A stretch of DNA of 42,566 nt, taken from the NCBI GenBank assembly GCA_016875435.1, contig VGRE01000006.1, positions 1 to 42,566 of the forward strand, read 5' to 3'. The notes beneath the pieces are model-generated. The model saw only the letters and a program-made list of their open reading frames with translations. It searched no databases and was not told where the DNA came from. Of this stretch, positions 1-42,566 are shown piece by piece (the first letter of the stretch is position 1; the number at the start of each line of letters is the position of its first letter). This DNA is from Deltaproteobacteria bacterium (GTDB taxonomy: Bacteria; Myxococcota_A; UBA796; SXON01). The translations under genes and the position numbers were made by a program.

Positions 1-13
1 CCTCCCATGGGTG

Positions 14-60
14 GACCGCCCCCGTCGAGCACTCGAGGCTCCGGGGGCGGTCGTATTTTT
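14..60 (+). terminator. Rho-independent terminator (of a gene upstream of the window)
   Basis: Perfect 11-bp stem gaccgcccccg (14-24) / cgggggcggtc (42-52) followed by gtattttt. Confidence 0.75.
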
Positions 61-247
61 GGCCGCGCGACGTCGTAAATGCATTGTGTTTGTATTTTGC
101 GGTGCCGCTTGACGTCGGCAGCCGTTTTCGATTCGGCGTGCAGGTGACGGACGTCCGTCGCCGGGTCGGGTGGCCGACGCTGTAATTCCAGTCACTTGGC
201 GGTGGCACGCCTCTGGCACTCGGCGCGGCGCGGAGGCGAGTGCCGTG

Positions 248-1786
248 GTGGATGTCAACAATCGATATCGCGTGGGGGGCACCGTCTACGGCGCGGTCCT
301 CTGCGGCGTGGAGGCGGTTCGCGTGGAGGTGGAGGTCGACCTCCTCCGCCGCTTGCCGTGCGTGGTGATCGTCGGCTTGCCCTCGCCCAGCGTGCGGGAG
401 TCTGCCGAGCGCGTGCGCTCGGCGATCCAGGGGGCGGGCCTCGAGTTCCCGCGGAGCCGGGTGGTCATCAGCATGGCTCCGGCCAGCCTGCGCAAGGAGG
501 GCACCGGTTTCGACCTGCCCGTGGCCATCGGCATTCTCGCCGCTCACGGCGTGGTGCGGGCCGAGGCGGCGAGCCGGTGGCTACTCGGGGGAGAGCTCGC
601 GCTCTCGGGCCTGCTGCGCCCGGTCCGCGGTGCGCTGGCGATGGCCTGCCTGGCCCGCGAGCAGGGCATGGCCGGGCTCATCGTGCCCGAGGAGAACGGT
701 GCCGAGGCGGCGCTGGTGCCGGGGCTCGAGGTGCGCGTCGCGCGCACGCTGCTCGATGTCGTCCAGCACCTCAACGGCGACGCGGAGCTTCCTGCGCCAG
801 CGGAGGGGGAGCGCGTGCCGGAGGCGTCGCCGCTCGACCTGCGCGACGTGCGCGACCAGCCTCTCGCTCGCCTCGCACTGGAGGTGGCGGCTGCGGGTGG
901 ACACAACTTGCTGCTGGAGGGCCCGCCCGGCTGCGGGAAGACCATGCTCGCCGCTCGGCTGCCCGGGATCCTGCCCCCCCTCTCCCCGGAAGAAGCGCTC
1001 GAGTGCACCCGCATCCACTCGGTCGCCGGCTTGCGCAGCGAGGGCCAGGGCATGATCGGGTCGCGGCCCTTCCGCGCGCCGCACCACTCCGTGTCCACCG
1101 TCGGCTTGCTCGGCGGGGCGGACTTGCGCCCCGGCGAGGCCTCGCTCGCCCACAACGGCGTGCTGTTCCTCGACGAGTTCCCCGAGTTTAGGCGCGACAT
1201 CCGCGAGGGCCTCCGGGGGCCCCTGGAAGACCGCCGAATCGTGCTCACCCGCGCCTCCGGAACGGTCTCGTTCCCGGCGGGCTTCTCGCTCGTGGCGGCG
1301 GCCAACCGGTGCCCCTGCGGGTACTTCGGGCACCCGCGGCAGGCCTGCCGTTGCTCGCCGCCCGAGCGACAGCGCTACCGCAGTCGCCTTTCCGGCCCCA
1401 TCCTCGACCGGATCGACTGCCGGCTCCTGCTGTCGCCGGTCGCAGCGGACGCCCAGTTCGACGGCCGCGAGGGCGAGGCATCGGCCGCCGTGCGGGCTCG
1501 CGTGGTGTCGGCCCGGGCGAGGCAGTCGGTGCGCAACGGGCCGGGGGTGAACAACGCCGCGCTCCCCGCCGACCAGCTCGCGAGCCGGGTACTCGCCAGC
1601 CCGGCGGCGCTCTCGGCGCTGGTCGATCACGTCGACCGCGCGGGGACCAGCGCCCGGGCTGCCAAGCGCGTGCTCCGCGTCGCCCGCACCGTGGCCGACA
1701 TCGAGGGCGCCGTGCACGTGGAGCCCTGCCACCTCGAGTCGGCGCTGCGCCTCCGCGTGGACGGCCTGCCCGAGGAGGCGCCGTGA
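248..1786 (+). CDS. comM: YifB/ComM-family Mg-chelatase-like AAA+ ATPase
   Basis: Reads [20 protein letters not shown]...GLP...[28 protein letters not shown]; Walker [38 protein letters not shown]. Start codon uncertain (GTG 245, 248 or 272). Confidence 0.93.
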
Positions 1787-2046
1787 GCCCTTCCTGCGAG
1801 AGCGCCGTCGTCGAGCTGGTGGTCGATCGCGTGGAAGACGGCGTGGCCGCCGTCGAGGTTCCCGGTGGCCAGGTGGTCGACGTCCTCGCGCTGGTGCTCC
1901 CCGCCTCCCTGCGGGAGGGCGACCGGGTCCATGTGTGCGTCGTCGAGGCGCCCCGCAACTTCTCCAGCTCGCGGGGGGCCCTCGGGCGCCTGGTGCGGGC
2001 GGAGTTTCCCCACAACCCAAAGGAGTCAACGTGTCTGAAGAAATGA
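1783..2046 (+). CDS. DUF3006-like small protein
   Basis: [17 protein letters not shown]...[13 protein letters not shown] pattern. GTG start overlaps the comM stop (GTGA); end overlaps the recA start. Confidence 0.6.
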
Positions 2047-3044
2047 TGAACAAGAAAGCGGCCCTGCTGGCGGCGATGGCCGGCATCGAGAAGGCCTTCG
2101 GCAAGGGCGCGGTGATGCGTCTCGACGGTCCGCCCGAGGCGGTGGAAGTGATCCCCACGGGCAGCATCGGCCTCGACCTCGCCCTCGGCGTCGGCGGCTA
2201 CCCGCGCGGGCGCATCGTGGAGATCTATGGTCCCGAGGCCAGCGGCAAGACCACGCTCACCCTGCACGCGATGGCGGAAGTGCAGCGCCTCGGCGGCACG
2301 GCGGCCTTCGTCGATGCCGAGCACGCGCTCGATCCTAGCTACGCGAGTCGCCTCGGCGTGAGGCTGCCCGACCTCGTGGTGTCGCAGCCCGACAGCGGCG
2401 AGCAGGCCCTCGACATCGTCGAGGCCTTCGTGCGCTCCTCGGCCGTCGACCTCGTGGTCGTCGACTCGGTGGCCGCGCTCGTGCCGCAGGTGGAGCTGGA
2501 GGGCGAGATGAGCGACGCGCAGGTGGGCGTTCAGGCCCGGATGATGTCCAAGGCGATGCGCAAGCTCACGGGAATGGCGTCGCGCAGCAAGACCACGGTC
2601 ATCTTCATCAACCAGGTGCGCCAGAAGATTGGCGTCAGCTTTGGCCCGAGCGAGGTGACCACGGGCGGCAATGCGCTGAAGTACTACGCCTCGGTGCGCG
2701 TCGACGTCCGCCGCATCGGCCAGGTGAAGACGGGCGAGGAAGTCGGCGGCAACCGCACGCGGGTGAAGATCGTCAAGAACAAGCTGGCGCCGCCGTTCCG
2801 CAGCGTGGAGTTCGACCTGCTCTTCGGCAAGGGCATCAACAACACGGCCGAGCTGCTCGACCTCGCCGAGTCGCAGGGCGTGGTGTCGAAGTCGGGGGCC
2901 TGGTTCTCGCTCGGCGAGACCAAGCTCGGTTGCGGCCGCGAGAAGGCGATGGAGACGATCGACGGCAGCCCGGAGATCGCCGCCCGCCTGCGCGCCCTGA
3001 TCCGCCCCGACCGGCTCGCGCTCGCGCCGCCTGCCGAGGCCTAG
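2031..3044 (+). CDS. recA: Recombinase A
   Basis: [73 protein letters not shown] start at 2031 gives 337 aa. Confidence 0.97.
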
Positions 3045-4366
3045 TCCCCCCCGCGCGCGGGCGTCACCAGGCGCCCGCGCCTCGTCTCGTCGACGATGGC
3101 GCCAGCCTCGGCCACCAGCGTGCCCCCGGCGTACACCTGGTCGGGCTTCGGCGCCACCCGCTGGCCCACGAAGGCGCTCCAGCCCACGCGCGAGAGCACC
3201 TGCGCCGCCGTGAAGCGCACCAGCTCCTTCTCTGAGAACACCAGTAGGTCGGCGTCGAAGCCTACCTCCACGCGACCCTTTCGCGCGAAGCCGAAGATCC
3301 GGGCCGGGTTCTCCGCGCACAGCTGCACCACGCGCTCCATCGGGATGCGACCCTGCTTCACGGCGGCAACCAGGAGCGGGAAGGTCGTCTCGACCCCGGG
3401 CATGCCCGAGGGCGCGCTCGCGTAGTCCCGGTCTTTCTCCTCGCGCGTGTGGGGGGCGTGGTCGCTACCCACCGTGTCGACGAGGCCGCGCTTGAGCGCC
3501 GCCCACATCGCCCGCCGGTCGACTTCTGGCCGGATGGGCGGGTTGACCTTGCCGAAGTTGCCGAGATCAGTGTTGGTGGACAGCCAGAGGTGGTGCGGGG
3601 ACACCTCGGTGGTGATCGGGAGGCGGCCGCGCACGGGCTCGAGCACCTCGAGCTCGGCGGCCGTCGACACGTGGCAGACGTGCACGGGCCGGGGGTGGGC
3701 GCGAGTGAGCTCGACGAGGCGCGCCACCGCCGCCCGGGCGGCCTCGGCCGGACGGCTGTCGTGGTGGCTGGGGGGCGTGCGACCTGCCCAGGACTCGCGG
3801 TAGCGCTCCAGCACGCGCTCGTCCTCGGCATGGACGCCCATCAGCGCGCGGGTGTGCTCGAAGAAGCGCACGAGCGTGGCGTCGTCGACGAGGAGGGGAC
3901 CGGTCGATGCCCCCATGAACACCTTGATGCCGCAGGCGAGTGGCGCCGGCCCGTCGGCGAGCGCGCGGGCCTCGTCGACGTTGCCGGCGGCCGCGCCCAC
4001 CCAGATCCCGAAGTCGGCGAGCGAGCGCGCCTCGGCGAGCGCGCGCTTCTCGGCGAAGTCGGCGCGCGTGAGCGTGGGCGGGCTCGTGTTGGGCATGTCA
4101 CAGACGGTGGTCACGCCGCCCGACACCGCCGCGCGCGAGCCGCTCAGCCAGTCTTCCTTGGCGGGGTGGCCCGGGTCGCGGAAGTGAACGTGGGTATCGA
4201 CGAGGCCGGGGACGATGAACCGCCCGATCGCCGAGATCGTCCGGCGGGCAGGCCCCCCGGGTCGCGAGCCGATGTACACGACGCGCCCGTCTTCCACGCA
4301 GATGTCGGCTACCCGCCGCCCCTTGCCGCTGATGAGCGTCCCGTCTTCGATGACCAGATCGTACAC
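3041..4366 (-). CDS. pyrC: Dihydroorotase (cyclic amidohydrolase)
   Basis: [47 protein letters not shown]. Start reassigned to about 4366 from the conserved N-terminus [12 protein letters not shown]. Confidence 0.88.
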
Positions 4367-4434
4367 GGAAGATCCCGTCGCGACTGCAGATGTAACCGAT
4401 CCGCCGACCTGGGGCGCGATATGGCGTGCGGCCG

Positions 4435-5223
4435 ATGGTCGACCGCCTGCTGCTCCTCGCCGGCCCTCCCTTCGGGCCCGCGCTCTTCCGGGGCGTGGAA
4501 GCTCGCTTGCGCACGCTCGCGCCATCCCTCCGCGTCGAGAGCGCTGCCGTCCCGCGAGGCGACGGCCCGCCCTTCGCGCCGGAGGCCGCGGGGGCGCTGG
4601 TCTTCGCGCATGGCCTCGCCATCCCGGCGGCCCTGCGGTCGGGGGCCGGGGCGCTCATCCTCTCGAATGGGCCGATCACCCGCCTGGATCCAGCCACGCG
4701 CTCGCTCGCCGCCCTCGGTCCCCTGCTCGCGCCGCTGCTGCATCCCGCGCCGTGGCTGCGCTGGTTGCGCTCCTCGGCGGGTCTTCGACGCGCCGTGGCG
4801 AACCCCTACGCGATGGACCGCGACACGGTTGCCGCGCTCTGCGGTCCCGCCGTCGCCGATCGCGAGGGGCGCCGGCTGGTGGCGGCGTACCTGCGGTGGC
4901 TGCCGAGCGCCGTGCCCGGCCCCGCTGCCGAGTGCCCGACCTGGGCGCTCTGGGGAGACGAGGACGTGCTATATCCAACCTCAGAGGCTGATTTATTCGA
5001 TGCGCAGGCGAGTGGTGGACGCGTGACCTGGCTGCCGGGCGGGCGCTTCTTGCACCCGGAGGAGCTCCCCTGGGCCGTGGCCGATGCCGTCCTCGCCCGG
5101 GCGCGGGAACTCGCGGTTCCCGGTGCCGGGGCACTGCCCACGGCACCCATGTCGCGATCGGACGGGAGTCGCCCGGGCTCGACGAAGTCGACAAACTCAA
5201 ATAGCTTCGGTGAACATGTATAG
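4435..5223 (+). CDS. Alpha/beta-hydrolase-like protein
   Basis: LLLLAGPPFG..., VFAHGLAIPA, CPTWALWGDEDVLYP, GRFLHPEE (late His). Divergent from pyrC. Confidence 0.5.
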   Translation: MVDRLLLLAGPPFGPALFRGVEARLRTLAPSLRVESAAVPRGDGPPFAPEAAGALVFAHGLAIPAALRSGAGALILSNGPITRLDPATRSLAALGPLLAPLLHPAPWLRWLRSSAGLRRAVANPYAMDRDTVAALCGPAVADREGRRLVAAYLRWLPSAVPGPAAECPTWALWGDEDVLYPTSEADLFDAQASGGRVTWLPGGRFLHPEELPWAVADAVLARARELAVPGAGALPTAPMSRSDGSRPGSTKSTNSNSFGEHV

Positions 5224-5324
5224 TTCATCGGATCGCCGCCGCGTGGCACGCGGCTTGCAACGGTGGCTGGGCGGAGACGCTGTTGCTGGCAGCGGGCAGG
5301 CTCACCCCCGCCCGCCCCGCCGCA

Positions 5325-5356
5325 GGGGGCGCCCGGTTTGGAGGCCGGGCGCCCCC
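5325..5356 (+). promoter_or_regulatory. Perfect 12-bp GC hairpin immediately upstream of the FAD oxidase start
   Basis: gggggcgcccgg - tttggagg - ccgggcgccccc. ATG follows at 5377; no T-run. Confidence 0.5.
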
Positions 5357-5376
5357 GCCCCCGGCGGGAACCCGCG

Positions 5377-7311
5377 ATGAGCGGTATCGACTTGGCCTCG
5401 CTTGCCCGGCGCGTCGAGCTCGACACGTCGGTGGTGGAGCGCATGGCGCACGCGCGCGACCTGTGGCCCCGGTCCACGCTTTCCCTGGTCGAGGGGGCGC
5501 TTCCACCCTCGCCGGCGCTGGTGGCGTTCCCGGCGGACGAGGAGCAGGTGCGCGCCGCGCTGGACTGGGCGGTGGTCAACCGTGTCGCCGTGATTCCCTG
5601 GGGCGCCGGCAGCGGCGTGTGCGGGGCGGCGGCGGGAATGGCCGGCTCGCTGGTGCTCGACATGAAGCGGATGGCGCGGGTGGGCGAGGTCGACGCGGCG
5701 ACGGCCACCGTGCGGGTGCAACCTGGCGTTCTCGGGCAGCACTTCGAGGACGCCCTCGAGCGGCAGGGCTGGGCCTGCCGTCACAGTCCCTCGTCGATCT
5801 GGTGCTCGACCGTGGGCGGCTGGGCCGCCTCACGCTCGGCAGGGCAGTTCTCGAGTCGCTACGGCAAGTTCGACGACATGGTCGCGGCCACTCGCGTCGT
5901 GGCGCCGGCCCGCACCTACCGGACCGGCCTGTGGTGCGACGGCGCCGACCTCCACCCGTGGGTGCTCGGGGGTGAGGGCGCGCTCGGTGTCATCACCGAG
6001 CTGCTGGTGCGCGTGGTGCCCGTCCCCGGGGCGCGGTGGCTCCGCGGCTACCGTTTCCCCTCGGTGGCCGCCGCGTGGACGGCGATGCGAGAACTGATGC
6101 AAGCGGAGCTACACCCCTGCGTGTTGCGTCTCTACGACGCCGTCGACACGCGGGTGGGCGGCCGGGGCAAGGGCGCGCGCTCGTCCCCGGGGATCCTCAA
6201 GGGCCTCACCACGCTGGTCACCGGCGAGATGAGCCTGCGGCTGCCGCTGTCGCTGCCACGACTGCTCAACGCGCTGGCGCGCTGGGGGGGCGAGGAGTGT
6301 GTGCTGGTGGCGGGCTGGGAAGGCGACCCCCGGGTCGTCGAGATCCTGTCGCGACATGGACACGATATCCTCACGCGCGAGGGCGCCGACCTCGGCGCCG
6401 AGCCGGGAGAGCACTGGTACGCCCACCGCCACGACGTGTCCTACAAGCTCGCGCCCATCTTCTCGCGAGGCGCTTTCGCCGACACGATGGAGGTGGCCTC
6501 GACGTGGTCGCGGCTCCCGCAACTCGACCGGGCGGTGCGCGCCGCGCTCGGCGAGGAGTGCTTCGTGATGGCGCACTACTCCCACGCCTACCGCGAGGGA
6601 TGTAGCATCTACTTCACCTTTGCCGGGGCAGGAAACCTCGACGTGTACGACCGCACATGGGCGCGCGCCCTCATCGCCGCCGCTTCCGCGGGCGGCACGG
6701 TGGCCCATCACCACGGCGTGGGCCAGGCGAAGATGGAGGCCTGTGCGCGCGAGATGGCCGGGATCAGCAAGGCCTTCCACGAACTGAAGCGCGACCTCGA
6801 CCCGCTGGGCATCCTCATCCCGGGCCGACTCTTCCCCGAGGTCGACCTGCCCAACCCGGCTGCGCCCGCCCCGAGTCTCGACCCGCTGTCGCAGGTGGCC
6901 ACGCTGCCGGCGCAGCAAGGCGCTCCCGAGCGCGACGCCGCCCTCGCCCGCGAGGGCTGGGCGCTTCGCTATCCGACGGAGCTGCCGCTCTCCCGCAGCC
7001 TCGCCGGTCCGCGCCCGCCCTGGGACACGCGGCTGCTCGGCGCGAGCGTGATCGGCGACGACGGGCGGCGCGTGGTCTTCGTCGACGTGCCGCGCTCGGG
7101 CGCCGGCCCCGACCCTCGCGCGAGCTTTCCCGCCCGAGCCTACGAGACGGTGACGGTCCCCATCGTGCGCCTCGCCGACGACGCGTTCACCGTCGATACC
7201 CTCGCTCAGGACGTGCGGCCCGCCCGCCGCGTCGGCACCGGCTGGGAGATCCGCGGTCCGGCGGCGCCGGAGCTGGCGCGCCTCTGCCAGGTGCCGGAGA
7301 CCAGCACGTGA
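5377..7311 (+). CDS. FAD-binding oxidoreductase (AGPS/GlcD-like)
   Basis: PWGAGSGVCGAAAGMAGSLVLDMKRM...VRVQPGVLGQHFEDAL, SIWCSTVGGWAASRSAGQFSSRYGKFDDMV, GGTVAHHHGVGQAK, FHELKRDLDPLGILIPGRLF; extra C-terminal ~150 aa. Confidence 0.85.
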   Translation: MSGIDLASLARRVELDTSVVERMAHARDLWPRSTLSLVEGALPPSPALVAFPADEEQVRAALDWAVVNRVAVIPWGAGSGVCGAAAGMAGSLVLDMKRMARVGEVDAATATVRVQPGVLGQHFEDALERQGWACRHSPSSIWCSTVGGWAASRSAGQFSSRYGKFDDMVAATRVVAPARTYRTGLWCDGADLHPWVLGGEGALGVITELLVRVVPVPGARWLRGYRFPSVAAAWTAMRELMQAELHPCVLRLYDAVDTRVGGRGKGARSSPGILKGLTTLVTGEMSLRLPLSLPRLLNALARWGGEECVLVAGWEGDPRVVEILSRHGHDILTREGADLGAEPGEHWYAHRHDVSYKLAPIFSRGAFADTMEVASTWSRLPQLDRAVRAALGEECFVMAHYSHAYREGCSIYFTFAGAGNLDVYDRTWARALIAAASAGGTVAHHHGVGQAKMEACAREMAGISKAFHELKRDLDPLGILIPGRLFPEVDLPNPAAPAPSLDPLSQVATLPAQQGAPERDAALAREGWALRYPTELPLSRSLAGPRPPWDTRLLGASVIGDDGRRVVFVDVPRSGAGPDPRASFPARAYETVTVPIVRLADDAFTVDTLAQDVRPARRVGTGWEIRGPAAPELARLCQVPETST

Positions 7312-7859
7312 CGCCCACGCTCGACACCTGCGCCTATTGCCCGCGCCTGTGCCGCCACGTCTGCCCGGTGGCGGTGGCCACGGCGCGCGAGTCGGCGACG
7401 CCCACCGCGATGGCCAGCATGGCGCTCCTACACCGGCTCGGGAAGATCGACGCCGCCACCGCGCTGGCGGGTACGGCGCTCTGCAGCGGCTGCGGTGCCT
7501 GCGAGCGGCACTGCCACCATCACGTGCCCTTCCCCACCCTCCTGCGCAGCTTCCGCGCCGAGCTCGGCGTCCTGCCCCCCGAGGCCCCGGCGATCGCGCT
7601 CGCGCCCGGGCTGCCCGCCGAGCTGCCTCGGTTCCGAACCTGCGCCGAGGGTGCGGACGGCACCGACGGGGCGCCGGCCTGCTGCGGGCACCGTGACGGC
7701 TTCCCGGAGGCGCAGCCCGAGGCGGCGCGGATGATGGCCGAGGCGGTGACGCGGCACTTCGCGGGCCAGCGATTTTCCTGTGCCAGCTCTTCTTGCGCGC
7801 GCTGGCTCGCCCAGCATGGCGCGCAGGTGGTGGCGCCGACCGACACTCCATTTGCCTAG
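7308..7859 (+). CDS. 4Fe-4S dicluster-type protein with a truncated CCG-like tail
   Basis: CAYCPRLCRHVCPVA and CSGCGACERHCHHHVP cysteine motifs, then ACCGHRDGF and SCASSSC. GTGA overlap with the FAD oxidase. Confidence 0.75.
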   Translation: MTPTLDTCAYCPRLCRHVCPVAVATARESATPTAMASMALLHRLGKIDAATALAGTALCSGCGACERHCHHHVPFPTLLRSFRAELGVLPPEAPAIALAPGLPAELPRFRTCAEGADGTDGAPACCGHRDGFPEAQPEAARMMAEAVTRHFAGQRFSCASSSCARWLAQHGAQVVAPTDTPFA

Positions 7860-7868
7860 GGCTTCATC

Positions 7869-8840
7869 ATGCGAACCGACGACGGCCACGGTGCCCGCAA
7901 CCGCTCCGAGAGACTCCTGCTCATCGCCAACCCGCGCGCCGGAGGCGGCCGGGCCGGCGCCCGCCGCGCGCAGATCGAAGCAGCGGCGACGCGGGCCTTC
8001 GAGCAGGTGGAAATCGTGTGGACCGAGGCTCCGGGGCACGCCACGGAGCTGGCGCGGGCGCGGGTCCGGCCGGGCGACGTGGTCGCGGCACTCGGTGGCG
8101 ACGGCACCTGCAACGAGGTGGTGAACGGGCTGATGGACGACACCGGCCCGCGCGAGCCCAGCGCCATCTTCACCACGATCCCCTTCGGCACGGGCGGCGA
8201 CTTCGTGCGGAGCCTGGAGATCCCGAGCCGCCTCGAGGATGCGCTCTGGGTGGCGGCAACGGGCACCACGGTGCACGTCGACGTGGGGCACGTGGCGTGG
8301 GAGAGCGGGGCCACCCGATGGTTCATCAACGTGGCCGGCGCGGGCGCCAACGCCGAGGTGTGCGAGCGCGTGAACCGGTCCGGGAAGCGCTGGGGTGGCA
8401 CGCTCACATTCCTCTGCGCCATCCTCGCCACCGTGCGCGACTTCAAGCCCTTGACGACACAATGGCGCTGGCAAGGGCCATCAGGAACCGGTGAGGTTGA
8501 AGCTCCCGCCTTGGCGGCATTTGTTGCTAATGCGCACTACTGTGGTGCAGGACTGTGGGTTGGGCGCGACGGATCGATGGCCGACGGCGCCCTCGACGTG
8601 ACCCTGATTCCCCCGCTGACGCTCGTCCAGGCGCTCGGCGCGCTGTTCCACGCCCGCACCGGGCGCCTCGAGAACATACCCGGCGCGATCCGCTTCCGTG
8701 CCGATACCATCGATATGGTAGGGGTATTGCCCATCGAGACCGATGGCGAGCCACGGGGGCCCGGCCCCGCCCGGTTCAGCCTGCGGCGCGGCGCCTTGCA
8801 GGTGAGGGGGGCCTGGCTTCGACCTCCGTTCTCAAATTGA
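7869..8840 (+). CDS. Diacylglycerol kinase / YegS-like lipid kinase
   Basis: LLIANPRAGGGRAG, VVAALGGDGTCNEVVNGL, TIPFGTGGDFVRSL. Confidence 0.85.
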   Translation: MRTDDGHGARNRSERLLLIANPRAGGGRAGARRAQIEAAATRAFEQVEIVWTEAPGHATELARARVRPGDVVAALGGDGTCNEVVNGLMDDTGPREPSAIFTTIPFGTGGDFVRSLEIPSRLEDALWVAATGTTVHVDVGHVAWESGATRWFINVAGAGANAEVCERVNRSGKRWGGTLTFLCAILATVRDFKPLTTQWRWQGPSGTGEVEAPALAAFVANAHYCGAGLWVGRDGSMADGALDVTLIPPLTLVQALGALFHARTGRLENIPGAIRFRADTIDMVGVLPIETDGEPRGPGPARFSLRRGALQVRGAWLRPPFSN

Positions 8841-9070
8841 GATTTATAATAATTTACATTTCACTCAAATGCGAGAAATCCTCATTGCGCCGTTGCCATC
8901 CGTGAGCAAACTTGGATAGATGAGGTGACCGGAACGAAAGGACTCCGCGCCTTTCTCCCCGGGGGCGTCGCGTTCGCGCGCCCGCGCCCTCCTGGACCCC
9001 CAGGAGAGCACGGTCTCGAGAATTTGCGTCTTTTGCAGTAAACCTCATTTCACGCAGCAAGGAGCCCACC

Positions 9071-9346
9071 ATGAACAAGGCCGATCTCACCGAGCAGCTC
9101 TCCGTCAAGGCCGCGATCCCCAAGATCCGCGCCGCCCAGTACGTCAACATCATGATGGACACCATCCAGAACGCGCTCACCAAGGGCGAGAAGGTCACCA
9201 TCTCCGACTTCGGCACATTCACCGTGTCGCAGCGCCGCCAGTTCAAGGGCCACAACCCGAAGAACGGCAAGGTGATCCAGGTCCCCTCGCGCCGCATCCC
9301 GGTGTTCCGCGCCGGCAAGGGCCTCAAGGAAGCGTTGAACCCGTAA
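9071..9346 (+). CDS. HU/IHF-family DNA-binding protein
   Basis: MNKADLTEQLSVKAAI...KVTISDFGTFTVSQRRQFKGHNPKNGKVIQVPSRRIPVFRAGKGLKEALN; aaggag RBS upstream. Confidence 0.92.
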   Translation: MNKADLTEQLSVKAAIPKIRAAQYVNIMMDTIQNALTKGEKVTISDFGTFTVSQRRQFKGHNPKNGKVIQVPSRRIPVFRAGKGLKEALNP

Positions 9347-9496
9347 CAGGGTTTTTCGGGGGCGCCGGCCCATCGCCCGGTGCCCGTCGCAGATCGCGGT
9401 CGCTTCGCCGGTGGGGCCCTAGCCTCGTCGGCGTCGCGCTTTTCGGTGTCCCCGCTTTCTTGACCACCCCCCACCCCCGCGCATAGCAACTCCCGG

Positions 9497-10105
9497 ATGA
9501 TGGACGTCGACACGCTGCCGCCCCCGCTGTTCCGCGCCGCCACGGCCCGGTTGCCCTCCCGCTACGGTGATTTCAGCGTCGTGGCCTTCGAGCGTCCCGA
9601 CACCGGCGAGGAGTTCGGCGTGGTGGTACGGGGCAACCTCGACGGCGCGGAGGCCGTGCCGGTCCGCCTGCACTCGGAGTGCTTCACCGGCGACGTGATG
9701 GGCAGCCTCAAGTGCGACTGCCGCGACCAGCTCGAGGCGGCGCTCTCCTTCATCGGCCGCGCCGACAAGGGGGCGGTGGTCTACCTGCCCCAGGAGGGCC
9801 GAGGCATCGGCCTCGCCAACAAGATCCGGGCGTACGCCCTTCAAGACCAGGGCATGGACACCGTCGAGGCCAACCTCGCGCTGGGCTTCCCCGACGACAT
9901 GCGCCGCTACGACGTGGCCGCGGAGATCCTTCGCCAGCTTGGTGCCCGCTCCGTCGTGTTGTTGACCAACAACCCGTCGAAGGTGGCGGGCGTGGTGCGC
10001 GCGGGGCTGCCGGTGGTGGGGCAGATCCCGCTGCGGGCCACGCCCAACGTCCACAACCTCACCTACCTCGACACGAAGCGCGCCAAGTCCGGGCACCTGC
10101 TCTAG
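9497..10105 (+). CDS. ribA: GTP cyclohydrolase II
   Basis: VRLHSECFTGDVMGSLKCDCRDQLEAAL, YLPQEGRGIGLANKIRAYALQD, LLTNNPSKV. Confidence 0.93.
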   Translation: MMDVDTLPPPLFRAATARLPSRYGDFSVVAFERPDTGEEFGVVVRGNLDGAEAVPVRLHSECFTGDVMGSLKCDCRDQLEAALSFIGRADKGAVVYLPQEGRGIGLANKIRAYALQDQGMDTVEANLALGFPDDMRRYDVAAEILRQLGARSVVLLTNNPSKVAGVVRAGLPVVGQIPLRATPNVHNLTYLDTKRAKSGHLL

Positions 10106-10157
10106 CTGGCGGGCCACTGCGGATATTGCCGTTATCGCCGCCTTCGTCGACAGGGCG

Positions 10158-10187
10158 TTGACATCCCAGGGGAGCGACGGCTAACCT
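10158..10187 (+). promoter_or_regulatory. Putative sigma70-like promoter
   Basis: TTGACA (10158-10163), 18-nt spacer, TAACCT (10182-10187), upstream of the CDS at 10223. Confidence 0.35.
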
Positions 10188-10222
10188 GCCGGCGCGCCGT
10201 CCCTGGCGCGGAGGTTCTCCCA

Positions 10223-12472
10223 ATGGCCGCTCGTCCCGTCCTGCCGCTGGTTGGTCCACTGCTCGTCCTCGCTGCTTGCAATGGCGACACGATCACCACG
10301 GTGGCCACGCCGTACCCCGACATGAAGCTGTCACAAGACCAGCTCGAGTTCGGCAAGCTCGAGTGGGGAGAGACGCAGTCGCGCACGGTGGTCCTGTCGA
10401 ACGAGGGCTTCGTCATCGAGAACGACGTGCTCCGTGGCATGGATATGGGCGTGGGCTCCCACGAGGACAGTCGCGGGGGCATCGACATCGGTCCCGGCAT
10501 GGCAGGCAGCTTTACCGTGGCGTGGAATGAAGACGACATCGAGTGCGACCCGCTCTACGCCGGCAGCGAGAGCGCGGGCGACGGCGAGGGGACGTCGCCC
10601 GACGCCAAGGCTGACTCGGGCGGTGGCGGTGGCGGTGGTAACGATAGCGAGGGTGGCGGCAGCGGCGGCGACTCCGACGGCGGCCCGACCGACTCCGGCG
10701 ATGGCGGCGGCGAAGGCTACCTGTTCCTGCTCCCGCCTTCCTGCTCCATCCCCATCACCGTCAAGTTCTCCCCCGCCGACGTGGGCGACGTCTGGGGCTC
10801 GCTGTTGATCGACAGCGTGCAGGCCGCCACCCCGGTCGACGACAACGGCGAACCGACCGACGAGCTGCCCGAGTACCTGCGCGATCCAGTCAACTGGTCG
10901 CAGCAGGTGTGGCTGCACGGCGAAGCTGAGAATGGCCAGGGCGCCGTGGTGGTGTCGCCGCGCAACTGGGATTTCGGCTACGTCTACCCGGGCGGCGAGG
11001 AGGCCGAGCCGGCCCGCGTTGCCATCAGCAACGTCGGCACCGGCGAGATCACCGTGGGTAGCGCGACCCTGACCGCCGACTGCGACGGCGCCTTCGCCAT
11101 CACCTCGGAGACCATCTCCAACCGCGTGCTGGCCGCCGGCGAGAGCACCCTCGTCGAGGTTGCCTACACCCCCGACAACACCGACGCCGCCTACTGCGAG
11201 ATGGAGGTCACCAGCAACGACGCGGCCAACAGCCTCGTGTCGGTCACCCTCAAGGGCAACAGCGGCGCCGACCCCGACAACACGCCCCCCACCGCCGCCG
11301 TGCGCTGGCCGGAGCCGGGCTACGAGTACAACAGCCCGAGCCCGCTCGACCTGGAGATCAACGTCTTCGACAAGAACCAGCCGGCCGACTCGCTCACCTG
11401 CCGGGTGAAGAGCATGCTCCAGGGAGCCAACATCGCCGACTGCACGCCCAGCGACGCCTCCGGGCACGTGGTGTTGTCCATCCCGAGAGACAGCTTCAAC
11501 ACCGGTGTCGACACGCTGACCGTGGTGGTCACCGACGCGGAAGGCATCTCGGCCGAGGCGAGCGTGTCGGTGCTGGTGAACACCGCCTACCCCGACAGCG
11601 ACGACGACGGCGACGGCTTCGGCGTCGAGTCCGACCCGCCTGACTGCGACGACCACAACCGCGACAGCTACCCTGAGGCGGCCGAGGTCTTCGACGGCGA
11701 GGACAACGACTGCGACGGCGTGACCGACGAGGGCACCGAGGGCTACGACGACGACGGCGACGCCGTGACCGAGGCCGAGGGCGACTGCAACGACTACAAC
11801 GCCCAGGTGTACCCGGGCGCGCCCGAGCGGGCCGACAGCGTCGATAACGACTGCGACGGCCGCACCGACGAGACCACCTCGCTCTACGACGACGACGGCG
11901 ACGGCTTCGCCGAGGTGAACCTCGACTGCAACGACGCCGACCCCGACGTTAGCCCGGCGGCCACGGAGATCTGCGACGGCATCGACAACGACTGCGACGG
12001 CCTGGAGGACAGCGCCGACGGCTGCATCTCGACCGACAGCGAGCCCATCGTGGTGGGCACGCCTCGCCCCTCGCAGAATGCCTGCATGGAAGGCGAGAGC
12101 ATCGCGCTCAGCGCCGAGGTCTTCGACGCCGACGGGCAGGCCACCACCTACCTCTGGGGCGACGACAAGAGTACCAACGGCTTCGACAACGCGACGGCCC
12201 AGACGGTGAACTGGACGTGTCCGCAGCTGGAGGATGGCATCTCGGGGCGCAACTACACGCTCTTCGTGCTCGCCACCGACCTCGACGGCCAGCAGGTGTG
12301 GGGGTACACCGTCGTGACCGTCTACCCCGACGATCATGGCCTCTACGACGACTACGAGGTGACCACCGTCACCGAGGGCAGCGGCTGCGGCTGGAGCGCA
12401 GGGGGCGGCGCCGCCAGCGCCGTGGGCGTGCTTGGCCTCGCCGCCCTGCTGCGCCGTCGCCGGTCCGACTAG
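10223..12472 (+). CDS. Secreted lipoprotein/surface protein with MopE-like repeats and a MYXO-CTERM-like sorting tail
   Basis: Lipobox-like VLAACN; three DCDxxN...DNDCDGxxDE repeats; C-terminal GCGWSAGGGAASAVGVLGLAALLRRRRSD. Confidence 0.8.
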   Translation: MAARPVLPLVGPLLVLAACNGDTITTVATPYPDMKLSQDQLEFGKLEWGETQSRTVVLSNEGFVIENDVLRGMDMGVGSHEDSRGGIDIGPGMAGSFTVAWNEDDIECDPLYAGSESAGDGEGTSPDAKADSGGGGGGGNDSEGGGSGGDSDGGPTDSGDGGGEGYLFLLPPSCSIPITVKFSPADVGDVWGSLLIDSVQAATPVDDNGEPTDELPEYLRDPVNWSQQVWLHGEAENGQGAVVVSPRNWDFGYVYPGGEEAEPARVAISNVGTGEITVGSATLTADCDGAFAITSETISNRVLAAGESTLVEVAYTPDNTDAAYCEMEVTSNDAANSLVSVTLKGNSGADPDNTPPTAAVRWPEPGYEYNSPSPLDLEINVFDKNQPADSLTCRVKSMLQGANIADCTPSDASGHVVLSIPRDSFNTGVDTLTVVVTDAEGISAEASVSVLVNTAYPDSDDDGDGFGVESDPPDCDDHNRDSYPEAAEVFDGEDNDCDGVTDEGTEGYDDDGDAVTEAEGDCNDYNAQVYPGAPERADSVDNDCDGRTDETTSLYDDDGDGFAEVNLDCNDADPDVSPAATEICDGIDNDCDGLEDSADGCISTDSEPIVVGTPRPSQNACMEGESIALSAEVFDADGQATTYLWGDDKSTNGFDNATAQTVNWTCPQLEDGISGRNYTLFVLATDLDGQQVWGYTVVTVYPDDHGLYDDYEVTTVTEGSGCGWSAGGGAASAVGVLGLAALLRRRRSD
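11599..12030 (+). repeat. Three tandem MopE-type DDDGDG/DCDDxN/DNDCDG coding repeats
   Basis: Translated repeats DDDGDGFGVES..DCDDHN..FDGEDNDCDG; DDDGDAVTEAEGDCNDYN..DSVDNDCDG; DDDGDGFAEVNLDCNDAD..DGIDNDCDG. Confidence 0.8.
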
Positions 12473-12578
12473 GCCGCCCCAGGCCTGTCGCAGGGCGTGG
12501 GGCAGGCGTGTCCCACGCGCCGCGGATTTCCCGCCTCCGGCCGTCCGGCACGGGGATTGCCTGTGCTAGCGTAGCCCC

Positions 12579-12986
12579 ATGCGTCCCTCCCGCGGCCAGA
12601 GCGCGACCGAGCTGGCGATCGCCCTGCCGATCGTGCTGGGACTGTTGTTCGCCGTGGTGGAGCTGGGCTTCTGGTTCGGCGGCACCCACTACGCCAACTA
12701 CGCGGCCTTCGCCGGCGCGCGAGCCCAGCAGGTGGGGGGCAACCCCGAGGCGGCGGTGAGCGCGCTGCTCGATGGGCGGGCCACCCGCGACGCCACCGCC
12801 CGCGCCGACGGCAGCGCCGTGCGGGTCGACATGCCCTGGGAGGCCGACCTCCCCTTCGTGAGCGGCATTGGCGACTTGTCCTACGACGTGACCGTGGTCG
12901 CGGGCCCCGACGAGGAGGGCTACGAGGGACTCTCGGGCGATCGCGCCGGTCGCTATGGCGACAACAACTGCCGGGGTCGCTGTTGA
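12579..12986 (+). CDS. TadE-like pseudopilin family protein
   Basis: RGQSATELAIALPIVLGLLFAVVELGFWF N-terminus. Confidence 0.75.
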   Translation: MRPSRGQSATELAIALPIVLGLLFAVVELGFWFGGTHYANYAAFAGARAQQVGGNPEAAVSALLDGRATRDATARADGSAVRVDMPWEADLPFVSGIGDLSYDVTVVAGPDEEGYEGLSGDRAGRYGDNNCRGRC

Positions 12987-14083
12987 GGCGCGCGCGCCAC
13001 CGCCGGGGCGCCGCCGCCATCCTCGTGGCGCTCTGCCTGATGTCACTGATGCTGGTGGCGGCCTTCTCCACCAACATGGGCATCGCGGTCAACGACAGGA
13101 TCCGCATGCAGGAGGCGGCCGACCTCTCCACCTACGCGGTGGCCTACAGCGAGGCGGCCTCGCTCAACGAGCTGACGCTGCTGAACCAGCAGATTGCCAA
13201 GGAGGCGCAGGACTGCCGCGACACCCTGTGGAATGGCGGCGCGCCGTGGTCCACTCCCTGCAACTGCGGGATGACCGATCCGCAGGCCGAGATCGAGATG
13301 CAGCTGTGCAAGGTCCGCATCGACCTCGCCATCGAGGACTTCGTGCGGCGGGCGCAGTACGACGAGACCGTCCGGGAGGCGCTGAAAGCTGGTTACGCGA
13401 CCGCAGGCGCAAACTTCACGGGGACGGAGTCGCAGACGAGCTTCTTCCACGACGTGAAAGGCAGCCCCACGGCCCGCGGCACCTACAATGTGATCTGGTC
13501 CACGAGCACCCTCGGCGGTGACAACAAGACGCCCTCGATCGCGGACTTCCGCCAGATCGCCGAGACCGCCTTCAACTACCGATTCAACAACTACTGCGTC
13601 ACGTCCCCGCCCTGCGGCTTGAGCGAGTTCGGGCGGCTCAGCCCGACGGTCGAGATGCCCACGTGGTTCTACAAGTCCACCCGCGACCCCGACGTGTGGG
13701 TGCTTGGCCGCACCTCGGGCACGCCCTTGAAACGATTCGTCGACAGCGATTTCCGAACGCGCCATCGCCACCATGGGTTCTTCGGTGCCTCGTCTACCGG
13801 CGGCGACGACAAGCTCTACGCCTACGCCGTGGCCAAGCCCTACGACGGCAGCGTGGGGCCGAGCGAACTCGAAGGCTACCAGGCCAACGGCAACATGGAA
13901 GTCTATGGCGTCTACCAGGCCCAGGGCATCGAGCTCCCGATGCGCTCGATGTACGACGAGTACCGTGCTCGCCTCGCCGGGGTGAACGACACCCTCGTCG
14001 GCGACCTCACGCCCGCCGACCTCGTGGGCATCGACGCCGCCCGCGAGAACCGCCCCTGGGACACCTCGAGGTTCGAGCACTGA
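12983..14083 (+). CDS. TadG-like protein
   Basis: RHRRGAAAILVALCLMSLMLVAAFSTNMGIAVNDRIRMQEAADLSTYA; overlaps both neighbours by a few nt. Confidence 0.7.
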   Translation: MRRARHRRGAAAILVALCLMSLMLVAAFSTNMGIAVNDRIRMQEAADLSTYAVAYSEAASLNELTLLNQQIAKEAQDCRDTLWNGGAPWSTPCNCGMTDPQAEIEMQLCKVRIDLAIEDFVRRAQYDETVREALKAGYATAGANFTGTESQTSFFHDVKGSPTARGTYNVIWSTSTLGGDNKTPSIADFRQIAETAFNYRFNNYCVTSPPCGLSEFGRLSPTVEMPTWFYKSTRDPDVWVLGRTSGTPLKRFVDSDFRTRHRHHGFFGASSTGGDDKLYAYAVAKPYDGSVGPSELEGYQANGNMEVYGVYQAQGIELPMRSMYDEYRARLAGVNDTLVGDLTPADLVGIDAARENRPWDTSRFEH

Positions 14084-14406
14084 TGCGCCGCCGGGGCCAG
14101 TCGGCGGTGGAGGCGATGCTGGTGGTGCCCATCATCGCGATGGCGATCATGGTGATGTACTACCTGTGGAGCGTGGCCTGGGCGGTTCAGAACGCTCACA
14201 TCCGCGCGCGCGAGTGCGTGTTGCACGGCGACCGGTACGCCCCGGCCGACGAGCCCTGCGACGCGCCCTTCACGGCGAGCAACTACACCCGCGCCAACTC
14301 CACCACCTTCCGATTTGCCGGCGGCGCCAACGACCGGACGCTCTCGGTGTTCGGCCGCGCCGAAACCATCCGCACCACCGCGGTCATCACCAGCACCTCC
14401 GAGTGA
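14083..14406 (+). CDS. TadE-like pseudopilin family protein
   Basis: MRRRGQSAVEAMLVVPIIAMAIMVMYYLWSVAW; ATGA overlap with the previous CDS. Confidence 0.65.
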   Translation: MRRRGQSAVEAMLVVPIIAMAIMVMYYLWSVAWAVQNAHIRARECVLHGDRYAPADEPCDAPFTASNYTRANSTTFRFAGGANDRTLSVFGRAETIRTTAVITSTSE

Positions 14407-15064
14407 GCAACAGGCCTGCGACAACCGCCGTGGGTGCCCTCAGGACGTGATCACCGAGGCGGGCGCCCATCCACCCCTCGGCGAGCAGCATCGCCCGCTC
14501 GCGGGCCGTCCAGCCGCCCTCGGGGCCCACCGCGAGGACTAGGCCCGCAGGGGCGCTAGGAGGCGGCGTGGTGGCGTCGAGGTCGCCGAACACCCTCGGC
14601 ACGCCCAGCGCGGCCGCGCGCGCCAGCGCCCCGTCCAGGCCGGTTAGCGCGAGCAGCGACACGGGACGCGGCCGACGGCACTGGCGGGCGGCGGCCAGGG
14701 CCACCCGCTCCAGGCGGTCGAGCCGGGCCGGGGCAGGCAGGCTCCGCTCGGCGGGAAAGAGCCAGAACTCGCTCGCGCCGGCCTCGGTGCCGAGGGTGAC
14801 GGCCTCCTCCACCAGCGCCGGGCGTGGCATGCCCAGCAGGACGACCGCCGTTCGCGGCGGCGGTGCAGGCGCGGGCTCGCCGATCTCTATCTCCACGCCA
14901 TGTCGCGACACTGCACGCAGCACCGCCGGGGCCTCGGAGTCGGCGTCGAAGACCTCCACGGTGTCGCCGGGGGCGAGGCGAAGCACGTCGCGGACGTAGT
15001 GCGCCTCGTCGTGGTCGAGGCGGGCGAGGCCCGGCGCGCAGCGGGGGACGAGCACCCGCTTCAT
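14387..15064 (-). CDS. rsmE: 16S rRNA (uracil-1498-N3)-methyltransferase
   Basis: MKRVLVP...HYVRDVLRLAPGDTVEVFD, LAVGPEGGWTARERAMLLAEGWMGARLGDHVLRAPTA. Confidence 0.9.
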   Translation of the reverse strand: MKRVLVPRCAPGLARLDHDEAHYVRDVLRLAPGDTVEVFDADSEAPAVLRAVSRHGVEIEIGEPAPAPPPRTAVVLLGMPRPALVEEAVTLGTEAGASEFWLFPAERSLPAPARLDRLERVALAAARQCRRPRPVSLLALTGLDGALARAAALGVPRVFGDLDATTPPPSAPAGLVLAVGPEGGWTARERAMLLAEGWMGARLGDHVLRAPTAVVAGLLLTRRCW

Positions 15065-15903
15065 GCGACGGCGTACACGAGTGCTACCCAGCCCTCGCGC
15101 TCGTCGCGTTCCACGAGTCGGAGTCCCGACATCGCGGTCTCGACGAGGTGGGCGCGGTCGGCGAGGATGCCGGCGAAGGCGAGGTTGCCCCGCGCCAGGC
15201 GGCGCAGCTCGGGCGCCAGGTCGGCGATCACCTCGGCGTAGAGGTTGGCCACCACGAGGTCGTAGGGGACTTCCAGTCGCGACAGGGGGCTCTCGTCGAA
15301 ACTCGCGGCGAGGCCGTTGAGTCGCGCCGCCTCCCGCGCCGCTGCCACCGCGTCGGGGTCGATGTCGGTGCCGTGCGCGCTCATCCCCAGCTTCGCGGCG
15401 GCGAGCGCGAGGATGCCCGAGCCGCAGCCCACGTCGAGGCAACGCTGGCCGGGCACGGCGAGGCGATCGATGGCGGCGAGGCAGGCGCGGGTGGTGACGT
15501 GGTCGCCGGTGCCGAAGGCGTTGCCGGGCTCGATCACCACTGCCCCCGGCACCGCGTGCCAGGGCGCGGCGATCACCAGCCGATCCGACACCTGAACCGG
15601 CTGGAAATGTTGTTTCCAGCCATCGCTCCAGTCGGTGTCGACGACTTCTTCCCAGGCCGGTTCCCGTCCCCCGAGGGCGGCGCGAACCGCTGCCTCGGCT
15701 GGGCGCCGCTCGAACCAGGCGCGGAGCAGCACCACCGCCGGTGGACGCGGCGCGCGTCCCTTGTCCCAGGGCTGCTTGTACCGTACCGTCGTGCCGGGGG
15801 GCACGTCTTCCTGGAGGCCGGTGGCGCCAAGCTCGAGCAGGGCCTTGCCGGCGCGGGCCACCTCGGGGCGCGGCAGGCTCACGGCGAGGGCGTGCCAGCC
15901 CAC
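15061..15903 (-). CDS. prmA: Ribosomal protein L11 methyltransferase
   Basis: EPGNAFGTGDHVTTRACL, LDVGCGSGILALAAAKLG, DIDPDAV, VVANLYAEVI. Confidence 0.92.
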   Translation of the reverse strand: MGWHALAVSLPRPEVARAGKALLELGATGLQEDVPPGTTVRYKQPWDKGRAPRPPAVVLLRAWFERRPAEAAVRAALGGREPAWEEVVDTDWSDGWKQHFQPVQVSDRLVIAAPWHAVPGAVVIEPGNAFGTGDHVTTRACLAAIDRLAVPGQRCLDVGCGSGILALAAAKLGMSAHGTDIDPDAVAAAREAARLNGLAASFDESPLSRLEVPYDLVVANLYAEVIADLAPELRRLARGNLAFAGILADRAHLVETAMSGLRLVERDEREGWVALVYAVA

Positions 15904-15910
15904 CGGCGGT

Positions 15911-17248
15911 CTACTCGTGCTCGTGATCGTGAGGGGCAGGATCCGGCACGGGCGGCAACGGTTGCCCCGAGCGTGCCGCCGCGAGCAGCGCGTTCACCGC
16001 CGCGGTGTCGCCGGGACCGATCTTGAGGCGCAGCCACTGGTCGCCGTGCGTGCCGAGCAGGAACAGCGAGGGCGTGCCCTCGATCTCGGCGGTACCGCCG
16101 CCCTCCACGTCGGCCTTCACCGCGTCGGTGGCGGCCGGGCTCTGCAAGCAAGCCTCGAAACTCGCGCTCTCGATGCCCTGCTTCTCGGCCATGAAGCGGA
16201 TGTCGGATGGGGCCAGGTACGTCTGGTTCTTGAACATCGCCTCCGACAACTCCCAGAAGCGGCCCTGGAGGCGGGCACACTCGGCGGCGGCGGCGGCGGC
16301 GCAGGCGTACTGGTGGCCCTCGAAGGGCACGAAGCGGTTGCAGGCCTGGGCGATGGGGTAGTGCTTGAACAGGAGCTTCGCGTCCTTGTTCTCGGTGACG
16401 ATCGCCTTGAGTATCGGCGCCATCAGCGCGCAGTGCGGGCACTCGTAGTCGGCCCACTCCACCAGCGTGAAGCGCGCCGCCGGGTCGCCCTTCACCGGTT
16501 CGGTGCCGTCGAGTTCGACGCGGCCCATGGGCTTCTCGTACAGCGCGGCGAAGTCGATGCCGCCAGCGCCGGTCGCCACGGGTGCCGCTGCCTGTCGCGA
16601 CACGAGCACCCCCGCGATGAACACCACCATGCCCACCACCAGCGTGGGGCCGGCGTGGTCGCCGAGGCCCTTGCCGAGGAGGCTGCCCACGTTGCCGCCC
16701 GCCCGCTTGCACAGCGCGTAGCCGCAGCCGAGCAGCGTGGCGTTGAGCACCCACGTGAGGGTGCAGAAAATGCAAAGCGCACCTTCGTTGTAGGAGGCCC
16801 ACGCGAGAAAGATGTCGTAGCCGACGGCGATCACGCCGCCGACGAGGACGAGCGCGCCCGCGCTGGCGCCCTTCGCGCCGCGGAGCGCGTAGCCGAGGAA
16901 GGCCATCGCCGCGTAGAAGCCGAGGCCGTAGAGCGCGATCGGCACGCCGCCGAGTTCGCTGTGCTCGGATGTGTTGATCTTGTCGCAGTTGAGCACGCTC
17001 GACGCGGTGCAGAGTGACGCGCCGCCGCTCTTGGCCACGAAGTGCTGGGTGGTGAGGTACACCGAGGCCAGCGCGCCGGTGCCGGAAGCGGCGAGGACGC
17101 CGAGGGCGGCGGCGCGCACGGCGACGGCGATGACGAGGGCGGCCACCAGCACCGCGCCTCCGATCAGCGCGGGCGCCGGAAGACTGCCCACTCCGTCGGC
17201 GGCGTGGGCGGCGGAGACAAAGGCCAGGAGCAGAGTTCCGAAGTGCAT
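15911..17248 (-). CDS. VKOR-DsbA-like thioredoxin fusion protein
   Basis: SVLNCDKINTSEHSELGGVPIALYG and CIFCTLTWVLN (VKOR), then ADYECPHC...KHYPIA...EGTPSLFL (DsbA/thioredoxin); His/acid tail HDHEHE. Confidence 0.88.
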   Translation of the reverse strand: MHFGTLLLAFVSAAHAADGVGSLPAPALIGGAVLVAALVIAVAVRAAALGVLAASGTGALASVYLTTQHFVAKSGGASLCTASSVLNCDKINTSEHSELGGVPIALYGLGFYAAMAFLGYALRGAKGASAGALVLVGGVIAVGYDIFLAWASYNEGALCIFCTLTWVLNATLLGCGYALCKRAGGNVGSLLGKGLGDHAGPTLVVGMVVFIAGVLVSRQAAAPVATGAGGIDFAALYEKPMGRVELDGTEPVKGDPAARFTLVEWADYECPHCALMAPILKAIVTENKDAKLLFKHYPIAQACNRFVPFEGHQYACAAAAAAECARLQGRFWELSEAMFKNQTYLAPSDIRFMAEKQGIESASFEACLQSPAATDAVKADVEGGGTAEIEGTPSLFLLGTHGDQWLRLKIGPGDTAAVNALLAAARSGQPLPPVPDPAPHDHEHE

Positions 17249-17287
17249 GGCAGGCGCGGCCTAACCCCTTCGGCGACGCCGAGCGGC

Positions 17288-17767
17288 CTACCCCCGGTTC
17301 AGCGCCCTCGCGATTTCCTTTCGATCTTCCTGCGCCCGCAGGCTTTGGCGCTTATCATGTTGTTTCTTGCCTCGACCAACGGCCATTTCTAGCTTCACGT
17401 GCGCGCCGTCGAAGTAGAGGCGGAGGGCGACCAGAGTGAGCCCTTTCTCGCGGACCACCTCGCGAAAGTGCTCGATCTCGTGGGCATGGAGCAGCAGCGG
17501 CCGGGGACGGTCGGGCTCGTGGTTGAACTGGTTGGCCTGCGGGAAGGGCGCGATGTGCGCCTTGAAGAGGAACATCTTGCGCCCCTCGAAGCCCACCCAG
17601 GCCTCGTTGAGATGGGCCTCGCCCGCGCGCAGGCTCTTCACCTCCGACCCTTTCAACAGCAGCCCCGCCTCGGTGAAATCGGAGAGATCGTAGTCGTGGC
17701 GGGCCTTGCGGTTCTCGCAGATGTTCCGTTTCTCGCCCTTCCGGGGCGCTTTGCCTTGGGCACCCAT
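17288..17767 (-). CDS. smpB: SsrA-binding protein
   Basis: ICENRKARHDYDLSDFTEAGLLLKGSEVKSLRAGEAHLNEAWV...RGKKQHDKRQSL. Confidence 0.94.
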   Translation of the reverse strand: MGAQGKAPRKGEKRNICENRKARHDYDLSDFTEAGLLLKGSEVKSLRAGEAHLNEAWVGFEGRKMFLFKAHIAPFPQANQFNHEPDRPRPLLLHAHEIEHFREVVREKGLTLVALRLYFDGAHVKLEMAVGRGKKQHDKRQSLRAQEDRKEIARALNRG

Positions 17768-17834
17768 GGGGTCTCCGGGCCCACCGGGGCGGCGAGCGAC
17801 GCCCGAGCATGCGCACGCGCGAGGTTGGGGACAA

Positions 17835-17847
17835 GTCACGTCGTGAC
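17835..17847. promoter_or_regulatory. Palindromic operator-like element between smpB and mraZ
   Basis: GTCACG-T-CGTGAC perfect 6-bp arms in the divergent intergenic region. Confidence 0.35.
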
Positions 17848-17937
17848 AAGTGGGCGTAGGTCGACTATTGTAGTGTCAAGTGTTGCAAGTTATCCATACG
17901 CCATTCAGGGGGAGGAACACGGCATAGAAAAAAATTC

Positions 17938-17982
17938 ATCCAGCTGATGGATCTTTTTCCCACGAATTGGATTACGCTCCCA
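17938..17982. promoter_or_regulatory. Phased pentamer array upstream of mraZ (candidate MraZ-binding repeats)
   Basis: ATCCA (17938), TGGAT (17948), TCCCA (17958), TGGAT (17968), TCCCA (17978): exactly 10-bp period, 5-nt spacers. Confidence 0.55.
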
Positions 17983-18029
17983 CGTGAGAGGAGGAGTCTC
18001 CCGTCCACCCACCGGGCGGGGGCCACGGC

Positions 18030-18485
18030 ATGCTGGAGGTCCGTTTCAACCAGCAGCTCACGATGGACCCCCGCGGGCGGGTGACGCTCCCCTCGCGCCT
18101 GCGCTCCGCGCTGGAAACGCATCGCATCTCTTCCCTGATCTTCATCGTGCACGGCAAGCGGCTCCGGGCGTACACGCCCAAGGATTTCGCCGAGCGCGTC
18201 GAGGCTCCTCTGCTCGTCGACGACGCCTTCGACCCCTACCAGGACGAGAAGCAGGTCCTCCGGCTCGGCAGTGCCTGCGAGGCCGACGTCGACAAGCAGG
18301 GGCGGCTGGTCATCCCGCCCGAGCTGCGCGGGCTGGTGGGTCTCGGCGAAGACATCACCATGGTGTCGATGCTCGACCGGCTCGAGGTGTGGAACAGCGC
18401 CGATTTCCAGCAGGCCTTCGCCCAGGCCCAGCGGCGCGCCGAGACCCTCGGCGGCTACGGCAGCAGCGGGGGGGGGGGTGGATGA
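18030..18485 (+). CDS. mraZ: Transcriptional regulator MraZ
   Basis: LTMDPRGRVTLPSRLR...VDKQGRLVIPPELRGLVGLGEDITMVSMLDRLEVWN. Confidence 0.93.
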   Translation: MLEVRFNQQLTMDPRGRVTLPSRLRSALETHRISSLIFIVHGKRLRAYTPKDFAERVEAPLLVDDAFDPYQDEKQVLRLGSACEADVDKQGRLVIPPELRGLVGLGEDITMVSMLDRLEVWNSADFQQAFAQAQRRAETLGGYGSSGGGGG

Positions 18486-19368
18486 GCATGTCCCCGTCCT
18501 CCTCGACGACGTGCTCGCGCTGCTGGCGGTGCGGCCCGGCGGCTTCTACGTGGATGGCACGCTCGGTCTCGGCGGGCATTCCTCGGCCATCATCGCCGCA
18601 GGCGGGCGGTTGCTCGGCACGGATCGCGATGCCTGCGCGATCGCTCGCGCCCGCGAGCGCCTCGGCGCGGAGCGTCCCGGAGCCGCCGCGGAGCTGCACC
18701 ACGCTCCATTCAGCCGGCTCCCCCCGATCCTCGGCGGGCGGCTGGCGGATGGCATCCTGCTCGACCTCGGCGTGTCGTCACCCCAGCTCGACCGCCCCGA
18801 GCGGGGCTTCTCCTTCCGGGCCGACGGGCCCGTCGACTTCCGCATGGACCCCTCCTCGGGTGAGCCCGCGACTGCCTGGCTCGACCGCGTGTCGGAGGTC
18901 GAGTTGGTGCGGGTGCTCTTCGAGTACGGCGAGGAACGGCACGCGCGCCGCGTTGCCCGCGCCATTCTCGCCGCGCGGCCCTTCCGCGGCACGCTCCACC
19001 TCGCCGAGGTGGTGGCGAGCGTGGTGCCTCGCGACGGCCGGATCCACCCGGCCACCCGGACGTTCCAAGCCCTGCGCATCGTCACCAACGACGAACTCGG
19101 TGAGCTCGACCGCGCGCTCCAGTCGCTCCCTGGCTGCCTTGCCCCGGGCGGGAGGCTCGTCGTGATCAGCTTTCACTCGCTGGAAGACCGTCGCGTGAAG
19201 GATCGCTTCCGCGATCTCGCCGGCGCAGACGCGCCCCGCGACCTCTACGGGCATCCCCTCGTTGCGCCGGCCTACCGCCTCGTCGAGCGCCGGGCCCGCA
19301 AGGGCGAGAGCGACCCCAACCCGCGCGCCCGTTCCGCCCGCCTCCGAGCTCTGGAGCGCCTGCCATGA
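18478..19368 (+). CDS. rsmH: 16S rRNA (cytosine-1402-N4)-methyltransferase
   Basis: EHVPVLLDDVLALL, YVDGTLGLGGHS, DLGVSSPQLDRPERGFSFR, VISFHSLEDRRVK. GTG start at the end of the poly-G tract. Confidence 0.93.
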   Translation: MDEHVPVLLDDVLALLAVRPGGFYVDGTLGLGGHSSAIIAAGGRLLGTDRDACAIARARERLGAERPGAAAELHHAPFSRLPPILGGRLADGILLDLGVSSPQLDRPERGFSFRADGPVDFRMDPSSGEPATAWLDRVSEVELVRVLFEYGEERHARRVARAILAARPFRGTLHLAEVVASVVPRDGRIHPATRTFQALRIVTNDELGELDRALQSLPGCLAPGGRLVVISFHSLEDRRVKDRFRDLAGADAPRDLYGHPLVAPAYRLVERRARKGESDPNPRARSARLRALERLP

Positions 19369-19697
19369 CCACCACCACCCGTCGCATCGACCTCGTCGCC
19401 TTCCAGTCCGCCGTGCAGAACGGCGCGCCGGAGTTGCGCATCCTCACGCGCTTCCTGGGTACGCTGGTGTGGGTCACGGCGGCGCTGGCGGTGTACCTGT
19501 GGACCCGCATGGAGGTCCGGGAGACCTCGCGCCTGCTCGACATCGAGCGCGCCGCCCTCGCCGAGCAGCTCACCCTGCGCGAGCGACTCCAGGTGGAGCG
19601 CACCATGCTTCGCAGCCCGGGACGGCTGGGCGCGGTGGCGCTCTCGGAGAACCTCGCGGCCCCGGCGCGCGTCATCGACGTGGTGGTCGCCCGGTGA
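19365..19697 (+). CDS. ftsL: FtsL-like cell division protein
   Basis: Small single-TM protein (TLVWVTAALAVYLWTRMEVRE), coiled coil, between rsmH and ftsI. Confidence 0.75.
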   Translation: MTTTTRRIDLVAFQSAVQNGAPELRILTRFLGTLVWVTAALAVYLWTRMEVRETSRLLDIERAALAEQLTLRERLQVERTMLRSPGRLGAVALSENLAAPARVIDVVVAR

Positions 19698-21760
19698 AGT
19701 CCGCCCGTCCCCACGGCAAGCACCCCGCGGGCGAGCGCCCGGCCGGCCGTCGCCCGGCGGCGCGCTCGTGGTTCGACCGGCCGTGCCGGGTCGATGCCGG
19801 CGCCGACGCCGAGCTGCTCGCGGCCACTCGTGCCCGGGCGCGCGTCGCCGCGGTGGGGCTGTGCGTCGCGCTGCTGCTACTGTGCGTACGCGCCGGCTGG
19901 GTGATGGGCGTGCCGGATGAGCGGCTCGAGGAGCGGGGCCGCGAGCAGTTCCGGGCCTCGATGGAGGTGCGCGGGCGCCGGGGCAACCTCTACGATCGCC
20001 ACGGCCGCGTGCTCGCTGCGACCACCAACCTGCCCTCGCTCTACGCCAATCCTGCGAAGCTCAGCGACGCCGAGGTGGAGGCGCGCGTCTCCGCGATCGT
20101 CACCCTCACCGGGAAGTCGGAGAGCTGGGTTCGGAGCCGCTTCGTGGTGCGGGCCGACGGCAAGAAGGCGCGCGAGGTGAAGCTCGGCGACGCGCTCGCG
20201 CCGGCCGAGGCGAGGGCCATCGTGCAGGGTCTCGGTCGCGACCAGATGTGGCTCATCGACGAGCCAGTGCGCGTGTACCCGGGCCGCGACCTTGCCTCCC
20301 CGCTGCTCGGCTTCACCGACGTGTTCGACGAGGGCGCCGCCGGGCTCGAGAAGGTGCTCGAGAAGGATCTGGCGGGGGAGACGGTGCGCCTGTTGCAAGA
20401 GCGCGACCGTAAGGGGCGCGCCATCGACGGCGGCCTAGACGACGCCGACGTGGCCAACGCTGGTCACTCGGTGATGCTCACGCTCGACGCGTCGATCCAG
20501 TTCGCCACCGAGCGTGCGCTCGACAGCGCGATGGCCGCCAGCCAGCCGCTGGCCGCGATGGCGGTGGTGATGGACGTCAAGACCGGCGCCATCCTCGCCA
20601 TCGGCAGCCGCCCCTCCGGCAACCCCAACGACAGTGGCGCCCGCGCGCAGGCCGACCTGTTCAAGAACCGCGCGGCGATGGACCAGATTGAGCCTGGTTC
20701 GGTGTTGAAACCCTTCGTGGCGGCGGCGGCGATCGAGGAGGGGCTCGTCACGGCGGAGACGATGATCGACTGCGAGCTGGGACGGATGGCCATCGGCCCC
20801 GCCGTCATCAAGGACGACCACCCGCAAGGGGTCATCTCGGTTCACGACGTGATCAAGTTTTCGTCGAACATCGGGGCGGCGAAGCTGGCGATGCAGTACC
20901 TCGGCGCCGAGAAGACCCTCGCCTATCTCAAGGCCTTCGGCTTCGGCCGCTCGACCGGCCTCGGACTCCCCGGCGAGTGGCGTGGGGCGATTCGCAAGGC
21001 CGACAACATCAAGCCGATCGAGCTTGCCACCACCTCGTTCGGGCAGGGGATCACCGCCTCGCCCATCCAGCTCGCGAGCGCAGTGGCCACCCTCGCCAAC
21101 GGCGGCGTGCGCATGCACCCGCGGCTGGTGGAGGCGATCCTCGACCGCAACGGGCAGGTGGAGCTGCCGCGCGAGCCGCGGGAAGACACCCGGGTGATCT
21201 CCGAGGAAACCGCCCGCGCCATGGCGCTGATGATGGAGGCGGTCACCGAGCAGGGCGGCACTGGCACCCGGGCGCGCGTGCCGGGCTACCGCGTGGCCGG
21301 CAAGACCGGCACCGCGCAGAAGGTCGCCAACGGCGTGTACAGCGCCGAGCGCGTCTCTTCCTTCGTGGGCTATCTCCCGGCCGACAGGCCTGAGATCGCG
21401 ATCGCCGTGGCCGTCGATAGCCCCACCGTCGGGAGCAAGTACGGCGGGATCGTGGCCGCGCCGGTCTTCGCGGAGATCGGCGCCTTCTCCATGCGCTACC
21501 TGGGCATCGCCCCCGACGCTGTCGCGGCCGAGCCCGAGCCGCTCGTCGCCGCGACCGCCCCGGTCGAGGTGCGCGCCGACGGCCAGGGCCGCTGGATCCT
21601 CCCCGACCTCTCGGGCCGCACCCTGCGCGCCGCCGTCACCGCCATCGAGCCCGCCGGGCTCGAGATCGCGGTGGAAGGCTCGGGCCGCCTCGTGGCCCAG
21701 TCCCCGCCCGCCGGCACCCCGGTGGTCCCCGGCGACGCCGTCGTCCTCCACTTCAACTAG
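19694..21760 (+). CDS. ftsI: Penicillin-binding protein 3/FtsI-like transpeptidase with C-terminal PASTA-like domain
   Basis: EPGSVLKPF (SxxK), SSN, KTGTAQK motifs; C-terminal LPDLSGRTLRAAVTAIEPAGLEIAVEGSGRLVAQSPPAGTPV. Confidence 0.92.
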   Translation: MKSARPHGKHPAGERPAGRRPAARSWFDRPCRVDAGADAELLAATRARARVAAVGLCVALLLLCVRAGWVMGVPDERLEERGREQFRASMEVRGRRGNLYDRHGRVLAATTNLPSLYANPAKLSDAEVEARVSAIVTLTGKSESWVRSRFVVRADGKKAREVKLGDALAPAEARAIVQGLGRDQMWLIDEPVRVYPGRDLASPLLGFTDVFDEGAAGLEKVLEKDLAGETVRLLQERDRKGRAIDGGLDDADVANAGHSVMLTLDASIQFATERALDSAMAASQPLAAMAVVMDVKTGAILAIGSRPSGNPNDSGARAQADLFKNRAAMDQIEPGSVLKPFVAAAAIEEGLVTAETMIDCELGRMAIGPAVIKDDHPQGVISVHDVIKFSSNIGAAKLAMQYLGAEKTLAYLKAFGFGRSTGLGLPGEWRGAIRKADNIKPIELATTSFGQGITASPIQLASAVATLANGGVRMHPRLVEAILDRNGQVELPREPREDTRVISEETARAMALMMEAVTEQGGTGTRARVPGYRVAGKTGTAQKVANGVYSAERVSSFVGYLPADRPEIAIAVAVDSPTVGSKYGGIVAAPVFAEIGAFSMRYLGIAPDAVAAEPEPLVAATAPVEVRADGQGRWILPDLSGRTLRAAVTAIEPAGLEIAVEGSGRLVAQSPPAGTPVVPGDAVVLHFN

Positions 21761-22006
21761 TTCTTTCCCACCTCCGCACGCTTCCTGGGCGGCTCCGCCA
21801 GAACGTGGACAGCAACAGGGCTCCCCGCCCCGTTGCGCGGTCCCCGCGCGGGCCTCACTCCCCCCCGGTGTTCCCCGGTCGCTCCCCGCGACCCGCACCT
21901 CGGGCCCGTGGCCGAACCGATCCGCCGCCGACTCTCCCATCCTGATGCAGGGTGGCGCCGCCCGGGAAGCTCCCTCCACCCGTCCCACCTCCCTCCCGCC
22001 CGCCTC

Positions 22007-23431
22007 ATGACCATCACCGACCTTCTCGCCGCTGTCCCCGGCAGTGTGCTCCTCCGGGGGCCAGGCGACCGCGAGGTTGGCGCCGTCCGCGACTCCGATG
22101 CGGAAGTCGCGGGCGGCGACCTTTTTGTCGCCATTCGCGGCGCGCGCGTCGACATGCATGAACGCTTGCTTGGCCTCGCTCACGCAGGTGGCCTCGTGGT
22201 AGATCGCGAGTGTCAGCTGCCCGAGGGGCCAGCGGTGATCAGGGTGGACGACACCCGCCGCGCGCTGCCGCGGCTCTGCGCGCAGGCGCTGGGCAACCCC
22301 GGCGCGCAGGTCCCGGTGGTGGCCGTCACCGGCACCAACGGCAAGACCTCCACCACCTTCCTCGTCGCGGCGATGGCTCGCGCCGCCGGTCTCCGGGCCG
22401 GGATCATCGGGACGACCGGGCACTTCGTCGATGGCGAGCGTCTCGACTCCACCCTCACCACCCCCACCGCGCCGGTCACGCAGGCCTTGCTCGCGCGCAT
22501 GCGCGACGCCGGGGTGGGGCTGGTGGCGATGGAAGCGTCGAGCATCGGGCTCGCGGCCTTCCGGTGCGACGCCATCCCCTTCCGCGCCGCCGCGTTCACC
22601 AACCTCACCCGCGATCACCTCGATGTTCACGGGACGATGGAGGCCTACGCCTCCGCAAAGGCACGCCTGTTTCACGAGCTGCTCCAGGGCACCGCGCTGC
22701 TCAACGCGCGCGACCCGGCGTCGCGACAGATGCGACCGGTGCGCGGGGCCACCTGGTGGTTCCACGGTGACGACCTCTCGGCGAGCGAGGTGCAACTGTC
22801 TTCTACCGGCACCCGCGCGCGTTTCCACACGCCGCTCGGCGACTTCGACGGCACCATGCGCCTCGTCGGCGCCCACAACATCGACAACGCTCTCGCCGCC
22901 CTCGGCCTTGCCCTGGCGGCCGGGATCCCGCTCGACGCCTGCGCGCGCGGGCTCGCGGAGTTGCCCGCCGTCCCCGGGCGGCTGGAGGCGGTGCCCAACA
23001 CTCGAGGTCTCGCGGTCCTCGTCGACTACGCGCACTCCGACGACGCCCTCGCCCGCGTCCTGGCCACGCTGCGCGCGGTCACCGCGGGCCGCATCATCAC
23101 CGTCTTCGGCTGCGGGGGCGATCGCGACCGGGGCAAGCGCCCGCTCATGGGCCGCGCCGCCGCGCAGGGTAGCGACGTGGTGGTGGTCACCACCGACAAC
23201 CCTCGCGGCGAGGATCCCGCCGCCATCGTGGCCGACATCGTCCCCGGGCTGGGGGCCGCCCCGCACCGGGTGGTGCTCGACCGGCGCGAAGCCATCGCCA
23301 CGGCGGTGGGCCTGGCCCGGCCGGGCGACGTGGTGCTCATCGCGGGAAAGGGCCACGAGCCCTACCAGGAGATCGAGGGTAAACGCCACCCATTCGACGA
23401 CCTCGCCGTGGCCCGGGAGGTGATGTCGTGA
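22007..23431 (+). CDS. murE: UDP-MurNAc-tripeptide synthetase, probably meso-DAP-adding
   Basis: VTGTNGKTSTTFLVA, TTDNPRGEDPAAIVADI (DNPR, typical of mDAP MurE), GKGHEPYQ. Confidence 0.93.
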   Translation: MTITDLLAAVPGSVLLRGPGDREVGAVRDSDAEVAGGDLFVAIRGARVDMHERLLGLAHAGGLVVDRECQLPEGPAVIRVDDTRRALPRLCAQALGNPGAQVPVVAVTGTNGKTSTTFLVAAMARAAGLRAGIIGTTGHFVDGERLDSTLTTPTAPVTQALLARMRDAGVGLVAMEASSIGLAAFRCDAIPFRAAAFTNLTRDHLDVHGTMEAYASAKARLFHELLQGTALLNARDPASRQMRPVRGATWWFHGDDLSASEVQLSSTGTRARFHTPLGDFDGTMRLVGAHNIDNALAALGLALAAGIPLDACARGLAELPAVPGRLEAVPNTRGLAVLVDYAHSDDALARVLATLRAVTAGRIITVFGCGGDRDRGKRPLMGRAAAQGSDVVVVTTDNPRGEDPAAIVADIVPGLGAAPHRVVLDRREAIATAVGLARPGDVVLIAGKGHEPYQEIEGKRHPFDDLAVAREVMS

Positions 23432-24786
23432 TTCTCGACGCCGCGCACATCGCCCGCGCCACCGGGGGACAGCTCCTCGCCGAGGGACCAGCCGGCCCCG
23501 TGGGCACCGACTCCCGCCGGGTGGCGCTCGGTTCCTGGTTCGTCGCGCTGACCGGCGACCGCTTCGACGGGCACGACTTCCTGCCACACGCGGCGGCGGC
23601 CGGTTGCGCCGGGGCGGTGGTGTCGCGACGGCCCGAGCGCTGGGACCGCGGGCTGGTGCTCGTTCCCGACACGCTCGTGGCCCTGCAAGACCTCGCTCGC
23701 GCGGTGCGTCGCGACTTCCCCGGCCCGGTGGTGGGCATCACCGGCAGCGCCGGCAAGACTTCCACGCGGGTGATGGTGGTGGACTGCCTGCGCGGCCTCG
23801 GCCACGTTCACCACACCCAGGGCAACCTCAACAACCACGTGGGCCTGCCGCTCACGCTGCTCGCGCTGCCCGTCGATGCCGACGCCATCGTGCTCGAGAT
23901 GGGCATGAACCACCGGGGCGAGATCGCGCTGCTGGCCGACATCGGGGCGCCCACCGTCCGCCTCGTCACCAACGTCGGCGCCGCCCACGTGGAAGGCTGC
24001 GGCAGCATCGAGGGCGTCGCCCTCGCCAAGCAGGAGATCTTCGACGGCGCGCGCCCGGGCGACGTGGCTTGCTTCAACCTCGACGACCCGCGCGTGGCGG
24101 CGATGCCCCTCCCCGAGGGCGTGCGCGTGGTCACCTACGGCACCGCGCCCGGGGCCACGGTACGCCTCACCGACGTGGCGGTCGACGGCGAGCGCCTCCA
24201 GACGCGCCTGCGCATCGACACCCCAGACGGCACCGTGCGCGCCACGCTCGACGTGCCCGGCGCCCACCTCGCCCAGAACGCGGCCGCCGCCGTGGCGGTG
24301 GCCTACGCCCTGCGCGTGCCGGTGGAGGGCCTCGGCGTTGCGCTCAGCCGCTTTGCCCCCGAGGGCATGCGCAACCGGGTGGAGTGCATCGGCACCGCTG
24401 CCGTGCTCGACGATGCCTACAACGCCAACCCCACCTCGATGGTGGCGGCGATTCACGCGCTCGCGGCGCTCCCCGGCGAGAAGATCGCGGTGCTGGGCGA
24501 CATGCTCGAGCTCGGCGCCGAGGAGGCCCGTGGCCACGCCGAGGTGCTGGAGGCCGCCCGCGCCCTGCACCACACCTGGGTGACCGGCCCGCGGATGACC
24601 GAGGCGGCGGCCCAGTTTCCCGGCGTGGCCGTGTTCGCCGACGCCGAGGCGCTGGGCGAGGCACTGGTCAACCAGGGGGTCGGGCTGCCGGGCGAGGGCG
24701 TGCGGCACGCGGTGCTCGTCAAGGGTAGCCGCGGCATGCGGATGGAACGGGTCGTGGAGCGGCTCCGCGCCGCACGGAAGAACTGA
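23428..24786 (+). CDS. murF: UDP-MurNAc-tripeptide-D-Ala-D-Ala ligase
   Basis: VGITGSAGKTSTRVMV, LEMGMNHRGEIALL, DDAYNANPTSM. Confidence 0.94.
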   Translation: MILDAAHIARATGGQLLAEGPAGPVGTDSRRVALGSWFVALTGDRFDGHDFLPHAAAAGCAGAVVSRRPERWDRGLVLVPDTLVALQDLARAVRRDFPGPVVGITGSAGKTSTRVMVVDCLRGLGHVHHTQGNLNNHVGLPLTLLALPVDADAIVLEMGMNHRGEIALLADIGAPTVRLVTNVGAAHVEGCGSIEGVALAKQEIFDGARPGDVACFNLDDPRVAAMPLPEGVRVVTYGTAPGATVRLTDVAVDGERLQTRLRIDTPDGTVRATLDVPGAHLAQNAAAAVAVAYALRVPVEGLGVALSRFAPEGMRNRVECIGTAAVLDDAYNANPTSMVAAIHALAALPGEKIAVLGDMLELGAEEARGHAEVLEAARALHHTWVTGPRMTEAAAQFPGVAVFADAEALGEALVNQGVGLPGEGVRHAVLVKGSRGMRMERVVERLRAARKN

Positions 24787-25889
24787 TGCTGTACCACTTG
24801 TTGTTGCCTCTGGGCGGTCCCTTCAACGTGATCCGCTACATCACCTTTCGCAGCGCCTGCGCGATGGTGACGGCGCTGGTGCTCTGCTACGTGGTTTACC
24901 CCGCGTTCATCGAGTGGATGCGGAAGAAGAAGATGGAGCAGATCATCCGCGCCGAGGGGCCCCGCGACCACCTCGAGAACAAGGTGGGCACGCCCACCAT
25001 GGGCGGCGTGGTGATGCTCGGGGGCCTCGCCATCTCCACGCTGTTGTGGGCCCGCCTCGACGAGCCGCTCGCCTGGCTCGTGCTCACCGTCACCCTCGGC
25101 TACGGCGTCATCGGCTTCATCGACGACTGGAAGAAGGTGATGGAGCGGTCGAGCGACGGCCTCTCCGGCCGCTACAAGATCCTCGGGCAAGTGCTGATCG
25201 GCGGCCTGGCGATCGGCGGCGCCTACGCCACCGATCGCATGGACGCCACCTTCCACATCCCCTTCTATAAGCACGCCGTCTTCGACTTCGCGAACCTGTG
25301 GACGGGCGCGCCGGCGCTGCTGGGCTGGGCCTACGTGGCCTGGGGCATTTTCGTCCTCACCGGCACCTCCAACGCGGTGAACCTGACCGACGGCCTCGAC
25401 GGCCTCGCCATCGGCGCCACCATCACCTCGGCCGGCACCTTCGCCGTGCTCGCCTACGTGGCCGGTCACACCGAGTTCGCCGAGTACCTGCGCATCCCCT
25501 ACGTGGCCGGGGCCGGCGAGGTGGCGATCGTGGCGATGGCGCTGCTCGGCGCCGGCCTGGGCTTCCTCTGGTTCAACTGCTACCCCGCCCAGATCTTCAT
25601 GGGCGACGTGGGCGCGCTTGCCATCGGCGGGGCGCTCGGCAGCATCGCGGTGCTGGTGAAGCAGGAGCTCCTCCTCGCGCTGGTGGGCGGCGTGTTCGTG
25701 ATGGAAACCCTCTCGGTGATGATCCAGGTGTTCTGGTTCAAGCGCACCGGCGAGCGCGTGTTCCTCATGACGCCCATTCACCACCACTTCGAGAAGGCCG
25801 GCTGGGGAGAGCCCAAGATCATCGTGCGCTTCTGGATCATCTCCGGCCTGCTCGCGCTCGTGGCGCTCTCCACCTTGAAGCTCCGGTAG
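24786..25889 (+). CDS. mraY: Phospho-MurNAc-pentapeptide transferase
   Basis: GTPTMGGVVML, GFIDDWKKV, NLTDGLDGLA, FMGDVGALAIGG, TPIHHHFEKAGW. Confidence 0.96.
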   Translation: MLYHLLLPLGGPFNVIRYITFRSACAMVTALVLCYVVYPAFIEWMRKKKMEQIIRAEGPRDHLENKVGTPTMGGVVMLGGLAISTLLWARLDEPLAWLVLTVTLGYGVIGFIDDWKKVMERSSDGLSGRYKILGQVLIGGLAIGGAYATDRMDATFHIPFYKHAVFDFANLWTGAPALLGWAYVAWGIFVLTGTSNAVNLTDGLDGLAIGATITSAGTFAVLAYVAGHTEFAEYLRIPYVAGAGEVAIVAMALLGAGLGFLWFNCYPAQIFMGDVGALAIGGALGSIAVLVKQELLLALVGGVFVMETLSVMIQVFWFKRTGERVFLMTPIHHHFEKAGWGEPKIIVRFWIISGLLALVALSTLKLR

Positions 25890-25892
25890 GCG

Positions 25893-27182
25893 ATGGGCGG
25901 GCACCTGCTGGTGGTGGGGATGGCGCGCAGCGGCGTGGCGGCGGCGAGGCTGGCCCTGCGCAAGGGCTTTCGCGTGGTGTGTACCGATCGCCGCCCCGAC
26001 GCGCCCCGGGTGGACGGCTGCACGCACGTGTACGGGGAGCACCGGGCCGAGGACTTCGTCAACGCCGCACAGATCGTGGTGTCGCCGGGGGTGCCGGCGC
26101 GGATGCCGCTCTTGCAACAGGCCATCTCGGCGGGCGTACCGGCGGTGGGCGAGCTGGGCTTCGCCGCTGCCTACCTCGACTGTCCCATCCTGGCCGTGAG
26201 TGGCACCAACGGCAAGTCCACCACCACGCACCTGCTTGGCCAACTGATGAACCAGGGCGGCGTTCGCACCTTCACCGGCGGCAACATCGGGCTGCCGCTG
26301 TCGGAGGCCGTCGACGGCGGCTTCGAGTGCGCGGCGGTGGAGGTGTCGAGCTACCAGATGGAGCTCCCCGGGGCCTTCCGTCCCCGCGCGGCGGCCATCC
26401 TCAACCTCACGCCCGATCACCTCGAGCGCCACGGGACGTTGGATGACTACGGCGCCCACAAGTGCCGGATGTTCGCCCGGATGGGGCCCGACGACGCGGC
26501 GATCGTCCCCGCAGGCGACCCGCGGCTTCGGCGGCTGGCCGATGCCGAGCCTGGCCGTCGTTTGCTGCTGGGCTCCTCGCCGGGCGTGCGGGTCGACGGC
26601 GACCGGATGCAGCTCAGCGGCGTACACGACCCCGGTCCGACGGCCATCGGCGGCTTCGCTCTCCCCGGCGCTCACAATCGCGACAACCTCGCTGCCGCCG
26701 TGCTCCTCGCCGTGTGTGGCGGGATCTGGCGTCGCGACATTGATGTGTCAACGCTGCGCGGGCTGCCTCACCGGATGGAGCTGGTGGGCGAGCGCGACGG
26801 CGTGCGGTTCGTCGACGACAGCAAGGCCACCAACGTGGAGTCGGCTCTCGCCGCCTATCTGGGGTGGACGGGGCCTTTCGTGGCCCTGCTCGGCGGCCAG
26901 GGCAAGGCGGGCGCCAGCTACGACGCGCTGGTCGAGCCCCTGCGACGCGCTCGCGCGGTGATCTGCCTCGGCGCCGAGGGCCCGGCCATCCACGCGGCCT
27001 TGCGCCGCGGCGAGGTGGAGGCGGTGCTGGCGCCGGGGATGGCGGCGGCGGTGGCCGAGGCCCGGCGGCTCGCGCGCCCCGGCGACGCGGTGATCCTCTC
27101 ACCCGCCTGCGCCTCTTTCGACGAGTTCGCCGATTTTGAGCACCGCGGCCGCATGTTCCGGCAGCTTGCGCTAAACTATTGA
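25893..27182 (+). CDS. murD: UDP-MurNAc-L-Ala:D-Glu ligase
   Basis: VSGTNGKSTTTHLLGQL, NLTPDHLERHGTLDDY, LPHRMELVGERDGVRFVDDSKATN, LLGGQGK, LSPACASFDEF. Confidence 0.94.
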   Translation: MGGHLLVVGMARSGVAAARLALRKGFRVVCTDRRPDAPRVDGCTHVYGEHRAEDFVNAAQIVVSPGVPARMPLLQQAISAGVPAVGELGFAAAYLDCPILAVSGTNGKSTTTHLLGQLMNQGGVRTFTGGNIGLPLSEAVDGGFECAAVEVSSYQMELPGAFRPRAAAILNLTPDHLERHGTLDDYGAHKCRMFARMGPDDAAIVPAGDPRLRRLADAEPGRRLLLGSSPGVRVDGDRMQLSGVHDPGPTAIGGFALPGAHNRDNLAAAVLLAVCGGIWRRDIDVSTLRGLPHRMELVGERDGVRFVDDSKATNVESALAAYLGWTGPFVALLGGQGKAGASYDALVEPLRRARAVICLGAEGPAIHAALRRGEVEAVLAPGMAAAVAEARRLARPGDAVILSPACASFDEFADFEHRGRMFRQLALNY

Positions 27183-27199
27183 CAGGTCAAGGACTGCCC

Positions 27200-28351
27200 A
27201 TGACTAAGCCCGCCGAGTCCGCCCCGCGCCGCTATGACACCCCGCTCCTGGTGGCCGCCGTCCTGCTCCTCGCCTACGGCCTGGTGATGGTGTGGTCGGC
27301 CTCGGCCTTCGTGGCGGCGGAGGAAACCGACAACCCCTACCACTTCGTCCTGCGCCAGGTCATCGCCATCGGCGGGGGCCTGGTCCTGGCCCTCGGCGCC
27401 ACGCTCCTGCCCTACCGGCAGCTCGGTCGCTACGCCACGCATCTCTACATTTTCTCGCTGGTGTTGCTACCGGCGGTATGGTTGCCGGGCCTCGGCCACA
27501 CCGCCAACGGCGCCACGCGCTGGTTTGGCGTGGGCGGCTTCAACTTCCAGCCGGCCGAGCTGGCCAAGTTCTCCGTGCTCGTGGCCCTCGCCGCCTTCCT
27601 GCACAAGCGTCGGGGCGAGCTGCACGACTGGAAGAACGTGGTGATCCCGGCGGTGCTCGTGGTGGCCGTGCCGCTCTGCTTCATCGTCGCCCAGCCCGAC
27701 TTCGGCAGCACCGCGATCATCGCGCTGCTCTGCGGCGTGATGGTCTTCTTCGCCGGGCTGCGCCTGCGCTGGATGGTCGCCGGCGGCGCCGTGCTCGCCT
27801 CGCTGCTCGGGCTGGTGATGGTGCTCGAGCCCTATCGTCGCGAGAGACTCATCAGCTTCCTCGACCCATTCGCGAACTGTGCCGGTTCGGGCTATCAGGT
27901 TTGCGAGTCGCTCCTCGCCTTGCACCACGGGGGCCTCTGGGGACAGGGCCTCGGCGACGGCGTGGCCAAGCTCCTCTACCTGCCCGAGCCCTACAACGAC
28001 TTCATCGCGGCGGTGCTCGGCGAGGAGCTCGGCATCATCGGTTTTGCCGTGCTCGCCGGGCTCTACGCCCTCGTGGCCTGGCGCGGCATGGAGATTGCTC
28101 GGAGTGCCCGCGACATGTTCGGCTCGCTCCTCGCATCCACCCTCACCGTGATGATCGTGGGACAGGCCTGCCTCAACCTCGGGGTGGTGCTCGGCGTGGT
28201 GCCGCCCAAGGGGCTGGTGTTGCCGTTCGTGTCGTACGGCGCGAGCGCGATGATGGTGAACATGATGGCGATCGGCGTGTTGTTGTCGATCAGCGCCGAG
28301 GCGCGGCAGGATGAGCCCCTCGCGGCGCCGGCCGGGCTCGCGGGGGCCTAG
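27200..28351 (+). CDS. ftsW: FtsW/SEDS-family glycosyltransferase
   Basis: GLVMVWSASAFVA, NGATRWFGVGGFNFQPAELAKFS, QPDFGSTAI, EELGIIGF, GLVLPFVSYGASAM. Confidence 0.93.
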   Translation: MTKPAESAPRRYDTPLLVAAVLLLAYGLVMVWSASAFVAAEETDNPYHFVLRQVIAIGGGLVLALGATLLPYRQLGRYATHLYIFSLVLLPAVWLPGLGHTANGATRWFGVGGFNFQPAELAKFSVLVALAAFLHKRRGELHDWKNVVIPAVLVVAVPLCFIVAQPDFGSTAIIALLCGVMVFFAGLRLRWMVAGGAVLASLLGLVMVLEPYRRERLISFLDPFANCAGSGYQVCESLLALHHGGLWGQGLGDGVAKLLYLPEPYNDFIAAVLGEELGIIGFAVLAGLYALVAWRGMEIARSARDMFGSLLASTLTVMIVGQACLNLGVVLGVVPPKGLVLPFVSYGASAMMVNMMAIGVLLSISAEARQDEPLAAPAGLAGA

Positions 28352-28354
28352 CCG

Positions 28355-29737
28355 ATGTTCCGCGGCAAGTTCCGTCGCATCCACTTCGTCGGCATCGGCG
28401 GATCCGGCATGTCCGGCATCGCCGAGGTGCTGATCACCATGGGCTTTGCCGTCACCGGCAGCGACACGAAGCGCTCCGCCGTGGTGGAGCGTCTCTGCCA
28501 GCTCGGCGCCGTCGTCCACCCCGGGCACGCGGCCGCCCACGTGGTCGGGGCCGACGTGGTGGTCCGGTCTACCGCCATCCGCGACGACAACCCCGAGGTC
28601 GTCGCTGCCCAGGCGGCCAAGATCCCGGTCATCCCGCGAGCGGAGATGCTGGCCGAGCTGATGCGGCTCAAGTACGGCATCGCCATCGCGGGCACGCACG
28701 GCAAGACCACCACCACGTCGATGGTGGCCCGCTGCCTGCACTCCGCCGGGCTCGACCCCACCGTGGTGATCGGGGGACGGCTCGACAGCTTCGGGTCGAG
28801 CGCGCGGCTCGGCCAGGGCGAGCACCTCGTGGCGGAGGCCGACGAGAGCGACGGCAGCTTCCTGTTGCTCGACCCCACCGTGGCGGTGATCACCAACATC
28901 GACCCCGAGCACATGGAGTACTGGTGCGACTTCGACCGCCTGGTCGACGGCTTCGTGAGCTTCGCCAACAAGGTGCCGTTCTACGGCTTTGCCTGTGTCT
29001 GCCTCGACCACCCGGTGGTGCAGCGCTGCCTCCCTCGGTTGCGTCGCCGGGTGATCACCTACGGCTCTGGCGCGCAGGCCGACTACCGCCTCGATCGGCT
29101 CCGGGCCGACGGGCGGATGCTGTCCTTTCGCGCCTGGCGAGGCGAGGTCGAACTCGGGGAGATCAACCTCCACCAGCCGGGCCGTCACAACGCCTTCAAC
29201 GCGCTCGCGGCGGTGGCGGTGGGCATCGAACTCGACCTGAGTTTCGCGCAGGTGGCGCAGGGCCTCGAGGGCTTCACCGGGGTTGACCGCCGCTTCTCGC
29301 AGCGCGCCGACGTGGGCGGGGTGTTGATCGTCGACGACTACGGCCACCATCCCGTGGAGATCGTCGCCACGCTCACGGCCGCCGCCGAGGGCTACGAGGG
29401 GCGCCGCATCGTCGCCGTGTTCCAGCCGCACCGCTACTCGCGCGTGGCCAGCTTGAAGGAAGATTTCTGTCGTGCGTTCAACGCGGCGGCGGTGGTGGTG
29501 GTGGTCCCGGTGTACGCCGCAGGCGAGGCGCCCATCGAGGGCGCGACCCAGGAGGCGCTGGTGCAGGGGTTGGTCGACCACGGGCACCGCGGCGTGGTGA
29601 CGGCCCCGTCCGTGGATGGCGCCGTCGATGTCCTGGTGTCGCTGGTCCGGCCCGGCGACCTCGTGATCACCCTCGGCGCGGGCGATGTCAATCGTGCCTG
29701 CGGCGCGCTCGCCGAGCGCCTCGGCGCGCGCGGCTAG
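28355..29737 (+). CDS. murC: UDP-MurNAc-L-Ala ligase
   Basis: HFVGIGGSGMSGIAEVL, AGTHGKTTTTSMVA, EADESDGSFLLL, DDYGHHPVEI, FQPHRYSR. Confidence 0.95.
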   Translation: MFRGKFRRIHFVGIGGSGMSGIAEVLITMGFAVTGSDTKRSAVVERLCQLGAVVHPGHAAAHVVGADVVVRSTAIRDDNPEVVAAQAAKIPVIPRAEMLAELMRLKYGIAIAGTHGKTTTTSMVARCLHSAGLDPTVVIGGRLDSFGSSARLGQGEHLVAEADESDGSFLLLDPTVAVITNIDPEHMEYWCDFDRLVDGFVSFANKVPFYGFACVCLDHPVVQRCLPRLRRRVITYGSGAQADYRLDRLRADGRMLSFRAWRGEVELGEINLHQPGRHNAFNALAAVAVGIELDLSFAQVAQGLEGFTGVDRRFSQRADVGGVLIVDDYGHHPVEIVATLTAAAEGYEGRRIVAVFQPHRYSRVASLKEDFCRAFNAAAVVVVVPVYAAGEAPIEGATQEALVQGLVDHGHRGVVTAPSVDGAVDVLVSLVRPGDLVITLGAGDVNRACGALAERLGARG

Positions 29738-29740
29738 GCG

Positions 29741-30499
29741 ATGGGCTGGCCCGGTCGCGAGGAGGAGCCGATCGCCCGGCACTTGCCCTTGCGGGCCTGC
29801 CCCGGCGCTTTCGAGCGATGGGCGGTGGTCGACAGCGAGGAGGAGCTGGTGGCCGCCATCCGCGCCGCGCGGGCCGAGAAGCTGCCCGTGCGCGTGCTAC
29901 ACCCCTTCGCCGACGCTCTCCCCCCCGAGGGCGGCATGGGCGGCCTGTTCCTGCGCCTCGGCCGCGACTTCGAGGACATCCGCGAGGCCGGCGAGGGGAT
30001 CGACGTCGGCGCCGCCTGCCCGGTGGCACGCGTCGGCCTGCGCCCGGGTTTCGAGTTGCTCGCGCGGGCCGGGGGGACGGTCGGCGACGCGCTCGACGAG
30101 GGCTGGCTGCGCCCGTGGGTGACGGGCGCCCGGCGTTTCAAGGGACGGGGCTTCGAGGACGCCGCCGAGTTGGAGCCCGACCCGAAGGCGCTCGTGGTGC
30201 GCGTCCGGTTGCGCCCGGCGGGCAAGCTGGCCCCGGTGCGCGCGGGGACGATCTTCCGCGAGCCGGGAAGGCGTGGTCTCGACCTCCGGGCCCTGCTCGC
30301 CCGCAGCGGCGTGTCCGGGGTGCGCCTTCACGGCGCCTCGCTGGCCGAGGACGACGCGGCGGTGCTGGTGAACCGGGGCGAGGCGTCGCCGCGGCAGGTA
30401 CGATTGCTGGTGGAGGCGGTACGCGAGCGCGTGCAAGTGACCACCGGGGTGGAGCTGGACCTTCGATTGTTGCCCCCGGGACGGGGCGGGAGGATGTGA
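29741..30499 (+). CDS. Degenerate MurB-like protein (possible pseudoenzyme) in the murB position
   Basis: Position between murC and ddl. C-terminal RAGTIFREPGRRGLDLRALLARSGVSGVRLHGASLAEDDAAVLVNRGEASPRQVRLLVEAVRERVQVTTGVELDLRLL aligns by eye with the MurB C-terminal domain; N-terminal FAD motifs are eroded. Confidence 0.55.
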   Translation: MGWPGREEEPIARHLPLRACPGAFERWAVVDSEEELVAAIRAARAEKLPVRVLHPFADALPPEGGMGGLFLRLGRDFEDIREAGEGIDVGAACPVARVGLRPGFELLARAGGTVGDALDEGWLRPWVTGARRFKGRGFEDAAELEPDPKALVVRVRLRPAGKLAPVRAGTIFREPGRRGLDLRALLARSGVSGVRLHGASLAEDDAAVLVNRGEASPRQVRLLVEAVRERVQVTTGVELDLRLLPPGRGGRM

Positions 30500-31431
30500 T
30501 GGTGGACAAGTCAACGGCCCGCGTGGGCGTACTCATGGGTGGGATCTCGCCGGAGCGGCCGATCTCGATGAAGTCGGGCGCGGCGGTGTCGCGCGCCTTG
30601 CGCGCCCGGGGCTGGACGGTGGTGGACATCGACGTGGGCCGGGACCTCCCTTCGCAGCTGCTCGCCCACCGGGTGACGCACGCCTGGCTGGCGCTGCACG
30701 GGCCCCTCGGGGAGGACGGCTGCGTGCAGGGCCTGCTCGAGGTGATGCGCATCCCGTACACCGGCAGCAACGTGCGCGGCAGCGCCATCGCCATGGACAA
30801 GATCGCCACCAAGCGATGCCTGCGCGACACGGGCATCCCCATGGCGAGCGATCGTAGCTGGCGCCGCGGCGATGATTTCCCGGTCGACCTGAAGTTTCCG
30901 GCGATGGTCAAGACCCCAGAGGGGGGATCCACGCTCGGCATCCGCAAGGTGCACGACGCGGCCGAGCTCGAGGCGGGGCTCCTGTACTGCCTGGACTTCG
31001 CGCCAGAGGTGCTCATCGAGGAGTTCATCGAGGGCTACGAGATCACCGTGGCGGTGCTCGAGGGAACGCCGCTGCCCGTGGTGAAGATCGAGCCGCTCAA
31101 CGAGATCTTCGACTTCGCCGCCAAGTACGAGAAGGGCAAGACGCGCTACCTCGTGCCCGCGCCCATCCCCGAGCCGGTGGCGACCCGGGCGCAGGCCCAC
31201 GCGCGCACCGCCTACCGCGTGCTCGGCCTCTCGGGCGTGGCCCGCGCCGACTTCATCGTCGATGCCGACGGCACCCCCTGGTTCCTCGAGATCAACACGC
31301 TGCCGGGCATGACGGAAACCTCGCTGTCGCCGATGGCGGCGGGGCAGGTGGGGATGAGCTTCGAGGACCTGGTGGAGCGGCTGTTGAACGGCGCGCGCTG
31401 CCACGTGCCTGACTTCGCGAGAGGCAGCTAG
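30499..31431 (+). CDS. ddl: D-alanine-D-alanine ligase
   Basis: VGVLMGGISPERPISMKSG, LHGPLGEDGCVQGLLEVMRIPYTGS, SAIAMDK, FLEINTLPGMTETSL. Confidence 0.94.
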   Translation: MVDKSTARVGVLMGGISPERPISMKSGAAVSRALRARGWTVVDIDVGRDLPSQLLAHRVTHAWLALHGPLGEDGCVQGLLEVMRIPYTGSNVRGSAIAMDKIATKRCLRDTGIPMASDRSWRRGDDFPVDLKFPAMVKTPEGGSTLGIRKVHDAAELEAGLLYCLDFAPEVLIEEFIEGYEITVAVLEGTPLPVVKIEPLNEIFDFAAKYEKGKTRYLVPAPIPEPVATRAQAHARTAYRVLGLSGVARADFIVDADGTPWFLEINTLPGMTETSLSPMAAGQVGMSFEDLVERLLNGARCHVPDFARGS

Positions 31432-31462
31432 CCGTCGCCTACAAAAAAGTTTTGCTCTTGCC

Positions 31463-31491
31463 TTGTCAAGAGGGGGTGCATCCTGTATCTA
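31463..31491 (+). promoter_or_regulatory. Sigma70-like promoter inside the dcw cluster, upstream of ftsQ
   Basis: TTGTCA (31463-31468), 17-nt spacer, TATCTA (31486-31491). Confidence 0.45.
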
Positions 31492-31510
31492 GGAGAGGAA
31501 CTGGTTTCCC

Positions 31511-32221
31511 TTGTCCCGCTACCTCCGCCCGATCCTGTGGTCTCTTGGCGCCGCCGCTCTCGCGGGCGCGATCGCGTGGCTGCTCGTCGTGTCGCCCCAC
31601 GTTCGCTACCGGCACCTGCGGGTGGTGGGCGCGCAGCGGGCCGAGGCGGCGCACCTCCGTCACCTCGCCGACCTGCCACTCGGCGAGCCTCTGGTCCTGC
31701 TCGACCTCGACCGCGCCGCGGCCGGGGCGGAGCGCCACCCCTGGGTGGCGAGCGTCGAGGTGCGGCGGAGTTTCCCGGACACGGTGGTGCTCCAGGTGCG
31801 CGAGCGCGAGCCGGTAGCGATCGTGCAGGTTGACGGCCTCTACCTGGTTGACGAGAGCGGCGAGCCTTTCGTGCGCGCCCTGCCCGGCGACCTCGACCAC
31901 CCCTACCTCACCGGCCTGTCGCCGGTCATGGCCGCCGAGCAGCCCGAGGTGGCGCGCCGGGTGGTACGCGAGGGCCTCGCTTGGCTGGCGGTGCTCCAAG
32001 ACAAGGGCGGCCTCCCGGAGAGCGCGATCTCCGAGCTTCACTTCTCCGAGCAATCGGGTTACACGGTCATTCTCCGCAACGGCGGGGAAGTGCTCCTCGG
32101 CTTCGCCGACCGCGAGCGCGCCTCCCGCCTGGTGCAGTTGGCTCGGAACGGTCTCGACCTCAGTCGGCCCCACCGAGTCGATCTCGCCTCCGACCGTCTC
32201 GCGGTGGTCACGCCCCTCTAG
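31511..32221 (+). CDS. ftsQ: FtsQ/DivIB-like division protein with POTRA domain
   Basis: N-terminal TM; VRYRHLRVVGAQRAEAAHL...HPWVASVEVRRSFPDTVVLQVREREPVAIVQVDGLYLVDESGEPF. TTG start. Confidence 0.88.
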   Translation: MSRYLRPILWSLGAAALAGAIAWLLVVSPHVRYRHLRVVGAQRAEAAHLRHLADLPLGEPLVLLDLDRAAAGAERHPWVASVEVRRSFPDTVVLQVREREPVAIVQVDGLYLVDESGEPFVRALPGDLDHPYLTGLSPVMAAEQPEVARRVVREGLAWLAVLQDKGGLPESAISELHFSEQSGYTVILRNGGEVLLGFADRERASRLVQLARNGLDLSRPHRVDLASDRLAVVTPL

Positions 32222-32299
32222 CCCCTCCCCGTCTCTCTCCCCGCTCCCTCCACTCAACCCTCCCCGGCCCAGCCGGACAGATCCCCGCAGAGGTCTCCC

Positions 32300-33430
32300 A
32301 TGATTGACATTGTCGAGAACGAACTCGTTGGCGCGCGCATCAAGGTCGTCGGCGTCGGTGGTGGCGGCGGCAATGCCGTCAACCACATGGTCAACTCCGG
32401 CCTCTCCGGCGTGGAGTTCATCGCGCTCAACACCGACGCGCAAGACCTCAAGCGCTCGCTCGCCGGCCGCCGCTTCCAGCTCGGCGCCCAGCTCACCAAG
32501 GGCCTCGGCGCGGGCGCCGACCCCGAGGTGGGTCGCGAGGCGGCCCTGGAAGACCGCGACCGGATCGCCGAGCTGCTCGCCGGCGCCGACATGGTCTTCG
32601 TCACCGCCGGCATGGGCGGCGGCACGGGCACCGGCGCCGCGCCGGTCGTCTGTGAAGTGGCGCGTGAGCTGGGCTGCCTCACCGTCGGCGTAGTCACCCG
32701 GCCCTTCTCCTTCGAGGGCAAGAAGCGCAAGCGCCAGGGCGACGAGGGCATCGAGCTGATGATGCGCAGCGTCGACACGCTCATCACCATCCCCAACCAG
32801 CGCCTGCTGTCGATCGTCGACGATCGCACCCTGTTCACCGAGGCCTTCGGCATGGCCGACGACGTGCTCTTCCAGGCGGTGAAGGGCATCTCCGACCTCA
32901 TCAACGACCAGGGTGTCATCAACGTCGACTTCGCCGACGTGCGCACCATCATGGCCAACAAGGGCCGCGCGCTCATGGGCGTGGGCAAGGGCACGGGCAG
33001 CCACCGCGCCGTGGATGCCGCCCAGTCCGCGATCAGCTCGCCGCTGCTCGACGACATCAGCATCGCCGGCGCCACCAGCGTGTTGCTCAACTTCACCGGC
33101 GGCCCGGGCATCACCATCTACGAGGTGAACGAGGCGGCGCAGATGGTGTCGGAGGAAACGGCGGAAGACGAGAACGTCATCTTCGGCCTGGTCATCGACC
33201 CGAAGATGGGCGAGGAGGTGCACGTCACCGTCATCGCCACCGGCTTCCAGGAGGCCCGCGCCGGACGGCAGAACACCACCGTCCCGGCCGAGGTGCGCAT
33301 CGCGCGCGCGGTCAACGCCAACCTCCAGCCCACCGCCCCCGGCAAGCGGGCGCTGAACAGCGGCTACGAGTCGCTGCGCGACGACTACGACGTGCCCACC
33401 TACGGCCACGGCTTCTTCCGCCGCGACTAG
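32300..33430 (+). CDS. ftsZ: Cell division GTPase FtsZ
   Basis: [33 protein letters not shown], KNxx-type C-terminal [16 protein letters not shown] tail. Confidence 0.97.
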
Positions 33431-33523
33431 GCCCCCCTCCTTCCCTCCCCCGCCCGCCGGGGCCGCCAACCTGAGGGCGGACCGTGCCCGAAGGGCGGGA
33501 GGGGGCGATAGAGTCGCCTTGGC

Positions 33524-35002
33524 ATGATCGCGGTCCTCGCCCTCGCCTGCGCCGAGAACGACCCGCCCAGCCCACGCGCCCTGCCCGGCGACATCGATGG
33601 CGACGGCGTCCCCGACAGTGCCGACACCGCCTACGATACCGGCCCGTGGGACACCGCCGACACGGCCGGCGACTGTGTCCCCACCGGGGTCGAGGACGGC
33701 AACTGCGACGGGGTGGACGACGACTGCGACGGCCTCGTCGACGGCGGCCACCGCGTGCCGGAGGACTACGCCACCATCGCCGAGGCCCTTCGCCGCGACG
33801 ACACGGTGCTGGTCTGCCTCGCGGCGGGGACCCACGAGGGGCCGGTGTCGATCGGCGGCCCGGCGGTGATCCAGGGCGCCGGGGAGGGGCTGAGCATCGT
33901 CGAGGGGGGTGGACCGGTGGTGCTGATGTTTGGCGGCGGCGAGCTGCGCGACCTCACCGTCACCGGGGGCGCGGCGGAGATCGGCGCGGGCGTCCGGGTG
34001 GACGGCGGTGACAATCGCCTCTCTCGCGTGCGCATCAGTGGCAACCAGTGCGTGGAGGGCGGTAGCTTCTGCCTCGGCGCGGGCCTCGCGGTGATGGGCG
34101 GGAGCCTCGCGGTGGAGTCCGTCACCATCGACGGCAACACCGGCGCCGCCGCCAGTACCGGCAGCGTGCTCGGCCTCGGCGCCTACGTGGGGGGCGGCAC
34201 GGTGACGGGCACCGGCCTGGCCGTGATGGAAAACACGCTGGCGGTGGATGGCGAGGTCGACGAGATCGATGTCTTCGGTGGCGCGCTGGCCGTCACCGGG
34301 CTCGGCCGCGTGGTGCTGAGCGACAGCTCGTTCTCGTCCACCACCGTCACCGGCGCCGCGAGCGCATGGGGTGCGGGCGTGTATGTGGAGCTGTCCAACC
34401 TCGATTTCACGCGCGCGTGGATCTCGGGCAACGTCGCGGAGTGTGCCGGCGGCGAGGGCGGCGGCCTCTTCGCGTCGAGCGCCGCGGTCACGCTGTCGAA
34501 CGTGGCGGTGGTGCAGAACGAGCTGGCGTGTACCGGCACGGCTTCCGGTGGGGGGCTCGGGTTGACCGGTGCGAGCGTGGTCGAGCTGCAGCAGTCGGTG
34601 ATCGCGGCCAACGTGCTGTCCGGCCACGTGGCCCGCGGCGGCGGCGTGTACCTCGACGAGGGCGACACGCTCTCGCTGGTCAACAGCGTGCTGTACGCCA
34701 ACGAGCTCCTCGGCACGGTGTCCGAGGGCAGCGCGGCGGCGGGCGCGGGCTCATGGACCGTGAGCTACACCGACCTCTACGCGAACCTGCCGTTCGATTC
34801 GGTGATCTCGGGGCTCGCCGAACCGGACGACACCAGCTTGAGCGTCGACCCCCTGTTCGCGGGTGTACCTCCCGCGGAGTGGGACTTGCGCCTCGCCACC
34901 GGGTCGCCGCTCATCGACGCTGGGGCACCCGAGTGCGTGGACGTGGATGGGACGCGGTGTGATTTGGGGGTGTTTGGCGGGCCGAACGGATCATGGCCCT
35001 GA
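33524..35002 (+). CDS. Right-handed beta-helix lipoprotein with one MopE-like motif
   Basis: Lipobox LALAC; GNCDGVDDDCDGLVDGG; Gly/Val/Ser-rich repeating strands; C-terminal ATGSPLIDAGAPECVDVDGTRCDLGVFGGPNG. Confidence 0.75.
   Translation: MIAVLALACAENDPPSPRALPGDIDGDGVPDSADTAYDTGPWDTADTAGDCVPTGVEDGNCDGVDDDCDGLVDGGHRVPEDYATIAEALRRDDTVLVCLAAGTHEGPVSIGGPAVIQGAGEGLSIVEGGGPVVLMFGGGELRDLTVTGGAAEIGAGVRVDGGDNRLSRVRISGNQCVEGGSFCLGAGLAVMGGSLAVESVTIDGNTGAAASTGSVLGLGAYVGGGTVTGTGLAVMENTLAVDGEVDEIDVFGGALAVTGLGRVVLSDSSFSSTTVTGAASAWGAGVYVELSNLDFTRAWISGNVAECAGGEGGGLFASSAAVTLSNVAVVQNELACTGTASGGGLGLTGASVVELQQSVIAANVLSGHVARGGGVYLDEGDTLSLVNSVLYANELLGTVSEGSAAAGAGSWTVSYTDLYANLPFDSVISGLAEPDDTSLSVDPLFAGVPPAEWDLRLATGSPLIDAGAPECVDVDGTRCDLGVFGGPNGSWP
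34891..34987 (+). repeat. ~97-bp direct repeat, copy 1 (3' end of the beta-helix gene)
   Basis: cctcgccaccgggtcgccgctcatcgacgctggggcacccgagtgcgtg..., near-identical to 38272-38370. Confidence 0.9.
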
Positions 35003-35193
35003 TTTTTCGTGCCGGTGCCGCGGCGGCGGTAGTGGAGCACCACCTCACCAGGGTGTAGCTCCACGCGCTCGACGAGCTGGCCGGGGGCACGGCGCTTCTC
35101 TTCCACGCTGCCGGCCGTCCAGGCGTCGAGCACGCCGCGCCGGCGAGGGACATCGCGTACACGAGGCGGCCGCGCCGTATCGACGTGCAGAAC
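35001..35193 (-). pseudogene. Possible C-terminal fragment of a serine recombinase
   Basis: Minus-strand reading VLHVDTARPPRVRDVPRRRGVLDAWTAGSVEEKRRAPGQLVERVELHPGEVVLHYRRRG resembles large serine recombinase C-termini (xLLVERVEVxxxxVxVxYR). No intact gene. Confidence 0.35.
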
Positions 35194-35295
35194 CCCGTCC
35201 CTGGCGACGTACCCGTGGTGCGCCGGAGGAGGTCGGAGGGGGCTTGCGGTCCCGCAGGTGGGGGCGTATCGTCGAGGCGTGAGTCGCGAGGACTT

Positions 35296-35316
35296 GGTTC
35301 GAATTTCCTATCCGCA
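35296..35316 (+). repeat. 20-bp repeat copy A (GGTTCGAATTTCCTaTCCGC)
   Basis: One mismatch relative to the copy at about 41371-41391. Confidence 0.7.
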
Positions 35317-35334
35317 GCTCGCGCTGAGGTCGTG

Positions 35335-36129
35335 ATGCCGCCCCGCGTGGACCCGACGCTGCGCTTCTACGAGGAGGTCCTCGGCCTTTCCTACCTCCAC
35401 TACGGGATGTGGGAGGGAGATCCCGCCACCCTCGAGGGGCTGCGCGCCGCGCAGGAGCGCTACGCCGAGCGCCTCGCCGCGTGGATCCCCGACGGGGTCC
35501 GGACGGTGCTCGACGTGGGGTGCGGCACGGGGGGCAACGCGATGCTCTTGACCGCCCGCGGCTACTCGGTCGAGGGCCTCTCGCCCGACCCGTTCCAGCA
35601 GGAGCGCTTCACGACGCGGACGGGCCTCCCGTTCCACCTGTCACGCTTCGAGGACTTCGAGCCCTCGCGCACCTGGCAACTCGTGCTGATGAGCGAGTCG
35701 TGCCAATACATCCGGATCTCGAGGCTCTTCGACGCGGTGCGACGCGCGGCTCCGGGCGGCTGGCTCCTCGTGGCGGACTACTTCGTGAACGCGAAAGGGG
35801 AGGGGCCCCTCGAGCGGAGCGGGCACGTGCTCGACGGCTTCCGTGCGCGCGCGAGCCGCGACGGCTTTTACATCGAGCGCGAAGAGGACATCACCGAGGC
35901 CGTGCTCCCAACGCTGGTACTCGCGAAGGGGTGGATCGACCGGTACGCGCGGCCCGCCGTTCGCCTCGTGTCGGACACCCTCGGGGCGCGCTACCCTTGG
36001 ACGCTCGCGGTGCTGCGGTGGATGTTGCGGAGGCGGCTGGCGTCCATCGCGGAGCAGGCGGTGCTGGTCGACGGCGAGGCGTTCCGGGCGGTGAAGAGCT
36101 ACCGGATGTTCCTCATCCGGGTGCCGTGA
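35335..36129 (+). CDS. Class I SAM-dependent methyltransferase
   Basis: VRTVLDVGCGTGGNAMLLTARGYSVEGLSPDPFQQERF; FDAVRRAAPGGWLLVADYF. Confidence 0.85.
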   Translation: MPPRVDPTLRFYEEVLGLSYLHYGMWEGDPATLEGLRAAQERYAERLAAWIPDGVRTVLDVGCGTGGNAMLLTARGYSVEGLSPDPFQQERFTTRTGLPFHLSRFEDFEPSRTWQLVLMSESCQYIRISRLFDAVRRAAPGGWLLVADYFVNAKGEGPLERSGHVLDGFRARASRDGFYIEREEDITEAVLPTLVLAKGWIDRYARPAVRLVSDTLGARYPWTLAVLRWMLRRRLASIAEQAVLVDGEAFRAVKSYRMFLIRVP

Positions 36130-36410
36130 TGGATGAGCGGTCCGGCGCCTCGGGCAGGGCGATGCCGCCGGCCGTGGCGCCCACGTGCCAGTGGGTGGCC
36201 TCGTAGCGGTAGCTCAACACCGGGTGCAGACGGAACGCGTCGCTCACGTCCCCCTTCAACAGCGCCAGCACGGGGCGTGGCCCACGCTCGGTTCGTGAAA
36301 CTGCGCCGCATCGCGCTCGCGAACCTCGCGCTGGTCGGACCGCGCACGGTCCAGGTTGCCGCGGGCGGTGGTAGCGCGACGGGACGAGGAGGCGCAGCGA
36401 AGAGAGCTGG

Positions 36411-38099
36411 CTACGGCTCGACCACGAGCGTCGCGGTGTCGGCGTACGTCGGCTCGCCGGGCACCTCGAGGAACGCGACGAGCGTGTAGGTCCCGGCGCC
36501 CATTCCGGTCGTGTCGAGCTGCCCGAGCAGCCCGGAACGCACGTCAGGGTCGCTCGTCACGGCGATCGGCACCGGCTCGCCCGACCCTTCGGCGAGCCAG
36601 GCGAGGGTGAGCACGGCGCCCTCGAGCGTCGGGTCGGCGGTCTCGACGAAGGCGTCGCCCTCCAAGTCGACGACGTCGCCCTCCGAGACCGGCCCGGGCA
36701 GGTCCTCCAGGCGGACCGCGATCACGGCACCCTGGTCGTCGGCCGTGACGGTCGCCGTGGCGGAGGGATTGTAGGGGTTGCAGACGTCCGCGGAGACGCA
36801 GAAGGGCGAGCAGGCGTCGTGGCAGACGTTGTCCCGGAGCGCGGTGCCTACGAGCACCAGCCGGGCCTCGTCCTCGGCGTGCACGAGCGAGCCCCACACG
36901 CTCGAGTCGACCACGACCAGGCGCGAGTCGGCCGCAGCGAGCACGACCTGCGAGTTGATCACGCTCGAGCGCACGGTCATCTCCGCGCCTTGCCCCATCG
37001 TCGTGAGGACGGCCCACTGCAGGACGCTCGCGTCGACCTCGACCCGCGCTTCCTCCAACGCGCCGAGCTCGTTGATCGTCGAGTCCGAGATGTACACGAC
37101 CCCCGGATCGGCGACGCTGGAGTTCGAGACGTAGACCTGCCAGGCCACGGGCGAGAGCATCACATTGTCGAGTTCGAGCACCCGACCTTGGCTCGAGAAG
37201 GTCTCGGTGACCGTTCCGAGCGGCAGGCCCACGATTGTTTCGTCGGTCGTCACTTCGGCGAGGTAGTAGCCGATCGTCACGTCGCGCTCGTTGTCGCGGA
37301 TCGTGAGGTCCGACATCGGCAAGGACATCACGTTGACGCCGGCGTAGGCGTCGGCGATGTCGACCTGGTACTCGATGCCGGTCGCGCCCTCGGTCTCGCG
37401 CCCGAAGGACCAGGTCGCCGGGAGCGCGGGCAAGGCGTCGAGCGTAGCGACGGAGCCCGGGACGAAGAACAGCCAGATGCCGGTGTACGAGCCCTGGCCG
37501 GAGATGCGCACGGTGCTCTGCTCCAAGGGGTAGATCTCGGTCGGGACGTGTGCGGCCTCCGTCGCTTCGAGGGCCGCCTCCCCATCCAGGCTCGCGAGCA
37601 GCCAGTTCTCCTGCTCGTCGAGCTCGACGTTCTCCAGCTCGAAGGCAGAGCGGTCGTGCCCTGCGTAGGACATCGTGAGGTTGCCCGTGGCGTCGATTGC
37701 GCGCGTGAAGAGCGCCAGGTCTGACCACTCGACGCGAGCGTCGTCCGAGGCGGCGATCTCGTGCTCGAAGTAGGCCTGCTGCACGAAGCGCAAGGTACCC
37801 CCGCTCATCGCGAAGACCGCGTCGTCCTCGAGCAGGAGGTCGCCGTCGAGGTCGAGGTCAGCCCCGTCGACCTCGAAGCGCGCACTGCCCGAGAGGAGCA
37901 CGTCGCCTTGGATCGAGCAGTCCTCGACGAGCCGGAGCGTGCCCTCGTCGACCTCGAGCCCGTCGGTCGGGCAGTCTCCCGGGGGCTCGGCGGGCCCCGT
38001 GCCGAGCCCGCTGTCCGGGTCGGAGTCGGCCCCGGGCTTCGGTTCGGACCCGCAGGCCAGGAGCAGGACGGGAAGGAGGGCGAGGGGCGCCGCCGTCAT
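36411..38099 (-). CDS. Large secreted lipoprotein of unknown function
   Basis: MTAAPLALLPVLLLACGSEPKPGADSDPDSGLGTG (lipobox LLLAC plus low-complexity linker), then beta-rich repeats. Confidence 0.8.
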   Translation of the reverse strand: MTAAPLALLPVLLLACGSEPKPGADSDPDSGLGTGPAEPPGDCPTDGLEVDEGTLRLVEDCSIQGDVLLSGSARFEVDGADLDLDGDLLLEDDAVFAMSGGTLRFVQQAYFEHEIAASDDARVEWSDLALFTRAIDATGNLTMSYAGHDRSAFELENVELDEQENWLLASLDGEAALEATEAAHVPTEIYPLEQSTVRISGQGSYTGIWLFFVPGSVATLDALPALPATWSFGRETEGATGIEYQVDIADAYAGVNVMSLPMSDLTIRDNERDVTIGYYLAEVTTDETIVGLPLGTVTETFSSQGRVLELDNVMLSPVAWQVYVSNSSVADPGVVYISDSTINELGALEEARVEVDASVLQWAVLTTMGQGAEMTVRSSVINSQVVLAAADSRLVVVDSSVWGSLVHAEDEARLVLVGTALRDNVCHDACSPFCVSADVCNPYNPSATATVTADDQGAVIAVRLEDLPGPVSEGDVVDLEGDAFVETADPTLEGAVLTLAWLAEGSGEPVPIAVTSDPDVRSGLLGQLDTTGMGAGTYTLVAFLEVPGEPTYADTATLVVEP

Positions 38100-38271
38100 G
38101 ACTTGCCTCCGGTGCGAGGGTTGGACCCCGGGCTCGCGGTGGAGGTGCTCAGCTGCGAGTGGGCGGCCATGGTGGACTCCGGGCTCGCCGGAGAATATCA
38201 CCTTTCTCCAGGTGGAATTATCCGCACGGCGGACGTGACCGTCAACGGCGCCGCAGGGGTGTCCTTCGGCA

Positions 38272-38370
38272 CCTCGCCACCGGGTCGCCGCTCATCGACG
38301 CTGGGGCACCCGAGTGCGTGGGCGTGGATGGGACGCGGTGTGATTTGGAGGTGTTCGGGGGGGCCGAACG
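38272..38370 (+). pseudogene. ~97-bp direct repeat, copy 2 (orphan beta-helix gene tail)
   Basis: Near-identical to 34891-34987 but with no beta-helix ORF upstream. Confidence 0.85.
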
Positions 38371-38468
38371 AGGCATGGGGGCAGCCCGGGCAGGACCTCG
38401 GCGTTGTCGCCGTGCAGGATCTCGACGAGCACGGCGCCGGCTTTCCCGTGTCCCGGGCGGCTGGTTAC
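38361..38468 (-). pseudogene. Possible N-terminal fragment of a DNA methyltransferase
   Basis: Minus-strand reading VTSRPGHGKAGAVLVEILHGDNAEVLPGLPP resembles the GDNxEVLxxLP start of site-specific DNA methyltransferases. Truncated into the repeat. Confidence 0.3.
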
Positions 38469-38490
38469 GGAACGGGAGCGGAGGCTCGAA

Positions 38491-39321
38491 GTGCTCCCCT
38501 ACCTCGTCGTGCTCGGCGTCGCCCAGGACGGTGGCCACCCGCAGCCCGGCTGCACGCGCGCCTGCTGCCGCCCCGGCGTCACCCCGCACCTTCCCACCTC
38601 CGTCGCGATCGTCGACCCCGACACGCGCCAGCGCTGGCTCCTCGACGCCACCCCGGCGCTCCCCGAGCAACTCGCGCGCCTGGACCGCTCCTCCCCCGGC
38701 ACGCTCGACGGCGTCCTCCTCACCCACGCCCACGTCGGTCACTACCTGGGCTTGGCCTGGCTCGGGCGCGAGGCGATGGGCACCCGCGGGCTGCCGCTCT
38801 ACGTGCAGCCGCGCATGTCGAGCTTCCTGGAGAAGAACGGACCGTGGAGCCAGCTCGTCGCGCTCGGGAACGTGCGGCTGGTGGTCGGCGAGCGGGTGCA
38901 GCTCAACGAGCGGCTCTCGGCGCGGGCGATCGTCGTCCCCCACCGCGACGAGTTCTCCGAGACCGTCGCGTGGCACGTGCAGGGGCCGAGCCGGGCCGCG
39001 CTCTACCTGCCCGACATTGACAGCCTCGAGCGCTGGGGCACGCGCATCGAGGACGCGCTCGCGACGGTGGACGTCGCCTGGCTCGACGGCACCTTCTGGG
39101 CCGACGGCGAGCTGGGGCGCGACATGAGCGAGATCCCGCACCCGCGGATCTCCCAGACGATGGCGCGGCTCGCGCCGCTGGCCCCCGCGGAGCGCGCCAA
39201 GGTGCGCTTCATCCACCTCAACCACACCAACCCGGCGTTGGATGCTCGCTCGCCCGAGCGCGCGGCCGTCGAGCAGGCAGGATTCCGCGTGGCGGAGGAG
39301 GGTGAGCGGGTCGAGCTGTGA
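38491..39321 (+). CDS. PqqB-like metallo-beta-lactamase-fold hydrolase
   Basis: VVLGVAQDGGHPQPGC, LLTHAHVGHYLGL (HxHxGH), YLPDIDSLERW, WLDGTFWADGELGRDMSEIPHPRISQTM. Start uncertain. Confidence 0.75.
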   Translation: MLPYLVVLGVAQDGGHPQPGCTRACCRPGVTPHLPTSVAIVDPDTRQRWLLDATPALPEQLARLDRSSPGTLDGVLLTHAHVGHYLGLAWLGREAMGTRGLPLYVQPRMSSFLEKNGPWSQLVALGNVRLVVGERVQLNERLSARAIVVPHRDEFSETVAWHVQGPSRAALYLPDIDSLERWGTRIEDALATVDVAWLDGTFWADGELGRDMSEIPHPRISQTMARLAPLAPAERAKVRFIHLNHTNPALDARSPERAAVEQAGFRVAEEGERVEL

Positions 39322-39339
39322 CGCCCGCGGCCCGGGATG

Positions 39340-39476
39340 GCGCCACCCATGGGTGGCTAGCGTGGAGGTGCGGCGGAGTTTTCCGGCGACCTGGACCACC
39401 CTTGCCGCATCCTGGCGGTGCTCCAAGACAAGGGCGGACTCCTGGAAAGCGCGATCTCCGAGCTTCACTGCTCCGA
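39340..39476 (+). pseudogene. Collapsed relic of ftsQ
   Basis: Three colinear blocks match ftsQ: 39340-39384 with 31732-31776; about 39381-39403 with 31883-31905; 39412-39476 with 31985-32048. Intervening sequence is deleted. Confidence 0.85.
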
Positions 39477-39668
39477 CCTGCGAAGGCCAGCAGCAGCCAC
39501 CAAGCCGCGCCCCCCGCCCTCTTCGTGCGTGGCCGTTGACAGCCCGACCCCGCTTTTTTTTCCACCCACGATGGCACGGAGCGTTCATCCTCGCTAATCT
39601 CCGAGGACTTATTCGACGCCAAGAAAACGCAGAGGCCGGCCGCGACGGCGGCACCACAGGAGGACGTA

Positions 39669-40559
39669 ATGACCGACACCCGCTCCGCCCGCGAGCGGAT
39701 GCGCATGGGCCGGACCGCCGTGCAGGTGGGGCTGGATCGCGCCAATCTGCTCGAAGCCTGGATCGACCGGGTGCCGACCGTGGCGCACCTGCCCGGTGGA
39801 CAACCGTGCAATTTCGGGGCGGATCTGGCGGCGGACACGAGCGAGCTCACGTGGAAGGCGTGGGGAGAGGCGAGCGGGATGCTGAAGCAGTTCAGCGAGT
39901 TCCTGGACCTCGTGGGGGCGCCGGCGGTGCACAAGGAGCGCCTGCTCGCCCAGCACCGGCGATTGCAGCCCAAGGTCGCGGGATCGTTCATCGAAGCGCG
40001 TTCGGACGGGGCCGACCTGGGCTGGTTCGTGGTCGATCCGCTGCCGCTGGAAGCCGCGGTGGCGGAGGCGGATCCGTCGCGGTCGCTGGACGCCTTTGCC
40101 TCGTGGGCGCGCGAGACGGGGATTCTGCAAGTCCAGGGCATCGGTCGCTCGGTCGGCGGCGGCATGACCCGGCTGGCGGCGATGCTGCCGGGCGGCGACG
40201 CGGTCGAGCGGCACGGTGCGCTGGCCAAGGCGCTCGGTGTGCGGCAACTGGGCGACGGTGCGGCGGCGTTGGTGCGCGGGCAAGCGGGCGCCGTCGGCAT
40301 CACGTTGGCGCTGGGGCTGCCGCGTAGCGCCGATGACGCCGGCGTGGCCGATTTCGGCGTGGTCCTCGCGCAACCCGACGCGCGCGCGGTGGTCGAGTTG
40401 CTGATGTTGGCGGGGCTGGGGACGGACGCGACCCTGGCGCGGTTCGAGGGGTTCCTGGGCGTCGACGGGGCGGTGGCGGTGGTGGTCGGTGCGCGCGGCG
40501 GGAAGCTGGTGCCGGTGTTCAAATACGCGGCTGGCACGGATCGAGTCGGGCCGCTCTAA
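39669..40559 (+). CDS. Hypothetical protein
   Basis: 296-aa ORF with aggagg RBS about 9 nt upstream and a coding-like GC3 pattern. No family recognised. Confidence 0.6.
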   Translation: MTDTRSARERMRMGRTAVQVGLDRANLLEAWIDRVPTVAHLPGGQPCNFGADLAADTSELTWKAWGEASGMLKQFSEFLDLVGAPAVHKERLLAQHRRLQPKVAGSFIEARSDGADLGWFVVDPLPLEAAVAEADPSRSLDAFASWARETGILQVQGIGRSVGGGMTRLAAMLPGGDAVERHGALAKALGVRQLGDGAAALVRGQAGAVGITLALGLPRSADDAGVADFGVVLAQPDARAVVELLMLAGLGTDATLARFEGFLGVDGAVAVVVGARGGKLVPVFKYAAGTDRVGPL

Positions 40560-40563
40560 CTTG

Positions 40564-40582
40564 CCGCGGAGACCCTCCGCGG
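40564..40582 (+). terminator. Stem-loop just after the stop of the hypothetical CDS
   Basis: CCGCGGAG-acc-CTCCGCGG perfect 8-bp stem, 4 nt after TAA; no U-run. Confidence 0.45.
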
Positions 40583-40771
40583 GCGCAGCGAGGCCCACCA
40601 GCATCGCCTTCTCCCTCTGCGGCGGCATCGTCGTCTACGAGCCCAATGACACCTACCCGACGCGACGATTGCCAACGGCCGTTCGAGGCTGCACGGAGGG
40701 CACGGGAGGAGGTCGGATGTAACAGATCCATCGGCTGTCCACCCTCGCGAGCAAATGGAGGCAAGTAAGGT

Positions 40772-41233
40772 TCAGCCTGCAGGGTTTAGGTAGACCATGG
40801 CAGGTGGCCCCGAAAAAACTTTAATGACGCCACATTCAGGTATTGAAAAGTGATTTTTCGTTCGGAGTTGCTTTGCGATCTCATCAAAAAGAGCTGACGA
40901 TATTTCTATTTCCACAGTGGAGGAATTGTGATTAGCATCAAGGCCTCTGGAGGCCAGTCTTGCTGCTTCTTGTATTTGTGTCTCATTAAAATCAGTACCG
41001 GCAGCCTCGTGAAAAACGGCAGTAAAAAGTTCGATGGAAATAAAAAAATATCTGTGAGTCCTCCCGCCTGCCATTGGTAAATCCTCTCCCGTCCTGGGGT
41101 TTCTCCCCTGAACTCCTCCCGTGCGACGGATGATAAAATTCCCAAGACTGGTTTTTACGCAGTCATGCTTGGCACTCAGTTCGGCCAGACTAGTTGCAAA
41201 GGAGTCGAACTCATTTGCGATCTTTTCAGTCAT
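40772..41233 (-). CDS. Divergent HU/IHF-like protein in an AT-rich island
   Basis: CVKTSLGNFIIRRTGGVQGRNPRTGEDLPMAGGRTHRYFFISIELFTAVF parallels the HU arm (GxFxxRxRxxRxGRNPRTGExIxIPAxxxPxFxxGxxL). Confidence 0.6.
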   Translation of the reverse strand: MTEKIANEFDSFATSLAELSAKHDCVKTSLGNFIIRRTGGVQGRNPRTGEDLPMAGGRTHRYFFISIELFTAVFHEAAGTDFNETQIQEAARLASRGLDANHNSSTVEIEISSALFDEIAKQLRTKNHFSIPECGVIKVFSGPPAMVYLNPAG

Positions 41234-41336
41234 GGGCCTCTGCGTAGAACTCGAAATGCATGTAGCGATTGCACAGTGTGCTTGAAATTTGATTGAAGTT
41301 GCAATCGGATATCAACAAGACACTGTACTGTCGACG

Positions 41337-41363
41337 GCGCGCGGCGCGCGGCGCGCGGCGCGA
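41337..41363 (+). repeat. GCGCGCG-unit microsatellite
   Basis: gcgcgcggcgcgcggcgcgcggcgcgagg, about four 7-bp units. Confidence 0.7.
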
Positions 41364-41370
41364 GGGTGGT

Positions 41371-41391
41371 GGTTCGAATTTCCTGTCCGCG
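41371..41391 (+). repeat. 20-bp repeat copy B (GGTTCGAATTTCCTgTCCGC)
   Basis: One mismatch relative to the copy at about 35296-35316. Confidence 0.7.
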
Positions 41392-41632
41392 GCCCCGGCG
41401 ATGCCCGCGGGCCTCGAGCACGCGGAGGTGCGCATCACGACCGACGCGCCGCCCCCTGCCCCGACTTTCCGTCCACTCGTACGGGGTGCGCGGGTGGGGG
41501 CGCGTCGGCGAGCTCCTCGGGCTGGGCAAGGACGACCCTTCAAGGCGGGCGCGAGGGCGCCGCCGCGAACCGGGCATGGGCGGGCCCTCGGAGCCAGTGT
41601 GCTCCCACCAGGACACACGCCCGCGCTCCGCG

Positions 41633-42566
41633 TCAGCGCGGGGTCGCCTGTCGCTGCGCCACCGCGTCGGGCCGGGCGCGGACCCGCACGTCCACGATCT
41701 CGCCAGCGCGTGTCGCTCCGCTCGTGTCGCGCCACGAGATCGCGGCGCGCTCGCGCTCGCAGTTCCCGTCGCCGTCGCATCGCGGCTGGTCCACCCCGTC
41801 GATGGAGATGCTCACCACGCCCAGCGCCGCGAGCCCGGCGAGCTCCGCAGGCGCGGAGACGCCGTCTCCGTCGATGTCCGTCCAGGCGAGGAGCTTGGCG
41901 AACGCCGGGTCGGCGGCGGTGATGGCGCGGTCGCCGTCGCCGTCGAGCGGCGCGAGGGCGGCGAAGCCGTTCGGGGCCGCGCCCGCCCCGAGCGGGGTCG
42001 AGGATCCGAAGAGCTCGGCGCCGTCGGTGATGCGGCCGTCGCCGTCGCGATCCAGCGCCAGCCAGGGCGTGGCCGCCGTCGGCCAGTCCCAGCGCGTCGC
42101 CACGCCCGGCACGAGCGGGAAGCGGTGCGAGACGGCGGAGAACCGTACGGGCCCGGGCTCGAGGACGAGCACGAGCGGCGTCGTACACGTGTAGATGGTC
42201 CCGTCGGAGTTGCGGCACGTGAAGCTGGGGTAGCCGTCGCCGTCGGGGTCCTCGAGCGTGATGTTCCCGTCGCAGCGGTCGTCCACCCAGTCGTAGAGGT
42301 AGTCGTACCAGATGTTCGGGTACTCGGGGTTGCGCCGATTGCACCACGCCCAGAACTTCTCCTCCGAGCATCCGTTCTCGTTGTCCTCCGGCGAGCAACG
42401 GTCGCCGTAGCCGAGGTCGCCGTTGCAGTCGTCGCCTTCGGTCTCCTCGCAGACCTCCGCCTCGATCTCCGCGTAGGGATCTTCGTTGTCGTCGCTGGGC
42501 TCCCCCGTGTCGGGCCCGCCGCCGCCGCCGCCGCCGGTGTCGCCGCCGCCGCCGCCGCCGGTGTCG
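41633..42566 (-). CDS. Secreted Ca-binding-like protein (EF-hand-like DxDGDG), 5' end beyond the window
   Basis: LDRDGDGRITDGAELFG, LDGDGDRAITAADP, TDIDGDGVSAPAEL. The frame stays open to the window edge through DTGGGGGGDTGGGGGGGPDTGEPSDDNED. Confidence 0.75.
   Translation of the reverse strand, partial: DTGGGGGGDTGGGGGGGPDTGEPSDDNEDPYAEIEAEVCEETEGDDCNGDLGYGDRCSPEDNENGCSEEKFWAWCNRRNPEYPNIWYDYLYDWVDDRCDGNITLEDPDGDGYPSFTCRNSDGTIYTCTTPLVLVLEPGPVRFSAVSHRFPLVPGVATRWDWPTAATPWLALDRDGDGRITDGAELFGSSTPLGAGAAPNGFAALAPLDGDGDRAITAADPAFAKLLAWTDIDGDGVSAPAELAGLAALGVVSISIDGVDQPRCDGDGNCERERAAISWRDTSGATRAGEIVDVRVRARPDAVAQRQATPR
42516..42566 (-). repeat. DTG-polyGly linker repeat
   Basis: Two ~24-nt units (ccgccgccgccgccgccggtgtcg) encoding DTGGGGGG. 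Confidence 0.7.

What the first reader, a model, noticed from the sequence alone, without database searches (positions are those of the whole stretch)
29741..30499. MurB-position gene appears to encode a catalytically dead, FAD-eroded MurB relative
The gene sits exactly where murB belongs (murC-[x]-ddl), and its C-terminal half follows MurB (GTIFREP for GSFFKNP; ARSGVSGVRLHGASLAEDDAAVLVNRGEASPRQVRLLVEAVRERV for the MurB C-terminal domain). The hallmark motifs have eroded: the GGGSN loop reads LHPFADA, IPGTVGGAVxMNAG reads AGGTVGDALDEG, the YRxSxF motif is not visible, and the catalytic Ser of GSFF is replaced by Thr. The frame is intact and tightly packed (start 3 nt after murC, stop overlapping ddl), so it is maintained rather than decaying. 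It could be a structural or regulatory pseudoenzyme in the Mur pathway.
Basis: partly seen in the sequence, partly recalled or inferred. Interest (0 to 1): 0.62.

Follow-up and report, generated by a model that had tools for sequence, protein, structure and literature searches.

The report
Dead MurB twin kept beside murC
In a whole order of uncultured Myxococcota-type bacteria (many from lakes), the cell-wall gene murB at its usual place has lost the residues it needs for chemistry, while a normal murB sits elsewhere in the genome; the dead copy is still conserved and under strong selection, so it probably has a second, non-chemical job.

Summary
ORF 29741-30499 (252 aa) lies between murC and ddl. 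It is homologous to MurB over its full length (Pfam MurB_C 1.4e-11; profile-profile E 1.7e-39) and is predicted confidently to fold like MurB (pLDDT 91.5; the best PDB hits are all MurB). It keeps none of seven residues that are invariant in working MurBs: FAD-loop Asn, MNAG Asn, YR Arg, RRK Arg, general-acid Ser, FKNP Asn and C-terminal Glu (now Arg). The genome encodes a complete canonical MurB on another contig.

The pattern is order-wide. By my count 52 of 54 genomes have the eroded gene, after murC wherever the locus was read. The dcw copies keep 0-3 of the 7 residues; the off-locus copies keep all 7. dN/dS is 0.02-0.24 over ten pairs, in both halves of the protein, so it is maintained, not decaying. 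Elsewhere in the phylum almost every genome has one MurB. Two other families of the class also have eroded dcw MurBs, which points to parallel loss.

The best reading is a MurB pseudoenzyme with a structural or regulatory role in the Mur pathway. That role is inferred, not shown. One genome has cleanly lost the gene, so it is not strictly essential.

The parts
28355..29737 (+). murC (460 aa), upstream neighbour; ends 3 bases before the finding
   Evidence: Mur_ligase, Mur_ligase_M and Mur_ligase_C all far above cut-off
29741..30499 (+). eroded dcw MurB homologue (pMurB), 252 aa, intact frame
29825..30031 (+). remnant of the FAD-binding half (residues 29-97), below the Pfam cut-off
   Evidence: FAD_binding_4 17.2 bits against a cut-off of 26.4
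29900..29920 (+). HPFADAL in place of the FAD loop GNGSNLL (residues 54-60)
   Evidence: N of GNGSN is 30/30 in intact MurBs, 1/40 in dcw copies (D25, R12)
30068..30103 (+). AGGTVGDALDEG in place of VPGTVGGAVxMNAG; MNAG deleted (residues 110-121)
30218..30223 (+). junction (residues 160/161) where the RRKATQP segment (flavin-side Arg) is missing
30227..30460 (+). MurB C-terminal domain
   Evidence: PF02873 1.4e-11; same place in the genome search
30248..30250 (+). Thr170 at the general-acid Ser position
   Evidence: Ser 30/30 intact, 4/40 dcw
30464..30466 (+). Arg242 at the catalytic Glu position
   Evidence: Glu 30/30 intact; dcw R27, A5, E3 of 40
30499..31431 (+). ddl (D-Ala-D-Ala ligase), downstream neighbour; start overlaps the stop of the finding
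   Evidence: Dala_Dala_lig_C 7.9e-47

Best explanation
The gene is the dcw-cluster murB of this lineage, turned into a pseudoenzyme. Shown: it has the MurB fold by prediction; it has lost the FAD-loop, substrate and catalytic residues; a separate canonical MurB exists in the genome; and the dead copy is held under purifying selection in the murC-x-ddl slot throughout the order. Inferred: catalysis was taken over by the off-locus MurB, which released the dcw copy from chemistry, and the dcw copy stayed because its protein surface does something else, most likely as a non-catalytic partner (scaffold or regulator) of the neighbouring Mur enzymes, MurC first, then Ddl or a wider Mur assembly. Conserved Arg residues (R72, R195, R230, R242) suggest a re-purposed ligand or protein contact. 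The confidence given is for the maintained pseudoenzyme; for the specific partner role it is about 0.45.
For: Homology and fold. Loss of key residues: 0 of 7 kept in the window, 0-3 of 7 in 40 dcw copies, 7 of 7 in 29 off-locus copies. Second MurB. Synteny. Selection: NG86 dN/dS 0.015-0.24 over ten pairs from three families, both halves constrained, against 0.025-0.13 for MurC of the same pairs, and 0.19 for the canonical MurB in one pair. Tree: dcw copies of the order one clade (100/98), off-locus short copies another (99/94). Rest of phylum: nearly always one MurB; outgroup MurBs keep the motif set apart from a few single changes. Parallel case: in family f9 two genomes have an intact dcw murB as their only MurB (L097, L098), and two have an eroded dcw MurB plus a long-type MurB elsewhere; MurC places all four in one clade. 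MurB and MurC are fused in Verrucomicrobia (PMC4803751) and Mur enzymes co-localise in Caulobacter (cited in PMC6420597), which makes a partner role plausible.
Against: No direct evidence for any partner. The only computational test, an AF2 model of MurC read through into pMurB, was inconclusive (pTM 0.51, thin alignment). One genome of the order, G060, has murC followed by ddl with no gene between, so the protein is dispensable there. In V. spinosum the MurB domain was not needed for MurC activity (PMC4803751). pMurB evolves faster than MurC in most pairs.
Confidence: 0.82

Rival explanations
1. The protein has been neofunctionalised: the old active-site cleft now binds a different ligand (for example a UDP-sugar or another phosphate compound) as a sensor, or catalyses a different reaction.
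For: The catalytic Glu is replaced by Arg in 27 of 40, and R72, R195 and R230 are conserved in 38-40 of 40 although variable in working MurBs.
Against: The altered FAD loop and the deleted segments remove much of the old cleft; apart from E9 and H14 near the N-terminus, no new invariant acid, base or nucleophile stands out in the dcw copies.
Confidence: 0.3
2. It is still a working MurB with unusual residues, and the second copy is redundant.
For: It occupies the murB slot, and Thr could in principle replace Ser.
Against: None of seven invariant residues is kept, including the Arg of YR and the Glu; a complete MurB exists in the same genome; other dcw copies have Gln, Arg or Ala at the Ser position.
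Confidence: 0.03
3. It is a remnant kept only because it couples translation of murC to ddl; the protein itself does nothing.
For: Tight spacing and a stop-start overlap with ddl; the conserved GRGGR tail in family f1 coincides with the likely ribosome-binding site of ddl.
Against: dN/dS is well below 1 in both halves of the protein over ten pairs. The copies read have open frames; the search flagged one TGA in the matched span in G050 and G059, of which G050 is open to its end and G059 was not read. G060 lost the gene and keeps murC and ddl, so coupling does not need it.
Confidence: 0.06
4. The canonical MurB on contig C165 is contamination of the assembly, so the dcw gene would be the only MurB.
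For: The assembly has 4.35% estimated contamination.
Against: Members of the same genus and family carry an orthologous off-locus MurB, several on long contigs, and C165 falls among them inside family f1.
Confidence: 0.02

Closest known systems
MurB, UDP-N-acetylenolpyruvoylglucosamine reductase (e.g. S. aureus 1hsk; Brucella ovis 9dtk)
   Same: Full-length homology, predicted fold, position in the dcw cluster between murC and ddl
   Different: About 40 residues shorter than the canonical MurB of the same genome; FAD loop, MNAG, YR, RRK, Ser, Asn and Glu all lost; fails every NCBIfam MurB cut-off
MurB/MurC fusion of Verrucomicrobium spinosum (PMC4803751)
   Same: Coupling of MurB and MurC; MurB activity could not be shown in vitro
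   Different: That fusion complements an E. coli murB mutant in vivo, so it is active; here the proteins are separate and the MurB is eroded
Genomes with two active murB genes (Bacillus cereus group; from memory, not tested here)
   Same: Two murB genes in one genome
   Different: Here only one copy keeps the catalytic residues

Membership tests
MurB (UDP-N-acetylmuramate dehydrogenase) | MurB C-terminal domain (PF02873) above cut-off | tested here: met
   44.9 bits against a cut-off of 27
MurB (UDP-N-acetylmuramate dehydrogenase) | MurB fold | tested here: met
   AF2 pLDDT 91.5; the 18 best PDB hits are MurB, TMq up to 0.81
MurB (UDP-N-acetylmuramate dehydrogenase) | NCBIfam MurB equivalog cut-offs | tested here: not met
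   Best 52.6 bits against 259; TIGR00179 37.6 against 144.5
MurB (UDP-N-acetylmuramate dehydrogenase) | FAD-binding loop GxGSN and xPGTVGGAxxMNAG | tested here: not met
   HPFADAL; MNAG deleted
MurB (UDP-N-acetylmuramate dehydrogenase) | Catalytic and substrate residues Arg (YR), Ser, Glu | tested here: not met
   YR segment deleted, Ser to Thr170, Glu to Arg242
MurB (UDP-N-acetylmuramate dehydrogenase) | FAD bound, EP-UDP-GlcNAc reduced with NADPH | not testable with these tools
   needs purified protein
Pseudoenzyme (dead homologue of an essential enzyme, maintained) | An active-looking homologue in the same genome | tested here: met
   G000:C165, 293 aa, all motifs intact
Pseudoenzyme (dead homologue of an essential enzyme, maintained) | Purifying selection on the dead copy | tested here: met
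   dN/dS 0.015-0.24 over ten pairs
Pseudoenzyme (dead homologue of an essential enzyme, maintained) | A non-catalytic function | tested here: inconclusive
   AF2 test of a MurC partner gave pTM 0.51 with a thin alignment

The most novel reading that the evidence does not exclude
A dedicated MurB pseudoenzyme acts as a scaffold or allosteric regulator of the cytoplasmic Mur pathway, fixed across an order of Myxococcota and arisen at least twice in the class, each time with another MurB on hand for the chemistry. That would mean MurB has a non-catalytic role at the dcw site which selection preserves when catalysis is removed.
Probability: 0.4. Interest if true: 0.78.

Novelty: new variant of a known kind. 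Interest (0 to 1): 0.6.

Why it matters
Whether Mur enzymes have structural jobs apart from catalysis, in a cytoplasmic Mur complex, is hard to test because the enzymes are essential. A lineage in which evolution has split MurB into an active copy elsewhere and a dead copy kept next to murC is a natural separation-of-function experiment. It is also a warning for annotation: the dcw 'murB' of this order should not be taken as the reductase.

Tried and rejected
AF2 on MurC read through the TAG into pMurB: two alignments placed pMurB rows over MurC columns (A4, judged from its identities; A6, checked) and were discarded; the usable one gave pTM 0.51 and a poorer pMurB model than alone, so it says nothing either way. 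The murD numbers are void (wrong ORF matched) and ddl was not measured. Literature searches for a MurB pseudoenzyme or a MurB duplication in Myxococcota found nothing relevant; the library holds open-licence papers only. The neighbourhood of the off-locus murB is conserved mainly among close species, so it gives no functional hint. Independent erosion in f9: the tree groups the dead f9 copies with the order's dead copies, but holding the four f9 copies together is not rejected (AU p = 0.156), and long-branch attraction is possible; MurC supports one f9 clade. Contamination, a still-working MurB, and mere translational coupling were considered and judged unlikely, as listed under rivals.

Full report
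What is there. The ORF at 29741-30499 is intact, 252 aa, three bases after murC and with its stop overlapping the ddl start. Pfam finds MurB_C at 1.4e-11 and a sub-threshold FAD_binding_4 match over the N-terminal half. All NCBIfam hits are MurB equivalogs, but far below their cut-offs. A profile of 40 dcw homologues aligns with a profile of 29 canonical MurBs over nearly the whole length, E = 1.7e-39. AlphaFold2 gives pLDDT 91.5 and pTM 0.87, and the 18 best PDB matches are all MurB. So the protein is MurB-derived from end to end.

What it has lost. Seven positions were followed that are invariant in the 29 off-locus MurBs: Asn of the GNGSN FAD loop, Asn of MNAG, Arg of YR, Arg of RRK, the general-acid Ser, Asn of FKNP, and the C-terminal Glu. 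In E. coli MurB, Arg159 and Glu325 hold the substrate carboxylate and Asn233 the diphosphate (review PMC12844806, citing Benson 1997); Ser229 is the general acid (title of Benson 1997, cited there); Arg214 lies near the isoalloxazine ring (PMC10058398). The match of these columns to the E. coli numbers is by motif. The window protein keeps none of the seven, and the YR and RRK losses are deletions of whole segments. Over 40 dcw copies, 25 keep none, 8 keep one, 4 keep two and 3 keep three; all 29 off-locus copies keep seven. The Glu position has become Arg in 27 of 40, and Arg72, Arg195 and Arg230 are conserved in 38-40 of 40 although variable in working MurBs.

A second MurB. The same genome has a 293-aa MurB with every motif intact on contig C165. 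Of the 24 order genomes at least 90% complete in the phylum sample, all but G025 have a strong MurB outside the dcw slot; G025 has a partial one. Most off-locus copies are of a short type and form one clade; in f2 and some f3 members the off-locus copy is a long type of about 350-370 aa.

Distribution. I count 52 of 54 genomes of the order with the eroded gene in the class search. In the loci fetched it sits after murC, normally followed by ddl. Of the two without it, G026 shows no close murC in its assembly, while G060 has murC directly followed by ddl, which looks like a real loss. In the rest of the phylum almost every genome has a single MurB, in the outgroups read mostly beside murC or other dcw genes and with the motif set intact apart from a few single changes. 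The named records of close relatives are metagenome-assembled genomes, several evidently from lakes, filed at NCBI as Deltaproteobacteria or Myxococcales (phylum Myxococcota) or simply as proteobacterium; a few carry plainly wrong species names. The exact GTDB order was not established.

Selection. NG86 dN/dS over ten close pairs from families f1, f3 and f5 is 0.015-0.24 for the dead copy, in both halves of the protein, against 0.025-0.13 for MurC in the same pairs; the canonical MurB gave 0.19 in one pair. This is not a decaying gene.

Origin. The dcw copies of the order form one clade (100/98) and the off-locus short copies another (99/94). In family f9 of the same class, two genomes have an intact dcw MurB as their only one (with Cys for Ser), and two have a dead dcw MurB together with a long-type MurB; the f8 genome has a dcw copy lacking the YR, Ser and Glu residues plus a long-type MurB. 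MurC groups the four f9 genomes together. Holding the four f9 MurBs together is not rejected (p-AU 0.156). The simplest history is at least two losses of catalysis, each with another MurB on hand. This is inferred; the MurB tree taken alone groups the dead copies and does not show it.

Function. Shown: dead by residue criteria, folded by prediction, maintained, and tied to the murC-ddl slot. Not shown: what it does. A partner of MurC or of a Mur assembly is favoured by position, by the MurB/MurC fusions of Verrucomicrobia (PMC4803751), and by the co-localisation of Mur enzymes in Caulobacter (cited in PMC6420597). Against it, in V. spinosum the MurB domain was not needed for MurC activity (PMC4803751), and my AF2 test was inconclusive. 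A re-purposed ligand site with the new Arg residues is the main rival.

Verdict. The added facts are the second MurB, the order-wide conservation, the selection, the Glu-to-Arg replacement, and the likely parallel loss in sister families.

Noticed in passing
window 32221-32300 (ftsQ to ftsZ junction); genomes of the order: FtsA appears to be missing from the whole order: 0 of 30 order genomes match SHS2_FTSA, whereas all 62 sampled phylum genomes outside the order do, including f8 and f9. In the window ftsQ is followed directly by ftsZ. SepF was also not found in 24 of 24. How FtsZ is tethered to the membrane there is open.
   Followed up: partly
L097, L098 (dcw MurB of G064, G067, family f9): Otherwise intact, single-copy MurBs have Cys instead of the general-acid Ser (AGCVFKNP, AGCLFKNP).
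   Followed up: no
L131, L149 (G097, G121, family f24): A MurB with the Tyr of YR changed to Thr or Pro and the Asn of FKNP changed to Thr or Ala, in genomes that also have a long-type MurB: possibly another MurB losing function.
   Followed up: no
L074, L076, L080, L084: Public genome records of these bacteria are titled Klebsiella pneumoniae or Bifidobacterium breve, evidently wrong labels.
   Followed up: no
window 30460-30499: The conserved C-terminal tail PPGRGGR of family f1 overlaps the likely ribosome-binding site of ddl (GGGAGG), so its conservation may be partly a DNA constraint.
   Followed up: no
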